64,000 bases of DNA from Streptomyces sp. LaPpAH-108 (GTDB taxonomy: Bacteria; Actinomycetota; Actinomycetes; Streptomycetales; Streptomycetaceae): assembly GCF_000373625.1 (NCBI RefSeq), contig NZ_KB891998.1, positions 394,638 to 458,637 of the forward strand, written 5' to 3'. The position numbers were made by a program, and so were the translations under genes. Below the pieces are notes generated by a model that was given only the letters and a program-made list of their open reading frames with translations, did not search any database and was not told the DNA's origin. Below are positions 1 to 64,000 of this stretch, piece by piece (position 1 is the stretch's first letter; every line of letters begins with the position of its first letter).

Positions 1-3000
1 GGTGACCGAGCCTCCGGGCAGTGCGCCGGCAGCGGAGTAACTGACGCTGGCGACCAGGCCGGAGGGCCGGTAGCTGGTGCCGGTCTGATAGGTGCCCTGG
101 AGCTGGTTCTCGGAAGCGGGAATGACGACAGCGGTCTTGGTGGCGCGGTACAGCTTGTCGTAGGCGGTGACCTTGCTCGTGTAGGCGTTGCCGCTGACGT
201 AGCGGGTGGATTCGGCGAGTTGGCCCTTGGCTCCGGAGACGGTGTCGTAGACCCACTTGGCTCGCAGGGTTCCGGTGGCCGAGCCTTCATGGAGTTCGGT
301 CTCGCGGCCCAGGCCGTCGTAGGCGTAGTAGAGCGTGGGTACGTCCGTGCGGGCGTCGTCGACCGTGGTGAGCTGGCCTCGGTCGTCGTAGGTGCTGATG
401 GTGACGCCCTTGTCGGGGTCGGCAGTCTGAGTCTGGCGACCGAGCTGGTCGTAGGTGTACGACCAGACGCTGCCCGCGTTGTCGGTGATCTTGTGGAGTT
501 TGCCGTTGGGGTAGTAGGTGTACTTGGTCGTGTCGTATGCGGCGTCCGCCTTGCGCTCTTGAAGCTGGCGCAGCTCGGTGGTGTTGCCGCGGGCGTCGTT
601 GATGATGGTGGTGGCAGTGCCGCCCTGCGGAGGGATGACCGTGGAGCGGTCGCCGTCGTACGTGGTCGTGGTGGTGTTCAGGACCTTGCCGCCGTCTCCG
701 CCGCCGGCGAGCTGCGTGACCGCGGTCGGACGGTTCAGGCCGTCGTACGTGGTACGGGTCTGCGTCTCGACGCTGAGAGCGTCGTTGGGTGTGAACAGCT
801 TTCCGTCGGGCGTGCCTGTCGTGTAGTACGGGGCGAAGACTTTCGAGGTCAGCCCACGCTCGTCGTAGAACGTGTCGGCCAGCAGCGTGCCACCGTCAGG
901 GCCGGGCGACTGGAGCTGACGGGCGCGAAGGAGTCCGTCGTACAGCATGTACGAGGTGGTCTGGCCGCCGTTGTTGTCGAGGGTCTTGGTGGCAACGACC
1001 GTCGGAGTGTCCCCCGTGATCGTGTAGGTGTACTCGTAGGTCGGTGTCTGGGCCGTCGCGCGGTCGGCGAGCCAGACCTTGCGTGTGCGGCCGAGCGCGT
1101 CGTACTGGATCTGAGTGGCGTTGTTGTTGGTGTCGGTCTCCTTGACCACCTGACCACGCAGCGGGTCGAGGTCGGTCGTGGTGGTCTGGGCGGTGGACGC
1201 CGACGTCGTGGCCGGTGGAGTGGTGGTCTTCACCTGGGCCGGCCAACCGGTGGCCGGAGTGTAGGCGGTGGTGGTGGTCCGGCCGTCGGTGCGCGTGGTG
1301 CGCACAGGTGCGTTGTCGCCGTCCACGGTGACGTCGGCTGTCAGGTCCGTGGCGGTCAGTGGTCGGCCGTAGGCGTCGAAGGTGGTGCCGGTCTCCAGGT
1401 AGGTGGCCTTGGTGCCGTCGTAGCCCTTCAGAGTCGCGGCGGTCGTCGAGTCGCCCTTGGTCGGTGCGGCGCCGTATGCCTGGCCGTCGTAGGCGGTGCG
1501 GGTGTCGGAGATGACGTCTTTGGCGCGGTCCGGAGTCACGTTGCAGGACACAGCGACGGTCTCGACGCGCGAAGGCTTGTCGAGGATGTTGTCCGCCGTG
1601 TTGGTCGCATATGTGGTACGCGCACAGCGGTTGTCGGCCGAGGTGGAGTTGTCGCCGTAGTCGTCGACTTCGTAGATCCGCCCGGCAGTGGAGTCATACC
1701 GGGTGTATGTGGACGTGACCCGCCAGTCGGTGCCGGCGCCGTTGTCGAGGGAGACCCATTGCTTGGCGCCGGAGGTACCGGTGAAGTTCGCGGTGACGGT
1801 GCCCCAGTCGCGGACCTTCTTCGCGGTTTCGGCGTGCCAGGGCTGGTCGACCGTCTTCTCGAGGACCTTGCCGCCGGGCTTGTCGTAGGTGACGGTCTTG
1901 TAGGCGAATCCGGCGGCCGATGCGTGGTCGGTGATCGGGTCGCCCTCGCCGGTGTCGAGGGCGACGGAGACGGCCTTGGTGCCCCCGCTCCTGTCCTTCC
2001 GGTCGCCGTCCATGCCGCGCAGGAAGTAGGTGTCCTTCTGCGTGAGCATGGACGCGGCGCCGCCCTGGCCGCCGGTCTGGACGCGGACCCGGCCATAGCC
2101 CCGCCACTGCGACCAGGTCTTCTCCTTGGTCCTGGTCAGACCGTCGTCGTCATCGAAGTGCCAGGCGGCATCGCCGAGGTACTGATAGCGGGTGACCTGG
2201 TCCGGCGAGTTTCCGGTGCCGTCCGTGCCCTTGGCACGGTCCTGGACGGTGATGGACTCGGTGACGTACTTGTTGAACCACTGCAGCTCGGGGTCGGTGT
2301 CGCTGTCCCCGCCCAGGTACTGCGGGAAGCACCGGGTGCTGTTCGTCTCGGGGGTGGGCAGGTTGTTCCAGTCACAGGCCGGTGCGGAGTAGTCGACGTC
2401 GATCTGCCCGCCGGACTCGTCGCTGACCGTCTTGAGGCGGTCCTTGATGAACGGGGCGTAGCCGTCCCCGGTCTTGTCGAGCCGGTTCTCCAACTGGGTG
2501 TAGGTGAACGAGACCTTCGGCAGCGTGATGGCCGGGGTGATCGACTGGCCGGTGTGCTGGATGCTGTCCAGCTCCAGCTGGTAGTCCACATCGGCCATGC
2601 CCCAGCGGTGGTTCAGCTTCCAGGAGTCGACCTTGCCGTAGGTTCCGTCGGTCTTGAGGACCTGGGTGGTGACGTCGGTCAGCCGCTTACGTGTCCAGAA
2701 CGAGGGAGAGAAGCGGCCGTTGTCACAGTCGGTGCCGGCCTTGCAGTTCAGGTCCCACGGCGTGTCGTACCAGTACGAGGCCTTGTCGTCGATCGTGTCG
2801 GCGGCACAGGTGACACCGTCCTGTGGCAGGCAGCGTTCAGCACTGTCGAACACGACTTGCGCCAGCGGCTTGTTGTAGAAGTTGTCCCGCAGCCCGTAGT
2901 CGATGCGCCTGAGGTAGCCGCCGCGCGTATAAGGGGTGTCGTCGGATGCTTTGAGGTTACGACCATAGGAGTTGGACTCCTTGTCGTAGCGGTACATCAT

Positions 3001-4413
3001 CCTGTTGCCGTGCGTGTCGACAACAGCGTCCAGGTTCCAGCGCCAGGCCTGCTGGCACCAGGAGTCCGCGAAGGTGGCGGCGTTGCAGGGCTCGCCCTTG
3101 TTGTTGCCGAAGACGGGCACGGTCCAGGCCGAGTTGGTCTCTTCCTTGTCCGCGCTCCAGCCGGAGGGACGGTTGTAGCCGAAGTAGTACCTCGTACCGT
3201 CCGGGGTCGTCAGACGCCAGTACTCGCCGTCGTTGTCGCCATTGGCCAGGTCCGTGTTACGGAGACGCTTGATGAGGGTGCCGTCGTCGTCCTTCAGCTT
3301 GTAGGTGTCGGTGCCGGCCGGGACGAGTTCACCGCCCTTGCCGTTGAAGGTGATGAAGGCGTTGTCGTAGTCCCAGCACAGATCGCCCGGCTTATTGCCG
3401 TCGGCGTTCTTTTCTCCGTCGTCCGAACAGGGCTTGTAGCGGCGCTCGATGAAGCCGGGCGACAGATCGAACCCGTCGCCGGCCCAGGAGCCCTGGTTGT
3501 TGGTGTTGCTGGTTCTGCCGTCCATGGAGCCGGACGAGTAGGTCAGTTTCACGTCCGGCCCCAGACCGCCGGGCACCTTGGGCGCGCCCATGGGGTAGGA
3601 CCAGGTGAAGTCACCGGTGTTGAGGTTGGTGGACCAGGTCGCGGACGGCGACAAGGACGTTGCCTGATAGTCGCCCTTCTCGCTGGCGGCACCTGCGGTG
3701 GCGGCCAGCACGGTCGCGCCGGAGGTCTGCAGGGGCACCGCGGTGGCCGTCAGAGTGTTGCTGCCGGCCTTGTTGGTCGCCGCGACAGGGGTCTGAGTAC
3801 GGCATGCCGCCTTGTCGGGGGTGGTCAGAGCGCAGGCCGGCAGCCGCACCAGGCGCAGACGGGCGGCGTAGGACCCGCCGTACGCCTGGGCGAAGGAGCG
3901 GTAGTCGACGTTGACGCCGACCTTGGTCTTTGCTGCGGATCGCTCCTCGGCCTTGGCCGTGTCGTGGGGGGCGAGAGTGAACAACAGGCCATGGATGCCT
4001 GCCTTGTGGGCGCGGGACTGGCTGAGCAGATTCGTGTCGACCTGTTCGGGTGCCGCGGCTCTGCCGGACGGGCGTCCGACCTTGATCGGCAGGTCCTTCA
4101 CGGCGGTGAGGCTCTTCGGGCCCGAGGCTTTCCTGGGCAGGCCGACGGTTCCCTGACCGCCGGTCGGCCAGCTCTTCCTCGGTGGAGTCTTCGGTAGACG
4201 GGGGCCCTTGTTGGCGGGGCGAGGTGAGACTTTGACGCCGCGGGTACCGGCGACCGGCTTCTCGCTCTTGGGAAGGGCCGGTGGTCCGTCGTCCGCTGCC
4301 GCGTTCGGGAGCGCGGCGGCTTGCAACAGGCCGGCTATCAAGACGGTGGAGACGACAAGCGGGGTGGAGCGGGCCTGTCTCGCCCCGCGCAGGAAGGCGT
4401 GTGTCAGTTTCAT
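1..4413 (-). CDS. Secreted RHS/YD-repeat protein, C-terminus outside the window
   Basis: The frame stays open from an ATG at 4413 to base 1, so 1471 codons are visible and the stop lies beyond the window. An N-terminal signal peptide is clear (MKLTHAFLRG, then the hydrophobic VVSTVLIAGLL, then AAA). Residues about 240-300 contain SpvB/RHS-type N-terminal motifs (LTYSSGSMDGR, WAGDGFDLSPGFIERRY). From about residue 850 onward there are repeated YD-type units (YDALGRTRKV, YDGLNRPTAV, YDQLGRQTQT, YDDRGQLTTV). Proteins of this architecture form hollow beta-shells and often carry a variable C-terminal toxin released by self-cleavage. Whether that applies here cannot be seen, because the RHS core and C-terminal tip are missing. 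It follows the LamG gene after 114 nt on the same strand, so the two may be co-transcribed. The start was chosen because it directly precedes the signal peptide. An in-frame GTG lies 15 nt upstream. The Shine-Dalgarno is weak. Confidence 0.88.
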   Translation of the reverse strand, partial: MKLTHAFLRGARQARSTPLVVSTVLIAGLLQAAALPNAAADDGPPALPKSEKPVAGTRGVKVSPRPANKGPRLPKTPPRKSWPTGGQGTVGLPRKASGPKSLTAVKDLPIKVGRPSGRAAAPEQVDTNLLSQSRAHKAGIHGLLFTLAPHDTAKAEERSAAKTKVGVNVDYRSFAQAYGGSYAARLRLVRLPACALTTPDKAACRTQTPVAATNKAGSNTLTATAVPLQTSGATVLAATAGAASEKGDYQATSLSPSATWSTNLNTGDFTWSYPMGAPKVPGGLGPDVKLTYSSGSMDGRTSNTNNQGSWAGDGFDLSPGFIERRYKPCSDDGEKNADGNKPGDLCWDYDNAFITFNGKGGELVPAGTDTYKLKDDDGTLIKRLRNTDLANGDNDGEYWRLTTPDGTRYYFGYNRPSGWSADKEETNSAWTVPVFGNNKGEPCNAATFADSWCQQAWRWNLDAVVDTHGNRMMYRYDKESNSYGRNLKASDDTPYTRGGYLRRIDYGLRDNFYNKPLAQVVFDSAERCLPQDGVTCAADTIDDKASYWYDTPWDLNCKAGTDCDNGRFSPSFWTRKRLTDVTTQVLKTDGTYGKVDSWKLNHRWGMADVDYQLELDSIQHTGQSITPAITLPKVSFTYTQLENRLDKTGDGYAPFIKDRLKTVSDESGGQIDVDYSAPACDWNNLPTPETNSTRCFPQYLGGDSDTDPELQWFNKYVTESITVQDRAKGTDGTGNSPDQVTRYQYLGDAAWHFDDDDGLTRTKEKTWSQWRGYGRVRVQTGGQGGAASMLTQKDTYFLRGMDGDRKDRSGGTKAVSVALDTGEGDPITDHASAAGFAYKTVTYDKPGGKVLEKTVDQPWHAETAKKVRDWGTVTANFTGTSGAKQWVSLDNGAGTDWRVTSTYTRYDSTAGRIYEVDDYGDNSTSADNRCARTTYATNTADNILDKPSRVETVAVSCNVTPDRAKDVISDTRTAYDGQAYGAAPTKGDSTTAATLKGYDGTKATYLETGTTFDAYGRPLTATDLTADVTVDGDNAPVRTTRTDGRTTTTAYTPATGWPAQVKTTTPPATTSASTAQTTTTDLDPLRGQVVKETDTNNNATQIQYDALGRTRKVWLADRATAQTPTYEYTYTITGDTPTVVATKTLDNNGGQTTSYMLYDGLLRARQLQSPGPDGGTLLADTFYDERGLTSKVFAPYYTTGTPDGKLFTPNDALSVETQTRTTYDGLNRPTAVTQLAGGGDGGKVLNTTTTTYDGDRSTVIPPQGGTATTIINDARGNTTELRQLQERKADAAYDTTKYTYYPNGKLHKITDNAGSVWSYTYDQLGRQTQTADPDKGVTISTYDDRGQLTTVDDARTDVPTLYYAYDGLGRETELHEGSATGTLRAKWVYDTVSGAKGQLAESTRYVSGNAYTSKVTAYDKLYRATKTAVVIPASENQLQGTYQTGTSYRPSGLVASVSYSAAGALPGGSVT

Positions 4414-4527
4414 CCAGGAGTCCAGCACTGCCAGGCACCACAGACAGCCGACGACTGTCTGAGGCACGGGAGTCAATGGGGGGATGCCGTGGGTGGGTCC
4501 GACACCGGCGCCGGGCCCACCCACAGG

Positions 4528-7500
4528 TCAGCTGCGGCCGGCCGGTACCTCGGTGGGAATGTCGAACCAGGCGCCGGCGAGTTCTTGTACCTGGCTGTCG
4601 TTGAGTGCGCCCTGGAAGGCCCACACGTCGTCGATGGCTCCGGCGAAGTAGGTGCCGGTCGCATCGCTTTGGGATCGCCCGACCTGTAGTGACCTGGACG
4701 CTTTGAACGTCAGGACGTTGTCGGCCCAGGCGCCCATGCACGCGGTGTCGGCGGCTGATCCGTCACCCGTGTCGTCGCCGCAGGCACCCTGGGAGTCCTG
4801 CAGCACGCCATTGACATACAGACGGGCTTCACGAGCAAATCCGTCGTAGACGAGCGTGAGGTGGTTCCAGTTCGTCACGTCGTCGAACTCGGTATTGCCC
4901 GCCTGGTTGACGACGGCATCGGTGGCGTCCTTGTCGGGCAGGCTGATCTCCCACCGCCCCGGCCCCGGGTTCGCGCTGGTGTCGGGTTGGTAGGTGATGT
5001 CGAACGCACTGCGGGTGGCGCCTTCCGCGCTCACGACCGTGAGGGGATGATCGGGTGTTGCCGCAGCTTTGGCCCAGGCGGTGACGGTGAAGCTGCCGCT
5101 GGTGTCCACCGGCATCGCGGAGGTGGCCGCATACGCGTTCACCCCGTCCAGTTGCAGACCATTGGTATCGATCTGGGACTCGCCGAGTGTGGCACCCCCG
5201 TAGAGGCTCATCGGTCGGTTGCCGGTCGACAGGTCCGGGGTCGTAACCGGCGTCGTGGTGGTGATCGATTCGAAGTTCCAGCGTCCGTTCACCAGCGAAC
5301 GCTGCCGGTACATCTGCTGGACTTCTTCCGCGGATACCGGCCGGTCCAGGACACGTACGTCGTCGATGGTGCCGGGGAAGTAGGCAGCCATGGCGCCGCT
5401 GTAGTTGCCGGCGCCGATGTACATCGACTGGTCCGCGTAGAACGCGTTCACCAGGCTCGTCGAGCCGGCCTTTGCGCCGTTCACATACAGGGTGAGTGTG
5501 TTGGCGATGGTGTCGTGCACGCCGACGAGGTGCACCCAGGTGTCGATGTTCGCTGTGGTGCCGTCCGGCTGCATGGCACGGACCGGGGTCGCGTCGGCGG
5601 TGTCCGCCGAGTACTGATTGAACGCCCACCGGTTGTAGACGGACGAGTAGTACAGCTCGAAGCCGGGCTTGTTCTTGCCTGCCTGCGCTGTGATCACTGC
5701 GGCGCCTTCCGGCTTTTTGTCGAGCCTGGCCCAGGCCGAAACGGTGAAGCTCCGCTCGGTGTTCACATGGGGGCCGCTGGTCTGGCCGATCTTCGCGTAG
5801 CCCGAGGTGCCGTCGAAGTGGGTAGCCTTGCCCGCGATGCCCTCGACACCGGTGGTCACTGTGCCGTTGTACCTGGCGGGCAACACCCCGCCATGACCCG
5901 TGATCTCGGTGGCGGCAGCGGGTTCGTCCAGGTCAAAAACAGCGATGGCCGGGCGCCCCGGGTCACCGACAGTCTGCTGGGCGTTGAGCTTGTCGACCTC
6001 GTTCTGCGCGAGCGGCTTGTCGAACAGCTGCACTTCATCGATCGTGCCGGGAAACAGCGATACCGGAGCGGTACCGGTGAGGTTCTTGCCCCCGATCTGC
6101 AGTCCGCGCCGGGCCTCCCACGCAGTGGCGTAGTCCACCGACTTGACGAGCGTGCCGTCGACGAACAGCTGCAACTGATCACTGGCCGAAGAGTACGAGC
6201 CCACCAAGTGCGTCCACACCCCCGCCCTCACTTGGCTGGAGCTGCCCTGATCCGCCCGCGCGATATCCGCTGCAGCGTCATCGGACTTGTACTGATTGAA
6301 CGCCCAGCCGTACTTGGTGGAGTAGTAAAGCTCCATGCCTGGCGCGTTGTTGCCCGGTATCAACGCCACGTCGGCCGTGGCATCGGGGATCTTGTCCAGT
6401 TTGACCCAAGCCGAGATCGCGAACCCGCCGGAGGTGTTGACCGGCGAGAGATCGGTGGAAGCGTATCCGTCGGTTCCGTTGAAGTGCACCGCCGTGCCCT
6501 GCACGCCTTCCGCACCGGGGGCAGCCCCGCCGCTCAGCACCAGGCTGCGATCCGGAGTGGACCCCTTGGCTTCGCTCGCGCCCGCCGCCTCATCCAGTTG
6601 CCAGGTCGCGCGCGCGGGCTGCCCTGCCTTCACGCGGTACTGATAGGTGCGGATCTCACTGCCATTGCCTGCCGGGTCGAAAGCCTGCGCGGTGAAAAAG
6701 TTCAGCCCGGGCTTGGCCGGCAGCACCTTGGCGATCCGGGCCGCCCCACCCGACGTGGTGATTTTGTTCTTCGAGGAGGGATCGCCGTTGATTCCGTACC
6801 AGTACGTGCTCACGTCTGTGTCGGCGGCCTTCACCTCGAACGACCCGTACCGCCCCACCCCGTCGTACCACAGGTCGTCGGGATCAGCGGGGTTGGATAC
6901 CGGATACTCGCCGGAGCTGACCGTCGGCGCCTTGGGCACTTTGGTGTCGTAGATGAAGTAGCAGGCTTGCGGATCACCGGCATACGACCAGGGCGAGTAC
7001 TGCACGCCGTCGTACACGCGGGCATACCAGTTGACCGTCTTGTCCGTAGGTATCGATGACGGCAGCGAGATCGAGAAGTCGGACCCTGACTTCTTCGACG
7101 TCGTCTTGGCCGGCTTCCACGAGCCACCGGCCCACACTGCCTGGAACTCGACGGCGACGCTGTCGCCGTCCGGATCGGTCACGTTGCCGGCATAGATCTG
7201 GCCCATGGTGCGCACATGGGCGGGGCTGGACGACGGCTTACACGTACCGCCGTACTCCATGGTCAGCTGCGAGGACTTCAACTGTGCGGGCGGCCGGTTG
7301 TACTTCACCCGGAGGTGCGCCTTGTCGGAGAATCGCTTCCAACCGTAGCCGTCTGATTCGCTGCCCGCCCTCAAACCGAACGTCATCGTCGAATCATGAG
7401 CACTGGCCGCCGCCTGCAACGCCGACTTCACATCGAACTCGGCATCCTTCGCGCTGCAGCCGGAGTAACCGTAGGCGAAGGAGTCCGAAGCGAGTTGCTT

Positions 7501-8790
7501 GATCCAGAACCCTGAGGCGTTCTGCGAGTTCCACGTCGTGCTGTCCGAGATGCCCTTGGTCTGCCACAGCTCGACCTCACGCGCGCTGCAGGACGCAGAC
7601 CAGGTGTTGCGCACCACGAACTCCGCCGACAGGATCGACTTGCCGGAGAACTTGGAGACCGGGAGGCGATAGAAGAGCCGCTTGGTGTCATTCGGGTTGC
7701 AGTACGACCAGTTGCAATAGCCCATCCCGGAATCGGATGCGCCATTGAACTTCCACTGGGGCGAGGACGCCCAGTACTTCGAGGCCACCGTCCACGCCGA
7801 TGCGAGTGGGGAGTACCACTGCGGGTCGATGAATACCGGGTACTGCGTGTCCTGTCCCTTGAGCACATCCGCATCCGGGGTCAGGACCAGTTCCTTGCCA
7901 TCTTGCGGAACGTCGACCTCCACGGCGGCAAGCTTTCCGGACTCACCTGCTCCCGGCTCGGGCCCCGTGGAGTCGCGGAGTTCAGCATTCGGTGCGGTCT
8001 TGGACTGAGCGGTACTGCTGCCCGGACTTGAGTCCCACATCACGGGTTTCGGGGCCTCGAAGACCGCTCCTCCGGCACCGTTGTCGACCGCCTGCAGCCC
8101 GCCGTCACTGGTTTCCTCGACGTTCATGCCGTCAGCGGCAAGCTTCAGTCGTATTTCCGCCAGGTCCTTACTGGCAGCGGCTTCTGCCGACTTGACCACC
8201 AAGAGCTGGGTGAACCCGTCTTCTTGTGCCCCCATGCGCACGTCCACGCCCGGCAGCACATCGTGATACGTGGCGATGTCCCCGCTGACCTCGGGAGTCG
8301 GCAGCGGCGTGGGCCACGACAGCGACAGCTCGCGACCTGCCTTGGTCATCTTCACCAGCGGAGTCTGTCCGCCTCCGGAGAACTCCAGGCCGATACTCGT
8401 CGCCTTCGGAACGAGCCCACCGTCGTCGGCCTTCACCAGGTCGGTGTCGATGTCCTTCCAGCCGTCGGCCGATCGAACACGGACGGGGCGCAGATACTCT
8501 CGCGCTTCGAAGTCGCCGTCCGGCGTCGCGTACACGTCACTGCTCTCTCCCCGCAGTGACATGACCTCCACATTCTTGCCCGAACGGCGCGCCTGGGCGA
8601 GAGCCGCATCGGCACTTCGCCGACCGGCAGTCGTGCTGTCCTCGGCGGCGGCCGCCGGTGCGGCATGAGCCGGATGCGGCGCCACCATCTGCGGAACCGC
8701 GCCGACCATCACACCCCACACGGCCGATATGGCCAGCGATCTCCATCTACGCCGACGAACACATCTCCGCACGCCCCACCCCCGGACCAC
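4528..8790 (-). CDS. Secreted multidomain protein with three LamG-like domains
   Basis: This 1420-residue exported protein has an arginine-rich n-region and a signal peptide ending near AHAA (residue 44). Residues about 330-500 resemble a DNRLRE/CBM96-type beta-sandwich region (VFIDPQW, WSASCSAREVELWQT) with several Cys. An Fn3-like segment follows. Three LamG/concanavalin-like domains lie at about 728-920, 949-1150 and 1169-1395, each closing with a GTIDEVQLFD-type motif (GTIDDVRVLD in the second, GAIDDVWAFQ in the third). LamG domains bind glycans or proteins, so a surface-binding or scaffold role is likely; no catalytic motif was recognised. In streptomycetes such proteins are often encoded next to RHS/YD-repeat proteins, as here, which suggests they act together outside the cell. 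The start is GTG, with AGGAAA about 10-15 nt upstream. The exact start is uncertain because in-frame GTGs follow closely. Confidence 0.85.
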   Translation of the reverse strand: MVRGWGVRRCVRRRRWRSLAISAVWGVMVGAVPQMVAPHPAHAAPAAAAEDSTTAGRRSADAALAQARRSGKNVEVMSLRGESSDVYATPDGDFEAREYLRPVRVRSADGWKDIDTDLVKADDGGLVPKATSIGLEFSGGGQTPLVKMTKAGRELSLSWPTPLPTPEVSGDIATYHDVLPGVDVRMGAQEDGFTQLLVVKSAEAAASKDLAEIRLKLAADGMNVEETSDGGLQAVDNGAGGAVFEAPKPVMWDSSPGSSTAQSKTAPNAELRDSTGPEPGAGESGKLAAVEVDVPQDGKELVLTPDADVLKGQDTQYPVFIDPQWYSPLASAWTVASKYWASSPQWKFNGASDSGMGYCNWSYCNPNDTKRLFYRLPVSKFSGKSILSAEFVVRNTWSASCSAREVELWQTKGISDSTTWNSQNASGFWIKQLASDSFAYGYSGCSAKDAEFDVKSALQAAASAHDSTMTFGLRAGSESDGYGWKRFSDKAHLRVKYNRPPAQLKSSQLTMEYGGTCKPSSSPAHVRTMGQIYAGNVTDPDGDSVAVEFQAVWAGGSWKPAKTTSKKSGSDFSISLPSSIPTDKTVNWYARVYDGVQYSPWSYAGDPQACYFIYDTKVPKAPTVSSGEYPVSNPADPDDLWYDGVGRYGSFEVKAADTDVSTYWYGINGDPSSKNKITTSGGAARIAKVLPAKPGLNFFTAQAFDPAGNGSEIRTYQYRVKAGQPARATWQLDEAAGASEAKGSTPDRSLVLSGGAAPGAEGVQGTAVHFNGTDGYASTDLSPVNTSGGFAISAWVKLDKIPDATADVALIPGNNAPGMELYYSTKYGWAFNQYKSDDAAADIARADQGSSSQVRAGVWTHLVGSYSSASDQLQLFVDGTLVKSVDYATAWEARRGLQIGGKNLTGTAPVSLFPGTIDEVQLFDKPLAQNEVDKLNAQQTVGDPGRPAIAVFDLDEPAAATEITGHGGVLPARYNGTVTTGVEGIAGKATHFDGTSGYAKIGQTSGPHVNTERSFTVSAWARLDKKPEGAAVITAQAGKNKPGFELYYSSVYNRWAFNQYSADTADATPVRAMQPDGTTANIDTWVHLVGVHDTIANTLTLYVNGAKAGSTSLVNAFYADQSMYIGAGNYSGAMAAYFPGTIDDVRVLDRPVSAEEVQQMYRQRSLVNGRWNFESITTTTPVTTPDLSTGNRPMSLYGGATLGESQIDTNGLQLDGVNAYAATSAMPVDTSGSFTVTAWAKAAATPDHPLTVVSAEGATRSAFDITYQPDTSANPGPGRWEISLPDKDATDAVVNQAGNTEFDDVTNWNHLTLVYDGFAREARLYVNGVLQDSQGACGDDTGDGSAADTACMGAWADNVLTFKASRSLQVGRSQSDATGTYFAGAIDDVWAFQGALNDSQVQELAGAWFDIPTEVPAGRS

Positions 8791-9006
8791 ACAAAATGAA
8801 GATTTCCTGAAGAGGAATCACGTGACTGTATGGAGCATCGATGTCACAGATCCAGCGGGAGAGTTGAGGATGCATCAGACATAGACGCCCCTACCGGAGT
8901 GTGACGTCCGACACGGTTGTGCACGGTGGGGTTGCGACTTGATAACGCATCAGCGGCACTGCCCAGATGAGGACGCGTCGACCCGAGGAGGCCGCAGGCG
9001 AAGCGC

Positions 9007-9360
9007 TCACCTCACTCTGCCGGTCATCCGCACGAGCTGGCCGAACGGCCCGCCGAGCGAGGGCTCGACGCGCTGACGCTGACCGACCGGGACTCGATGG
9101 CGGGAGCGGTGCGCTTCGCGAAAGCATGCGCGCAGGTCGGTATCGCCCCCTGTTCGGTGTCGATCTGGCCGTGCCCGGGGTCACGGCGTCCGGACCCACG
9201 ACGGCAGGACAGCAGCGGACCCCGGCCGGGGCGGTGCCTTCGTGACGGAGGCGCCGTTTCGTGCGGTGTTCCTGGCGCGGTCCGCGCGCGGGTGGGCCGA
9301 CTCCGAGGTGGGACGGGCACGGGCGGACCGGCACCAGCCCCGGCCCCAGGTCTTCGCGGC
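9007..9360 (+). pseudogene. dnaE2 (relic): Relic of DnaE2-type DNA polymerase III alpha subunit (PHP domain)
   Basis: Three different frames together reproduce the N-terminal PHP region of actinobacterial error-prone polymerase. The frame from 9025 reads HPHELAERPAERGLDALTL and TDRDSMAGAVRFAKACAQVG. A shifted frame from 9138 continues with PLFGVDLAVPG. A third frame from 9239 reads FRAVFLARSARGWAD. This order and wording match the family consensus (HPxxLAERAAERGxDALALTDRD, AVRFAKAC, PLFGVDLAV, VxFLARxxxGW). At least two frameshifts separate the blocks, and no start region or polymerase core remains, so the gene is dead and mostly deleted. The downstream AraC gene begins its stop codon 13 nt later on the opposite strand. 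From memory, S. coelicolor carries dnaE2 near this part of its chromosome, so this looks like loss in place rather than import. Confidence 0.78.
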
Positions 9361-9372
9361 TAGCCGCTCACC

Positions 9373-10236
9373 TCACCGGATTCGCCGATCCCCGGAGGCA
9401 TGAGGCTTGGTGGGGGTTCCGCGGCCGGGCCAAGCGATGTCGTCGACGGCGAGGAACGGCTCGTCGGCCATGGTCGCGGGGGTCGCCCCGGTGAATGCCC
9501 TGACGTCTCGATGCAGGTGGGACTGGTCGGCGTAACCGGCGTCGGCCGCGACTCGGGACGCGCCTTCACCCGCGACCAGGCGGTGGACGGCATGGTCGAA
9601 GCGGACCAGGTTCACGGCGCGTTTGGGCGGTAGGCCGAGCTGCGACCGGAATCGGGACCACAGGCGTTTACGGCTCCAGCCGACCTCGGTCGCGAGTCCG
9701 TCGACCCGGGCCAGGCCACGGCTGGTGACGATCCGGTGCCAGGCCCAGGCCACCTCCGGGTCCACCGGCGGCCCCGCCTCATACCGGCGAGCGAGCAGCG
9801 CGTCCGTCCACGCGAAGCGATCCCGCCACGACGAGACCTCGCCAAGTTGCTCGCGGATCCGGGACGCCTCCCGGCCCCACAGGTCGCCCAGCGGCACGAC
9901 GGCGCCGTCGAGGTCGGCGGGGGAGGCGCCCAGAACCGCGCGGGCGATCACCGGGGACAGACGCACCTGCACACACTCGACGTTCTCTCCCCGCACCCGG
10001 ACCGCACCTCCGGTCCCGAGCCCAGGTCCGGCGACGAGGCTTCCCCGCTGCTGCCGCCCGGCGGCACAGTCGAGGACGGGCGAACCGGCGCCGAACTCCA
10101 GGAGCAGCGTCACGGCCGGATGCGGGACCATCCGGAGGGCGTCCAGATCACGGACCCGGAACCCGGCCATGGTGAGACCGGCCAACCTGCTGGGCCGCTG
10201 CGGGCATGCGACGTCCCACACAGCCGCACCGTGCAT
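9373..10236 (-). CDS. AraC-family transcriptional regulator
   Basis: A 287-residue regulator. The C-terminal third carries the paired helix-turn-helix of the AraC family: LARVDGLATEVGWSRKRLWSRF (first HTH) and ASRVAADAGYADQSHLHRDV followed by FTGATPATM (second HTH and family tail). The N-terminal about 170 residues are a ligand-sensing or dimerisation domain with no recognised effector motif. It is divergent from the hydrolase/monooxygenase pair at 10326, separated by about 90 bp, so it probably controls those genes from the shared promoter region. The start is ATG 10236, with GGGAGG about 12 nt upstream. A GTG at 10248 in the same frame abuts that Shine-Dalgarno and is less likely. The inducer cannot be told from sequence. 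Confidence 0.88.
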   Translation of the reverse strand: MHGAAVWDVACPQRPSRLAGLTMAGFRVRDLDALRMVPHPAVTLLLEFGAGSPVLDCAAGRQQRGSLVAGPGLGTGGAVRVRGENVECVQVRLSPVIARAVLGASPADLDGAVVPLGDLWGREASRIREQLGEVSSWRDRFAWTDALLARRYEAGPPVDPEVAWAWHRIVTSRGLARVDGLATEVGWSRKRLWSRFRSQLGLPPKRAVNLVRFDHAVHRLVAGEGASRVAADAGYADQSHLHRDVRAFTGATPATMADEPFLAVDDIAWPGRGTPTKPHASGDRRIR

Positions 10237-10325
10237 GAAAGTCCGCACCCTCCCATGCTAGTTGAGCCGACCGAGGGGAACATTTATCCAATCCACCGAC
10301 GGGGACCGGCGGCGACAGTGGGCCC

Positions 10326-11180
10326 ATGACTGTTTCCGACGGCGGACCGCACGCGAACGGCGGCGCCAAGACCAAGAGTTCGACCCTGCCGCTGGACGAC
10401 AGCGACATCCACGTGTGCCAGGACGGCCCCCGCGACGCCCCCGCACTCCTGCTCCTCCACGGGTCCGCGTCCTCGACCCGCTCGTGGGACGCGCTGGTTC
10501 CGGAGCTGACCGGATCTCACCACGTCATCCGGATCGACCTGCTCGGGCACGGCCGCTCGGCCAAACCGGCCGACGGCGGCTACGCGCTCCCGGACCAGGC
10601 ACGCCGAACCGGCGCGGCACTGGACCGGCTCGGCGTCGAGCACGCCGTGGTCGTAGGCCATTCCAGCGGAGGCGCGGTCGCCACCGCCCTCGCCGAACAG
10701 CGACCCGACCTGGTGACCGCGCTCGCGCTCATTAACACCGGCCCCAGCCTGGACGCCTTCATCGCACCGCGGTCCGCCCCCAGCGGACTTTCACAGTGGC
10801 CGCCGACCGACGAACAGCTCCGCCGGTTCGCGAGCACCGGTTTCAGCCGCGCGGGCTACCAGATCCCGGCAGAACTCCTGGACGACGTACGGCGCATGAC
10901 CCCCCACACGCTCACCGCGACGATGCAGGCCACCCGCGACTACCTGGAGCAGCAGGCGCTCCCGGACCGGCTGACGGCCCTCGGCAAGCCGCTCCTGGTG
11001 CTCTTCGGCGAGGACGACCGCAGGTGGCGATCCTCGTCCGCCGCCAACTACCGCGCCGTTCCGGGCGCGAAAGTCGAGTTGCTGCCCGGCCTCGGACACT
11101 CACCGATACTCGAGGACCCCCCACGGACCGCCACTCCCCTACTGGCCTTCACCACGACCCACGCCGTACGGGTGGACTGA
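10326..11180 (+). CDS. Alpha/beta hydrolase
   Basis: A 284-residue cytoplasmic alpha/beta-hydrolase-fold enzyme. Visible landmarks are the oxyanion-hole segment LLLLHGSASS (about residues 41-50), DLLGHGRSAKP (71-81), the nucleophile elbow GHSSGG with Ser113, the acid in LFGEDDRRW (Asp230 or Asp231) and the catalytic His258 in GLGHSP. Length is normal for a single-domain member. The substrate is unknown; the fold includes esterases, epoxide hydrolases and C-C bond hydrolases. It ends exactly where the FAD monooxygenase begins (stop 11178-11180, ATG 11181), so translation is coupled and the two probably act in one degradative or detoxifying route. It is likely regulated by the divergent AraC protein. 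Confidence 0.9.
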   Translation: MTVSDGGPHANGGAKTKSSTLPLDDSDIHVCQDGPRDAPALLLLHGSASSTRSWDALVPELTGSHHVIRIDLLGHGRSAKPADGGYALPDQARRTGAALDRLGVEHAVVVGHSSGGAVATALAEQRPDLVTALALINTGPSLDAFIAPRSAPSGLSQWPPTDEQLRRFASTGFSRAGYQIPAELLDDVRRMTPHTLTATMQATRDYLEQQALPDRLTALGKPLLVLFGEDDRRWRSSSAANYRAVPGAKVELLPGLGHSPILEDPPRTATPLLAFTTTHAVRVD

Positions 11181-12452
11181 ATGACAACGAGGAGCACCCT
11201 GCGGATTCTCGTCTCCGGCGCCAGCATCGCCGGCCCGGTACTGGCGTACTGGCTCACCCGACACGGCTTCTCCGTCACCGTCGTCGAGCGCGCGCCGACT
11301 CCGCGCAGGACCGGCGGCCACGCGGTCGACCTGTTCCGGCCCGCGATGACCATCTCGGAGAAGATGGGCGTGCTCCCGCGCATCGAGGAGCGGGCCACCG
11401 GCACCAGCCGGATGACCCTCCACCAGGAGAGCGCACGGCGTCCCGTCCGGGTGGACCTCTCCAAGATCTTCCGTGCCGCTTCCGACCGGCACATCGAGGT
11501 CATGCGCGACGACCTGAGCGAGATCTACTACGACGCCGCGCGCGACGACGTCGAGTACCTGTTCAACGACTCGATCACCGCCCTCTCGCCCGACGGCGAG
11601 GTGCGGTTCGAGAACGCCCCGCCGCGCCGTTTCGACCTCGTCGTCGGCGCGGACGGACTGCACTCCAACGTGCGCCGCCTCGTCTTCGGCGACGAGTCCC
11701 GCTTCAGCACCTTCATCGGGGCCTACCTCGGGGTACTGACCCTGCCGAACGTCTCCGCGCTCGACAACGAACTCCTCATCCACGTAGGCGTCGGCCGCAC
11801 CGCCGGAATGTACGGCGCGCGGCACCTCGGCGACGCGCGGGCGTTGTTCCTGTTCCGGAGCGAGCACGCACTCGATTACCACCACCACGACGTGCCCCGC
11901 CAGAAGGAGTTGCTGCGCGACGCGTTCGACGGCCTGCACCCTGACGTGGACGACTGGCTGGACGAACTCGACCGCACCCCGGCGTTCTACTTCGACTCGA
12001 TCACCCAGCTCCGCATGGACACCTGGTCGCAGGGACGGGTGACGCTCGTCGGCGACGCGGGCTACTGCCCCGGCCCGGCCGTCGGCGGCAGCACCAGCCT
12101 GGCCGTCGTCGGAGCGTACGTCCTCGCCGGTGAGCTGGCACGGGCGGCCGGTGACCACGAACACGCCTTCCCCGCCTACGAGCACGCGATGGCGCCGCAC
12201 ATACGCGGCACCCACGCGGCGGCACTCAGCGCGACAAAGACCCTGATCCCCACCTCACGCCTAGGCGTGCGCGGACTGGCCCAGGGCGCCCGCCTGATCT
12301 CCGCCCTTCCCGCAGGCCCCAGCCGCACCCTCCTCCGCCTCACCACCAAGAGCGCCCGCCTCTACAACTCCATGACGATCGACGACTACCCACCATCGCA
12401 AGGCCGGGACAGCTCCGCGACCGACCCCGGAGGCGCCCCCGGGCCAGAGTGA
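11181..12452 (+). CDS. FAD-dependent monooxygenase (PHBH/TetX-like fold)
   Basis: A 423-residue group A flavin monooxygenase. The N-terminal Rossmann motif ILVSGASIAGPVLAYWL binds the ADP part of FAD, with the acidic VVER at the end of strand 2. The central DG motif reads VVGADGLHSNVRR, and the GD motif near residues 290-305 reads LVGDAGYCPGPAVGG. These three motifs define the aromatic hydroxylase family, which inserts one oxygen atom into aromatic or polyketide substrates using NAD(P)H. No membrane anchor is present. It directly follows the hydrolase with no gap. Some relatives inactivate tetracyclines or rifamycins, but nothing visible fixes the substrate here. Confidence is high for the family and low for any specific role. 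Confidence 0.9.
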   Translation: MTTRSTLRILVSGASIAGPVLAYWLTRHGFSVTVVERAPTPRRTGGHAVDLFRPAMTISEKMGVLPRIEERATGTSRMTLHQESARRPVRVDLSKIFRAASDRHIEVMRDDLSEIYYDAARDDVEYLFNDSITALSPDGEVRFENAPPRRFDLVVGADGLHSNVRRLVFGDESRFSTFIGAYLGVLTLPNVSALDNELLIHVGVGRTAGMYGARHLGDARALFLFRSEHALDYHHHDVPRQKELLRDAFDGLHPDVDDWLDELDRTPAFYFDSITQLRMDTWSQGRVTLVGDAGYCPGPAVGGSTSLAVVGAYVLAGELARAAGDHEHAFPAYEHAMAPHIRGTHAAALSATKTLIPTSRLGVRGLAQGARLISALPAGPSRTLLRLTTKSARLYNSMTIDDYPPSQGRDSSATDPGGAPGPE

Positions 12453-12534
12453 AGAACGCTAGCGACCCTGCAGCCACCCCGACTTGCGGCGACCGGTGGA
12501 CGCAACCGATCCCCGCACCCGCACACGGCGAGCA

Positions 12535-12640
12535 GGGGCCGTGCCGGGGGGTGTCCGCCCGCAGCGGCCGGCGCAAACGAGGCTCACTTCTCCACTCAGA
12601 GCCCGCCGGACCGAGGACGGACACCCCCCGGCGCGGCCCC
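12535..12640. repeat. Long-armed inverted repeat after the monooxygenase gene
   Basis: Arms of 23 bp at 12535-12557 and 12618-12640 (GGGGCCGTGCCGGGGGG... and its complement) match at 22 positions, with a 60-nt loop. It lies 82 bp past the monooxygenase stop. It could act as a factor-independent hairpin for that transcript or be a small relic element. No T-tract follows, so terminator function is uncertain. Confidence 0.6.
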
Positions 12641-12693
12641 GACCCACGAACGGCGAAAGGCGGGAAGCGACAACGGCCCGCAGACACAGGAGA

Positions 12694-12726
12694 GGACCCC
12701 GCCCCCACAAAGGGAGGACGGGGCCC
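12694..12726 (-). terminator. Terminator of the sprD-like gene
   Basis: On the minus strand GGGCCCCGTCCTC pairs with GGGGGCGGGGTCC around a short TTTGT-containing loop, a 13-bp stem with three G-U pairs. It begins 17 bp past the protease stop codon, where a terminator is expected. The T-run downstream is poor, as is common in Streptomyces. Confidence 0.65.
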
Positions 12727-12742
12727 AGACCACGAACCGGGA

Positions 12743-13822
12743 TCAGCCGATCTGCGCCCCCGTAGCGGCCAGCGCCTCACTCACCGGCTGGAAGAACGTC
12801 TCCCCACCGGAGCTGCAGTCCCCACTACCCCCCGAGGTCAGCCCGACCGCACTGCTCCCGGAGAACAGCGACCCACCACTGTCCCCAGGCTCCGCGCACA
12901 CGTCGGTCTGGATCAGCCCGCTGACCGTCCCCTCGGAGTAGTTCACGGTCGCGTTGAGCCCGGTGACGGTCCCGCCATGGACCTGCGTGGTGGACCCGCT
13001 CCGGGTGACCTGCATCCCGACGGTGGCCTCGGCCACCCCGGTGATCGCCTGCGAGGACCCGTTGTACAGGTTCACCTCGCTCGGGTGGTCGACCGACCCG
13101 GTGTACTTCACCAGCCCGTAGTCGTTCCCGGGGAAGCTCGACGCCTCGTTCTGCCCGATCACGTTCCCGGACGAGTCCGACCAGCTGGAGATCGCCTCGG
13201 TGCAGTGCCCGGCGGTGAGGAAGTACGGCGCCCCGCCCTTGACGACGTTGAAGCCGAGCGAGCACCGCCCACCGGACCCGGTGATGGCGTCACCCCCGGC
13301 GATGAAGGGCTTGAACTCTCCCTTGGACCGCTTGAGCTGAGCGGTGTCGCCCAGCCCGTCCACGACCCGCCCCAGCTTGCCCCAGGCGGCAGCGGAGACG
13401 GTGCGGTCGGCCGTGACGACGACCTTGTTGCTGACGGGGTCGATCGCCCAGGAGGTCCCGGGAATGGTGGCCTGCTCCTTCAGCGTGGAACGAGCCCCGT
13501 CCAGCTCGGCGAGCGACCGCGTGACGATTCTGGCCCTGGCCCCGGCCGCCTCGACGGTACGGGCCGCGGAGCCGTCCAGCACGTTGACGACGAGGCTCTT
13601 GCCCTGGGCGTCGTAGTAACTGCCCGCGGCGGACGACCCGAGGTCACCCAGAAGGGAGGCCCCGAGCTTGTTGGCCGCCGGAGCGGACAGGACCTTCAAC
13701 TGCCCGGCGGAGCCGGTCTCGCTGGCGTTGGCGGTCTGCAGGGTGACACCCGCCGCGACGAGCGCGACAGCGGCACCGCCCGCGAGGGCGACCCGCCGCC
13801 TGGATATGTGTCGGTGCTTCAA
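12743..13822 (-). CDS. sprD: Streptogrisin D-like secreted serine protease
   Basis: A 359-residue preproenzyme of the S1 (chymotrypsin-like) streptogrisin family. The start is TTG 13822 ([15 protein letters not shown]), with GGAGG 8-9 nt upstream; no ATG or GTG fits. A signal peptide ends near ANA (residue 33). The propeptide runs to about 173 and the mature enzyme starts near IAGGDAI. The catalytic triad is His206 (TAGHC), Asp234 (GNDYGL) and Ser315 (EPGDSGGS). Cys pairs sit at RCSLGF/TAGHC and VCAEPG/GDCSSGG. The sequence follows S. griseus protease D closely (recalled), including the RRR signal peptide and the [12 protein letters not shown] tail. It degrades extracellular protein, and the long propeptide assists folding and blocks activity until removed. 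It is tandem with sprB, but a strong terminator separates the two. Confidence 0.93.
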
Positions 13823-14199
13823 CTCACGTCCTCCTGTGGGGGGTTCGGCCCGGAAAGTTGTGGGGACCTGCCGAGCCGGAAGGCTGGTTGACAGTCGCTC
13901 ACTCTTCCGAACCGCACAGCCGGCCCACAAGACCGACGCCGGACCGCCCCCGAACCCCACCCCTCTCCCCACACGCTGCCCCCAAAAGCCCCACAACCCC
14001 CACGCACCCTTCTCCGCTTCTCACCCCTCCCCCGAGGCGCCCCGCCACTCGACCCAAGCCCACCCCACGACCGCACCCCACCACGAACCACCCCCACCAC
14101 GACGCGCCCCCAAACAAAAACGGGCCCCCATGCGCGACACACACGCATGGGGGCCCGCCGAACCGCCCCGTCAGGGAAGAACGGCCCGCCGAAGACCCA
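13823..14199. other. Intergenic region between the two protease genes
   Basis: This stretch of 377 bp holds the sprB terminator at 14121-14157 and the upstream region of sprD. On the plus strand it is very C-rich (runs such as CCCCACC), which leaves long open frames with no codon-usage signature of a gene. No clear -35/-10 pair was recognised. The GGAGG Shine-Dalgarno of sprD lies at its left edge. Confidence 0.6.
14121..14157 (-). terminator. Rho-independent terminator of sprB
   Basis: A perfect 14-bp stem (CGGGCCCCCATGCG at 14121-14134 with its complement at 14144-14157) encloses a 9-nt loop. On the minus strand it is followed by TTTTTGTTT. It lies 43 bp past the sprB stop and is one of the clearest intrinsic terminators in the window. 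Confidence 0.92.
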
Positions 14200-15099
14200 T
14201 CAGGGGAGGGTCACCCCGTAGTAGCTCAACGCCTCGGTGACCGGCTGGAAGAACGTCGTACCGCCGGAGCTGCAGTTCCCGCTGCCCCCGGAGGTGAGCC
14301 CGTACGCGACGCTGCCCGCGTAGAGCGGACCGCCACTGTCGCCGCCCTCCGCGCACACCGTGGTCTGGATGAGACCGGAGACGATGTCACCGCCGCCGTA
14401 GTTCACGGTGGCGTTGAGCGCGGTGACCCGCCCGCTGTGCGTACCGGTGGTGGACCCGCGCCGGTACACGGTCGTGCCCACGGAGGGCGTCGCCGCGCTG
14501 GAGATGGTCTGGCTGCCCACCGCACTCGGGTGCGAGACCGAGGAGTTGGTGTAGCGCACCAGCGCGAAGTCGTTGCCGGGGAAGCTGTACCCGACGTTGG
14601 TGCCGAGCACGGTGCTGTGCCCGGAGTCGCTGTACCAGGTGGAGGCGACCTCACCGCAGTGCCCGGCGGTCAGGAAGTAGTACGTGCTGCCGCTGCGCAC
14701 GTTGAAGCCGAGCGAGCAGCGGTACTGGCCGCCGTAGATGGCGTCGCCGCCACTGATCAGCTTGTTGAACTTGCCGGGGGTGCGCTTGATGGTGAGCGCG
14801 TCCGCCTGCGATCCGGCCTGTTCCTTGATCTGGGCGATCTCGGCCGCGCTGACCGTGCTGTCGACGGTCACGACGACCTGGTGGTTCTTGCTGTCGACGG
14901 CCCAGGCGGTGCCCGGGATGTCGGACTGGCGAACGGAGTCGCTCGCCTGGGTGAGCTGGCTGGCGCTGAACGTGTGGGCTTCACTGGCGTTCGCGGTGGG
15001 GGCGGCGAACGCGGCAGCGGCCAGGAAGCCGGTGGCCACAGCGATCAGCCGGGTCCGTCTCGCAGCACCGCCGCGGGGAGTTGTGCGCTTGATCCTCAC
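14200..15099 (-). CDS. sprB: Streptogrisin B-like secreted serine protease
   Basis: A 299-residue preproenzyme, the same length I recall for S. griseus protease B. The signal peptide ([15 protein letters not shown] start, hydrophobic [11 protein letters not shown]) ends near ANA, residue 38. The propeptide ends at about 114, and the mature protein starts ISGGDAIY. The catalytic triad is His147 (TAGHC), Asp177 (GNDFAL) and Ser255 (EGGDSGGP). The primary-specificity loop and tail ([21 protein letters not shown]) fit the chymotrypsin-like A/B type, which cleaves after large hydrophobic residues. It is secreted and autoprocessed. It differs from its sprD-like neighbour by a shorter propeptide and GDSGGP instead of GDSGGS, so the pair probably arose by old duplication rather than recently. 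Confidence 0.95.
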
Positions 15100-15359
15100 T
15101 TTTCGTTCCCTCCCAAGGGAAGTCGGGGGCCCGCGTGGGGTCGGGGCCCGTGAGGCGCAGCCAGGACGGAGTACCGGTCAGGCACTCATGACCCTGACAA
15201 GCGCTGAGGGGGAGTATTCGGCCGAACGGCCGGTCGGCACAAGAGTGCGTTTCGGCCTGGACGGCCCGCCGCCCAGCTCAACCCCCTTGAATTCGCGTCA
15301 AATTCGTCCCCGAGCCCCCTCGTGTCCCACCCAGAACGCGACGGCGCCCACCACACTCC

Positions 15360-17111
15360 TCACCCGTCCCCCAGTTCCCGCAGCACCACCCGCGCCACCG
15401 CGTCGTTCTGCCGGAAGGCCGCCCCGCCCGTGCGCGGCCGGGTGAACGCTCCCGGTGTCCGCGCGTCGGTGTACGGCCCGAGCGCGAACCGCCGGGGATG
15501 CGGGCGGCCGTCGCGCCCGAGGACCCGCCCGTCGACGGGGTCGACGCGCAGCAGCCCGTCGGCCGTCTCCAGCGCCTCGGCGTGCAGTTCGCGCAGCAGC
15601 GTGTCCCGGGCCCGTCCGACCGACGGATCGGGCAGCCGTGCCTCGACCAGGGCCCGTGCCTCAACCGAGAACCCCGGCACCGTGGGGGACGAGGCCCGGA
15701 ACACCCCGTCCTCGGCGGCGACTTCCATCTCCGCCCCCACGAACCGCAGCAGCCCGGCGCGGGACAGCGCGAGCAGCTGCCGCAGCCGGGGCCCGGGCGG
15801 CCCGGAGGCGAGATAGCTGAAGAACCCGTGCCACCAGGGCCCGAGATTCCCGAGCCGCACCAACTGCCCGTAGACGGACAGCAGTCCGAGGAAGACCCCC
15901 AAGTCAGCGCTGAAAGAAGAATCATGACGTCGCGTCAAGTCGTCGGAGATGTACGCCCGTAGCCCCTCCTGGAACTCCGCGTGCGAGCCGAACCGCACCC
16001 CTTCCAGCGGCCGGTCGAGAGCGGCGAGGTCCAGCCGGTCCCGGGCATCCGGCACCGCCGCCGCGACGAGTGCCCGTATCTCCTCCGCCCCGCCCGCCAC
16101 CGCGTACTTCTCCTCGAAGTCGGCCCATTCCATGGCCGTTCGCTCGGGATGGGCGGTGAACAGCCGGTGGTAGTAGGCGAATCCCAGCTCCTTCTCCACC
16201 AACGGCCAGATGTCACGCCGGAATTCGTATCCTTCGGGCCGTTCGAGCAGCGCCCGCACCTCCTCGGGCCCGAAGAAGCGGGGCAGCGGCGGCCGGGGCC
16301 CGGTCCAGTCGTAGCCGATCTTCGAGTGGTACGGCACACCGCGCCGCGAGCCGACGTACAGCACCGGCTCCCGCCCCGAGGGCACATACACGTGACCCCC
16401 CGAGCCGTCCTCCTCGTACCGCCCGCCCCGCCCCTCGGTGAGCAGCACCATCAGGTCGACGAACGCCAGCCCGAAGCCGCGTACGAGCACGGGCTCCCCC
16501 GGCGCGAGCGCGGACAGATCGCTGTCGGCCGTGAAGTCGGGCGGCAGATGGACGAGGTCGTGCGCGCGGGCGTAGGCGCTCAACCGCTGCTGCTCAGGGT
16601 CGAGTTCGGAGTCCAGGTGGCCGAGCGCGAGGACGACCAGGTCGGCGACGAGCGGTTCGGTACGGCCCTCCAGCCAGACCCGCTGGCGGCCGTCGGCCGG
16701 TCCGGTGACGCGCAGGGCCCGCCGGGGGTGGTGGTGGACGGTGATGCCGGGCGGCAGACCGGCCAGCGCCTGTTCGTAGACCCAGTGCAGATAGCGGCCC
16801 TGGATGCGCCGGTCGGCGAAGGTGCGGCCGTCGAGCCGGGCCCATTCGTGCAGGGTGGGCCCCTCGCGGACCGGGCCCTCCATCGTCACGGTCTCGTCGG
16901 TGAACATGGTGATGTCGGCGGCGTGCGAGTTCATCCACAGCAGCTCGGACTGCGCCTCGCGCCAGATGCGCCCGCCGCCCGGCGGATGCGGGTCGACGAG
17001 GTGGATGTCGATGCCCTGACCGCCGTACAGCTCCGGAGAGTTGGCGGCGATGCGCTCCAGGAGCCCGGTCGCTCTGGGCCCAGCCCCCACCACGACCAGT
17101 CGGCGCCTCAT
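15360..17111 (-). CDS. FAD/NAD(P)-binding protein (NAD_binding_9 type)
   Basis: A 583-residue flavoprotein. It opens with a dinucleotide fold RRLVVVGAGPRATGLLERIAAN and has IHLVDPHPPGGGRIWR at the end of the second strand, a layout typical of the uncharacterised FAD-NAD(P)-binding family. A second motif, LVVLALGHLDSE, lies near residue 180. No other domain was recognised. The start is ATG 17111, overlapping the permease stop by 4 nt (ATGA), so the two are translationally coupled; the frame remains open further upstream, but that part is antisense-like composition over the permease. Its place in an amino-acid transporter operon suggests it oxidises or reduces the imported compound. The substrate is unknown, and a sulfur amino acid is only an inference from the Cys leader of the divergent gene. 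Confidence 0.85.
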   Translation of the reverse strand: MRRRLVVVGAGPRATGLLERIAANSPELYGGQGIDIHLVDPHPPGGGRIWREAQSELLWMNSHAADITMFTDETVTMEGPVREGPTLHEWARLDGRTFADRRIQGRYLHWVYEQALAGLPPGITVHHHPRRALRVTGPADGRQRVWLEGRTEPLVADLVVLALGHLDSELDPEQQRLSAYARAHDLVHLPPDFTADSDLSALAPGEPVLVRGFGLAFVDLMVLLTEGRGGRYEEDGSGGHVYVPSGREPVLYVGSRRGVPYHSKIGYDWTGPRPPLPRFFGPEEVRALLERPEGYEFRRDIWPLVEKELGFAYYHRLFTAHPERTAMEWADFEEKYAVAGGAEEIRALVAAAVPDARDRLDLAALDRPLEGVRFGSHAEFQEGLRAYISDDLTRRHDSSFSADLGVFLGLLSVYGQLVRLGNLGPWWHGFFSYLASGPPGPRLRQLLALSRAGLLRFVGAEMEVAAEDGVFRASSPTVPGFSVEARALVEARLPDPSVGRARDTLLRELHAEALETADGLLRVDPVDGRVLGRDGRPHPRRFALGPYTDARTPGAFTRPRTGGAAFRQNDAVARVVLRELGDG

Positions 17112-17965
17112 CGGGCGGACCCCGTGCCGCGGGCGTAGTACTTCTCGACGTAGTACTGGCCGATGCCGAGCACCGAGGTGACGACGGTGTACCAGAGGGT
17201 GGCGACCATCAGCAGCGGGATCACCTGATAGGTGCGGTGGTAGATCAACTGGGCGGAGAAGAGCAGGTCGTTGACGGCGATGACGCTGACGATCGAGGTG
17301 CCCTTGAGGGTGCCGATGAGCATGTTCCCGGCGGCGGGCACGATGGAGCGCATGGCCTGGGGCAGCACGATGCGCCGCCAGCGCTGCCCGGGGGTCATCC
17401 CGAGTGCCTGGGCGGCCTCGGTCTGGCCGTGGTCCACGGAGAGGATGCCGCCGCGCACGACCTCGGCGGCGTAGGCGGCCTCGTGCAGGGTGAGCCCGAT
17501 GACGGCGACGGCGACCGGTCCGAGCAGGTTGACGGTCCTGATGCCGAACAGCTGCGGGTACAGCGCCCCGATGTTGAACCACAGCAGCAGCTGCACCAGG
17601 ATCGGGATCGACCGGAACAGCCAGACGTATCCCCAACTGACCGATCTCAAAACCGTGTTGGTGGAGAGCCGGAGGACGGCGAGCAGGGTGCCCAGGGCGA
17701 AGCCGAGGACCATCACCACGGCGGTGAGCCACAGGGTGAGCCAGAGGCCGCGCAGCACGGAGACCGAGGTGAAGTAGTCGGCGACCACGTCCCACTGGAA
17801 GGCCCGGTTGCGCAGCACCGAGTTGATCACGAGCCCGAGCAGCACCAGGACGAGGACGGCGGCGACCCGCTGGCCGTAGCGGCGGCGGGGGACGATCGTG
17901 GGGCCGTCCGGGCGCGCGGGCACCGGGGACGGGGCGGCGGGTTTGGCGAGGGTGTCGGATGACAT
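17108..17965 (-). CDS. Amino-acid ABC transporter permease (HisM/GlnP family)
   Basis: A 285-residue inner-membrane permease of the polar amino-acid uptake family. A cytoplasmic proline-rich N-terminus is followed by about five hydrophobic segments starting at AAVLVLVLLGLVINSVL. The family EAA loop that contacts the ATPase reads EAAQALGMTPGQRWRRIVLPQA at about residues 184-205. Only one permease and no ATP-binding protein are encoded nearby, so it presumably works as a homodimer with an ATPase from elsewhere. It is the first gene of a two-gene operon with the FAD protein and is divergent from the binding-protein gene at 18432. Confidence 0.9.
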   Translation of the reverse strand: MSSDTLAKPAAPSPVPARPDGPTIVPRRRYGQRVAAVLVLVLLGLVINSVLRNRAFQWDVVADYFTSVSVLRGLWLTLWLTAVVMVLGFALGTLLAVLRLSTNTVLRSVSWGYVWLFRSIPILVQLLLWFNIGALYPQLFGIRTVNLLGPVAVAVIGLTLHEAAYAAEVVRGGILSVDHGQTEAAQALGMTPGQRWRRIVLPQAMRSIVPAAGNMLIGTLKGTSIVSVIAVNDLLFSAQLIYHRTYQVIPLLMVATLWYTVVTSVLGIGQYYVEKYYARGTGSAR

Positions 17966-18065
17966 GCGGGACTCCGTGACACGTCGGACCCGACGCGCAC
18001 TGCCCGCACTCCGCCGCGCTCGAAAGCGCGGTCACGGCCGAGCCCCTCAGCAGGGCCGTCCTTCG

Positions 18066-18096
18066 AGAGTACGTCGCCGTTTCCCTGCGTTGTCAA
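18066..18096 (-). promoter_or_regulatory. Probable promoter of the permease-FAD operon
   Basis: On the minus strand a perfect TTGACA (18091-18096) is followed after 17-19 nt by CGTACT/TACTCT. The predicted transcript starts near 18060, leaving an untranslated leader of about 95 nt. That leader contains a 7-bp hairpin with a UUCG tetraloop (18014-18031). Confidence 0.6.
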
Positions 18097-18132
18097 GGGT
18101 GTCCGGACTGTGAGCGGCCCGTCTCAAGTCGG

Positions 18133-18161
18133 TTGACGGGCCAACCGGATGCCTGTTCCAC
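18133..18161 (+). promoter_or_regulatory. Possible promoter of the leader peptide and binding-protein gene
   Basis: TTGACG at 18133-18138 with a weak -10 (TTCCAC at 18156-18161) at 17-nt spacing would start transcription just before the leader-peptide ATG at 18169. That arrangement would make the leader peptide nearly leaderless. The -10 match is poor, so confidence is moderate. Confidence 0.45.
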
Positions 18162-18168
18162 TTGGCCC

Positions 18169-18240
18169 ATGCGCCCACAGCAGTGGCTGGTCACCCGCTC
18201 CCACATCGACTTCGGTCGCGTGTGGTCCGCGTCCTGTTGA
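18169..18240 (+). CDS. Cysteine-ending attenuator leader peptide
   Basis: A 23-codon ORF contains WLVTRSHIDFGRV and ends SASC followed directly by TGA. Actinobacteria carry a family of short leader peptides with the pattern (R)xHIDLxRV...C in front of sulfur-assimilation and cysteine-related genes. There, translation through the terminal Cys codons senses cysteine supply and sets transcription or translation of the gene downstream (known from mycobacterial polycysteine leaders). Here it sits 191 nt before the binding-protein start, with the intervening 18241-18431 being pyrimidine-rich and free of genes. The peptide is too short for most gene finders. The single Cys is a minimal version of the family. 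Confidence 0.78.
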   Translation: MRPQQWLVTRSHIDFGRVWSASC

Positions 18241-18431
18241 GCTGACCCCCTGCGCGCCCGCGCCCGTTCCGGGCGCCTCCGCGTTCCCCGCCTTCCTTTC
18301 CGGTCCTCTTTCCGGCCTTCACGCGCGCGCCCTGCCTCCGCACTCTCCCCTCCCCTCGCGCCCTGCCGTCGCACCGCCTTCCTCTCTCGCGTCCGGCCCG
18401 TCCTCCCCTTCTTCCAGGAGACCGCTTCCCG

Positions 18432-19463
18432 ATGCCCGCGCCCACGCGCCACCTCGCCCTGCCCAAGCACCGCCTCGTCCTGCCCCCGCGCCGCCTCCCC
18501 GCGCCCACGCGCCGCCTGTTCGCGCCCAGCCGCCGTCTCCTCGCCGCCTTCGCCGCCCTCACCTCCGCCGCGCTGCTGCTGACCGCCTGCGGCTCGGGCT
18601 CGCCCGGCTCCTCCGGCGCTTCCGGCGCCCGCGCCGCGGCCGGGTCCGACGCGATCCCCACCACCGACGTCGTCTCCCGGATCGCGAAGGACCCGGCCGC
18701 CGCGAAGCTGCTGCCGTCCGGGGTCACGCACCTGACCGTCGCGGTCGCCGTGGGCGGCACCCCGCCGGGCACCACCTACCTCGCCGACGGCACGACCCTG
18801 ACCGGCCAGGACGTGGACATCACCCAGGCCGCCGCCAAGGTCCTCGGCATCAAGCTGAAGATCGAGCAGGCGAGCTTCGAGGCGATCCTCCCGGCACTGG
18901 AGAGCGGCAAGTACGACTTCGGCGCGAGCAACTTCGGCGTCACCGACGAGCGCCGCAGGACGATCGACTTCGTCACCTACGTCAACGACGGGCAGGGCTT
19001 CGTCACCCGCAAGGACAGCGAACTCGCCAAGATCACCGATCTGCGGCAGCTGTGCGGCCTGAACGTCGCGACCGGCGCCGGGACCACCTTCGAGGCCACG
19101 CTGGAGCAGAACAAGCACGTGTGCGTGGACGCGGGCAAGAAGGCGTACCACGTACAGACGTACGCCGAGCAGAGCGCGATCTGGTCCTCGATCCAGCAGG
19201 GCCGCAGCGATGTCGTGATGTCCACGATCAACGGCCTGCGCTACGCCGTCGCCCACCAGCCGGGCCTGAGGTTCCTCAACGAGTACCACCGGCTCGACGT
19301 CGGCTTCGCCTTCAAGAAGGGCACCCCGCTGGCGCCCGCCTTCCGCGCGGCGGTGAACCGGATCATCGCCGACGGGACGTACGCCCGCATCCTCAAGAAG
19401 TGGGGGACGACGGGCTCCGCGATCAGCACCTCGCGGATCTCGCCACCGGAGCTGAAGAACTGA
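18432..19463 (+). CDS. Amino-acid ABC transporter substrate-binding lipoprotein
   Basis: A 343-residue periplasmic-type binding protein. The lipobox LLLTAC places the lipidated Cys at residue 53, after an unusually long basic N-terminus with repeated RR/P motifs (RHLALPKHRLVLPPRRLPAP), so the true start may lie further in. The mature part follows the solute-binding family 3 pattern: LTVAVAVGGTPPGTTYLADG, DVDITQAAAKVLGIKLKIEQA, FGASNFGVTDERRRTIDFVTYVNDG and a C-terminal AFRAAVNRIIADGTYARILKKWG. It delivers a polar amino acid to the divergently encoded permease. The Cys leader upstream suggests cystine or another sulfur compound, but the ligand cannot be read from sequence. Confidence 0.92.
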   Translation: MPAPTRHLALPKHRLVLPPRRLPAPTRRLFAPSRRLLAAFAALTSAALLLTACGSGSPGSSGASGARAAAGSDAIPTTDVVSRIAKDPAAAKLLPSGVTHLTVAVAVGGTPPGTTYLADGTTLTGQDVDITQAAAKVLGIKLKIEQASFEAILPALESGKYDFGASNFGVTDERRRTIDFVTYVNDGQGFVTRKDSELAKITDLRQLCGLNVATGAGTTFEATLEQNKHVCVDAGKKAYHVQTYAEQSAIWSSIQQGRSDVVMSTINGLRYAVAHQPGLRFLNEYHRLDVGFAFKKGTPLAPAFRAAVNRIIADGTYARILKKWGTTGSAISTSRISPPELKN

Positions 19464-19773
19464 TCGTCTCCTGACGGCTCGTCACCGTCCGTTCCCCATC
19501 CTCATATCAGCGGACAATCAGGGCGCACAGGACAGTTCGTTCACCCTGACACACCACACATCACCCATCCGCCGCGAACAATCATATTTCACTCTCAGTC
19601 AGCAGCCTTATGGGGTGGAGCCCTTGTGACACAAGGGCTCTCGACGTATGGACCGCGCACCAGTACCGTCACAAACCCCCCGCGCGCCGACTATCCACTT
19701 GGCGCGCTGTCAGCATCATGGATGACCATAGGGATGGGAAGAGCAAGAGAAACCGCTGAGAGAGGAGGCGTCC
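19464..19773. other. Intergenic region upstream of sflA
   Basis: These 310 bp have lower GC than the surroundings, contain no gene, and carry the sflA regulatory region. The palindrome AGCCCTTGT-GAC-ACAAGGGCT at 19619-19639 is its most obvious structure. The sflA Shine-Dalgarno GAGAGGAGG lies at the right end. Confidence 0.6.
19619..19639. promoter_or_regulatory. 9-bp-arm palindrome upstream of sflA
   Basis: Perfect arms AGCCCTTGT and ACAAGGGCT flank a 3-nt centre, 135 bp before sflA. It could be a repressor operator, or a weak hairpin ending the binding-protein transcript 156 bp upstream. There is no T-run, which favours an operator. Confidence 0.4.
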
Positions 19774-20211
19774 ATGGGATCGGTACGCAAGGCGAGCGCG
19801 TGGCTCGGCCTGGTCGACGACAACGATGACGAGCGTTACTACGACGACGACTACTCCGAGGGCGCTCAGTCCGCGGACGCCTGGGTCACGGACCCGCGCG
19901 TCAAGGTCGCCACGGACACGGCCGAGGACAAGGGCCGCCGGATCGGCACGGTCACCCCGGACAGCTTCCGGGACGCCCGCGCCATCGGCGAGATGTTCCG
20001 GGACGGCGTCCCGGTCATCATGAACCTCACGGCGATGGAGGCCACCGACGCCAAGCGCGTCGTGGACTTCGCCGCCGGTCTGACCTTCGGACTGCGGGGC
20101 ACGATCGAGCGGGTCGCCACCCGGGTCTTCCTGCTCACGCCCGCCCACACCGAGGTCGTCAGCGGCGAGCCCTCGGGCCGCCGTGAGGACGGCTTCTTCA
20201 ACCAGAGCTGA
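19774..20211 (+). CDS. sflA: SepF-like cell-division protein
   Basis: A 145-residue SepF-family protein. An N-terminal [18 protein letters not shown] segment corresponds to the membrane-targeting and acidic linker region. The C-terminal SepF core contains [25 protein letters not shown] and [31 protein letters not shown]. SepF proteins bind FtsZ at the membrane. Streptomycetes have a true SepF beside ftsZ plus two SepF-like proteins, SflA and SflB, which restrain branching and polar growth. The position next to the housekeeping block that follows matches SflA (recalled as SCO1749) rather than SepF, since no ftsZ is present here. The start is ATG, with AGGAGG 7-8 nt upstream. Confidence 0.85.
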
Positions 20212-20238
20212 GGCGGGGCCGTTCATCGCGGCCCCGCC
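20212..20238. terminator. Convergent terminator hairpin
   Basis: GGCGGGGCCG (20212-20221) pairs perfectly with CGGCCCCGCC (20229-20238) around a 7-nt loop, directly after the sflA stop and 12 bp from the end of the opposing acyl-CoA dehydrogenase gene. It can serve both transcripts. Confidence 0.7.
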
Positions 20239-20249
20239 CCCTCGGGGGC

Positions 20250-21440
20250 TCACCGGAAGGCATCGAGCCCGGTGAGCGCCTTGCCCAGCACCAGCTGGTG
20301 CATTTCGACGGTGCCCTCGTAGGTGAGCACCGACTCCAGATTGGTCGCGTGCCGCATCACGGGATATTCGAGGGAGATCCCGTTGGCACCGAGGATCGTC
20401 CGCGCCGTACGGCAGATCTCGATGGCCTCGCGGACATTGTTGAGCTTGCCGAAGCTGACCTGCTCGGGACGCAGGCGGCCGGCGTCCATGCGCCGCCCCA
20501 GATGGTGGGCGAGCAGCATCCCCTTGTACAGCTCCACCGCCATGTCGGCGAGCTTGGCCTGGGTCAGCTGGAAGCCGCCGATGGGCCGCCCGAACTGCTC
20601 CCGCGTCCGCGCGTAGTCCAGCGCCGCCTCGAAACTGCTGCGCGCGGCGCCCATCGCACCCCAGACGATGCCGTACCGCGCGTGCGAGAGGCAGCCGAGC
20701 GGCCCGCGCAGCCCGGTGACCTCCGGCAGCACCGCGTCGGCGGGCAGCCGTACGTCGTCCAGGACGAGTTCGCTGGTCACCGAGGCGCGCAGGGACCACT
20801 TGTGCTTGATCTCGGGCGCGGAGAAGCCGGGCAGGTCGGTGGGGACGACGAAGCCCCGGATGCCGTCCTCGGTGCGCGCCCAGACGATCGCCACCCCGGC
20901 CACCGAGCCGTTGGTGATCCACATCTTGCGCCCGCTCAGCACCCAGTCGTCGCCGTCGCGCTTGGCGAAGGTACGCATCCCGGCCGGGTCGGAGCCATGG
21001 TCGGGCTCGGTGAGCCCGAAGCAGCCGATCACCTCGCCCGAGGCCATGCGCGGCAGCCACGCGTTCTTCTGCTCCTCGCTGCCGAAGCGGTGGATCGCGT
21101 ACATGGCGAGCGAGCCCTGCACCGAGACCAGCGAGCGGATGCCCGAGTCGGCGGCCTCCAGCTCCAGACAGGCGAGGCCGTACTGCACCGCGGAGGCGCC
21201 CGCGCAGCCGTACCCGGTGAGCGACATGCCGAGCGCGCCGATCGAGCCCAGTTCGCGAGCCAGCTCGCGGATGCCGGGCAGCTCGCCCTTCTCGTACCAC
21301 TCGGCGACGTACGGCAGCACCCGGTCCGCCGCCCAGCCGCGCACGGTGTCCCGGACGGCCAGGTCCTCCGGTTCGAGGAGGTCGTCGATGCCGAGCGGGT
21401 CGGCGGGGTCGAACGGGGGCAGCTTCGCGGACGCGGACAT
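20250..21440 (-). CDS. Acyl-CoA dehydrogenase, glutaryl-CoA dehydrogenase type
   Basis: A 396-residue acyl-CoA dehydrogenase. Landmarks are YGCAGASAVQYG and VQGSLAMYAIHRFGSEEQ in the N-terminal domain, the FAD-binding signature CFGLTEPDHGSDP, MWITNGSVAGVAIVWAR, and the C-terminal RTREQFGRPIGGFQLTQAKLADM. The likely catalytic base is Glu375 in LTYEGTVEMH, the site used by glutaryl-CoA dehydrogenases, whose overall pattern this protein follows. That enzyme oxidises and decarboxylates glutaryl-CoA to crotonyl-CoA during lysine and tryptophan breakdown, passing electrons to ETF. It is a lone gene with its own probable operator (21474-21488). An activity on another short acyl-CoA is possible. Confidence 0.88.
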   Translation of the reverse strand: MSASAKLPPFDPADPLGIDDLLEPEDLAVRDTVRGWAADRVLPYVAEWYEKGELPGIRELARELGSIGALGMSLTGYGCAGASAVQYGLACLELEAADSGIRSLVSVQGSLAMYAIHRFGSEEQKNAWLPRMASGEVIGCFGLTEPDHGSDPAGMRTFAKRDGDDWVLSGRKMWITNGSVAGVAIVWARTEDGIRGFVVPTDLPGFSAPEIKHKWSLRASVTSELVLDDVRLPADAVLPEVTGLRGPLGCLSHARYGIVWGAMGAARSSFEAALDYARTREQFGRPIGGFQLTQAKLADMAVELYKGMLLAHHLGRRMDAGRLRPEQVSFGKLNNVREAIEICRTARTILGANGISLEYPVMRHATNLESVLTYEGTVEMHQLVLGKALTGLDAFR

Positions 21441-21473
21441 GGAACACCCTCCGGCACAGTGGGCACACGGAAA

Positions 21474-21488
21474 ACTAGCGGCGCTAGT
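21474..21488. promoter_or_regulatory. Palindromic operator candidate before the acyl-CoA dehydrogenase
   Basis: ACTAGC-GGC-GCTAGT is a perfect 6-bp-arm palindrome 34-48 nt upstream of the ATG at 21440. Its size and place suit a TetR-type operator overlapping the promoter. No regulator gene is adjacent. Confidence 0.45.
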
Positions 21489-21548
21489 CAGAATGCTCCG
21501 GCCGACGTTACGGCGCGGGCCGCCCGGCGTCCAGGGCGGCCCGCGGGG

Positions 21549-23291
21549 TCAGGCGATCGCCCTCGGCTTGCCCGGCTCGCGGGGCGGGGGCAGCTCGGTC
21601 ACCGAGGTCACGGAGGACGCGGAGGACGCTGCGGGCTCGGCCGCACTGGACACCCGGGGCTCGGACAGGGCGGACGCGACGGCTTCGGGCAGCTCCCGCA
21701 CCCCGATCACCCGGTCCGTGGCCTCCCCGTCCACCACGCCGCTCTCCGGCGCGCAGTTCATCGTCCGGGGCAGCCGCAGCGCCATCACCGCGCCGAGGAG
21801 CAGCAGGCCCGCGCTGACCAGCAGGGTCACATGGAGGCCGTGCACGAAGGAGTCGCGGGCGGCCTGGCGCAGCGCCTCCCCGGCGGAGCCGCCGAGCCGT
21901 CCGGCGATCTCGTACGCCTCGCCCAGCGAGTGTCCGGCCGCCGCCCGGTCGGCGGCGGGGACGCCGGGCACCGAGGTGAGGGCGGGGGCGTAGGCGCGGT
22001 TCATGACGCTGCCGAGCAGGGCGATGCCGATGCCCGCGCCGAGCTGGTAGGAGGTCTCGCCGATCGCGGCGGCGCCGCCCGCGCGGTCGGCGGGGGCCTC
22101 GCTGAGCATCGACTCGTACGCCCCGAAGAGCGTCGTCTCCAGGCCGAAGCCGAGCAGCACGAAGCCGGAGAGCAGCAGCGGGGTGTTGTCCTGGCCGCCC
22201 ATCGCCGTCAGCAGGACCACGGCGGCGGCGGTGAGGCAGAAGCCGGAGACGACCATGCGGCGGGGGCCGAACCCGCGCAGCATCCGGGCCCCGGCGAGAC
22301 CCGCGGCCATCGCGGCGGCGGTCAGGGGCAGCAGCCGCAGACCGGTGGCCAGCGGGGACAGGCCGAGGACCAGTTGCAGATACTGCGCCGCGATCAGCTC
22401 CAGGCCGACGAGCGCGAGCATCGCCAGGACGATGCAGCCCACGGAGGTGCTGAACGCGGGGCGTCGGAACATCCGCAGGTCGACCAGGGGGTGGGTGCGA
22501 CGGCCCTGGCGGCGGACGAAGAGGACCAGCAGCACCGCGCCGACGAGCAGCGGCATCAGGGTGAGGACGCTCAGCGGCGGCTCGCCCCCGCCGAGCCGCT
22601 TCACGCCGAGGACGACGCCGAAGAGCCCGGCCGCCGCCATCAGCGCGCCGAGCACGTCCCAGGGGCCGTCGCGCTCGCCGCGCGACTCGGGCAGCAGCAT
22701 CCGGCCGATGGGCAGGCTCACCAGCATCAGCGGGATGTTGACCAGGAAGACCGAGCCCCACCAGAAGTGTTCGAGCAGGAAGCCGCCGAGCAGCGGTCCG
22801 ACGGCCGCGCCGACGGCGGCGACCGCGCTCCAGATGCCGATGGCCAGCGCGCGTTCGCGCCGGTCGGGGAAGACCTGGCGCAGGATCGAGAGCGTGGCGG
22901 GCATGATCATGGCACCGCCGACGCCGAGCAGCGCGCGGGCGAAGATCAGGGTGTCGGCGCTGTGGGACAGCGCGGCGACGGCCGAGGCGACGCCGAAGAG
23001 GGCGTAGCCGAGCAGCAGGACGCGTCTGCGTCCGACGCGGTCGCCCAGCGTGCCGAAGAGGATCAGCAGCGAGGCGCAGACCAGCGGATAGACGTCGACG
23101 ATCCAGAGCAGTTGTTCGGCACCGGGCCGAAGGTCCTCGGTGACGGCGGGTACCGCCACGTGCAGCACGGTGGCGTCGAGCGCGACGAGCAGCAGGCTGA
23201 CACAGAGGACGACGAGGACGACCCAGCGGTTGGCACCGGTCCCGGTCGTCCGACGGCACGGCCCGATTTCGGCCGTGGTCGTCCCGGACAT
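21549..23291 (-). CDS. DHA2-family MFS drug exporter (14 TM)
   Basis: A 580-residue membrane antiporter. TM1 ends with LLLVALDATVLHVAVPAV, which is the DHA2 motif D1 (LDxTVxNVALP). Loop 2-3 holds motif A, GTLGDRVGRRRVLLLG. Motif C is represented by the glycine-rich GVGGAMIMPATL and AAVGAAVGPLLGGFLLEHFWWGSVFLVNIP. Length and the hydrophobic pattern fit 14 transmembrane segments. Such proteins export drugs, dyes or secondary metabolites using the proton gradient. The C-terminal about 60 residues (SSAAEPAASSASSVTSVTELPPP) are a hydrophilic low-complexity tail. No regulator lies adjacent, although the divergent region 23292-23602 holds its promoter. Confidence 0.9.
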   Translation of the reverse strand: MSGTTTAEIGPCRRTTGTGANRWVVLVVLCVSLLLVALDATVLHVAVPAVTEDLRPGAEQLLWIVDVYPLVCASLLILFGTLGDRVGRRRVLLLGYALFGVASAVAALSHSADTLIFARALLGVGGAMIMPATLSILRQVFPDRRERALAIGIWSAVAAVGAAVGPLLGGFLLEHFWWGSVFLVNIPLMLVSLPIGRMLLPESRGERDGPWDVLGALMAAAGLFGVVLGVKRLGGGEPPLSVLTLMPLLVGAVLLVLFVRRQGRRTHPLVDLRMFRRPAFSTSVGCIVLAMLALVGLELIAAQYLQLVLGLSPLATGLRLLPLTAAAMAAGLAGARMLRGFGPRRMVVSGFCLTAAAVVLLTAMGGQDNTPLLLSGFVLLGFGLETTLFGAYESMLSEAPADRAGGAAAIGETSYQLGAGIGIALLGSVMNRAYAPALTSVPGVPAADRAAAGHSLGEAYEIAGRLGGSAGEALRQAARDSFVHGLHVTLLVSAGLLLLGAVMALRLPRTMNCAPESGVVDGEATDRVIGVRELPEAVASALSEPRVSSAAEPAASSASSVTSVTELPPPREPGKPRAIA

Positions 23292-23602
23292 GTACTACCT
23301 CCCAGATGATCCCTCGTGCGCGGCGGTGACCGACGGGGTCGGGGATTTCCCCGTCGTACGGCCGGAGAAGAGCGGTTCGCTCCGGCCCGCGCCTTTCCCA
23401 CGCGGGTGGCTCGTCAGCGTACGCGAGTTCGGCGTGTCGGCACGTGGTGGACCTCTCACCTGCTCGGGCGAACCCCTGTGGTGTACGCCACTTGCCTCTT
23501 CGCGCGCGCGTGTGCGTACGAGGGGACGGCGCGGGGGCGGGGGCGGTCCCCGGGTCGGCCGGGCGGCCGGGGCGGGGTGCGGGCCCGTCGATAATCGAGC
23601 CC
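23292..23602. other. Divergent intergenic region, MFS exporter and mannosyltransferase
   Basis: These 311 bp contain no gene. They hold the upstream region of the exporter gene on the left and the -10 element of the mannosyltransferase on the right (23590-23595). A strongly GC-skewed G-rich run occupies 23525-23580. Confidence 0.55.
23590..23595 (+). promoter_or_regulatory. -10 element implying a leaderless mRNA
   Basis: GATAAT lies 7 nt before the GTG at 23603, in an otherwise very GC-rich stretch with no Shine-Dalgarno before that GTG. The expected transcription start coincides with the start codon, so the transcript is probably leaderless. Confidence 0.55.
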
Positions 23603-24868
23603 GTGACCGAACTCGTGACGCGCCCGGCCCCGCCGCGCGCCCCGCTCCTGCGCCGGGCGGCCCCGGCCCTGCTCGGCTACGCGGCGATCCGCGTGCTGGG
23701 CCTGGCCGTGCTGGCCGGCTGGAGCGCGGCGCGCGGCACGAGCGCGTTCACGCTGCTGACCGCGCGCTGGGACGCGCTCTGGTACGCGCGGGTCGCCTCC
23801 TCGGGCTATGGCTACGAGGTGCGGCTGCCGAACGGCGACGTCCACTCCGACCTGGCGTTCTTCCCGCTGCTGCCCTGGCTGGAGCGGCTGGGGCACGCGG
23901 TGGCGCCGCTGTCGTACGCGCAGGCCGGTTTCGTGGTCGCGCTGCTGGCCTCGCTCGCGGCGGCGGGCGGGATCTTCGCGGTGGCCGAGTGGCTGTACGG
24001 CGCGCGGGCGGGGCTCTGCGCGGTGCTGCTGTGGGCGGTGCTGCCGGTGGGGATCGTGCAGTCGATGGCGTACAGCGAGTCGCTGTTCACGGCGCTGGCC
24101 GCGTGGTCGCTGTACGCGGTGCTGACCGGGCGCTGGGTGACGGCGGGGCTGCTGGCGGCGCTGGCGGGGCTGACCCGGCCGGTGGGGATGGCGGTGGTCG
24201 CGGCGGTGTGGGTGGCGGGAGTGGCCTCGTGGACGAGCGGCCGGACGTCGACCCGCGTCATCTCACGGGTGACCTCTTTCGGGGGAACCCGGAGCGCGGG
24301 TGATGTGCGGGGCGCGCATGAGGACGTACGCGCCCCCGGCCTCTCCCCCGCGCCGGGTGCGGGCGCCTCCGCGCCCCGCCGTCTCCTCGGCATGGCCCTC
24401 GCCCCGCTCGGCGCCGCCGGGTACGTCCTCTGGGTCGGCCTGCGCACCGGCGACGGACCGCTCGGCTACCTCCGGGTCCAGGCGGGCTGGCGCAACGGCT
24501 TCGACGGTGGCTACGCCTTCGCCCGCTTCGTGGCGGGCATGTTCACGTCCTTCCCGTCGGCCCTCGGCGGCGCGGCCCTGGTCGTCGGCGTCGTCCTGCT
24601 GATCCGGCTGCACCTGACCGGCGTGCACCAGCGGCAGCCGCTTCCGGTGCTGGTCTACACGGGCGTGGTGCTCGCGCTCGCCCTGTGCGCGTCGAGCTAC
24701 TTCGGCTCCAAGCCCCGGCTGCTGATGCCCGCCTTCCCGGTGCTCTTCCCGCTGGCCCGGGCCCTGGCGGCGGCGCGTCCGGGCCGTGCGGCGGCGGTCG
24801 TGGCGGTGGCCGCGACGGTCGCCGCGCTCTACGGCGCCTTCTGGCTGAACGGCTCAGGACCGCCCTGA
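23603..24868 (+). CDS. Integral membrane mannosyltransferase, PIG-V-like
   Basis: A 421-residue multi-spanning protein with about ten hydrophobic segments. The first luminal/extracellular loop carries TARWDALWYARVASSGYGYE, the RWDxxWYxxIAxxGY pattern of PIG-V/GT-C mannosyltransferases. LAFFPLLPWLERL and AYSESLFTALAAWSLYAVL follow, as in that family. GT-C enzymes use polyprenyl-phosphate sugars, so it probably adds mannose to a protein, lipid or glycan on the outer face of the membrane. The start at GTG 23603 is supported by the adjacent -10 element and by the position of the first TM; longer upstream reading is antisense-like. A loop at about residues 220-260 is hydrophilic and variable. Confidence 0.82.
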   Translation: MTELVTRPAPPRAPLLRRAAPALLGYAAIRVLGLAVLAGWSAARGTSAFTLLTARWDALWYARVASSGYGYEVRLPNGDVHSDLAFFPLLPWLERLGHAVAPLSYAQAGFVVALLASLAAAGGIFAVAEWLYGARAGLCAVLLWAVLPVGIVQSMAYSESLFTALAAWSLYAVLTGRWVTAGLLAALAGLTRPVGMAVVAAVWVAGVASWTSGRTSTRVISRVTSFGGTRSAGDVRGAHEDVRAPGLSPAPGAGASAPRRLLGMALAPLGAAGYVLWVGLRTGDGPLGYLRVQAGWRNGFDGGYAFARFVAGMFTSFPSALGGAALVVGVVLLIRLHLTGVHQRQPLPVLVYTGVVLALALCASSYFGSKPRLLMPAFPVLFPLARALAAARPGRAAAVVAVAATVAALYGAFWLNGSGPP

Positions 24869-24893
24869 CCCGCGCCGCGACTGCCCCGCCGGA

Positions 24894-24937
24894 CGACCAT
24901 GATCGACTCCCGAGGCGACCATGATCGGCTCCCGGCG
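24894..24937 (+). repeat. Two tandem 22-bp repeats
   Basis: CGACCATGATCGACTCCCGA and a second copy 22 bp on differ at a few positions. They lie just after the mannosyltransferase stop in a 298-bp gap. They may be a regulatory or accidental duplication; the rest of the gap holds only the PAP2 promoter. Confidence 0.5.
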
Positions 24938-25132
24938 GCCCGGTGAGCGTCTCCTGAATTCGCCGCGATGCCCGGGTTAACGAATTCATAAGCGACCAAA
25001 AACCGCCCCCTTCGGCATGACCAAAACAATTCCGGGAACGCCCCGGGCGCCATTGCCGAATCGCGGGAATTGGGGACCTCTCCTGAGAGGTTTCCCACAT
25101 CACATCGTCATCACAAAGCCTCTGTATCGACC

Positions 25133-25160
25133 GGGAACACCGCTCACTCGCTGTAACGTC
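25133..25160 (+). promoter_or_regulatory. Possible ECF-sigma promoter of the PAP2 gene
   Basis: GGGAAC at 25133-25138 resembles the GGAAC -35 of extracytoplasmic-function sigma factors. TAACGTC at 25154-25160 could be the matching -10 (CGTC), 18 nt on. The GTG start lies 7 nt further with no Shine-Dalgarno, which again suggests a leaderless mRNA. Confidence 0.42.
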
Positions 25161-25166
25161 GATTGG

Positions 25167-26180
25167 GTGCGTACCGAACGAAACCTCACCCGGCGTCTGG
25201 ACCGGGTGTTCGCCAGGCTGGACCGTGAGCCGGAACGGCCGGCCCACATCGACGTGCCGAGGATGTCCCGGCACCGGGTCGTGCTGTTCTCCTCGACCCT
25301 GGCCTTCTACCTGGCGATCGTGTGGGCCGTCATCACCACGTCCTGGCTGGTGCGGCTGGACTGGCGGGTCATGTTCTTCCGCCCGTACCAGCAGTGGCCG
25401 GAGATCCACGCGTTCCTGGACTACTACGTGGTCCTGGGCCAGCGCGGCCCGACCGCCGTCATGGTCGCGGCGTGGCTCGGCTGGCGCTCCTGGCGGCAGC
25501 ACACGCTGCGGCCCCTGCTGACGCTGGCGGCCTCGCTGCTGCTGCTGAACATCACGGTGGGCGCGGCCAAGCTCGGCATGGGCCGGCTCGGCCCGCACTA
25601 CGCCACCGTGATCGGTTCGAACGAGATGGGTCTCGGTGGAGACATATTTCCCTCGGGTCACACCGCCAACGCGGTCGTGACCTGGGGCATCCTGGCCTAT
25701 CTGGCCTCCACCCCGCGGGCCCGCCGCTGGCTGTCCGCGCTCTCGGCCGTCACCTCGCTCGGCGTCGGCCTGACCACCGTCTACCTCGGGACGCACTGGC
25801 TGAGCGATGTGCTGCTCGGCTGGGCCGCCGGTCTGCTGATCCTGCTCGCGCTGCCCTGGTTCGAGCCGCTGATCTCCCGGGCCGAGGACGCCGTGTTCGC
25901 CCTGCGGGACCGGCTGCGGGCCCGGCGCGGGCGTACGGCGGCGGTTCCGGCGACCCCGGTCGCCCCGGTGCCGCTGCGACCGCAGACCGCGCAGTCCGAG
26001 GCGCATCCGGTGGCCTGCGAGCCGGTGGCGTCCGCGCGCGGCGGACGTGCCCCGATCCATCTGGCTCCCGGTCCGCACACGGCCCGCTCGGAGCGCACCC
26101 CGGTCACCCCGGCCGGCAGCCGCCGTCCGGCGCACGCCGACCGGCTGCCGCGCGGCTCCTCCCAGCCGGCCCGCCCCTGA
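25167..26180 (+). CDS. PAP2-family membrane phosphatase
   Basis: A 337-residue protein with about six membrane segments and a long hydrophilic C-terminal tail (residues about 245-337, rich in R, P and A). The phosphatase motifs are KLGMGRLGP (motif 1, Lys135), FPSGHTAN (motif 2, Ser163/His165) and TTVYLGTHWLSDV (motif 3, His210/Asp214). Family members dephosphorylate lipid phosphates such as undecaprenyl pyrophosphate or phosphatidate at the outer membrane face. Motif 1 is off-pattern, and the usual Arg of motif 3 (SRx5H) is Thr here, so activity or substrate may differ. The start at GTG 25167 is chosen from the adjacent -10 element; an in-frame ATG at 25017 exists but would read through the promoter. 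Confidence 0.82.
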   Translation: MRTERNLTRRLDRVFARLDREPERPAHIDVPRMSRHRVVLFSSTLAFYLAIVWAVITTSWLVRLDWRVMFFRPYQQWPEIHAFLDYYVVLGQRGPTAVMVAAWLGWRSWRQHTLRPLLTLAASLLLLNITVGAAKLGMGRLGPHYATVIGSNEMGLGGDIFPSGHTANAVVTWGILAYLASTPRARRWLSALSAVTSLGVGLTTVYLGTHWLSDVLLGWAAGLLILLALPWFEPLISRAEDAVFALRDRLRARRGRTAAVPATPVAPVPLRPQTAQSEAHPVACEPVASARGGRAPIHLAPGPHTARSERTPVTPAGSRRPAHADRLPRGSSQPARP

Positions 26181-26184
26181 CGGC

Positions 26185-26238
26185 CGGGCGGCCCGGCGGC
26201 GGGCAGGTACGCACACGAGCCCGCCGCCGGGCCGCCCG
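26185..26238. terminator. 20-bp perfect hairpin between convergent genes
   Basis: CGGGCGGCCCGGCGGCGGGC at 26185-26204 pairs perfectly with 26219-26238 around a 14-nt loop. It starts 5 bp after the PAP2 stop and ends 25 bp before the end of the opposing inhibitor gene, so it probably terminates both. Confidence 0.85.
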
Positions 26239-26263
26239 AGTCCAGGTGCACGTCCCGGTCCGG

Positions 26264-26479
26264 TCAGCCCTTCCAGGCCCGCCGGACCCGGCCGTCCGCC
26301 ACCTCGAAGTTGATCCGGCCCACGCGGTACTCCATGGTGACGACCGTGCCCGGCGGCAGCGCCCGTACGGTGCTCCAGCCCCGGTCCCGGGCCAGGCGCT
26401 CGGCGCGGGCGGCGTCGAGGCCGACGTAGGTGTCCGGACTGTCCTGAGGCTCCGGCGGCGGAGCGGGAATCTGTGCCAT
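26264..26479 (-). CDS. Peptidase inhibitor I78 family protein
   Basis: A 71-residue protein with a proline-rich N-terminus followed by the compact I78 pattern: YVGLDAARAERLARDRGWSTVRALPPGTVVTMEYRVGRINFEVADGRVRRAWKG (only key parts: GL..A...A...GW..VR..PPG..VT.EYR..R.NFEV..G.V.R...G). I78 proteins are small potato-inhibitor-I-like inhibitors of serine proteases. No signal peptide is visible, so it may act inside the cell, guarding against escaped secreted proteases such as the streptogrisins encoded 11-14 kb away; that link is speculative. It is a single gene convergent with the PAP2 gene, and the shared terminator lies between them. Confidence 0.78.
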   Translation of the reverse strand: MAQIPAPPPEPQDSPDTYVGLDAARAERLARDRGWSTVRALPPGTVVTMEYRVGRINFEVADGRVRRAWKG

Positions 26480-26877
26480 GCGGCCACGCTAGGCGGACTC
26501 GGGCAGTGACGGAACCCCGGCCGGGGTGAGGTCATGCGCTGCGCACGGTCACACTTCTGTCACAGCTTCCCGGCACCCGTTACCGTCGAACTCCGTCACA
26601 CGTATGGGCGTTACCGTTCACCTCGTCGGGGCAATCGAACAGAATTTCCTGATGTCGCGATCATGCCGCTCCTTTTCCTCCGCCGAACGTTTCCGGCCGG
26701 ATTCCGTCACGAAGGTTCGGAAGTTGTTTTGACGGGGAATCCGAGGGCCCTGCGGAGAACCTGACGGCCCATAGGAAATTCACGGATTCACCACACCCCC
26801 GCCGCACACGCGGACAGCCGCCGCCCCTCGGGAGGGACGGCGGCTGCCGTTGCCGGGCGGTCTCGGCCGCCGCGCGC
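26480..26877. other. Low-GC intergenic region
   Basis: These 398 bp are noticeably less GC-rich than the genes around them. They contain the promoter side of the inhibitor gene, two copies of GTTACCGT (26579 and 26608 vicinity), and at the right end the terminator of the Rpf gene. A 42-codon open frame at 26604-26732 has no Shine-Dalgarno and no recognised homologue. Confidence 0.5.
26815..26846 (-). terminator. Terminator of the Rpf/LysM gene
   Basis: CAGCCGCCG pairs with CGGCGGCTG, and inside it CCCT pairs with AGGG around CGGG, giving a long hairpin 32 bp past the stop at 26878. The T-run is weak. Confidence 0.7.
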
Positions 26878-28890
<2,013 letters not shown>

Positions 28891-29067
28891 CGGCCGGGGG
28901 CGCCGGACCCACCGGGCCGCACCCACCCGGCCGGGGCCACCTGCGGGCCCATCGGCGGCCACGGGCAAGTTGGTCGCCGCCGCGCTGCCCCTGGCGGGGA
29001 CCTGACGACCGGGACGGCCGGGTACCGGGCCACGCACACCCAGCCGGGGCCACCTGCGGACCCACCC

Positions 29068-29785
29068 GATCCCACCCGCCCCGGCCGGGCCGCGCACGGA
29101 CCACCCGGCCCAGCACCCCCGCCCGGGCACGCCCACCCCGTCAGGCGACGTGCGCGTCGCCACCTGATCCCCGCAGCCCCCACCCAAGCCGCGTACGGGC
29201 CACCCGGGCCCGCATGCCCCACCCGTGCCCGGCACCCCCGCCCGGGCCACATGCGCCCTGCCCAGGCCACGTGCGAGCCCACCCAAGCCGCGGCACGGGC
29301 CCCGTGCCCAGCACCCCCGCCCACCCCGCCAGGCCACGTGCGGGCCCACCCCATCCCGCACGCCCCACCCGAGCCGCGTACAGGCCGCCCGGGCCCGGCA
29401 CCCTCCGGCCCGGGCCACGCCCACCCCACCCGGGCCCCCACCCCCACCGGGCCCGCACCCCCGCCCGAGTCCGCACCCCCATCCGAGTCCACACGCCCCA
29501 CCCGAGTCCACACGCCCCACCCGAGTCCGCACCCCCACCCGGGCCCGCACGCCCCACCCGAGCCGGAGCCCCGAGTCCGCGCCACCCCAACTCCCGTCCA
29601 CCCGCGTGCGGAAGCAGTCCGAGGAGGGCACCGCCTCCCGTACGCCCGTGCACGAAACCCGTACGCCCGCGCAGCCCCGCACGCGCCCGCGCGCCGCGAC
29701 TCCGCGCCCGGGCGCGAGACCAGGGCGCCCGCCAAAGCGCCGCAGGCCCCCGCATCCCTTTGCGCGCCGCGTCGTTTGGACATAC
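29068..29785 (+). repeat. C-rich degenerate tandem-repeat tract
   Basis: This 718-bp gene-free tract is extremely C-rich on the plus strand. At 29442-29590 a unit of 18-19 bp close to CCCACCCGAGTCCGCAC recurs at least six times. Earlier, GGCCACGTGCG followed by GCCCACCC recurs at about 29270 and 29335. Long open frames on both strands here are products of the skew and repeats, with no initiation signals or protein-like composition. Confidence 0.7.
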
Positions 29786-30193
29786 GTGCACGCATACGAC
29801 ACCCCACCCCGCCGGTCGACCGCCCTCACCCCCGTACCGCTCGCCCGGCCGGGGCAGGACGGCACCGGCGCGCTCTCGGCCACGCCGATCTACGACACGC
29901 TCTACGCGGAGTGGGTCAAGACCTTCCGCACGCTGCCCGGCGACCGCAGCGGCGAGGAGGACCTGGAGTTCACGGCCTTCGGCAGCCTCCCGCAGAGCAC
30001 GGGGTCGTACGGCGGGCACCGGCCGGGGTCGTTCAGCAGCTCCTACAGCGCCTACAGCGCGGGGGCGTACAGCGCGCGGCAGCAGTCGCAGTCCCAGTGG
30101 CAGCGGATCGGCACGATCGGGCGGACGCAGGAGTCCGAGGCGCCGCGCCCGGACCGGGCGGCGCTGCCCCCGGCCCCGCGCCAGGGCAGCTGA
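29786..30193 (+). CDS. Small conserved hypothetical protein
   Basis: A 135-residue protein. The conserved-looking part is ATPIYDTLYAEWVKTFRTLPGD followed by EEDLEFTAFG, then a Ser/Tyr/Gly/Gln-rich tail (SFSSSYSAYSAGAYSARQQSQSQW) that is probably disordered. No membrane segment, enzyme motif or DNA-binding motif is seen. The GTG at 29786 is the only plausible start before the conserved part, but it lacks a Shine-Dalgarno, so the transcript may be leaderless or the start may use another codon. The upstream frame reads into the repeat tract and is not coding. It converges on der across a shared terminator. Confidence 0.6.
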   Translation: MHAYDTPPRRSTALTPVPLARPGQDGTGALSATPIYDTLYAEWVKTFRTLPGDRSGEEDLEFTAFGSLPQSTGSYGGHRPGSFSSSYSAYSAGAYSARQQSQSQWQRIGTIGRTQESEAPRPDRAALPPAPRQGS

Positions 30194-30200
30194 GAAAACA

Positions 30201-30252
30201 CCGAAGGGCGGCTCCGGGTTCTGGTCGGTCAGAACCCGGAGCCGCCCTTCGG
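30201..30252. terminator. 23-bp perfect bidirectional terminator
   Basis: The stem CCGAAGGGCGGCTCCGGGTT... (30201-30223) is exactly complementary to 30230-30252, with a 6-nt loop. It lies between the convergent ends at 30193 and 30270. The plus-strand copy is preceded by GAAAACA, which reads as a T-run on the minus strand, supporting termination of der. Confidence 0.93.
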
Positions 30253-30269
30253 TCGTGCCCGGCGCCCGG

Positions 30270-31754
30270 CTACTTCTTCTTCGCGCCGCGCTTCTCGCGC
30301 ACCCGCACCGAGATGTGGATCGGGGTGCCCTCGAAGCCGAACTCCTCGCGCAGCCGGCGCTCGATGAAGCGCCGGTAGCCCGCCTCGATGAAGCCGGAGG
30401 CGAAGAGGACGAAGCGCGGCGGCTTGGTGCCCGCCTGGGTGCCGAAGAGGATGCGCGGCTGCTTGCCGCCCCGGACCGGGTGCGGGTGGGCGGCGGCCAG
30501 CTCGCCGAGGAACGCGTTCAGACGGCCGGTGGGGACGCGGGTCTCCCAGCCTTCGAGCGCGGTCTCGATCGCCGGGACCAGCTTCTCCATGTGGCGGCCG
30601 GTGCGGGCGGAGACGTTGACGCGCGGGGCCCAGGCGATCTGGCCCAGCTCGGTCTCGATCTCGCGCTCGAGGTAGTAGCGGCGCTCCTCGTCGAGGGTGT
30701 CCCACTTGTTGAAGGCGACGACGACCGCGCGCCCGGCCTCCACGGCCATGGTGACGATGCGCTGGTCCTGCACCGAGATGTTCTCGGAGCCGTCGATCAG
30801 GATGACCGCGACCTCCGCCTTCTCCACGGCGGCGGCCGTGCGCAGGGAGGCGTAGTAGTCGGCGCCCTGCTGGAGGTGGACGCGCTTGCGGATGCCCGCG
30901 GTGTCCACGAACTTCCAGGTCTTGCCGCCCAGCTCGATCATCTCGTCGACCGGGTCACGGGTGGTGCCCGCCAGCTCGTTGACGACGACGCGCTCCTCGC
31001 CCGCGACCTTGTTGAGCAGCGAGGACTTGCCGACGTTCGGGCGGCCGATCAGGGCGATGCGGCGGGGGCCGCCGACGCCGGTGCCGCCGAAGGTCTGCGC
31101 GGGGGCCTCGGGCAGCGCCTCCAGGACGGCGTCCAGCATGTCGCCGGTGCCGCGGCCGTGCAGGGCGGAGACCGGGTGCGGCTCGCCGAGGCCGAGCGAC
31201 CACAGGTAGGCGGCGTCGGACTCGCCGGAGAGGCCGTCGACCTTGTTGGCGGCCAGCACGACCGGCTTGCCCGCCTTGCGGAGCAGCCGGACGACCGCCT
31301 CGTCGGTGTCGGTGGCGCCGACCTTGGCGTCCACCACGAAGACGACCGCGTCGGCCGCCTCGATGGCGTACTCGGCCTGCGCGGCCACGGAGGCGTCGAT
31401 GCCGAGGACGTCCTGCTCCCAGCCGCCGGTGTCGACCACCTTGAAACGGCGGCCCGCCCATTCGGCCTCGTAGGTGACGCGGTCGCGGGTGACGCCGGGT
31501 TTGTCCTCCACGACGGCCTCGCGGCGGCCGATGATCCGGTTCACCAGGGTCGACTTGCCGACGTTGGGGCGGCCGACGACGGCGAGCACGGGCAGCGGGC
31601 CGTGGCCCGCCTCCTCGATGGCGCCTTCGACGTCCTCGATGTCGAAGCCCTCTTCCGCGGCGAGCTGCATGAACTCCGCGTACTCGGCGTCGCCGAGAGC
31701 CCCGTGCTCGTACTCGTGCTCGGCCGAGCCGTCGGGCTGGTTCTGGTCGCTCAT
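30270..31754 (-). CDS. der: Ribosome-assembly GTPase Der (EngA)
   Basis: A 494-residue tandem-domain GTPase. An acidic N-terminal extension of about 55 residues, usual in actinobacteria, precedes GTPase domain 1 (P-loop [12 protein letters not shown], then DTGGWE) and domain 2 ([21 protein letters not shown]). A C-terminal KH-like domain ends in a basic GAKKK tail. Each domain has its own NKxD (AANKVDG; AFNKWDT). Der is an essential GTPase that helps mature the 50S ribosomal subunit. The start is ATG 31754, with GAGG upstream, rather than a longer reading to 31826. It is downstream of plsC (64-nt gap) and probably forms an operon cmk-plsC-der. Confidence 0.95.
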
Positions 31755-31818
31755 GAAGTCCGTACCTCGTCGTCGTTCGTGGTGATCGGTGGAAGTGACC
31801 CGTTTCGGGCCGGTTCCA

Positions 31819-32487
31819 CTACTCAAGTGTCGCCCAGCGCCCGGTCAGGCGCCTGGCGTTTTCCAGGTGTGCGGTGAGCCGCTTCTGGATGCGCTCGGTC
31901 GCCTGGTCGAGCGCCTTGCGCGTACGCAGCCCCGAGCCGTCGCCCGCTTCGAACGGGTCTCCGAAGACCACGTCCACGCGCGAGCGCAGCGGCGGCAGGG
32001 CCTTGATCAGGCGGCCGGGCTTCTCGGCGCTGCCGAGTACGGCCACGGGCACGATCGGTGCCCCGCTGCGCACCGCGAAGTAGGCGAGCCCCGCGCGCAG
32101 CGAGGCGAAGTCGCCCTCGCCCCGGGTGCCCTCCGGGAAGATGCCAAGGACGCCGCCGCTCTCCAGGACGCCGAGCGCCCGGGCGATGGCGGTGCGGTCG
32201 GCGCTCGTGCGGTCCACCTTCAGCTGGCCGATGCCGGTCAGGAAGGGGTCGAGCGGGCCGGTGAACGCCTCCTGCTTGATCAGGAAGTGCGTCGGCCGGG
32301 GCGCCACGCCCATGACCATGGGGCCGTCGATGTTGTGCGAGTGGTTGACGGCGAAGATCACCGGGCCGCTCGCGGGCACCTTCCAGGCGCCCAGCACACG
32401 CGGTCGCCACAGGCCGTACATCAGGCCGACGCCGATGCGCCGGCCGATCTCGGCGCCCCGCTCCGAGGGCAGAGCCGGGTCGCTCAC
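31819..32487 (-). CDS. plsC: 1-acylglycerol-3-phosphate acyltransferase (PlsC-like)
   Basis: A 222-residue acyltransferase. Block I is NHSHNID (the catalytic HX4D), block III is [11 protein letters not shown], and block IV is VPVAVLG, all in the expected order. These enzymes transfer a fatty acyl group to lysophosphatidate, making phosphatidate for membrane lipid. No clear transmembrane helix is present, so it is peripheral. The start is GTG 32487, overlapping the cmk stop by 4 nt (GTGA), which implies translational coupling. Confidence 0.9.
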
Positions 32488-33176
32488 TTCCCGGCCCGCT
32501 TCTCCTCGACCAGCGTGACGACGCACTCGATGACCTGGGCGAGGGTCAGCTCGGTGGTGTCCACCTCGACCGCGTCGTCCGCCTTGGCGAGCGGGGAGGT
32601 CTTGCGGCTGGAGTCGGCCGCGTCCCGCTTGATCAGGGCCTCGCGGGTGGCATTGACGTCGGCGCCCTTCAGCTCGCCGCTGCGGCGGGCCGCGCGGGCC
32701 TCAGGGGAGGCGGTGAGGAAGATCTTGAGGTCGGCGTCGGGCAGCACGGTGGTGCCGATGTCGCGGCCCTCCACGACGATGCCCAGCTCGGCGGCCGTGG
32801 CGATCGTGCGCTGCAGCTCGGTGATCCGGGTGCGCACCTCGGGCACCGCGCTGACCGCGCTGACCTTGGAGGTGACCTCCTGGGTGCGGATCGGGGCGGC
32901 CACGTCGTAGCCGTCCACCGTGATGGTGGGGGCGGACGGGTCGGTGCCGGAGACGATCTCGGGCTTCCCGGCGACGGCCGCGATCGCGGTCGGGTCGTCC
33001 AGGTCGATGCCGTTGGTCACCATCCACCAGGTGATGGCCCGGTACTGGGCGCCGGTGTCCAGGTAGCTGAGGCCGAGCTGCGCGGCGACGGCCTTCGACG
33101 TGCTCGACTTGCCCGTGCCGGAGGGGCCGTCGATCGCGACGATCACGGGCTTGGTCGGGGCGGCGCCGTTTTCCAC
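32484..33176 (-). CDS. cmk: Cytidylate kinase
   Basis: A 230-residue nucleoside monophosphate kinase. The P-loop reads VAIDGPSGTGKSSTSKAVA, followed by LDTGAQYRAITWW (nucleotide-binding helix with the Cmk-specific YRA), and VVEGRDIGTTVLPDADLKIFLTASPEARAARR, which holds the conserved GRDIGT loop and lid region. It phosphorylates CMP and dCMP for RNA, DNA and CDP-lipid synthesis. Coupling with plsC links it to phospholipid precursors. The start is GTG 33176. A 14-bp palindrome lies about 90 bp upstream (33266-33279). Confidence 0.95.
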   Translation of the reverse strand: MENGAAPTKPVIVAIDGPSGTGKSSTSKAVAAQLGLSYLDTGAQYRAITWWMVTNGIDLDDPTAIAAVAGKPEIVSGTDPSAPTITVDGYDVAAPIRTQEVTSKVSAVSAVPEVRTRITELQRTIATAAELGIVVEGRDIGTTVLPDADLKIFLTASPEARAARRSGELKGADVNATREALIKRDAADSSRKTSPLAKADDAVEVDTTELTLAQVIECVVTLVEEKRAGK

Positions 33177-33265
33177 GGGAGGGCACCTTCCTGGTGAAGG
33201 GTGGGCGGTGGAGTGCGGGACGCGAGGGCGCCCCGCACAAGGTTACTGGGTGTGGGTCACTCGTA

Positions 33266-33279
33266 CGGACGTACGTCCG
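33266..33279. promoter_or_regulatory. 14-bp perfect palindrome upstream of cmk
   Basis: CGGACGTACGTCCG lies in the 164-bp gap between tyrA and cmk. It may be an operator for the cmk-plsC-der operon or a chance palindrome. No regulator is known. Confidence 0.35.
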
Positions 33280-33340
33280 CCCCGGGACCGGCGGGGACCT
33301 GTGCCCCGGGACCTGCGGCGGATCCGCCGGGGGACCTGCG

Positions 33341-34426
33341 CTACTGCCGCAGAGCCCAGCCGCGCTCGCGCAGCGCCTCGGTCAGGACGGGCACCGCCCT
33401 GGGCTCGACCATGAGCTGGACGAGACCGGCCTGCTGCCCGGTGGCGTGCTCGATGCGCACGTCCTCCACGTTGACCCCGGCGCGGCCCGCGTCCGCGAAG
33501 ATGCGGGCGAGCTGTCCTGGCTGGTCGTCGATGAGGACGGCGACGGTCTCGTAGGCGCGCGGGGCGGAGCCGTGCTTGCCGGGCACCCGGACCTGTCCGG
33601 CGTTGCCGCGCCGCAGCACGTCCTCGATGCCCGCGCCGCCCGCGCGCCGCTTGTCCTCGTCGGAGGACTGAAGCGCCCGCAGCGCGCGCACGGTCTCGTC
33701 CAGGTCGGCGGAGACGTCCGCGAGGAGGTCGGCGACCGGGCCGGGGTTGGCGGAGAGGATGTCGATCCACATCCGGGGGTCGGAGGCGGCGATCCGGGTC
33801 ACATCGCGGATGCCCTGCCCGCACAGCCGTACGGCGGCCTCCTCGGCGTTCTCCAGACGGGCCGCGACCATGCTGGAGACCAGGTGCGGCATGTGGGAGA
33901 CGAGGGCCACGGCGCGGTCGTGGGCGTCGGCGTCCATGACGACCGGGACGGCGCGGCAGTGCGAGACCAGTTCCAGGGCGAGGTTCAGCACCTCGGTGTC
34001 GGTGTCGCGGGTGGGGGTGAGCACCCAGGGGCGGCCCTCGAAGAGGTCGGCGGTGGCGGCCAGCGGGCCGGACTTCTCGCGCCCTGACATGGGGTGGGTG
34101 CCGATGTACGTCGACAGGTCGAGGCCGAGCGCTTCCAGCTCGCGGCGCGGGCCGCCCTTGACGCTGGCGACGTCGATGTAGCCGCGGGCCACGCCCCGGC
34201 TCATGGCGTCGGCGAGGACGGCGGCGACGTGCGCGGGCGGGGCGGCGACGATCGCGAGGTCGACGGGGCCCTGGGGCGGCGCGTCGGTTCCGGCGCCGAG
34301 CGCGGCGGCGGTGCGGGCCTGCTCGGGGTCGTGGTCGGCGAGGTGGACGGTGACGCCCCGCTGGGTGAGGGCGAGCGCGGCGGAGGTGCCGATGAGGCCG
34401 GTGCCGATGACGAGTGCGGTCCTCAC
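33341..34426 (-). CDS. tyrA: Prephenate dehydrogenase with ACT domain
   Basis: A 361-residue enzyme. The NAD-binding motif VIGTGLIGTSAALAL opens the protein. GTHPMSGREKSGP (about 115-127) and HDRAVALVSHMPHLVSS (about 168-184) hold the catalytic and prephenate-binding residues of the family. A C-terminal ACT-like regulatory domain (YETVAVLIDDQPGQLARIFADAGRAGVNVEDV) is typical of actinobacterial TyrA and usually mediates tyrosine feedback. It converts prephenate to 4-hydroxyphenylpyruvate for tyrosine synthesis. The GTG start overlaps the stop of the broken aroH remnant (GTGA), showing the ancestral aroH-tyrA coupling. Confidence 0.93.
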   Translation of the reverse strand: MRTALVIGTGLIGTSAALALTQRGVTVHLADHDPEQARTAAALGAGTDAPPQGPVDLAIVAAPPAHVAAVLADAMSRGVARGYIDVASVKGGPRRELEALGLDLSTYIGTHPMSGREKSGPLAATADLFEGRPWVLTPTRDTDTEVLNLALELVSHCRAVPVVMDADAHDRAVALVSHMPHLVSSMVAARLENAEEAAVRLCGQGIRDVTRIAASDPRMWIDILSANPGPVADLLADVSADLDETVRALRALQSSDEDKRRAGGAGIEDVLRRGNAGQVRVPGKHGSAPRAYETVAVLIDDQPGQLARIFADAGRAGVNVEDVRIEHATGQQAGLVQLMVEPRAVPVLTEALRERGWALRQ

Positions 34427-34542
34427 CGGGCGCCGCCCTGGTGCCGGACGGCGCTCACGTGGGAAAAGCCGTCGGACCGTCGCGTGTGACCGGCCTCGTC
34501 CCGCCGCCGCGGAACCGCCCCCCGGACCGCTCGTACCGCCAC
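34423..34542 (-). pseudogene. aroH (relic): Truncated aroH (chorismate mutase) relic
   Basis: From a GTG at 34542 the frame reads VAVRAVRGAVPRRRDEAGH, which matches the N-terminus I recall for actinobacterial AroH-type chorismate mutases (AVRAVRGAVQLERDEAGHM). It has a GAGGAG Shine-Dalgarno just upstream. Instead of the remaining about 100 residues it continues for only 20 codons (TRRSDGFSHVSAVRHQGGAR) to a stop overlapping the tyrA GTG. The start region and tyrA junction survive while the catalytic centre is gone, so an internal deletion is the simplest reading. The 39-residue product cannot form a mutase. Chorismate mutase activity must come from another gene. Confidence 0.72.
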
Positions 34543-34774
34543 TGCCCTGCTCCTCACTGGCTCGCGCGCCGACCGGTCCCGGCGCGCTGCGTAGGCGTCC
34601 AGCCTAGTCAGCCCGCGCGGCCGGGACGGACAGCAGGAGGGGCCGATCCGGTGACGGGGGGCTGCCGCTTCCTTCGTCCCGGGGGTCATCGGTGCCAAGA
34701 TGCCCGGACATACGGCTTTTCTCACCTTTCACAGGCCGTCTGCCGACGGCGCCCCGTACGTTCGGAGTGACGAC

Positions 34775-35215
34775 ATGACCCAGCCCGCGACACGGCGCAC
34801 GCTTCTCGCGACGGGCGCCGCCACGCTCGCCGTCTGCTGTGTGGGATGCGGCGGCGGCGATTCGGCGGGCTCCACCGCCGAGGCCACCCCCGAGAGCACG
34901 GGCGGCGAGAACGGCTCCGCCCCGGCCGCGCAGGCGCTGGCGCGGACCAGTGACATCCCGGAGGGCGGCGGCAAGATCTTCGCGGATCGGAAGATCGTGG
35001 TCACGCAGCCGGTCAAGGGCGAGTACAAGGCGTTCTCGGCGGTCTGCACCCACCAGGGCTGCGCGCTGGACCGGGTCGCGGACGGCACGGTGGACTGCCC
35101 GTGCCACGGCTCCAGGTTCCGCATCACCGACGGCTCGGTGGCCGACGGCCCGGCCACCCGTCCGCTGGCCGCCGAGCCGATCACGGTGCACGGAAACTCG
35201 ATCACCCTGGGGTGA
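34775..35215 (+). CDS. Rieske [2Fe-2S] Tat-lipoprotein
   Basis: A 146-residue exported iron-sulfur protein. The N-terminus has a twin-arginine pattern ([10 protein letters not shown]) and a Cys-rich lipobox-like end (LAVCCVGC), then a Gly/Ser/Glu linker. The Rieske cluster ligands are Cys91/His93 (CTHQGC) and Cys108/His111 (CPCHGS), with Cys96/Cys110 positioned for the usual disulfide. Small Rieske proteins of this kind sit on the outer membrane face and carry electrons; the partner is unknown, and no oxygenase or cytochrome gene is adjacent. The start is ATG 34775, with GGAGTG 6 nt upstream. It diverges from the aroH/tyrA genes. Confidence 0.9.
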
Positions 35216-35237
35216 TCCCGCCGCGTACGCTCCCGGC

Positions 35238-35993
35238 ATGCACCCCGCCGACCTGGTCCGCGACCACACCGTCTACGCCTGTGTGATGGGCTCCCGGGCC
35301 TTCGGCCTGGCCACCGACGCGAGCGACACCGACCGGCGGGGCGTCTATCTGGCCCCCACTCCCCTGTTCTGGCGCTTCGAGAAGCCCCCAGCCCATGTCG
35401 AGGGGCCGGGCGAGGAGCAGTTCTCCTGGGAGCTGGAGCGCTTCTGCGAACTCGCCCTGCGCGCCAACCCGAACATCCTGGAGTGCCTGCACTCCCCGCT
35501 GGTGGAGCGGCTGACCGACACCGGCCGCGAGCTGCTGTCCCTGCGGGACGCCTTTCTCTCCCGCCGGGTCCACGCCACCTTCACCGGGTACGCCCTCGGC
35601 CAGCGCCGCAAGCTGGACGCCGACGTCCGCACGACCGGCGCCCCGCGCTGGAAGCACGCGATGCATCTGCTGCGCCTGCTGACCAGCGCCCGCGACCTCC
35701 TGCGCACCGGCGAACTCCGGCTGGACGTGGGCGCCGAGCGCGAGCCCCTGCTCGCGGTGAAGCGCGGTGAGATCCCCTGGCCGGAGATCGAGTCCCGCAT
35801 GGCCCGGCTGTCCGAGGAGACCGACGAGGCCCTGCGCCGCACCCCGCTCCCGGCGGAGCCGGACCACGCCCGGGTGGCCGACTTCCTCTACCGCGTCCGC
35901 CGGGACTCGGCCCGGTCGGAGTCAGCCCAGCCGCAGGCGCACCACGAACTCGTGCAGGGCGTCGTGGGCGGTGACGGCGTCCGGCAGGACTGA
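35238..35993 (+). CDS. RlaP-type nucleotidyltransferase
   Basis: A 251-residue member of the predicted nucleotidyltransferase superfamily (DNA polymerase beta fold, RlaP/DUF2204-like group). The core reads ACVMGSRAFGLATDASDTDRRGVYLAP, where GS and the SDTD aspartates are the expected nucleotide and metal ligands. FWRFEKPPAHVEGPGEE, LECLHSPLVE and a helical C-terminal half follow. Some relatives occur with RNA ligases, which suggests RNA end processing, but the reaction is unproven. It starts 22 nt after the Rieske gene. Its last 24 codons overlap, tail to tail, the end of another nucleotidyltransferase gene on the opposite strand, and that tail (SESAQPQAHHELVQG) looks like read-through rather than family sequence. 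Confidence 0.83.
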   Translation: MHPADLVRDHTVYACVMGSRAFGLATDASDTDRRGVYLAPTPLFWRFEKPPAHVEGPGEEQFSWELERFCELALRANPNILECLHSPLVERLTDTGRELLSLRDAFLSRRVHATFTGYALGQRRKLDADVRTTGAPRWKHAMHLLRLLTSARDLLRTGELRLDVGAEREPLLAVKRGEIPWPEIESRMARLSEETDEALRRTPLPAEPDHARVADFLYRVRRDSARSESAQPQAHHELVQGVVGGDGVRQD

Positions 35994-36668
35994 GGCGGCC
36001 TGCGCCTCGTCGAGCCGTACGTGCAGCCGCTCGATGTCGGCCCGTACGCGCTCCCGGTCCACCCCGGCGTCCCCGTGCTCCCGCTCGGCCTTGGCCCCGA
36101 TCAGCTCGGGCAGATAGCCGGGCGCTTCCAACTCGCCGAGCAGCGTGGGCAGATGGGCCTCGATCTCGCCGCTGCGCATGAGGTGGACGCCGGTGAGCAG
36201 GACGCGGAACGTGTAGAGCAGGGGCTTGAGTTCGCCGGTCTTCTCGAACAGCCGCCACTGGGTGGCCGCGAAGCCCCGGTAGTGGTGGGCGTGGTGGCTG
36301 GTGAGGACGCCCGGTGCGAGCGCGGCCAGTTCCTTGTGGGCGTCGGTGGTGTGGACGACCAGGGGCGAGAGCAGCTGCTCCAGCACATAGCCGTTGCGGC
36401 GGAGCATCAGCCGGACGAACTTGCGCAGGTCGTGGGTGACGAGGTCCATCTCGACGCCGTCGCGGACCCAGTCCCGCGAGCGGGTCTCTTCCGGTTCGCG
36501 CAGTCCGACCAGGTCGGCGGCGGGCAGCAGATGGACACCGCGCAGGTCCACGTCGGAGTCCCGGGACGGGAAACCGTAGAGGTGGGCCCCGGAGACGGTC
36601 GCGAACAGCAGGGGGTGGGGCTGTTCCGCGATCACGGGCGTCAGGTCCATGCCGAGAGCGTCGATCAT
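35922..36668 (-). CDS. RlaP-type nucleotidyltransferase (second, convergent)
   Basis: A 248-residue paralogue-like protein of the same fold: LLFATVSGAHLYGFPSRDSDVDLRGVHLLPA carries the SG and DSDVD motif, and LDLVTHDLRKFVRLMLRRNGYVLEQLLSPLVV follows (read as MDLVTHDL...). The family function is uncertain, possibly RNA repair or tRNA-end modification. The start is ATG 36668. The only purine-rich Shine-Dalgarno candidate (GAAAGG) lies inside the inverted-repeat element that begins 3 nt upstream of the ATG. The gene overlaps the end of the convergent homologue by 72 nt. Confidence 0.85.
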   Translation of the reverse strand: MIDALGMDLTPVIAEQPHPLLFATVSGAHLYGFPSRDSDVDLRGVHLLPAADLVGLREPEETRSRDWVRDGVEMDLVTHDLRKFVRLMLRRNGYVLEQLLSPLVVHTTDAHKELAALAPGVLTSHHAHHYRGFAATQWRLFEKTGELKPLLYTFRVLLTGVHLMRSGEIEAHLPTLLGELEAPGYLPELIGAKAEREHGDAGVDRERVRADIERLHVRLDEAQAASVLPDAVTAHDALHEFVVRLRLG

Positions 36669-36671
36669 GGA

Positions 36672-36839
36672 CCTAGGGCCTTTCGTTTGGATCAGGCTGG
36701 ATCAGGGAGCGGGGTCTGGTGCCGTGCATCGCAAGGCGGAGGAGGGCGTCATGGCGGAGCCATGGCAACCGACGACAACGCGGCGAGGCGCGGTGCCAGA
36801 CCCCGCGAGCCCGGCCTGATCCAAACGAGAGGCCCTAGG
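36672..36839. repeat. 168-bp inverted-repeat element (MITE-like)
   Basis: The left end (36672-36697, CCTAGGGCCTTTCGTTTGGA...) and the right end (36814-36839) are inverted copies, 26 bp with one mismatch. A second inner pair (GCGGGGTCTGGTGCCG near 36708 and its near-complement near 36799) extends the fold into a long hairpin. There is no ORF in it. It sits between two genes of the same strand. Its right end supplies the TAG stop of the ADP-ribosylglycohydrolase gene (36835-36837), and its left end supplies the GAAAGG before the nucleotidyltransferase start. Small palindromic elements of this look are dispersed in Streptomyces genomes (recalled, not searched). Confidence 0.82.
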
Positions 36840-37857
36840 CATCCCAGAGCGTGCCCAGCTCCAGCAGATCGTCCCGGTACTCGACGCGCTCCGCCCAGTC
36901 CTCCGGCCAGGCGTCCGCGCCGAGCCACGCGCCCGCGAAGGCGCCGGTCAGACAGGCGATGGAGTCCGAGTCACCGGCGGTGCAGGCGGCGCGGCGCAGG
37001 GCGAGGACGGGGTCGGTGGGGAACCACAGGAAGCAGAGCAGGGCGGTGGCCAGGGCCTCCTCGGCGATCCAGCCCTCGCCGGTGGCCAGGCAGGGGTCGG
37101 TCTCCGGGGAGACGGTACGGACCGCGTCCTGGAGGCGGTCGAGGAGCGCCAGGCACTCGTCCCAGCCCCGGGCGATGAAGTGTTCGGGGCCCGGGTCCTG
37201 GGCGCGGGTCCACAGGTCGCCGAGCCAGGTGTGGTCGTAGTGGGTGCGGTGGTCGAGGGCGTAGGAGCGCAGGCGGCCGACCAGGCCGGTGGGGTCGGTG
37301 CCCTGGGCGAGCAGCCAGACGGCGTGCGCGGTGAGGTCGGAGGCGGCCAGCGCGGTGGGGTGGCCGTGGGTGAGGGCGGACTGCAACTGGGCGGCGCCGG
37401 ACCGCTGTTCGGCGCTGAGACCGGGTGCCAGGCCGAGCGGGGCGACCCGCATGTTGGCGCCGCAGCCCTTGGAGTGGATCTGGCTCGCGTCCTGCCAGGC
37501 CCGGCCCGCCTCCTTCAGCAGCCCGCACGCCGTCAGGCAGGTCCTCCCGGGCGCGCGGTTGTTCTCCGGCGACTCGTACCAGTCGACGAACTCCTCGCGC
37601 AGCGGGGCCTCCAGCCGCGCGGGCGAGAGAGCGCCCCGGTCCGTCGCCGTGCGCAGGGCCCGGCCGAGCGCGAGGGTCATCTGCGTGTCGTCGGAGACGA
37701 AGGCGCGGCCCGGCAGTTCCATCTCGCGCCAGGGCCCGCACTTGGCGAGGATCGAGGGCACGTCGTTGAACTCGGTGGGAAATCCCAGGGCGTCGCCGAG
37801 GGCGAGGCCGAGCAGGGAACCGGTGGCGGCGCGCTTTCCCGCGGGTGTGGTGGTCAT
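36835..37857 (-). CDS. ADP-ribosylglycohydrolase family protein
   Basis: A 340-residue enzyme. The family signature starts SLLGLALGDALGFPTEF, then DDTQMTLALGRAL supplies the first pair of metal-binding residues, and the C-terminal AGDSDSIACLTGAFAGAWLG supplies the second Asp pair. Members use two Mg ions to remove ADP-ribose from proteins (DraG-like) or from other targets. A substrate cannot be told from sequence. The start is ATG 37857, with GGAAGGG 8 nt upstream; an in-frame reading to 37941 is longer but lacks a Shine-Dalgarno. The stop codon TAG falls within the terminal repeat of the 168-bp element, so the C-terminus may have been altered slightly by insertion. Confidence 0.88.
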   Translation of the reverse strand: MTTTPAGKRAATGSLLGLALGDALGFPTEFNDVPSILAKCGPWREMELPGRAFVSDDTQMTLALGRALRTATDRGALSPARLEAPLREEFVDWYESPENNRAPGRTCLTACGLLKEAGRAWQDASQIHSKGCGANMRVAPLGLAPGLSAEQRSGAAQLQSALTHGHPTALAASDLTAHAVWLLAQGTDPTGLVGRLRSYALDHRTHYDHTWLGDLWTRAQDPGPEHFIARGWDECLALLDRLQDAVRTVSPETDPCLATGEGWIAEEALATALLCFLWFPTDPVLALRRAACTAGDSDSIACLTGAFAGAWLGADAWPEDWAERVEYRDDLLELGTLWDA

Positions 37858-37988
37858 GGGTACGCCCTTCCGGGCGCACCCCGCCCCGGCCCCCGTTGGT
37901 CCGGCCGCATGGCCCACCCGACTAATCGTCAGGTTGACCATAAAGCCGGACCGGCGTCGGCGGCAAGGCCCCGGCCCTCAGGCCCGGC

Positions 37989-39059
37989 CTAGAGGTCGAC
38001 TTCCTTCATCAGCATGCCGACCTCGGTGTTGGACAGGCGGCGCAGCCAGCCCGACTTCTGGTCGCCGAGGGTGATCGGGCCGAAGGAGACGCGGACCAGC
38101 TTGTCGACGGGGAAGCCCGCCTCCGCCAGCATCCGGCGCACGATGTGCTTGCGGCCCTCGTGCAGGGTCACCTCGACCAGGTAGTTCTTGCCGGTCTGCT
38201 CGACCACGCGGAAGTGGTCCGCGCGCGCGTACCCGTCCTCCAGCTGGATGCCGTCCTTCAGCCGCTTGCCCAGGTCGCGCGGGATCGGGCCGACGATGTG
38301 CGCGAGGTACGTCTTCCGCACGCCGTACTTGGGATGGGTCAGGCGGTGCGCCAGCTCGCCGTGGTTGGTGAGCAGGATGACGCCCTCGGTCTCCGTGTCG
38401 AGCCGGCCCACGTGGAACAGCCGGGTCTCCCGGTTGGTGACGTAGTCGCCGAGGCACTGACGGCCCTCGGGGTCCTCCATGGTGGAGACGACACCGGCGG
38501 GCTTGTTCAGCGAGAAGAACTGGTACGACTGGGTGGCGACGGTCAGACCGTCGACCTTGACCTCGTCCTTCTCCGGGTCCACGCGGCGGCCCTGCTCCAG
38601 GACGATCTCGCCGTTGATCTCGACGCGGGCCTGCTCGATCAGCTCTTCGCAGGCGCGCCGGGAGCCGTAGCCCGCGCGCGCGAGCACCTTCTGCAGGCGC
38701 TCGCCCTCCTGCTCGGCGCCGGGGAAGGTCTTGGGCAGCTTGACGTCCTTCTTGCCCGCGTACCGCTCCCGGTTGCGCTCCTCGGTCCGGGTCTCGTACT
38801 CCCGCGAGCGCGCGGGGGCCGTATGGCCGCGCCCGGCGCCCTGGGACTGCTTGGGGCCGCCCTTGGCGCCGCCGCGCGCCGCGCCGCCCCGGCCCGACTT
38901 GGGGCCGTCCTGCGTGGCGCCCGGGCCGACGTCGTAGCGGCGCTCCTCCGGGCGGGGCTTGCGGGGACGGCCGCCCTGCCCCTGGCGCTCGTCCCGGTTG
39001 TTGCCGGCGCCGCGATGGTTCCCGCGTCCGCTGTTCCTGTCGCTGCCGCTGCTTCGCAT
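37989..39059 (-). CDS. rluB: Pseudouridine synthase, RsuA/RluB family
   Basis: A 356-residue protein. Residues 1 to about 120 are a basic Gly/Arg/Lys-rich disordered extension (RGNHRGAGNNRDERQGQGGR). An S4 domain follows (RLQKVLARAGYGSRRACEELIEQARVEINGE), then the synthase core with the catalytic Asp in HVGRLDTETEGVILLTNHGEL. The C-terminal half (RKTYLAHI, EGRKHIVRRML) is family-typical. It isomerises uridine in 23S rRNA. The start is ATG 39059. It is the last gene of the parA-(RHH)-scpA-scpB-rluB run, 13 nt after scpB, a linkage that recurs in Gram-positive bacteria. The specific RluB assignment rests on this context. Confidence 0.88.
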   Translation of the reverse strand: MRSSGSDRNSGRGNHRGAGNNRDERQGQGGRPRKPRPEERRYDVGPGATQDGPKSGRGGAARGGAKGGPKQSQGAGRGHTAPARSREYETRTEERNRERYAGKKDVKLPKTFPGAEQEGERLQKVLARAGYGSRRACEELIEQARVEINGEIVLEQGRRVDPEKDEVKVDGLTVATQSYQFFSLNKPAGVVSTMEDPEGRQCLGDYVTNRETRLFHVGRLDTETEGVILLTNHGELAHRLTHPKYGVRKTYLAHIVGPIPRDLGKRLKDGIQLEDGYARADHFRVVEQTGKNYLVEVTLHEGRKHIVRRMLAEAGFPVDKLVRVSFGPITLGDQKSGWLRRLSNTEVGMLMKEVDL

Positions 39060-39072
39060 CAAGGTTTCCGTC

Positions 39073-39699
39073 TTAGTCGTCTGCGTACTGACCGTCGGGC
39101 GCGTCGGGCGCGTCCGGGTCGAACGACGGGACACCCTCCTGGCTCTCGGCCTCGATCGCCGCCGCTTCCGGGAGGAAGGGGGCGAGCTCCGGAAGCTCGT
39201 CCAGGCCGCGCAGGCCCAACCGCTCCAGGAAATACTCCGTCGTCACGTACAGGATCGCACCTGTTTCGGGTTCCGCGCCCGCCTCGCGGACCAGACCGCG
39301 CTGGAGCAGGGTCCGCATCACGCCGTCGCAGTTGACCCCGCGCACCGCGGAGACCCTGCTGCGGCTGACCGGCTGGCGGTACGCGACGACCGCGAGGGTC
39401 TCCAGGGCCGCCTGGGTGAGGCGGGCGGTCTGGCCCTCCAGGGCGAGGCGTTCGACGGCGGGGGCGTAGGCGGCGCGACTGTAGAAGCGCCAGCCGCCCG
39501 CGACGTAGCGCAGCTCGAAGCCGCGGCCCTGGGCGGTGTAGTCGTCGGCCAGCTCGCGCAGCGCGTCCGCGACGGCGCGTCTGGGGCGCTCCAGGAGGCG
39601 GGCGAGGCGTTCCTCGGAGGCGGGCTCGTCCACGACCATGAGGACGGCTTCCAGGGCGGGCCTGAGGTCGAGATCGGCGACAGCGGTCTCGTGGTTCAC
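39073..39699 (-). CDS. scpB: Segregation and condensation protein B
   Basis: A 208-residue ScpB. Two winged-helix domains are seen: LRPALEAVLMVVDEPASEERLARLL in the first and ARLTQAALETLAVVAYRQPVSRSRVSAVRGVNCDGVMRTLLQRGLV in the second, the latter being the most conserved ScpB stretch. The acidic tail is DAPDAPDGQYADD. ScpB dimers bind ScpA and regulate the SMC condensin that compacts and separates chromosomes. The GTG start overlaps the scpA stop (GTGA), so the two subunits are translationally coupled. Confidence 0.94.
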   Translation of the reverse strand: MNHETAVADLDLRPALEAVLMVVDEPASEERLARLLERPRRAVADALRELADDYTAQGRGFELRYVAGGWRFYSRAAYAPAVERLALEGQTARLTQAALETLAVVAYRQPVSRSRVSAVRGVNCDGVMRTLLQRGLVREAGAEPETGAILYVTTEYFLERLGLRGLDELPELAPFLPEAAAIEAESQEGVPSFDPDAPDAPDGQYADD

Positions 39700-41927
39700 G
39701 TCTTCGGCTCCTCGGCGTTCTCGTCCTGGGCTTTCTCGTCCTGGGCCTTCTCAGGGAGCCGGTCGAATTCGTCGGTGATCCTGGGCTCGGCCCCGCTCTC
39801 CCCGCCGGTCCAGCGGACCAGCAGGGTGCCGAGGGCGGCCTCCTGCTCCAGGGCGACGGCCTTCTCGCGGTACAGCTCCAGCAGGGCGAGGAAACGGGCC
39901 ACGACCGTGAGGGTGTCGTCGGTGTCGGCCACGAGCGCGCGGAAGTCGCTCTCACCGAGTTCACGCAGCCGGGCGACGACGATCCCGGCCTGCTCCTGGA
40001 CGCTGACCAGCGGCGCGTGGATGTGATCGACGTACACCTGCGGCTCCGCCTTCGGCTGCATCGCCTTCACGGCGAGCCGCGCGAACCCCTCGGGCCCGAT
40101 GCTGATGACGACCTCGGGCAGCAGCTCGGCATGGTGCGGCTCGAGCCCGACGGTACGGGGATGCCGCCGCCCCTCCTCCTCCAACCGCTCGTTGAAGATG
40201 TCCGCGATCCGCTTGTACGCCCGGTACTGCAACAACCGCGCGAACAACAGATCCCGCGCCTCCAGCAGCGCGAGATCCCCCTCGTCCTCCACCTCGGCGG
40301 CAGGCAGCAGCCGAGCCGCCTTCAGATCGAGCAACGTCGCGGCAACCACCAAAAACTCAGTGGTCCGATCCAGATCCCAGTCCTCCCCCATCGCCCGGAC
40401 ATGTGCCAGGAACTCATCGGTCACCTTCGACAACGCCACCTCGGTGACATCCATCTTGTGCCGCGAGATCAACTGAAGCAGCAGATCGAACGGCCCCTCG
40501 AAGTTGTCGAGCCGCACCCTGAAAACACCGCTGTCCTCGGGGTCACCGGCCTGAGACGCGGGCTCCGCCCCGGCAACAGCTGCCTCCGGCCCGGACGCCG
40601 CCGCCTGCTGGAGGGCCACTCCCCCGGCCACCTCCACCACACGCGAACCCGACGTCCCGCCCTCCGGGGAGGATGCCTCCGCAGAACGCGAACCGGACCC
40701 GCCGACAGCCCCCGACGTAGACCCGACGTCCACCGAAGCCGCGCCAGGCGACGCGGTAGCAGCTCCTGACACGATCCCCGAACCCTGCAAACTGCCCATT
40801 GGCGCCCCGGCAACAGCCCCGGACACCGGATCCGCTTCTTGCGAAGGCGCCACAGCCGACCGGGCGGCAACACCCCGCGCGCACTCGGCGTCCAAAGAAG
40901 TCGCGGCAGACGACCGGGAAGCCGATCCGACGGCGCACCCCGGCACGGGCCCGGCATCCGCCGGAGTCGCGGCAGACGGCCGAACGACCCCCTCCGACAG
41001 ACGCTCCGGCCCACCCGAAGACGCCGCAGGCGACCCCGCAACGCCCCCCGGCGCGGGCTCGGCGTCGACTGATGCCCCGGCAGACAACTCGGCAGCAACC
41101 CCCGAAACCGGCTCCGATTCACCCGAAGGCGCCTCAGACGATCCGGTGGCGGCCCCCCGCACGGACTCGACCTCACCCGAAAACGCCGCAGGCGGGCCGA
41201 CGGCGGTCCCCGGCCTGGACCAGGCGTCCTCCGGAATCGCGGCGGACGGCCGAACGGCCCCCTCCGACAGACGCTCCGGCACGCCCGAAGGCGCCGCAGG
41301 CGATGCGGTGACGGCCCCTGGTACGGCCCCGGCATCCGCCGTTGCTCCGGCAGACAGCCCGGCGGCGATCCCGGACACCGGCCCAGCCCCGCCCGGACGC
41401 GCCACAGGCGATCCCGCGGCAGCCCCCGACAGAGACCCGGCGTCCGCCGCGGACGACGTGCTCTCCGGCGCGCCGGGAGGCGCTGCGGGCGATGCGGTGT
41501 CGGCCCCAAGCACCAACCCGGCAGCATCCCCGGACACCGGCTCGGGCTCTCCCGAAGGCGCCGCAGGCGACCGCACAGGCTCGGCGGATGGCCGGGCGGC
41601 GTCACCGGACACCGGCTCAGACCCACCCCGAGGCGTCGCAGGCGGCAGCGCGGGCTCGGCGTTCGCCGTTGCCCCGGCGGTGTCACCCGGCACCGGCTCA
41701 GAGTCGTCCCGAGGCGCCGTAGGCGATTTCGCGGGAGAGGGCTGGGCGACGGCCTCCGGTGTGGGCCCTGGGCCACCCGTAGGTGCCGCAGGCGATCCGG
41801 GTGCTGTCGGTGGCTCGGTGTCTGCCGGAGGCGGAGCGGTGGGTTCTCGAGCCGCCGGAGGGGGGACGCCCGGGCCCCGGCCCAGGGGGCGTCGTGGGCC
41901 GGGGGTGGGGGTGTGGTTCGGGGTCAT
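39696..41927 (-). CDS. scpA: Segregation and condensation protein A with giant disordered N-terminus
   Basis: The C-terminal part (about residues 466-743) is a normal kleisin: FRVRLDNFEGPFDLLLQLISRHKMDVTEVALSKVTDEFL, then DLDRTTEFLVVAATLLDLKAARLLP, and the C-terminal winged-helix KAVALEQEAALGTLLVRW. It bridges SMC heads and ScpB. Residues 1-465 are instead Pro/Ala/Gly/Ser/Glu-rich and made of degenerate repeats such as PERLSEGAVRPSAAIPEDA and PERLSEGVVRPSAATPADA, GEPEPVSGDAAG and GESEPVSGVAAE. Kleisins of this family are normally some 250-300 residues, so this one is more than twice as long. The frame has no stop and keeps the local codon bias, so the extension is probably translated. The start is ATG 41927, right after the RHH gene. 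Confidence 0.85.
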   Translation of the reverse strand: MTPNHTPTPGPRRPLGRGPGVPPPAAREPTAPPPADTEPPTAPGSPAAPTGGPGPTPEAVAQPSPAKSPTAPRDDSEPVPGDTAGATANAEPALPPATPRGGSEPVSGDAARPSAEPVRSPAAPSGEPEPVSGDAAGLVLGADTASPAAPPGAPESTSSAADAGSLSGAAAGSPVARPGGAGPVSGIAAGLSAGATADAGAVPGAVTASPAAPSGVPERLSEGAVRPSAAIPEDAWSRPGTAVGPPAAFSGEVESVRGAATGSSEAPSGESEPVSGVAAELSAGASVDAEPAPGGVAGSPAASSGGPERLSEGVVRPSAATPADAGPVPGCAVGSASRSSAATSLDAECARGVAARSAVAPSQEADPVSGAVAGAPMGSLQGSGIVSGAATASPGAASVDVGSTSGAVGGSGSRSAEASSPEGGTSGSRVVEVAGGVALQQAAASGPEAAVAGAEPASQAGDPEDSGVFRVRLDNFEGPFDLLLQLISRHKMDVTEVALSKVTDEFLAHVRAMGEDWDLDRTTEFLVVAATLLDLKAARLLPAAEVEDEGDLALLEARDLLFARLLQYRAYKRIADIFNERLEEEGRRHPRTVGLEPHHAELLPEVVISIGPEGFARLAVKAMQPKAEPQVYVDHIHAPLVSVQEQAGIVVARLRELGESDFRALVADTDDTLTVVARFLALLELYREKAVALEQEAALGTLLVRWTGGESGAEPRITDEFDRLPEKAQDEKAQDENAEEPKT

Positions 41928-41967
41928 GGGGGTCGCAAGGGTATCGCTCGGCCGGGAAAAGCAGCGG

Positions 41968-42507
41968 CTAGCGGCCCCGTAGGCGGCGGACCAGGATGCT
42001 GGCCTCGCCGCGGGCCTCCAGGTCGGCGAGGACAACGGCGACCGCCTCGCGGACGATGCGACCGCGGTCGACGGCGAGGCCGTGTTCACCGCGGAGCACC
42101 AGGCGGGCGTGCTCCAGGTCCATGAGTTCCTCGGCGGAGACGTACACGGTGATCTTCTCGTCGTGCCGCTCGCGCCCGCTGGGCCGCCGGGCCGCCGCGC
42201 GCCCGCGCTTGCGGGGCTGCTCGGCGCCGGAGCCCTCCGGCGGCGGCTGGCGCCGCGCGGGCCGGATGCGGGACTCACCGGTCTCGGACGATTCCGGCCC
42301 GACCGCCGCCGTGTGCTCCGCGCCCTCGCCGTCGCCGCCCTGCGCGGGCACCGCCTGGGGCGCGTCCTCCGCCTGCGCGGCGGCTGCCGCCGGGTCGCTC
42401 TCCCCGGCCGGGGCCGGCACCCTGGGCTCCCCCCGCCGGGGCGTGGAGGGCTGGAGCGCCATCCCTCCGGTCGTACGGAACAGTTCGTCGGCTCCGGGCA
42501 GACTCAC
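41968..42507 (-). CDS. ParA-linked protein with ribbon-helix-helix-like C-terminus
   Basis: A 179-residue protein of unknown function. The N-terminus (VSLPGADELFRTTGGMAL) looks conserved, the middle is low-complexity Ala/Pro/Glu, and the C-terminus (HDEKITVYVSAEELMDLEHARL, then GLAVDRGRIVREAVAVVLADLE) has the short strand plus two helices of a ribbon-helix-helix DNA-binding fold. A GTG at 42507 overlaps the ParA stop (GTGA). The longer start at 42519 would extend into parA. Position between parA and scpA suggests a DNA-binding partner of this ParA, comparable to the centromere-binding protein of a ParA system. That is an inference from context. Confidence 0.8.
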   Translation of the reverse strand: MSLPGADELFRTTGGMALQPSTPRRGEPRVPAPAGESDPAAAAAQAEDAPQAVPAQGGDGEGAEHTAAVGPESSETGESRIRPARRQPPPEGSGAEQPRKRGRAAARRPSGRERHDEKITVYVSAEELMDLEHARLVLRGEHGLAVDRGRIVREAVAVVLADLEARGEASILVRRLRGR

Positions 42508-43682
42508 TCGGCGTGACACCGGGCGAGCACCTCCCTGGCGAGCTGGCGATAGGCGGCGGCGCCGACGGAGTTGGAGGCGTACGTGGTGATCGGCTCACCG
42601 GCGACGGTGGTCTCCGGGAAGCGGACCGTGCGCCCGATGACCGTGTGGTACACGTGGTCGTCGAACGCCTCGACCACCCGCGCGAGCACCTCACGGCTGT
42701 GCACCGTGCGCGAGTCGTACATGGTGGCGAGGATGCCGTCCAGCTCCAGCTCGGGGTTGAGCCGCTCCTGGACCTTCTCGATGGTCTCGGTCAGCAGGGC
42801 CACACCGCGCAGCGCGAAGAACTCGCACTCCAGCGGCACGATCACCTTGTGCGCCGCGGTGAGCGCGTTGACGGTGAGCAGGCCGAGCGAGGGCTGACAG
42901 TCGATCACGATGTAGTCGTAGTCGTCCATCAGCGGCTTCAGGGCGCGCTGGAGCGTGGACTCGCGCGCGACCTCGGAGACCAGCTGGACCTCGGCGGCCG
43001 ACAGGTCGATGTTGGAGGGCAGCAGGTCCATGTTGGGGACCGCGGTCTTCAGCAGGACCTCGTCGGCCGACATGCCCCGCTCCATGAGCAGGTTGTAGAC
43101 CGTGAGGTCCAGCTCCATGGGGTTGACGCCGAGACCCACCGACAGCGCGCCCTGCGGGTCGAAGTCCACGAGCAGCACGCGCCGGCCGTACTCCGCGAGC
43201 GCGGCACCCAGGTTGATGGTCGACGTGGTCTTGCCGACGCCGCCCTTCTGGTTGCACATCGCGATGATCTTCGCGGGGCCGTGGTCGGTCAGCGGGCCCG
43301 GGATCGGGAAGTACGGCAGCGGGCGCCCGGTCGGGCCGACGCGCTCACGGCGCTGACGAGCCGCGTCGGGCGCGAGCGTGGCCGCGTACTCCGGATCGGG
43401 CTCGTACTCGGCGTCGGGGTCGTAGAAGTGCCCCTCGGGCAGTTCGTCGTAGTCGGCGAAGTGGTTGTGGGGCGCGCCACTTCCGTCGCCGGCCATGGCG
43501 TTCACGTGATGGCCATCCATGCTCTGGTGTGCTGTCCGGACCGTCTGCGGTTCCGGACTCTGGTGGGCTGCGAAGGTGCGCACAGCTACGGAGCCGACAG
43601 CCTCGAATCCCGTGGGGTCCTGGTGACCCCGTGCCGGCATTCCTGGTTGACCACCCCCGGGAGAAAATGTCGACTCATTCAC
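42504..43682 (-). CDS. ParA-family ATPase (not the oriC-linked ParA)
   Basis: A 392-residue protein. The N-terminal about 120 residues are hydrophilic and variable. The ATPase core starts with AKIIAMCNQKGGVGKTTSTINLGAALAEYG, a deviant Walker A (KGGVGKTT), then RVLLVDFDPQGALSVGLG (Walker A'), and DYDYIVIDCQPSLGLLTVNAL (Walker B). The family forms dynamic dimers on DNA to position chromosomes, plasmids or protein complexes. It is linked to scpA-scpB rather than to parB-gidB, and no parB or parS-like GTTTCACGTGAAAC site is present. The start is GTG 43682, with a perfect GGAGGT about 10 nt upstream; a longer reading to 43820 has none. Confidence 0.9.
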   Translation of the reverse strand: MNESTFSPGGGQPGMPARGHQDPTGFEAVGSVAVRTFAAHQSPEPQTVRTAHQSMDGHHVNAMAGDGSGAPHNHFADYDELPEGHFYDPDAEYEPDPEYAATLAPDAARQRRERVGPTGRPLPYFPIPGPLTDHGPAKIIAMCNQKGGVGKTTSTINLGAALAEYGRRVLLVDFDPQGALSVGLGVNPMELDLTVYNLLMERGMSADEVLLKTAVPNMDLLPSNIDLSAAEVQLVSEVARESTLQRALKPLMDDYDYIVIDCQPSLGLLTVNALTAAHKVIVPLECEFFALRGVALLTETIEKVQERLNPELELDGILATMYDSRTVHSREVLARVVEAFDDHVYHTVIGRTVRFPETTVAGEPITTYASNSVGAAAYRQLAREVLARCHAE

Positions 43683-44053
43683 AAGTCGTCTTACCTCCTT
43701 GGTGACCAGGAAACTTCTAGACAAGGTCAGCGTGGCACCATGCCGACGGTTGGCGACTCTATGGCGTGTCGGCGGTCCGCAGCAACACAATCCGCCGGAC
43801 CCGGCCGGATGTGTCGACAATGAAACATCCCTCTGTCAAGGGCGTACGACCGTCGCACAGCAGGTTTCACCGGTGTACGAATCGGTCGAAGGGTTACGTT
43901 CGAGGCGAGTTGACCGAGTGTCGCAAAGTGACCATACACACATCCGGCCGGACCTTCGGGCAAGGTCCGGCCGGGTGCGCGGTGTTGACGGGATGTGTTG
44001 ACGAATCGCCTTTACGGTGCTGACGACTTGACGACTCGCCGAAGCCGCCGGTC
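43683..44053. other. Intergenic region between parA-like gene and ald
   Basis: These 371 bp hold the ald terminator (43944-43974) and the promoter area of the parA-like operon. Its GC content is lower than its flanks. Several TTGAC repeats lie on the plus strand at about 43910, 43984, 43999 and 44027. No gene is seen. Confidence 0.5.
43944..43974 (-). terminator. Terminator of ald
   Basis: CCGGCCGGACCTT (43944-43956) is exactly complementary to 43962-43974, with a 5-nt loop. It lies 80 bp past the ald stop on the minus strand. There is no strong T-run. Confidence 0.7.
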
Positions 44054-45178
44054 TCAGCCGATCAGCGCGTCGATGCTCACGTGGTCGAGACCGTGGGCGT
44101 CGGCGACCTCCTTGTAGACCACCTTGCCGTCATGGGTGTTGAGGCCCCGGGCGAGCGCGGCGTCGCGGCGCAGCGCCTCGACCCAGCCGTTGTTGGCCAG
44201 GGAGACGATGTACGGGAGCGTCGCGTTGGTGAGCGCGTTGGTGGAGGTGTTGGGCACCGCGCCGGGCATGTTGGCGACGCAGTAGAAGACCGAGTTGTGC
44301 ACCCGGAAGGTCGGCTCGGCGTGCGTGGTCGGACGGGAGTCCTCGAAGCAGCCGCCCTGGTCGATCGCGATGTCGACAAGGACACTTCCGGGCTTCATCC
44401 GGGACACCATCTCGTTGGTGACCAGCTTCGGGGCCTTGGCGCCCGGGATGAGGACGGCGCCGATGACGAGGTCGGCGTCCAGGACGGCCTTCTCCAGCTC
44501 GAAGGCGTTGGACATGATCGCCTTGACCTTGCTGCCGAAGATCCGGTCGGCCTCGCGCAGCTTGTTGATGTCGCGGTCGAGCAGCGTCACCTCGAAGCCC
44601 ATGCCGACGGCGATCTGCACGGCGTTCCAGCCGGAGACGCCGCCGCCGATGACGACGGCCTTGGCCGGGGTCACGCCCGGCACGCCGCCCGGCAGCACAC
44701 CGCGGCCACCGGCCGGGCGCATCAGGTGGTAGGCGCCGACCTGCGGGGCGAGCCGGCCCGCGACCTCGGACATGGGGGCGAGCAGCGGCAGCGCGCGGTT
44801 GGCCAGCTCGACCGTCTCGTACGCGATCGCGGTGGTGCCGGACTCGAGCAGCGCGTCCGTGCACTCGCGGGAGGCCGCCAGGTGCAGGTACGTGAAGAGG
44901 ATCTGGTCCTTGCGCAGCCGGTGGTACTCCTCCGCGACGGGCTCCTTGACCTTCAGCAGCAGGTCGGCGGCGGCCCACACCTCGTCGGCGGTGTCGAGGA
45001 TGCCCGCACCGGCGGCGATGTACTCCTCGTCCGTGATCGAGGAGCCGAGACCGGCGCCGCGCTCGACGACGACCTGATGGCCGCCCCGCACCAGCTCGTG
45101 CACGCCGGCGGGGGTGATGGCCACCCGGAACTCGTTGTTCTTGACCTCGCGGGGGATGCCGACCTTCACGTCGATCAC
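44054..45178 (-). CDS. ald: Alanine dehydrogenase
   Basis: A 374-residue enzyme. The N-terminus [23 protein letters not shown], catalytic-site segments LLLKVKEP and [16 protein letters not shown], and the NAD-binding motif [26 protein letters not shown] follow the family consensus. [21 protein letters not shown] and [11 protein letters not shown] mark the C-terminal part. It converts alanine to pyruvate and ammonia, or the reverse, with NAD. The start is GTG 45178, with AAGGA 4-5 nt upstream; the frame continues to 45250 but with no other start signal. It is a single gene and likely controlled by an Lrp-type activator, although none is encoded here. Confidence 0.95.
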
Positions 45179-45315
45179 GGTCCTTGGCTCAGAGGGTAGG
45201 GGGGTGCACTGAAAGACATACCGGGCGCGCTGGCGCACACCGGGAGACACCGCAGGAGAACGTGCGGCAGAGCCAGTTTAATGAAGGTGTTCTGCGTGTC
45301 TAGCCTTTCATTGCA

Positions 45316-47406
45316 TCAATCTTCAGCGGAGGAACTACGGATTTCGCAGGCGTTGGCGAGGGGTTCCGTACCGGTCGCCCCCGCGCGGTCCGGCTCCGGG
45401 GCCTTCGCCGGGCCCTCCTCCCCCAGGATGCGCTCCGCCGCGGCGCGGTGCAGGCGGGCGGCGGTGGGGTCGCCGAGGCGGTCCAGGGTGTCGGCCATGC
45501 GCAGCTGGAGCGCCGCCTGGAGCCGGGTGTCCTCGGCGCGCCGCGCCCATTCGGCGGCCTCGCGGCAGGTGCGCAGCGATTCCTCGGGGCGCCCGGCGTA
45601 CTCCTGGACGCGGGCCGTCTCGCTGAGTGCCCGCGCGTAGGCGGCGGTGTCGCCCTCCTTACGGTGACCGGCAGCGGCGGAGCGCCAGTTGCGCAGCGCC
45701 TCGCCGTAGCGGCCCGCGTAGGTGTGGGCGGTGGCGATGCGGCCGTAGAGCCGGGCGGCCTGGGCGCGTTCGCCCCGGGCGAGCCGGTCGGCGAGCGCGC
45801 GGCCGAACCAGTCGGCGGCGCGGTCGTGGTCGCCCAGTTCCTGGTGGGCGCCGCCGACGGATTCCATCGCGCGGCCGGTGGCGTAGGGGTCGTTCGCCGC
45901 GCGTCCGGCGTCCAGGGCGGCGCGGTAGCGGGCGAGCGCGTCGCGGACGCGGCCGGTCTGGGCGTCGAGGTCGCCGAGGTTGAGCAGGGCGGCGGCCTGC
46001 TCGCGGGGCAGGCCGCGCCGCTCGGCCACGTCGAGGACGAGGCCGTGGATGCCGTAGAGGTCGGCCGCGGCGGCCTGGGTGCCGAAGTGGGCGACCATGG
46101 CGCGCACCAGCTGGGACATGAGGCGGCGGGCGAGGGTGTCCAGGCCGCCGTCGGCCACGGCGAGCCGGGCGGCGGCCAGCAGGGCGGGGCGGCGCAGGGT
46201 CAGCCACTGGGCGGCGGCCTCGGGGCCCGCGAAGCGCAGCGCCGGGGGCAGGGAGCGCAGTTTCTCGCGGGCCTGGGTGCTGTCGGTCTCGGCGGCGGCG
46301 CGGCAGGACTGGAGCAGCCGTACGTCGCGTTCCAGGACGCGGGCGCGGGCCAGCTGGAGTTCGGCCGGGCGGTCCTCCTTCTCGGCCAGCGCGCGCAGCA
46401 GGGGGTGCAGACAGCCGGGCACCTCGTACTCGGGCAGCGGGGAGTCGGCGCGGCGCAGCAGGCCCACGGCGGTGAGGTCGTCCAGGACGGCGAGGGCGCG
46501 GGTGGGCGAGCACCCGGCGAGCGCGGAGGCGGTGTGCGGGTCGACGGTCCCGGCCGGGGCCTGGGAGAGCAGGCGCAGCAGCCGGGCGGAGGCGACGGGC
46601 AGCCGGTCGTGGACGAGCCGGAGGACGCGGGTGAGCGGGGGGCTGTCGCTGCCGTCGTCGGAGTCGGCGTGCATCCGCTTGGCGAGGTCGGAGATCCCGG
46701 CCTGGGGGCGGGAGGCGAGCCAGCCGCCCGCCAGGGTGAGCGCGGCGGGCTGGCCCTGGCAGATCTCGGCCAGGCTCTCGGCGGAGCGCGGGTCGACGGT
46801 GACGCGCACCGATCCGGCCCAGCGGGTGAGGAGTTCGACCGCCGACTTGGTGTCGAGACCGCCCAGGGTGCAGGGGCGGACGTCGGAGATGCCGGTGAGG
46901 GGTCCGGCGGAGACGGCGACGACCAGGCAGTCGGGGGCGTCCGGGAGCAGGGCGTCGACCTGGTCGGCGCCGGTCGCGTCGTCCAGCAGGAGGAGGGTGC
47001 GGCGGCCGGTGAGGGCGGTGCGCAGCACCTCGGTGAGGACGTCCTCGGGGGCTCCGGCGGGCGGGCGCACACCGAGGGCGGTGAGCAGGTCGCGGGCGGT
47101 GCGCTCGACGGGTACGGGGGTGCCGTCGGGGTCGCTGAGCCGGGCGCGCAGGACGCCGTCGGGGTAACGGGGAGCGACCTGGGCGACCAGTTCCTCGGCG
47201 AGGGCGGTACGGCCGGAGCCAGGGCGTCCGGCGATGAGGAGGACCCTCGCGCGGGGGGCCTTGCGCCCGGCGAGGGTGTCCAGGCCCGTGCGCGCGATGT
47301 CGGCGCGCAGTTCCTTCAACTCCCGTGTGCGGCCCAGGAATGAGGCCGGTGCGGCTGGGGGCTCCGCCGGCCGCACGTCGTTCTGGTCCACCGCCTGATC
47401 CGTCAC
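45316..47406 (-). CDS. NB-ARC/TPR STAND-type ATPase
   Basis: A 696-residue cytoplasmic protein. FLGRTRELKELRADIA marks the start of an NB-ARC-like ATPase, with P-loop IAGRPGSGRTALAEELV, Walker B RTLLLLDDATGADQVDALLP, and a GQPAALTLAGGWLA (GLPL-like) element. A winged-helix region (SARLLRLLSQAP) follows. The C-terminal half consists of tetratricopeptide-type repeats: EQAAALLNLGDLDAQTGRVRDALARY, YATGRAMESVGGAHQELGDHDRAADWF and AARLYGRIATAHTYAGRYGEALRNW. STAND proteins switch on by ligand-driven oligomerisation. There is no fused effector or N-terminal SARP DNA-binding domain, so the output is unknown. It stands alone between ald and the Nudix gene. Confidence 0.86.
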   Translation of the reverse strand: MTDQAVDQNDVRPAEPPAAPASFLGRTRELKELRADIARTGLDTLAGRKAPRARVLLIAGRPGSGRTALAEELVAQVAPRYPDGVLRARLSDPDGTPVPVERTARDLLTALGVRPPAGAPEDVLTEVLRTALTGRRTLLLLDDATGADQVDALLPDAPDCLVVAVSAGPLTGISDVRPCTLGGLDTKSAVELLTRWAGSVRVTVDPRSAESLAEICQGQPAALTLAGGWLASRPQAGISDLAKRMHADSDDGSDSPPLTRVLRLVHDRLPVASARLLRLLSQAPAGTVDPHTASALAGCSPTRALAVLDDLTAVGLLRRADSPLPEYEVPGCLHPLLRALAEKEDRPAELQLARARVLERDVRLLQSCRAAAETDSTQAREKLRSLPPALRFAGPEAAAQWLTLRRPALLAAARLAVADGGLDTLARRLMSQLVRAMVAHFGTQAAAADLYGIHGLVLDVAERRGLPREQAAALLNLGDLDAQTGRVRDALARYRAALDAGRAANDPYATGRAMESVGGAHQELGDHDRAADWFGRALADRLARGERAQAARLYGRIATAHTYAGRYGEALRNWRSAAAGHRKEGDTAAYARALSETARVQEYAGRPEESLRTCREAAEWARRAEDTRLQAALQLRMADTLDRLGDPTAARLHRAAAERILGEEGPAKAPEPDRAGATGTEPLANACEIRSSSAED

Positions 47407-47593
47407 GGGTCACGCTCCCGTCCCACCGCACGCGCACAGCCCGCCGGTTCTTCCGGTACGGGCGATTCCAGAGCCTAGTTCACGCTCTGCGACCTTCCGG
47501 TGGGAGCGGGGCGGAGAGATCCCCCGATCGGATCAGGCGATGGTCACACCAATACCGGTACGCGTGACGGGACGCCTCCCGGCGCCCGTGCCG

Positions 47594-48220
47594 TCACGCG
47601 CTGAACGGTCGCGCGGGCCACGGCGCGTCCGCCGGGCGCAGCGCGTCCAGGCCCTCCCCGCCGCGCGCGGCGACCAGCGAGAGGACGCCCACGACCAGGC
47701 AGTTGTTGTGCACGTCCCCGGCGAGGACCAGCCGGACCAGCTCGTCCACGGGCACGCGGGCGTAGCTCATGTCCTGCTCCTCGTGCTCGGTCACGAAGCG
47801 CTCGCCCTCGGCCTCGGCGATGTCGCGGGCGAGAAAGATCCGCACCGCCTCGTCGCAGCCGCCCGGGGTGGTGTAGACGTCGGCGAGCACGCGCCAGTCC
47901 TCGGCCTTGACGTGCGCCTCCTCGTACAGCTCGCGCTGGGCGGCGTGCAGCGGGTTCTCGCCGGGCACGTCGAGCAGCCCGGCCGGGATCTCCCAGAGCT
48001 TGTGGCGCACCGGGTGGCGGTACTGGTTGATCAGCAGGACCCGGTCCTCCTCGTCCAGGGCGAGGACGGCGACGGAGCCGGGGTGGACCTGGTAGTCACG
48101 GCGGACCACCGAGCCGTCGGGCATGACCACGTCGTCCGTGCGGACGGAGGTCTTGTTGCCCTTGAAGGGGGTCGCGGTGGAGCGGACCTCCCACTCCTCG
48201 GGGGTGTCCTTGATCGTCAT
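47594..48220 (-). CDS. Nudix hydrolase, ADP-ribose pyrophosphatase-like
   Basis: A 208-residue protein. The Nudix box lies at about residues 93-117: AGLLDVPGENPLHAAQRELYEEAHVKAEDW. It keeps the REL-EE core that binds Mg, but one residue is inserted before the first Glu and the usual Gly after EE is His. The upstream NQYRHPVRHKLWEIPAG is typical of ADP-ribose/ADP-sugar pyrophosphatases. It probably cleaves ADP-ribose or a similar nucleotide sugar, clearing toxic metabolites. The start is ATG 48220, with AGGACAGGG upstream. It lies directly after pyrG and is separated from it by the pyrG terminator. Confidence 0.9.
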   Translation of the reverse strand: MTIKDTPEEWEVRSTATPFKGNKTSVRTDDVVMPDGSVVRRDYQVHPGSVAVLALDEEDRVLLINQYRHPVRHKLWEIPAGLLDVPGENPLHAAQRELYEEAHVKAEDWRVLADVYTTPGGCDEAVRIFLARDIAEAEGERFVTEHEEQDMSYARVPVDELVRLVLAGDVHNNCLVVGVLSLVAARGGEGLDALRPADAPWPARPFSA

Positions 48221-48249
48221 GCCCTGTCCTTCCACGTGCGCAAAAGAGA

Positions 48250-48285
48250 ACCGGGGTGCGCCCCTTTGAAGGTTCGCACCCCGGT
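48250..48285 (-). terminator. Terminator of pyrG
   Basis: ACCGGGGTGCG (48250-48260) is exactly complementary to CGCACCCCGGT (48275-48285). On the minus strand it is followed by TCTCTTTT. It begins 20 bp after the pyrG stop, between pyrG and the Nudix gene. Confidence 0.9.
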
Positions 48286-48304
48286 CACCGTAACAATCGG
48301 TGTG

Positions 48305-49972
<1,668 letters not shown>

Positions 49973-50516
49973 GGCCAAGAGGGGGCTCCCGTGGTCGCTG
50001 TCTGTGATGCGGAACGGCTGTCGGCCCGGAGGATCATGTCTTCCTCGCGGTGGCGCCGTCGCTGCGGTTCGGGGGTTTTACGCCCACCGGTCCACGGGCT
50101 ACCAGGGTATCAGCGCCCGGAGGGGATGGCGTCCGGGCACGCTCCGCGACGGCCCGGGCACGCGGCTGTGACCAGTGCGGAGGCGGCTGCCGGGGTGGTC
50201 ACGGGGTTCTCACCCGGTGCTCACTCGTTCGGCCCACACGGGTTGTCCGGAGCGGCGCGCAGATCATCTACGTGCGTCGTATCCTGCTCGGACACTCGCT
50301 GCCGAGCCCGGCCGGAACGACGGCACACCCCCGCCCGCACCGCCCGCCGGAGACAACTACAGCGCGGCAGTTCGTCGAGCGGGACTGCCGTTTGCCTCAG
50401 GGCTCGGACGGCTGCTTTGCTTCACCGCTCAACGACGCATCGACAAAGACCCCTTGACCGCACTAGCGACAGCCCCCTCGCGCGGGGGTGACGTGGCCGT
50501 TCGACTGGAGTTGCAC
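49973..50516. other. Divergent intergenic region, pyrG and GH15 gene
   Basis: This region of about 540 bp contains no recognised gene. Plus-strand frames through it stay open because of base composition but have no start signal and no family sequence. A strongly AT-poor segment precedes the GH15 start; the candidate starts are GTG 50493 (GGGGGTG upstream) and GTG 50517 (TGGAG upstream). No promoter was assigned with confidence. Confidence 0.5.
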
Positions 50517-52319
50517 GTGGCCGGGCGCATCGAAGACTACGCACTCATCGGAGACATGCAGACCGCCGCACTGGTCTGCCGGGACGGCACGGTGGACTGG
50601 CTGTGCCTGCCCCGCTTCGACTCCCATGCCATCTTCGCCGGCCTGCTGGGCACCGAGGAGCACGGCTTCTGGCGGATCGGCCCGGCCCACGCGGCCGACG
50701 CGCCGCCGCCCAAGGCCGCCCGGCGGAGCTACCGGGGCGACTCGCTGATCCTGGAGTCGGAGTGGGACACCCCGAGCGGCACGGTCCGGGTGACCGACTT
50801 CATGCCGCCGCGGGACGGTGCCCCGCAGGTCATCCGGATCGTGGAGGGCGTCAGCGGGCATGTGCCGATGCGCTCGGAGCTGCGGATGCGGTTCTCCTAC
50901 GGGCGGGTGGTGCCGTGGGTGCACAAGTACGGCAACCGCACGGTGGCGGTCGCGGGGCCGGACTCGGTGTGGTTCGACACGGACGCCGAGACCTACGGCA
51001 AGGACCTGACGACGTACTCCGACTTCACCGTCGCACCCGGTGAGCGGGTGGCGTTCACGATCTCCTGGCAGCCCTCGCACAAGACGCCGCCGCCGCTGCC
51101 CGAGCCGGAGCAGTCGCTGGAGGCGACGGAGGAGTTCTGGCACGAGTGGGTCGAGCAGTGCACGTACCACGGCCCCTACCGCGAGGCCGTGATCCGTTCG
51201 CTGATCACCCTGAAGGCGCTGACCTACGCCCCCACGGGTGGCATCGTCGCCGCGCCCACCACCTCGCTGCCCGAGGACATCGGGGGCGTGCGGAACTGGG
51301 ACTACCGCTACACCTGGCTGCGGGACGCGGCGATCACCCTGTCCTCGCTGCTGCGCACCGGCTACCGCGACGAGGCGCGGGCCTGGCGCGAGTGGCTGCT
51401 GCGGGCGGTGGCGGGCGACCCGGAGAACCTGCAGATCATGTACGGCATCGCCGGTGAGCGCGAGCTGGGCGAGGCGGAGCTGGACTGGCTGCCGGGCTAC
51501 GAGCACTCGACGCCGGTCCGGGTCGGCAACGGCGCGGCGCACCAGCTCCAGCTGGACGTGTACGGCGAGGTCATCGAGGCGCTGCACCTGGGTCACATGA
51601 CCGGGCTCGCCCGCAACGACTACGCCTCGATGCTCCAGATGAAGCTGATCCGCTATCTGGAGGACCACTGGCGGGAGCCGGACGAGGGCATCTGGGAGGT
51701 GCGCGGGCCGCGCCGGCAGTTCGTGCACTCCAAGGTGATGGCCTGGGTGGCCGTGGACCGCACGATCAAGCTGATCGAGTCCGGGGACGCCGAGGGCCCG
51801 CTGGAGCGCTGGAAGGAACTGCGCGACGAGATCCACCGCGAGGTCTGCGAGAAGGGCTACGACCCGGAGCGCAACACCTTCACGCAGTACTACGGCTCCA
51901 AGGAACTGGACGCCTCCCTCCTCCTGATCCCCCAGATGGGCTTCCTGCCGCCCGACGACAAGCGGGTCATCGGCACCATCGAGGCGATCCAGCGCGAGCT
52001 GTCCACCCCCGACGGCTTCATCCTGCGCTACCCCACCGACGGCGAGGACGCGGGCGTCGACGGCCTCCCCGGCGACGAGGGCGCCTTCCTCGCCTGCTCG
52101 TTCTGGATGGCCGACGACCTCGCGATGATCGGCCGCGTCGACGAGGCCCGCAAACTCTTCGAAAAACTCCTCGCCCTCCGCAACGACCTCGGCCTCCTCG
52201 CCGAGGAATGGGACTCCCGCCTCAAACGCCAGGTGGGCAACTTCCCGCAGGCGTTCAGCCATGTGCCGTTGATCGACACGGCACTACGACTGACGGCGTC
52301 CGGGGCGTACGGGGGCTGA
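50517..52319 (+). CDS. Glycoside hydrolase family 15 enzyme
   Basis: A 600-residue soluble enzyme without a signal peptide. It starts AGRIEDYALIGDMQTAALVCRDGTVDWLCLPRFDSHAIFAGLLG, the N-terminal beta-domain of GH15 trehalase/glucoamylase proteins. The (alpha/alpha)6 catalytic barrel contains TTSLPEDIGGVRNWDYRYTWLRDAAITL, LDWLPGYEHSTPVRVGNGAAHQLQLDVYGEV and FLACSFWMADDLAMIGRVDEA. GH15 members of this bacterial cytoplasmic type include trehalases, so it may cleave trehalose or short alpha-glucans to glucose. The start at GTG 50517 has TGGAG 8 nt upstream; GTG 50493 would add 8 residues. It is followed after 4 nt by a small hypothetical gene. Confidence 0.9.
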   Translation: MAGRIEDYALIGDMQTAALVCRDGTVDWLCLPRFDSHAIFAGLLGTEEHGFWRIGPAHAADAPPPKAARRSYRGDSLILESEWDTPSGTVRVTDFMPPRDGAPQVIRIVEGVSGHVPMRSELRMRFSYGRVVPWVHKYGNRTVAVAGPDSVWFDTDAETYGKDLTTYSDFTVAPGERVAFTISWQPSHKTPPPLPEPEQSLEATEEFWHEWVEQCTYHGPYREAVIRSLITLKALTYAPTGGIVAAPTTSLPEDIGGVRNWDYRYTWLRDAAITLSSLLRTGYRDEARAWREWLLRAVAGDPENLQIMYGIAGERELGEAELDWLPGYEHSTPVRVGNGAAHQLQLDVYGEVIEALHLGHMTGLARNDYASMLQMKLIRYLEDHWREPDEGIWEVRGPRRQFVHSKVMAWVAVDRTIKLIESGDAEGPLERWKELRDEIHREVCEKGYDPERNTFTQYYGSKELDASLLLIPQMGFLPPDDKRVIGTIEAIQRELSTPDGFILRYPTDGEDAGVDGLPGDEGAFLACSFWMADDLAMIGRVDEARKLFEKLLALRNDLGLLAEEWDSRLKRQVGNFPQAFSHVPLIDTALRLTASGAYGG

Positions 52320-52323
52320 CGGG

Positions 52324-52638
52324 GTGTCCGGCACGACGGCCGCGTATCCGTCCCTGGTCCATGCCCTGGCCGAGGTGATCGTCGACCTGACCTGGTTCAT
52401 CGACGGCGCCGACGACGAGCGGATGGACCAGGACGACGCCGTGAAGGCGCTGGATGGCGTCGCGGCGGTGCTGGACCGGCTGTCGGCGGGCCAGCGTGGC
52501 GAGTTGCTGGCGGTGATCGAGGGCATGGCCGCAGCGGAGACCGACCCTCGGCGCCGCGCGTTCCTCCGGGACTTCCCGGAGGACCTCGGGCTGGAGGGGC
52601 CGGAGCCAGCGGATGACCGGGGTGCCCCGCGCGCCTAG
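52324..52638 (+). CDS. Small hypothetical protein coupled to the GH15 gene
   Basis: A 104-residue, acidic, probably all-helical soluble protein: TWFIDGADDERMDQDDAVKALDGVAAVL and GELLAVIEGMAAAETDPRRRAFLRDFPEDLGL are its clearest parts. No membrane segment, Cys motif or DNA-binding motif is seen. The start is GTG 52324, 4 nt after the GH15 stop, so it is probably translated from the same mRNA. I do not recognise the family. The FAD oxidase gene begins 42 nt after its stop. Confidence 0.72.
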   Translation: MSGTTAAYPSLVHALAEVIVDLTWFIDGADDERMDQDDAVKALDGVAAVLDRLSAGQRGELLAVIEGMAAAETDPRRRAFLRDFPEDLGLEGPEPADDRGAPRA

Positions 52639-52680
52639 GCTGGGAGCGCGTTCTGCCGCCGATGTCGGAAGGGGGCGGTC

Positions 52681-54063
52681 ATGGCTTCCCTCTCGAAGGC
52701 GGGTGCGGCGTTGGCCGTGCTGCGCGAGGAGTTGGCCGGGGAGGTGTTCGCGCCGGGGGACGCGGGATACGACGAGGCCAGGGCCGTCTACAACGGGATG
52801 ATCGACCGGCGGCCCGCGGTGATCGCCCAGTGCATGGATGAGGGCGATGTGATGCGGGCCGTGCGGTTCGCGCGGGAGCTGGATCTGCCGGTGGCGGTGC
52901 GCGGGGGCGGGCACAGTGTGGCCGGTACGGCGCTGGGGGACGGCGCGGTGGTGGTGGATCTGCGCCGGATGCATCAGGTGGATGTCGGCCTGGAGGCCCG
53001 TGAGGTGCGGGTCGGCGGCGGGGCGACCATGAGCCACATGGACCGGGCCACCCAGCCGTACGGTCTGGCCACGACCGGCGGGCGCGCCTCCACCACCGGG
53101 GTCGGCGGGTTCGTGCTCGGCGGTGGCACCGGCTGGCTGGACCGGATCTACGGGCTGGCCGTCGACAACCTCCGCGAGGTGGAGCTGGTGACCGCCGACG
53201 CCGAGCCGGTGCGTGCGAGCGCCCGGGAGAACCCCGAGCTGTTCTGGGCGCTGCACGGCGGTGGCGGCAACTTCGGCGTGGCGACCGCGCTCACGCTGGG
53301 CCTGCACGAACTGCCCGAGTTCTCGATCGCGCTGCTGCTGTTCGCGCCGGAGGACGGCCCCGAGGCGGTCCGCACGTTCCGCGACGTGATCGCGGCGGGC
53401 CCCGACGGGCTGAGCGGAGCCACGATCTACCTCACCGGGCCGCCCCTCGAGTTCGTCCCCGAGCAGATGGTGGGCCGCCTGGTCTGCGCGGTGCTGGTCA
53501 CGCACACGGGCTCCCTCGACCTGCTCCACGAACTGGCGGCGCCGCTCCTCGCGCTGCCGTACGAGGGCGGCCTGGTCGGCGAGATGCCGTACGCCGATGT
53601 CCAGTGCATGATCGACGATCCGCCGGGGCTGCGGAACTACTGGTCGGCCGAGTATCTGACCGGGCTGCCGGACGACCTGGTGGACGTGTACTGCGCCCTG
53701 TCCGCGAGCGAGCCCGTGCCGACCGCCACCCAGCACATCCTGTTCCCGCAGGGCGGCGCGATCGCCGCCGGGCCGCACGACTACCCGGTGCCCTACCGCG
53801 ACGCGGCCTGGGTCGCGCATCCCTTCGCCGTGTGGGAGGACCCGGCCGACGACACCCGCGCCGTCGACTGGGTGCGCGAGGTCCGCACGGCGGTGAAGCC
53901 GTGGAGCACCGGCGACGTCTATCTGAACTTCATCGGCGACGAGGGCGCGGAGCGCGTGCGCGCGGGGCTCGGCGCGGAGAACCTGCTGCGGCTGGAGAAG
54001 GTGAAGCGGGAGTACGACCCGGACAACGTGTTCCGCTTCAACCACAACATCCGCCCGCTGTAG
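52681..54063 (+). CDS. FAD-linked oxidase, berberine-bridge-enzyme type
   Basis: A 460-residue oxidoreductase. The PCMH-type FAD domain has LPVAVRGGGHSVAGTALGDGAVVVDLRRM, where the His in GGGHS is the site of 8-alpha covalent FAD attachment, and ATTGGRASTTGVGGFVLGGGTGWLDRIYGLAVDNLREVELVTADA. The usual second attachment Cys of bicovalent members (CxxVGVGG) is replaced by Ala, so FAD is at most singly linked. The C-terminal BBE segment reads NLLRLEKVKREYDPDNVFRFNHNIRP. No signal peptide is present. Family members oxidise sugars, alcohols or natural-product intermediates with oxygen. It lies between the GH15 pair and a PucR regulator, with no clear pathway link. Confidence 0.9.
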   Translation: MASLSKAGAALAVLREELAGEVFAPGDAGYDEARAVYNGMIDRRPAVIAQCMDEGDVMRAVRFARELDLPVAVRGGGHSVAGTALGDGAVVVDLRRMHQVDVGLEAREVRVGGGATMSHMDRATQPYGLATTGGRASTTGVGGFVLGGGTGWLDRIYGLAVDNLREVELVTADAEPVRASARENPELFWALHGGGGNFGVATALTLGLHELPEFSIALLLFAPEDGPEAVRTFRDVIAAGPDGLSGATIYLTGPPLEFVPEQMVGRLVCAVLVTHTGSLDLLHELAAPLLALPYEGGLVGEMPYADVQCMIDDPPGLRNYWSAEYLTGLPDDLVDVYCALSASEPVPTATQHILFPQGGAIAAGPHDYPVPYRDAAWVAHPFAVWEDPADDTRAVDWVREVRTAVKPWSTGDVYLNFIGDEGAERVRAGLGAENLLRLEKVKREYDPDNVFRFNHNIRPL

Positions 54064-54115
54064 CCGGGCCGGTCGGGGCTACCGGCACGGCGGGGGCGCG
54101 GGTAGCGTCCGGCGC

Positions 54116-55756
54116 ATGGACAGCGGTACGGAGAGCGGGGCCGCCCCGCGCGGCGCGGGGATCACCGTCCGGCGGGCCCTGGAGCTGCCGGGGCTGCGCG
54201 GCGGGCTGCCGGAGGTCCTGGCGGGCGACGACCGGCTGGGGCGCACGGTGCGCTGGGTGCACGCGGGCGAGGTGCCGAACATCGCCTCGCTGCTCAAGGG
54301 CGGCGAGCTGCTGCTCACCACCGGGTACGGCCTCGGCACACGCCCCGCCGAGCAGCGGGCGTTCGTACGGACGCTGGCCGAGCGGGGCATCGCCGCGCTG
54401 GTGGTGGAGCTGGGCCCGCGCTTCGCCCGGCTGCCCGCCACCCTGGTGGACACCGCGCGGGCGACCGGGCTGCCGCTGGTGCAGCTGCATCGCGAGGTGG
54501 CGTTCGTGACCGTCACCGAGGAGATCCACACCGAGATCGTCAACGGGCACTACGCGCTGCTCCAGCGGGCGGAGGAGGTGCACCGCCGCTGCACCGAGGC
54601 GCTGCTCGGCGGGGGCGGGGTGCCGCAGCTGCTGGGCATCCTGGCGGATTTCGCGGCCAACCCGGTGTTCCTGGAGACGGCGGACGGACGGCTGCTGTAC
54701 GCGGCCGGGGCGGCCCCCGAGGGCGCGGACCCCCTGCAGGTGTGGGAGGGGCTGCGCGGCAAGCAGCGGGACGTACCGCCCCCGGCCGGTTCGGTCCTGG
54801 TGGACGTGCCGGGCGGCGGCCCGGGTCCTGGCGCGGTGCGGGCGCGTCTGGTGCTGCTCCCGGTGTGCGGCCCGCCGGCCCCGGTGCACCGGATGGCGGC
54901 CGAGCGGGCGGCCGGGATCGTCGCCGTGGTGCTGATGCAGGCCCGGCAGGAGGAGGAGCTGGCGGCACGCGGCCGGGGCGACTTCCTGAACGATCTCGCC
55001 GAGGGCCGCATCGCCGCCGAGGACGCCCCGGCGCAGGCCCGGGTGCTGGGCTTCCGGCACGGCGAGGGCCCGCTGCTGCCAGTCGTGATGCGGATCGGGG
55101 ACTGTGCCGCCCCGGGCGCGGGCTGGGCGGTGCTGGCGCAGGCGGTGGCGAAGGAGCTGGCCTCGGTGGGGGTGCCGGTGCTGCTGGGGGTGCGGCCGGT
55201 GGAGGGCCGGGTGCCGGTCCTCGCGGGGCTGCGCGCCGAGTCGGAGCGGGCGGCGGTCGCGGACCGGGTGGCGGCGGCGCTGCGGGCCGGGGTGGAGCGG
55301 GCCGGGCTGCCGCGTCCGGGCGGGCCGCCGCCGGTGGTGGTCGGGGCGGCGGGCGGCTGGGCGGCCGTACCGGCGGGGCTGCGGCACGCGGCGGAGGCGG
55401 CGACGGCGGTGCGCGGCCCGGCCGACCGGCCCTGGTACGACGCGCGGCGGCTGGACATCGACCTGCTGCTGTGGCGGCTGCGGGACCACCCGGACCTGGC
55501 GGCGTTCGTGGACCGCGCGCTCGGTGCGCTGCTCGAACACGACGCGCGCTCACGGCCGCCGCTGCTGCCGACCCTGGAGACCTATCTGGCGCACGCGGGC
55601 CGCAAGGCGGAGACCGCCCGCGAGCTGCATCTGAACCGGCAGACCCTCTACAACCGGCTTGCCCGGATAGGTGAGTTGCTGGGCACGGAACTCGACGACC
55701 CGCAGACGGTCCTGGCGTTGAGCCTGGCGCTGCGCGCCCGGGAGCAGGTGGCCTAG
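54116..55756 (+). CDS. PucR-family transcriptional regulator
   Basis: A 546-residue regulator. The N-terminal domain (ITVRRALELPGLRGGLPEVLAGDDRLGRTVRWVHAGEVPNIASLLKGGELLLTTG) is the purine-catabolism PucR-like sensor. A long middle region, including a GGDEF-like/GAF-like portion, follows. The C-terminal HTH_30 motif reads YLAHAGRKAETARELHLNRQTLYNRLARIGELLGTEL. Such proteins control purine or nitrogen use, proline use and similar catabolic genes. No purine-degradation genes are in the window, so the target is unknown; the FAD-oxidase gene 52 nt upstream is one candidate. The start is ATG 54116. Confidence 0.9.
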   Translation: MDSGTESGAAPRGAGITVRRALELPGLRGGLPEVLAGDDRLGRTVRWVHAGEVPNIASLLKGGELLLTTGYGLGTRPAEQRAFVRTLAERGIAALVVELGPRFARLPATLVDTARATGLPLVQLHREVAFVTVTEEIHTEIVNGHYALLQRAEEVHRRCTEALLGGGGVPQLLGILADFAANPVFLETADGRLLYAAGAAPEGADPLQVWEGLRGKQRDVPPPAGSVLVDVPGGGPGPGAVRARLVLLPVCGPPAPVHRMAAERAAGIVAVVLMQARQEEELAARGRGDFLNDLAEGRIAAEDAPAQARVLGFRHGEGPLLPVVMRIGDCAAPGAGWAVLAQAVAKELASVGVPVLLGVRPVEGRVPVLAGLRAESERAAVADRVAAALRAGVERAGLPRPGGPPPVVVGAAGGWAAVPAGLRHAAEAATAVRGPADRPWYDARRLDIDLLLWRLRDHPDLAAFVDRALGALLEHDARSRPPLLPTLETYLAHAGRKAETARELHLNRQTLYNRLARIGELLGTELDDPQTVLALSLALRAREQVA

Positions 55757-55766
55757 CGGGCGCGCC

Positions 55767-56930
55767 TCAGGCGAGCGGGACCGGAAGGGTCAACTCGTCG
55801 TAGACGCTGAGGACTTGGGCGACCGTCTCGTCTTCGGTCGGCCAAGTGGCGGCCTGCCGGACACCTCGCTCGCGCAGCAGCTCGCGCCGCTCGGCGTCGG
55901 CGAGCAGATCGGTGACGGCGGCAGCGAGGGCGGGCCCGTCGCCGTAGGGCACGAGGCGGGCGGCGTCGCCCACGAGGTCCGGGACACCGCCGACGGCGGT
56001 CGCGACCAGCGGCACCCGGGCGTACAGCGCCTCCTGCGCGAACACCGAGCGCGACTCCCGGCGGGCGGTCAGCAGGGCGAGGTCGGCGGCGGCGAGCAGG
56101 TCCGGCACGTCGTCGCGGACGCCGAGGAGCCGGACCGGCAGATGCTCGGCCTCGATCCGCCGCTGCAGCTCCGGCCGCAGCGGCCCCTCCCCCGCGACGA
56201 CGACCAGCGGCTGGGGGTCGAGGTCGCGCCAGGCGCGGGCCGCGTCGAGCAGCGTCTCGTGGCCGCGGTGCCGGTCCAGGGAGGCGACCGCGACGAGCAA
56301 CGGGCGTCCGGTGGCGCCGAGTTCGGCCCGCACCTTGTCGGCGGGCCGCTCGGGGTCGGGGCCCCGTCCGCCGTACCGGCCGCCCGGTAGGCCCACGGCG
56401 GCGAGCCGGGCGTCGCGCGCGCCGGTCCTGCGGGCCCGGTCCACCAGGTCGGAGCTGGTGCCGAGCACGACGGTCGCGCTGCGCACCACGCGCCGCTCCA
56501 GCATCCGCAGCAGATGCGCCCGCGCGCCCTCGGCGTGGGCCCGGTTGTGCCAGGTGACGACCAGCGGGGTGGTCCGGCCGCCGAGCGCGAGCGCGGTACG
56601 GAAGGAGGCGTGCAGGCCGTGGGCGTGGACCAGGTCGGCGTCCGCGCAGGCGGCCCGCAGCGCGGCGACGGCCGCCGGGTCGCTGCTGCGCGGCACGGGC
56701 AGGTGCTCGGCGCCGGTGCCGCTGAAGTCGTAGGCGTGGTCGGCCTCGGCCGGGGCACACACGGTGACCCGGACCCCGCGCGCGACCAGGCCCGCCGCCA
56801 GGGAGCGCACATGCGCGCTGCTGCCCGCGTTGCCTCCGCCGAGCACCTGGACGGTGCGCAGCGGCGACTGGCCGGGCGGTGCGGTGCTGCTCACGGGGCT
56901 CACGGGGCCGGCTCCTGATTCGGCGGGCAT
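55767..56930 (-). CDS. GT4-family glycosyltransferase
   Basis: A 387-residue GT-B enzyme. N-terminal TVQVLGGGNAGSSAHVRSLAAGLVARG binds the acceptor side, and the ADLVHAHGLHASFRTAL segment is family-typical. The C-terminal donor domain has LLVAVASLDRHRGHETLLDAA, LLGVRDDVPDLLAAADLAL and the E-x7-E element RRESRSVFAQEALYARVPLVATAVGG. The sugar donor is not readable. It lies 166 bp downstream of the MraY-like transferase gene on the same strand, so the two may add consecutive sugars to a polyprenyl-linked cell-surface glycan. This is inference from family and neighbourhood. Confidence 0.88.
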   Translation of the reverse strand: MPAESGAGPVSPVSSTAPPGQSPLRTVQVLGGGNAGSSAHVRSLAAGLVARGVRVTVCAPAEADHAYDFSGTGAEHLPVPRSSDPAAVAALRAACADADLVHAHGLHASFRTALALGGRTTPLVVTWHNRAHAEGARAHLLRMLERRVVRSATVVLGTSSDLVDRARRTGARDARLAAVGLPGGRYGGRGPDPERPADKVRAELGATGRPLLVAVASLDRHRGHETLLDAARAWRDLDPQPLVVVAGEGPLRPELQRRIEAEHLPVRLLGVRDDVPDLLAAADLALLTARRESRSVFAQEALYARVPLVATAVGGVPDLVGDAARLVPYGDGPALAAAVTDLLADAERRELLRERGVRQAATWPTEDETVAQVLSVYDELTLPVPLA

Positions 56931-57096
56931 TCACGAAGGGACGTACAGACGGTAGCGGTCGCCGGGGCCGCGGGGAGCTGCCGCGCCCCCTTCGCTCCGG
57001 CCGCCTTCCCCCTCAAGGATGCCAGGAGGCAAGGCCGTTCCGGGAATCGCCGGTCGGCGCGGGCCCCGGCGGGCGGAGGCAACACACAGGCGCATA

Positions 57097-57885
57097 TCAC
57101 CCGTCCGGGTGAGCCGCCGGGACGGTGCTGTCGGCGCTCCCCAGCGCTCGCGCCCAGTCGCTCACCCGGTCCCCGCAGACGGTGGCGGCCACCACCGCGA
57201 CGGCGTGCGCGAGGAGTCCCGCGCGGCCGTTGGCGGCCACCACGGCGGTGCCGAGCGCGGCGCCCAGGGCGTGCGCGCCGGTGTCCCCAATCATCGCGCG
57301 CTCCCCCAGGTCCTCGGGCAGCACGGCCGCCGCCCCGCCCACGGCCGCCGCCGCGAGCGCGCCACCGGGCCCGGAGCGCACCAGCCCCGGGGCACCGAGC
57401 GCGAGCACCGCCGAGGCGGCGCGCGCGGGGCGTACGTCGAGCAGGTTCACGGTGTGCGCGGCCCCGGCGATCACGACGCCCGCGAGCAGCCGGTCCAGCG
57501 GGCGCTGCTTCAGGAACGCCCCGGCCACGAGTGCGGCGGCGGTGATGCCGAACAACTTGACCGCGCCGGAGGTGAGTTCGCCTTCGCGCAGCGCGCCGAG
57601 GTGGGCGCGGAAGCCCCGGCGCGGGTCTCCGTCCCCGGCGATGTCGTCGTACGCCCCGCAGGCACCGGCGGCGAACACCGCGAGCCCGGCGGCGGGGTGG
57701 ACGCGCGCGGCGGCCAGGGCGGTCGCGGCGGCACAGGCCGGGCCGCAGTACAGCTCCACGGTGCGGCCCGCGTGGTTCTTGCGCCGCCAGCGGTCCGCGC
57801 CGCCGGGGGCGAGGGCACGCAGGGCGGCCGTGGCGCCCCGGGTGAGGAGGGCGGCGGTCGCGAAGGTGGTCGTGCGCGTGCTCAT
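57097..57885 (-). CDS. MraY/WecA-like polyprenyl-phosphate transferase homologue
   Basis: A 262-residue membrane protein with several hydrophobic segments. It keeps shrunken versions of MraY-superfamily motifs: CGAYDDIAGDG (DDxx pair), AAHTVNLLDVRPARA (NxxD) and IGDTGAHALGAALG (GDxGSxxLG). True MraY/WecA proteins are near 320-360 residues, so this one is short and may lack segments. If active, it would load a sugar-phosphate on undecaprenyl phosphate. The start is ATG 57885. It follows recN by 52 nt and precedes the GT4 gene. A role in a minor surface glycan is possible, and loss of activity also is. Confidence 0.78.
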   Translation of the reverse strand: MSTRTTTFATAALLTRGATAALRALAPGGADRWRRKNHAGRTVELYCGPACAAATALAAARVHPAAGLAVFAAGACGAYDDIAGDGDPRRGFRAHLGALREGELTSGAVKLFGITAAALVAGAFLKQRPLDRLLAGVVIAGAAHTVNLLDVRPARAASAVLALGAPGLVRSGPGGALAAAAVGGAAAVLPEDLGERAMIGDTGAHALGAALGTAVVAANGRAGLLAHAVAVVAATVCGDRVSDWARALGSADSTVPAAHPDG

Positions 57886-57937
57886 CCGGCCACTGTAGAA
57901 GGGAGTTGAGCTGCCCCGCCGGGCAGGGCACCCGGTC

Positions 57938-59668
57938 CTACGCCTCCCCGCGTGCCGTCGCGAGCAGTTCCTCGGCGTGGGCGCGGGCCGCCTCCGAGTC
58001 CTCCTGGCCCGCCAGCATCCGGGAGAGTTCACGGACGCGTTCCTCGCCCTCCAGGACCTTGACGCCGGAGCGGGTGACCGAGCCGTCGTTGGTCTTCTCC
58101 ACCAGCAGCTGCCGGTCGGCGAAGGCGGCGACCTGGGGCAGGTGGGTGACGACGACGACCTGGGCGGTGCGGGCGAGCTTGGCCAGGCGGCGGCCGATCT
58201 CGACGGCCGCCTTGCCGCCGACACCGGCGTCGACCTCGTCGAACAGGTAGGTCGGCACGGGGTCGGTGCCCGCGAAGACGACCTCCACGGCGAGCATCAC
58301 GCGGGACAGCTCACCGCCGGAGGCGCCCTTGGCGATGGGCCGGGGCGGGGCGCCCGGGTGCGGGGCGAGCAGCAGCTCGACCTCGTCGACGCCGGAGGGG
58401 CCGTAGGCGACCGTGCGGCCGTCCGCCTCCACTCCGTCGGGGTCCTCGGTCTGCCGGATGTCGAAGGACACCCGGGCGTGCGGCATGGCCAGCGAGGCCA
58501 GCTCGGCGGTGACGGCGGCGGCGAACCGCTCGGCGGCCTCGGTCCGCGCCTTGGTCAACTGCTCGGCCAGCGCGCCCAGTTCGGTGCGCAGCGCATCGCG
58601 TTCGGCGGTCAGCTCGGTGATCCGCTCGTCGTCGCCGTCCAGCTCGGTCAGCCGGGCGGCGCCCTGCTCGGCCCAGGCGAGGACGGCGGCGATGTCCGTG
58701 CCGTACTTGCGGGTCAGGGCGTTCAGCGCGGCCCGGCGCTCCTCCACGGCCGACAGCCGCAGCGGGTCGGCGTCCAGGTCGTCGGCGTATCCGGCCAGCT
58801 CACCGGCGACGTCCCCGGCGAGGATGCCGATCTCGCCGATGCGGTCCGCGAGCGCGGCCAGCGCCGGATCGTGCGAGCGGACCGCCTCAAGCGCCCGGTG
58901 GGCCCCGGCGATCAGCGTGCCCGCGTCGATGCCCTCGGGGTCCTCGGGGTTCCCGGCGAGGGCGGCGTGCGCGGCGGTCGCGGCGGAGGACAGCGCCTCG
59001 GCGTGCCCCAGCCGCTCGGCCTCCTCGGCCAGCTCCACGTCCTCCCCGGCGCGCGGCTCCACGGCCGCGATCTCGTCCAGGCCGAAGCGCAGCAGGTCGG
59101 CTTCCTGGGCGCGCTCGCGGGCGCGGGTGACGATCTCGTCCAGCTCGGCGCTCACCGCGCGCAGCCGCTTGTAGGCGTCCGTGTACGCGGCCAGCGGCAC
59201 CGCGACCGACTCGCCCGCGTACCGGTCGAGCGCGCCGCGCTGCCGGTTCGCCTTGAGCAGGCCCTGCTGGTCGGTCTGCCCGTGCACGGCCACCAGGTCG
59301 TCGGCCAGCTCGGCGAGCAGCCCGACGGGGACGCTGCGCCCGCCGAGGTGCGCCCGGGAGCGGCCCTCGGCGGAGATGGTGCGGCTGATCAGCAGGGCGC
59401 CGTCGTCCAGCTCGGCCCCGGCCTCCTCGGCCCGTACGACGGCCGAGGCACCGGTGGGTACGGCGATCCGTCCCTCCACCACCGCCCGGCCCGCGCCGAG
59501 CCGGACCAACGCCGGGTCGGCCCGCCCGCCGAGCAGCAGCCCCAGGCTGGTGACGACCATGGTCTTGCCCGCACCCGTCTCACCGGTGACGGCGGTGAAC
59601 CCGGGTGACAGCTCGACCACGGCGTCGTCGATGACCCCGAGCGACCGTATGCGCATCTCCTCCAACAC
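57938..59668 (-). CDS. recN: DNA repair protein RecN
   Basis: A 576-residue SMC-like ATPase. Walker A is VTGETGAGKTMVVTSLGLLLGG in the N-terminal half, and the C-terminal half has the ABC signature KGASGGELSRVMLAVEVV and Walker B TYLFDEVDAGVGG. The two halves are joined by coiled-coil stretches (EEAERLGHAEALSSAATA; DDERITELTAERDALRTELGALAEQL). It tethers DNA ends at double-strand breaks. The start is GTG 59668 (LEEMRIRSLGVIDDAVVEL). An ATG 12 nt further in would place a GGAGGAG too close, and a reading to 59707 lacks support. It is part of the tlyA-nadK-recN run. Confidence 0.94.
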   Translation of the reverse strand: MLEEMRIRSLGVIDDAVVELSPGFTAVTGETGAGKTMVVTSLGLLLGGRADPALVRLGAGRAVVEGRIAVPTGASAVVRAEEAGAELDDGALLISRTISAEGRSRAHLGGRSVPVGLLAELADDLVAVHGQTDQQGLLKANRQRGALDRYAGESVAVPLAAYTDAYKRLRAVSAELDEIVTRARERAQEADLLRFGLDEIAAVEPRAGEDVELAEEAERLGHAEALSSAATAAHAALAGNPEDPEGIDAGTLIAGAHRALEAVRSHDPALAALADRIGEIGILAGDVAGELAGYADDLDADPLRLSAVEERRAALNALTRKYGTDIAAVLAWAEQGAARLTELDGDDERITELTAERDALRTELGALAEQLTKARTEAAERFAAAVTAELASLAMPHARVSFDIRQTEDPDGVEADGRTVAYGPSGVDEVELLLAPHPGAPPRPIAKGASGGELSRVMLAVEVVFAGTDPVPTYLFDEVDAGVGGKAAVEIGRRLAKLARTAQVVVVTHLPQVAAFADRQLLVEKTNDGSVTRSGVKVLEGEERVRELSRMLAGQEDSEAARAHAEELLATARGEA

Positions 59669-59719
59669 GGAACAGACCATACGAGGTCCGGGGCGGGATG
59701 CGCACACAGGCCGCCCATG

Positions 59720-60640
59720 TCACTCGGTGGTGTGGTCCTGCCGGGCCCCGCGCCAGCCCGTGGTGGGCAGGGCGAACTTCGCCACGAGACGGTCGGTGAA
59801 GGAGGCATGGTGCAGCCGGGCCAGGCGGACCGGGACGGCCCCGCGCCGGACCTCGACCCGGGCGCCGGGGGGCAGCTCGATGGTGCGGCGGCCGTCGCAC
59901 CACAGCACGCCCGGCGGCACGTGCGGCAGCACCTCCACGGCGAGCACCGAGTCCGGCGAGGTGACCAGCGGCTTGGCGAACAGCGCGTGGGCGCTGATCG
60001 GCACCATGAGCAGCGCCTCCACCTCGGGCCACACCACGGGGCCGCCGGCGGAGAACGCGTACGCGGTGGACCCGGTGGGCGTGGAGAGCACGATGCCGTC
60101 GCAGCCGAAGGCGGTGACCGGGCGGCCGTCGATCTCCAGGACCACTTCGAGCATCTTCTCGGCGGAGACCTTCTGGACGGCGGCCTCGTTCAGCGCCCAG
60201 TCGGTGTGCACGATGTCACCGTTGCGGTGCACGACCACGTCGATGGTCATGCGTTCCTCGACCTCGTAGGAGCGGGCCACCACCCGGTCCACGACCCGGT
60301 CCAGGTCGTCCCGCTCGGCCTCGGCGAGGAAGCCGACGCTGCCGAGGTTCACGCCGAGCATCGGCACCCCGGAGGCGCGGGAGAACTCGGCGCCGCGCAG
60401 CAGGGTGCCGTCACCGCCGAGGACGATCAGCAGCTCGCAGCCGTCCAGGGAGTGCGGTGCCGCCTCCGTGACGAGTTCGACCTCGCCCGGCAGCGGCAGA
60501 TCGCGCGCCTCCTCCTCCAGCACCCGCACGCCTATCCCGTGCGAGAGCAGGCCCTTCACCACGAGTTCCGCGCTGCGGATCGCAGCCGGACGCCCGGTGT
60601 GGGCGAGCAGGAAAACAGTTCGCGCTCGGTTCTGTGTCAA
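59720..60640 (-). CDS. nadK: NAD kinase
   Basis: A 306-residue ATP/polyphosphate-dependent NAD kinase. LIVLGGDGTLLRGAEF is the catalytic GGDGT motif; LGVNLGSVGFLAEAE, IVLSTPTGSTAYAFSAGGP and DGRRTIELPPG follow in normal order. It makes NADP for biosynthesis. The start is TTG 60640, supported by a 4-nt overlap (TTGA) with the tlyA stop and a GGAGGGG 8 nt upstream; the frame upstream to 60925 is antisense-like. It is in the tlyA-nadK-recN order conserved in actinobacteria. Confidence 0.94.
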   Translation of the reverse strand: MTQNRARTVFLLAHTGRPAAIRSAELVVKGLLSHGIGVRVLEEEARDLPLPGEVELVTEAAPHSLDGCELLIVLGGDGTLLRGAEFSRASGVPMLGVNLGSVGFLAEAERDDLDRVVDRVVARSYEVEERMTIDVVVHRNGDIVHTDWALNEAAVQKVSAEKMLEVVLEIDGRPVTAFGCDGIVLSTPTGSTAYAFSAGGPVVWPEVEALLMVPISAHALFAKPLVTSPDSVLAVEVLPHVPPGVLWCDGRRTIELPPGARVEVRRGAVPVRLARLHHASFTDRLVAKFALPTTGWRGARQDHTTE

Positions 60641-61452
60641 CGCGGCCCCTCCGCCACTGCACGATCGACGTCGGCCGGGTCCAGTTCGGGTGCACCGGAC
60701 TTCAGCCAGAGAAAGTACTCGACATTGCCCGAGGGGCCCGGCAGCGGACTCGCGGTCACTCCTCGCACCCCGAGCCCCAGCTCCCAGGCCTTCTCGGCCA
60801 CCCCGCGCACGGCCTCCGCCCGCAGCTGCGGACTCCGTACGACACCCCCGCTGCCCAGCCGTTCCTTGCCCACTTCGAACTGCGGCTTGACCATCATCAC
60901 CAGATCGGCGTCCGGCGTCACGCACCGCTTGAGGGCGGGCAGCACCAGACCCAGCGGAATGAAGGACAGATCGCCCACCACCAGGTCCACCGGCTTCCCG
61001 TCGATCGCCTCGAGCGTCAACTCGCGTACGTTCGTACGGTCCTTGACGGTGACGCGTTCATCGCTCTGCAAAGACCAGGCCAGCTGGCCGTAGCCGACGT
61101 CCACGGCGACGACGTGCGCGGCGCCCGCGCGCAGCAGGACGTCGGTGAAGCCGCCGGTGGAGGCGCCCGCGTCCAGCGCGCGGCGGCCCTCGACGACGAG
61201 CCCTTCGGGGACGAACGCGGCGAGGGCGCCCGCGAGCTTGTGGCCGCCCCGGGAGACGTACTCGGGGTCGGTGTCGTCGGACTGGACCACGATGGCCGCG
61301 GCGGTCTCGACCTGGGTGGCCGGCTTGGTCGCCACGGTCTTGCCCACGCTGACCCGCCCGGCGGCGATCAGCTGGCTCGCGTGCTCGCGCGAGCGCGCCA
61401 GCTTCCGGCGGACCAGCTCGGCGTCCAGACGGCGGCGTGCGACTCCAGCCAC
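60637..61452 (-). CDS. tlyA: TlyA-family rRNA 2'-O-methyltransferase
   Basis: A 271-residue protein. An N-terminal S4 RNA-binding domain (RRRLDAELVRRKLARSREHASQLIAAGRVSVGKTV) joins an FtsJ-like methyltransferase with the SAM-binding loop LDAGASTGGFTDVLLRAGAAHVVAVDVG. KDRTN, DLVVGDLSFIPL and VKPQFEVG carry the K-D-K residues expected for 2'-O-methylation. Mycobacterial TlyA methylates 16S and 23S rRNA and sets capreomycin sensitivity. The start is GTG 61452, with GGAG 11 nt upstream. Its stop overlaps the nadK TTG. Older annotation as haemolysin A is misleading. Confidence 0.92.
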   Translation of the reverse strand: MAGVARRRLDAELVRRKLARSREHASQLIAAGRVSVGKTVATKPATQVETAAAIVVQSDDTDPEYVSRGGHKLAGALAAFVPEGLVVEGRRALDAGASTGGFTDVLLRAGAAHVVAVDVGYGQLAWSLQSDERVTVKDRTNVRELTLEAIDGKPVDLVVGDLSFIPLGLVLPALKRCVTPDADLVMMVKPQFEVGKERLGSGGVVRSPQLRAEAVRGVAEKAWELGLGVRGVTASPLPGPSGNVEYFLWLKSGAPELDPADVDRAVAEGPR

Positions 61453-61490
61453 GTTCGGTTCAGCTCCTGACTTCTCACGGTGTTCCGGAT

Positions 61491-61724
61491 CTAGCGGGCG
61501 TCGAGCGCGCTCAGCGCGTCGCGCAGCCCCGCGTGTACATCCTCGTACACCGCGAGGTGTCCGTCGGTCGTGAGGCGGTCGGCGTCGGCAAGGCGGGCCA
61601 GGCGGGCGTCCACGCCAGGGTCGCCGGTGGGGGTGCGGGGGACGTGCAGCGGGGCCGGGGCCTCCGGTTCGTACCCGGTGGCGTGCTCGGTGGTGCCCTG
61701 CGGCTCGGCGGCGGACTCGCTCAT
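61491..61724 (-). CDS. Small conserved hypothetical protein upstream of tlyA
   Basis: A 77-residue acidic protein with a low-complexity N-terminus and a helical C-terminus: TGDPGVDARLARLADADRLTTDGHLAVYEDVHAGLRDALSALDAR. It ends 38 nt before the tlyA GTG and is probably the first gene of that operon. I do not know its function. It has no membrane segment or metal motif. Confidence 0.75.
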   Translation of the reverse strand: MSESAAEPQGTTEHATGYEPEAPAPLHVPRTPTGDPGVDARLARLADADRLTTDGHLAVYEDVHAGLRDALSALDAR

Positions 61725-61766
61725 GCCCAGACGCTACCGCGAACGCCTGGGGTACCGTCGTGCGCG

Positions 61767-62114
61767 ATGGCCACGATCGAGCAGTGCCGCGCCGCACTGG
61801 AGAAGCTTTCGGACAACATGCAGGGCTCCGAGGGCGACGTGCGCGCCGCCGCCGCCCTGGACCGCTCGGTGAGCTGTCACATCACCGACCTGGACGTCAC
61901 CTTCGCCGGCCGCATGACGGGCGGCCGGATCGAGGTGGAGCGGACTCTGCCGGGTCCGCCGGGCGAGCGGGCGCAGATCCGGCTCGCCCTCGCGGGCGAC
62001 GACCTGGTGTCCCTGGTGGACGGCGAGCTGAACTTCGCGACCGCCTGGGGCTCGGGCCGGGTACGCCTGGAGGCGAGCCTGCTGGATCTGTTCCGGCTGA
62101 GAAAGCTGCTGTGA
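61767..62114 (+). CDS. SCP2 sterol-transfer-like protein
   Basis: A 115-residue single-domain protein: SVSCHITDLDVTFAGRMTGGRIE, IRLALAGDDLVSLVDGELNFATAWGSGRVRLEASLLDLFRLRKLL. The pattern of strands and the DLxxLxDGxLxFxxAxxxGRVxLxGS-like ending fit the SCP2 fold, which binds lipids in a hydrophobic tunnel. A lipid-binding or carrier role is likely; the ligand is unknown. It is divergent from the hypothetical/tlyA genes (42 bp apart) and convergent with the ABC ATPase gene. Confidence 0.85.
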   Translation: MATIEQCRAALEKLSDNMQGSEGDVRAAAALDRSVSCHITDLDVTFAGRMTGGRIEVERTLPGPPGERAQIRLALAGDDLVSLVDGELNFATAWGSGRVRLEASLLDLFRLRKLL

Positions 62115-62129
62115 AGACCGGCCCGGGGC

Positions 62130-62999
62130 TCAGGAGGCCGTAGCCGCCCCTGCCTCCGAGCGGGCCTTGCGCGCCGCCGGGACCACCAGCGGGGTGCCGG
62201 TCTCCGGGTCGTCGATGACCTGGCAGCGCAGCCCGAAGACCTTCTCGACCAGCTCGGCGGTGACGATGTCGCCGGGCGCCCCCTCCGCGATGACCTCGCC
62301 GCCGCGCAGGGCGATGAGGTGGGTGGCGTAGCGGGCGGCGTGGTTGAGGTCGTGCAGGACGGCGACCATGGTGCGGCCCTGGGTCTCGTGCAGCTCGGCG
62401 CACAGGTCGAGCACGTCGATCTGGTGCTGGATGTCGAGATAGGTGGTCGGCTCGTCCAGGAGCAGCAGCGGGGTCTGCTGGGCGAGCGCCATGGCGATCC
62501 AGACGCGCTGGCGCTGGCCGCCGGACAGCTCGTCGACGTACCGCTCGGCCAGCTCGGCGACGCCGGTGCGGGCCATGGAGTCGGCGACGACCTCCTCGTC
62601 CTCGGGGGACCACTGGCGCAGGATGCCCTGGTGCGGGTAGCGGCCCCGGGCCACGAGGTCGGCGACGGTGATGCCGTCGGGCGCGATGGAGGACTGGGGC
62701 AGCAGGCCGAGCGTGCGGGCGACCTTCTTGGCGGGCATCGACTGGATGACCTGGCCGTCGAGCAGCACCCGGCCTTCGGCGGGCTTCAGCATCCGCGAGA
62801 GCGCCCGCAGCAGCGTGGACTTGCCGCACGCGTTGGGGCCGACGATCACGGTGAAGGAGTTGTCCGGTATCTCCACCGACAGCTTCTCCGCGATGACGCG
62901 CTGCTCGTAGGCGAGGGTGACGTTCTCGGCGGACAGGCGGTTCACAGTGCTCCTAGAAGTGTTCGTCGTCGTGCCGTCCGGGTGCGGGGCGCCGCTCAT
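62130..62999 (-). CDS. Iron-siderophore ABC transporter ATP-binding protein
   Basis: A 289-residue ATPase of the FecE/FepC group. Walker A is VGPNACGKSTLLRAL, the Q-loop GLLPQSS, the signature ELSGGQRQRVWIAMAL, and Walker B LLLLDEPTTYLDIQHQ, with the switch His in VLHDLNHAARYA. It powers siderophore-bound iron uptake. The ATG at 62999 overlaps the permease stop by 4 nt (ATGA). A longer reading upstream to 63458 lies wholly within the permease gene and is rejected. Iron-dependent regulation is expected, but no operator is visible inside the window. Confidence 0.93.
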   Translation of the reverse strand: MSGAPHPDGTTTNTSRSTVNRLSAENVTLAYEQRVIAEKLSVEIPDNSFTVIVGPNACGKSTLLRALSRMLKPAEGRVLLDGQVIQSMPAKKVARTLGLLPQSSIAPDGITVADLVARGRYPHQGILRQWSPEDEEVVADSMARTGVAELAERYVDELSGGQRQRVWIAMALAQQTPLLLLDEPTTYLDIQHQIDVLDLCAELHETQGRTMVAVLHDLNHAARYATHLIALRGGEVIAEGAPGDIVTAELVEKVFGLRCQVIDDPETGTPLVVPAARKARSEAGAATAS

Positions 63000-64000
63000 A
63001 TCCGGCCCGCCTTGCGCTCGGTGACCAGCAGCCACAGCAGATAGGCGCCGCCGAGGACGCCGGTGACCACGCCGACGGGCAGCTGGTCGGCGCCGAAGAC
63101 GCGCTGCGAGAGCCAGTCGGCGATGACGAGCAGGGCGGCGCCCATGAAGAGGGAGGGCACCAGGTTGGGCCCGGGCGAGCGGGTCAGCCGCCGGGCGAGC
63201 TGCGGCGCGGTGAGCGCCACGAAGCCGACGGGTCCGGCGGCGGCGGTGGCCCCGGCGGTCAGCAGCACGGCCGAGACCATCAGCACGAGCCGCACCCGCT
63301 GCACGCGCACCCCGAGGGCGTACGACACGTCGTCGCCCATCTCCATCATCCGCAGGCCCCGTCCGTTGGCGAGGACCAGCGGGACGAGGACCGCGCACAT
63401 GCCGAGCAGCGGCCAGACCTGGGACCAGTCCCGCCCGTCGAGCGAGCCGGTCATCCACACGACCGCGCGGGCGGCGTCCACGATGTCGGCCCGGGTGATC
63501 AGATAGCCGTTGACGGCGGTGAGGATCGCGGAGACGCCGATGCCGACCAGGACGAGCCGGTAGCCGTGCACGCCCTGCTTCCAGGCGAGCAGATAGATGG
63601 CGATGCCCGTGACCAGGCCGCCGATCAGCGCACCGACGGTCACGGCGGCGGCGCTGCCGGAGAAGAGCACGATCACCACGAGGGCGCCCGCGGTCGAGCC
63701 CTGGGAGAGGCCGAGCACGTCCGGGCTGCCCAGCGGGTTGCGCGAGATCGACTGGAACAGGGCGCCGCCCAGGCCCAGCGAGGCGCCCACCAGCAGGGCG
63801 ACCAGCAGCCTCGGCAGCCGCAGCTCGTTGACGATGAAGTCCTGGTACGCGGTGCCGTTCCCGGTCAGGGTCCGCAGCACGTCGAGCGCGGGGATCTTCG
63901 CGTCGCCGGTGCCGATCAGCGCCACGCCCGCGGCGAGCATGGCCACGATCAGCAGCAGGACGACGAGCAGGGCGCGCGGGTCCAGGCGCAGGGAGAGCCC
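62996..64000 (-). CDS. FecCD-type siderophore ABC permease, 5' end outside the window
   Basis: The frame stays open from the stop at 62996 to base 64000, so 335 codons are visible and the start is beyond the window. It has the many hydrophobic segments of BtuC/FecCD permeases, with LVALLVGASLGLGGALFQSISRNPLGSPDVLGLSQGS near the visible start and ALTAPQLARRLTRSPGPNLVPSLFMGAALLVIADWLSQRVF near the end, both highly conserved. ELPVGVVTGVLGGAYLLWLL-type ending (DQLPVGVVTGVLGG) is typical. It forms the channel for the ATPase encoded next to it. The binding protein and a second permease probably lie beyond the edge. Confidence 0.92.
   Translation of the reverse strand, partial: GLSLRLDPRALLVVLLLIVAMLAAGVALIGTGDAKIPALDVLRTLTGNGTAYQDFIVNELRLPRLLVALLVGASLGLGGALFQSISRNPLGSPDVLGLSQGSTAGALVVIVLFSGSAAAVTVGALIGGLVTGIAIYLLAWKQGVHGYRLVLVGIGVSAILTAVNGYLITRADIVDAARAVVWMTGSLDGRDWSQVWPLLGMCAVLVPLVLANGRGLRMMEMGDDVSYALGVRVQRVRLVLMVSAVLLTAGATAAAGPVGFVALTAPQLARRLTRSPGPNLVPSLFMGAALLVIADWLSQRVFGADQLPVGVVTGVLGGAYLLWLLVTERKAGRI

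Follow-up and report, generated by a model that had tools for sequence, protein, structure and literature searches.

The gene of an amino-acid type solute-binding protein in Streptomyces sp. LaPpAH-108 is preceded by a short leader peptide ORF which, as judged from its sequence in relatives, is a real and strongly conserved control element. We propose, at a probability of about one half, that it is a cysteine-sensing leader on a leaderless transcript, on which ribosomes would stall at a UGU codon at cysteine shortage and thereby protect the RNA from Rho-dependent termination. Positions refer to the window, i.e., the whole stretch of 64,000 nucleotides that was analyzed. The locus comprises the following features.

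15360 to 17111, reverse strand: FAD/NAD(P)-binding protein (PF13454) of the divergent operon, by domain match
17108 to 17965, reverse strand: divergent amino-acid-type ABC permease, by domain match
18133 to 18162, forward strand: putative promoter from the profile of 61 loci, i.e., TTGACG (18133 to 18138), a 17-nt spacer and TTCCACT (18156 to 18162)
18169 to 18240, forward strand: leader peptide ORF of 23 codons, MRPQQWLVTRSHIDFGRVWSASC, with stop codon TGA, by translation and conservation
18432 to 19463, forward strand: solute-binding protein of family 3 (amino-acid type lipoprotein; PF00497, E 6e-28), the presumed regulated gene

Translation and coordinates reproduced exactly what a preliminary description of this DNA had reported, i.e., 23 codons, a terminal Cys codon, here TGT, directly before TGA, and a distance of 191 nt from the leader stop to the start of the binding-protein ORF at 18432. 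The same description held that the binding protein alone cannot tell the substrate. This is borne out, as the PF00497 match and the closest solved structures by sequence identify it as a generic family-3 amino-acid binder only.

The leader ORF among relatives

We searched 199 genomes of the genus for the binding protein and obtained 89 places besides the window's own, with 54–87% identity. A leader was found within 900 nt upstream of the binding protein in 60 of these, and two further leaders lie at about −913 and −971 from the binding-protein match. When the 89 places were split by score, the leader was present in 62 of the 63 closer orthologues (E 4.6e-117 or better, 61–87% identity) versus none of the 26 more distant ones (E 8e-104 or worse, 54–62%). 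The gap between leader and binding-protein match ranged from 67 to more than 900 nt across loci. On the side of the divergent permease, a leader was seen at only one of 61 loci, as a loose match. Fifty-three leaders have 23 codons; they comprise 38 distinct DNA versions with a nearly invariant peptide, most of them following the consensus M-[HRYN]-x-Q-Q-W-L-V-[TK]-R-S-H-I-D-F-G-R-V-W-S-[SAC]-S-C. A synonym-degenerate core pattern was found in 171 of 293 genomes of the order, and the reversed pattern scored zero in every genome listed. In a scan of named genomes, a similar pattern occurred, among the matches listed, in Kitasatospora, Micromonospora, Plantactinospora, Saccharothrix and Solihabitans.

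Short ORFs are common, and 13 ORFs of at least 20 amino acids overlap positions 17900–18600, so that a chance reading frame had to be considered. However, the near-complete presence among the closer orthologues, the many distinct DNA versions and the constraint on start, Cys and stop rule it out, and we regard this explanation as having a negligible probability.

In a profile of the 61 upstream regions, TTGACG near −35 and CCTGTTCCACT were strongly conserved, and CCTGTTCCACTTGGCCC directly 5' of the ATG was common to these regions. Inspection of the same 61 regions revealed no Shine-Dalgarno consensus before the leader ATG, and a generic sigma-70 scan gave no match at the putative promoter. 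From this sequence pattern, the transcript likely starts with the A of the ATG or a neighboring base, i.e., it would be leaderless.

At nine of the 63 orthologous loci, e.g., L108, a GNAT acetyltransferase gene is located between leader and binding-protein gene. The leader may control both genes at these loci.

Sensor codon and hairpin within the ORF

The leaders share a fixed layout, H-x-D-x-x-R-x5-Cys, and the window ORF has both the motif and a Cys six residues after the Arg. Two parts of the ORF are treated here.

18201 to 18225, forward strand: RNA hairpin inside the ORF, CCACAU-CGAC-UUCG-GUCG-n-GUGUGG, from its fold and frozen synonymous sites, with one arm at 18201 to 18210, the UUCG loop at 18211 to 18214 and the other arm at 18215 to 18218 plus 18220 to 18225
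18235 to 18237, forward strand: TGT (UGU), the sensor codon for Cys, six residues behind the conserved Arg

For the window's HIDFGRVW class, we compared 92 distinct 42-nt cores, leaving out L182, where the contig ends inside the leader. Cys occupied the position Arg+6 in 92 of 92 cores, although the search pattern did not demand it, and its codon was TGT in all 92. The reading frame was kept as well, so that frame and terminal Cys, the conservation of which the preliminary description had made its test, are both preserved. Among 146 HIDFGRVW leaders, partly from overlapping loci and hence not all independent, the sensor codon was TGT in every one. The wider family was sampled with 68 of 134 family matches outside the own genome, mostly the best-scoring ones, from 14 other genomes. 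Here, the Arg+6 residue was Cys in 66 leaders and Ser in two, and TGT encoded 64 of these 66 Cys residues. The remaining Cys codons between match start and stop were mostly TGC (53 of 68; TGT 15 of 68).

Usually, Cys is encoded by UGC, and TGT makes up 14.5% of 76 Cys codons in 21 window genes. Within the HIDFGRVW class, this usage also holds for Cys codons behind the sensor (TGC 40 of 50, TGT 10 of 50). Those before it are, like the sensor, mostly TGT (29 of 39), hence the UGU preference in this class is not confined to the sensor codon. Both tRNA-Cys genes found in the own genome carry the anticodon GCA (69 tRNA places; eight long ones were left out and one at C8:58322 was not called by ARAGORN), and UGU would then be read by wobble pairing. 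Rare, slowly read codons sharpen attenuators, as in leucine leaders.

The distance from motif to UGU is constant while third codon positions vary between subclasses. By analogy with TnaC, this argues that the peptide itself may matter in the exit tunnel. In TnaC, the leader peptide of the E. coli tna operon, tunnel-motif residues are held at a fixed distance from the stall codon, and C-rich RNA follows the stop. The fixed geometry makes codon counting and nascent-peptide arrest directly testable against each other: a change of UGU to UGC should shift the threshold, and changes of His, Asp or Arg should eliminate an arrest while leaving a hungry-codon stall intact. As an alternative use of the conserved codon we considered an RNA polymerase pause element at UGU. 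It was rejected on the basis of the pause consensus, since G hardly ever follows UGU (3 of 66).

Three leaders combine H-x-D-L-x-R-V with a Ser at the sensor position, namely one of the own genome (C12:120730, in L149), L358 and L367. They may sense something else or be decaying.

The stretch from His to Trp is frozen at synonymous sites throughout the 92 cores (CAC 92, ATC 91, GAC 92), third positions that the search patterns had left open. GGT was used in 90 of 92 cores versus 9% in window genes, and GTG in 92 of 92 versus 40%. The Arg-17 codon is in contrast free and uses all four wobble bases, with CGA in 26 of 92 cores versus 3% in window genes. The third base of this codon, 18219, is the sole bulge of the hairpin. 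Frozen synonymous sites next to a free Arg-17 wobble are thus the pattern expected of a hairpin in which that base is bulged out. A 30-nt fold of the hairpin has −13.1 kcal/mol (z −2.7), and when the 27-nt stretch was resampled synonymously 5000 times, only 65 versions folded as well. When the whole ORF is folded, the minimum-energy structure favors another pairing, whereas the centroid retains the hairpin. The outermost pair is C-G in 82 cores, U-G in eight and A-G in two, and inner mismatches are A-C in two cores and A-G in one; as the pairs hardly vary, no covariation test is possible.

Against synonymous resamples, mean z was −2.26 for HIDFGRVW, −1.62 for HVDLCRL and −0.84 for HVDLCRQ leaders, with at most 12 sequences per group, and other subclasses ranged between −0.9 and +1.4, many of these groups being a single sequence. 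These values led us to discard the idea that H-x-D-x-x-R is family-wide the translated face of an RNA hairpin, since most other subclasses show none. A long-range pairing of the CAGCAG codons with the stop, suggested by the minimum-energy fold, was likewise discarded: shuffles fold as well as the whole ORF (z −0.07), and CAGCAG is missing from other N-termini of the subclass. If true, a dual-coded hairpin would be a rare case of leader-peptide synonymous sites frozen by RNA structure.

The nearly invariant inverted repeat, CCACATCGAC-TTCG-GTCGnGTGTGG, could also be read as the DNA operator of a repressor or activator just past the start site, with the reading frame being secondary. However, one free base shifts its half-sites against each other, as a bulge does in a hairpin. 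The peptide motif stands at equal distance from UGU also in family leaders that have no palindrome, and frame, start and Cys are retained in the cores examined. We hence consider an operator very improbable.

Among leaders with the motif HVDLCR (L308, L311, L312, L316, L320, L328, L330 and L342), a ThiS-family sulfur-carrier gene was confirmed after L308 only. In the leader before the ThiS-family gene, a rare Arg codon AGG follows CTGTGC and yields CCTG-TG-CAGG. Judged by the modeled folds (mean z −1.62), this subclass possibly has a hairpin of its own.

RNA after the stop codon and mode of control

Three features were assigned between the leader stop and the binding-protein gene.

18241 to 18253, forward strand: conserved C-rich element directly after the stop, GCTGACCCCCTGC, a candidate Rho-binding segment, from the alignment
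18241 to 18431, forward strand: C-rich, G-poor leader RNA, a candidate rut region, from its composition
18254 to 18276, forward strand: G+C-rich hairpin pairing 18260 to 18266 with 18270 to 18276, with an alternative 5' arm at 18254 to 18260 and a pyrimidine-rich tail behind it, from its fold

In an alignment of 50 loci, from which 11 of the 61 leader loci were left out because of a long gap or a variant leader, 10 of the 13 columns of GCTGACCCCCTGC were at least 90% conserved. The skew (C−G)/(C+G) in the 150 nt downstream of the leader was 0.36 ± 0.06 at 61 loci, compared with 0.02 ± 0.16 for 205 script-called upstream regions of other genes at the same loci. Values of 0.30 and 0.27 were obtained for 141 HIDFGRVW leaders and 68 family leaders, respectively. 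A search of 17960–18460 gave no U-tracted terminator, and Rfam gave nothing over threshold in 17900–18700, the best match being nuoG RNA (E 1.6, 15.6 bits versus 33).

We base the model on what is observed, i.e., conservation, fixed geometry, the choice of UGU, the constraint on the hairpin within the ORF, the bias of C over G and the sulfur regulon described below, and infer the following course. A ribosome would translate the 23-codon ORF on a leaderless transcript. H-x-D-x-x-R would enter the exit tunnel as the ribosome meets, at fixed distance, the single wobble-read UGU. When charged tRNA-Cys is short, the ribosome would stall there, and the conserved peptide motif would probably deepen or time the stall. 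The stalled ribosome would occupy the final codons and the beginning of the C-rich RNA that follows the stop, shielding this RNA from Rho, so that RNA polymerase would continue into the binding-protein gene. With plentiful cysteine, the ribosome would reach UGA and leave, and the C-rich RNA would let Rho terminate early, perhaps aided by the hairpin at 18254–18276. The hairpin within the ORF could add a second layer, perhaps a pause keeping polymerase and ribosome in step.

Stalling with relief from Rho is favored by the presence of the leader in 62 of 63 closer orthologues, by Cys encoded as TGT in 92 of 92 cores, by the bias of C over G, by the lack of a U-tracted terminator, and by a predicted Shine-Dalgarno accessibility that hardly depends on the stall. 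The C-rich, G-poor RNA adjoins the leader stop, as in a Rho-dependent, tna-like mechanism. Its bias is a signature of Rho use and not proof, and related loci are not independent. Moreover, the hairpin after the stop leaves room for hairpin-dependent termination.

Such a transcription attenuation would use the hairpin at 18254–18276 and its pyrimidine tail as a terminator gated by the position of the ribosome. The search for a U-tracted terminator in 17960–18460 gave none, yet a hairpin after the stop recurs in relatives, and Streptomyces terminators may lack U-tracts. At 53 of the 61 loci, the first base of the best perfect stem falls at +13 to +41, in a scan that covers starts 6–61 and always returns some best stem. 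Across 30 loci, the best hairpins after the stop had a median of −17.0 kcal/mol versus −10.6 for one shuffle each. RNAalifold predicted nine pairs in 18 loci, two of them with changes on both sides, and by eye the seventh stem pair of the window class is G-C, C-G or T-A depending on the locus. However, RNAalifold found no pairs in 20 loci of the window's own hairpin class, where MAFFT does not align the 3' arms. A second stem test gave only a modest excess (mean z 1.20 versus controls of 0.89 and 0.24), with a flat simple stem test (−0.02) in the WSAAC subclass. A ribosome at UGU is estimated to reach about +8 after the stop, i.e., it would fall short of the arm at +13. We regard hairpin-dependent attenuation as unlikely. 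The preliminary description had called for conservation of both the ORF and a downstream hairpin: conservation of the ORF stands, and the hairpin recurs in relatives, but aligning the window's group yielded no consensus for it.

WSAAC-type HIDFGRVW leaders (25 sequences) are found mostly before SsuD-like genes. Many of them continue after the stop with GGGCCG-tctga-CGGCCC, a pyrimidine tail and then CTCGG...CGGGCCGAG. These elements could fold into hairpins that exclude each other, as in a classical attenuator.

Mycobacterial cysteine leaders have been described as translational attenuators that control translation and not termination (PMC9031893, PMC13236596). A leader of this type in the window would open, by the stalled ribosome, an mRNA structure hiding the downstream ribosome-binding site. 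We predicted Shine-Dalgarno accessibility of the binding-protein gene at those 36 of 61 loci that had both a Shine-Dalgarno match and less than 330 nt between leader and gene; the other 25 lacked one or the other. The Shine-Dalgarno bases are predicted to pair with the leader at a mean probability of 0.17, and accessibility gained more than 0.1 on stalling at five of the 36 loci. Its mean, however, changed little, from 0.136 to 0.166 with a ribosome at UGU (0.146 with a control mask), and in the window from 0.201 to 0.199. Sequestration of the ribosome-binding site by the leader was hence dropped as unsupported on average by this prediction. Also, leader and binding-protein match are 67 to more than 900 nt apart, and in some loci a GNAT gene intervenes. 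We consider translational attenuation quite unlikely here, and retain stalling with protection from Rho as the preferred reading. For mycobacterial cys leaders, Seliverstov et al. 2005 (PMC1262725) offer a Rho-dependent, tna-like mechanism as a weak prediction.

Sulfur-related genes and known leader families

We searched the own genome with the NCBIfam leader models and found ten further leaders of the Cys-leader kind. Sulfur-named genes follow five of them, three belong to a transporter-monooxygenase cluster, a flavin reductase follows another, and nothing was recognized after the tenth. The genes behind them encode, in single cases, SfnB (above its cut-off) together with an SsuD-like monooxygenase; a member of the nitrite/sulfite reductase family (below cut-offs) together with PAPS reductase; an ABC permease together with a binding protein of NMT1-like type and a monooxygenase of luciferase type; cysteine dioxygenase; rhodanese; and the flavin reductase. 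Three leaders belong to a cluster on contig 12 with an amino-acid-type ABC transporter and a luciferase-type monooxygenase. Among the genes after the leader at C9:288130, no sulfur gene was recognized.

Other loci were surveyed with 147 HIDFGRVW leader records, for which the first gene was called by script; 27 records gave no gene. The first gene was a binding protein of the window type in 38 of 147 and an SsuD-like monooxygenase in 35, one representative of which matched TIGR03565 below cut-off (E 1e-60). Other luciferase-type monooxygenases followed in seven (two clusters), SsuE in two (representative over cut-off), a GNAT protein in ten and, by eye, a peptide-type binding protein in three. 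For 13 records, the assigned gene was about 1.7 kb away and the script had missed a nearer one. The remaining 12 had other genes, some without evident sulfur link.

At 53 of 63 orthologous loci, the divergent cluster contains a luciferase-type monooxygenase, a representative of which matches NtaA/DmoA below cut-off. The window locus lacks this part, and related permease, ATPase, binding-protein and monooxygenase genes (44–71% identity) are located on contig 12 with the three leaders. This cluster (L149, own contig 12, 106000–122500, reverse strand) encodes a permease, an ABC ATPase, a family-3 binding protein and a luciferase-type monooxygenase, and its three leaders lie no more than about 5 kb apart. 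It seems to be the portion of the transporter cluster that the window locus lacks.

Leaders of this family thus lie upstream of sulfur genes; for the window gene itself, the link is one by association. The sulfur reading is well supported by sister leaders before SsuD-like monooxygenase, SsuE, SfnB, PAPS-reductase and cysteine-dioxygenase genes, among others, and from these gene neighborhoods the transporter likely takes up an organosulfur compound. If true, a poorly annotated transporter gains a role, i.e., uptake of a sulfur-containing amino-acid-like compound at cysteine shortage, and Streptomyces gains a whole cysteine-responsive regulon read from leader peptides.

The window ORF matched NF042936 (leader_Ms4527A, Cys-rich leader peptide) at E 2.8e-5 with 23.6 bits, below the curated cut-off of 45, whereas NF042934 (cis_reg_atten, putative leader peptide) left it unmatched up to an E-value of 1. 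In each of 15 genomes of the genus, NF042934 itself detected 4–16 leaders, as compared with no leader in any of 14 control genomes (E up to 0.01). The window ORF shares with both models' leaders the layout H-x-D-x-x-R-x5-C and the sulfur-gene neighborhoods. In contrast to them, it has a single terminal Cys at the stop and the invariant UUCG hairpin, which was not seen in most other subclasses. By motif, position and regulon it appears to belong to the Cys leaders, though it scores below the curated cut-offs. The NF042936 match and the sister leaders before sulfur genes also agree with the preliminary assignment to actinobacterial Cys leaders linked to sulfur assimilation.

Cys leaders of such layout are already known, i.e., from the NCBI curators' NF042934 and NF042936 and from mycobacteria. 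Canestrari et al. 2020 reportedly described polycysteine leaderless short ORFs in mycobacteria. The window ORF resembles such ORFs in that it is short, probably leaderless, ends with Cys and has sulfur genes downstream. With respect to leaderless initiation, the promoter spacing and the missing Shine-Dalgarno consensus fit, the start site being predicted. The differences are a single UGU without a Cys run, a strong peptide motif and the hairpin within the ORF; within the 23-codon class there are at most two Cys, and these are not adjacent. Moreover, leaders of the window type show little of the ribosome-binding-site gating expected of the mycobacterial attenuator, as predicted for the 36 of 61 loci above (gain above 0.1 in 5 of 36).

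The likeness to TnaC is one of features: the distance from motif to stall codon, a presumed stall at the very end of a short ORF, and C-rich RNA past the stop. The signal would differ, however, being the lack of an amino acid at a hungry codon instead of free tryptophan. Seliverstov et al. 2005 (PMC1262725) name the tna leader as an analogy for cys leaders. The Cys leaders in the passages considered share Cys codons near the stop, the lack of a conserved terminator and pyrimidine-rich RNA between leader and gene; unlike the window ORF, they come from Mycobacterium, Propionibacterium and Bifidobacterium, not Streptomyces, and have Cys runs and a non-conserved polyY stretch. Prior art may be contained in Lyubetsky et al. 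2014, the title of which, in the reference list of PMC4833913, concerns sulfur metabolism and PF00480/PF14340 proteins. In the open PMC literature, a scope that mostly excludes subscription papers, we found no description of the UGU bias, the fixed motif-to-UGU geometry, the hairpin within the ORF or the HIDFGRVW leader.

Taken further, the leaders would form an actinobacterial family of cysteine-sensing arrest peptides rather than mere counters of codons, in which H-x-D-x-x-R precedes a wobble-read UGU by six residues and gates the stall. The 4–16 leaders per Streptomyces genome would make up a sulfur regulon run by ribosomes, HIDFGRVW would be dual-coded with the UUCG hairpin, and readthrough would be Rho-dependent. 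We put this combined reading forward tentatively and find it somewhat doubtful as a whole.

Near the leader locus, on the reverse strand, we also noted an alpha-lytic-type serine protease with trypsin domain and prodomain (14200–15099) and a second protein with the Pro_Al_protease prodomain as its sole match (12743–13996). A protease resembling, by eye, the one at 14200–15099 neighbors 23 of the 63 related loci.
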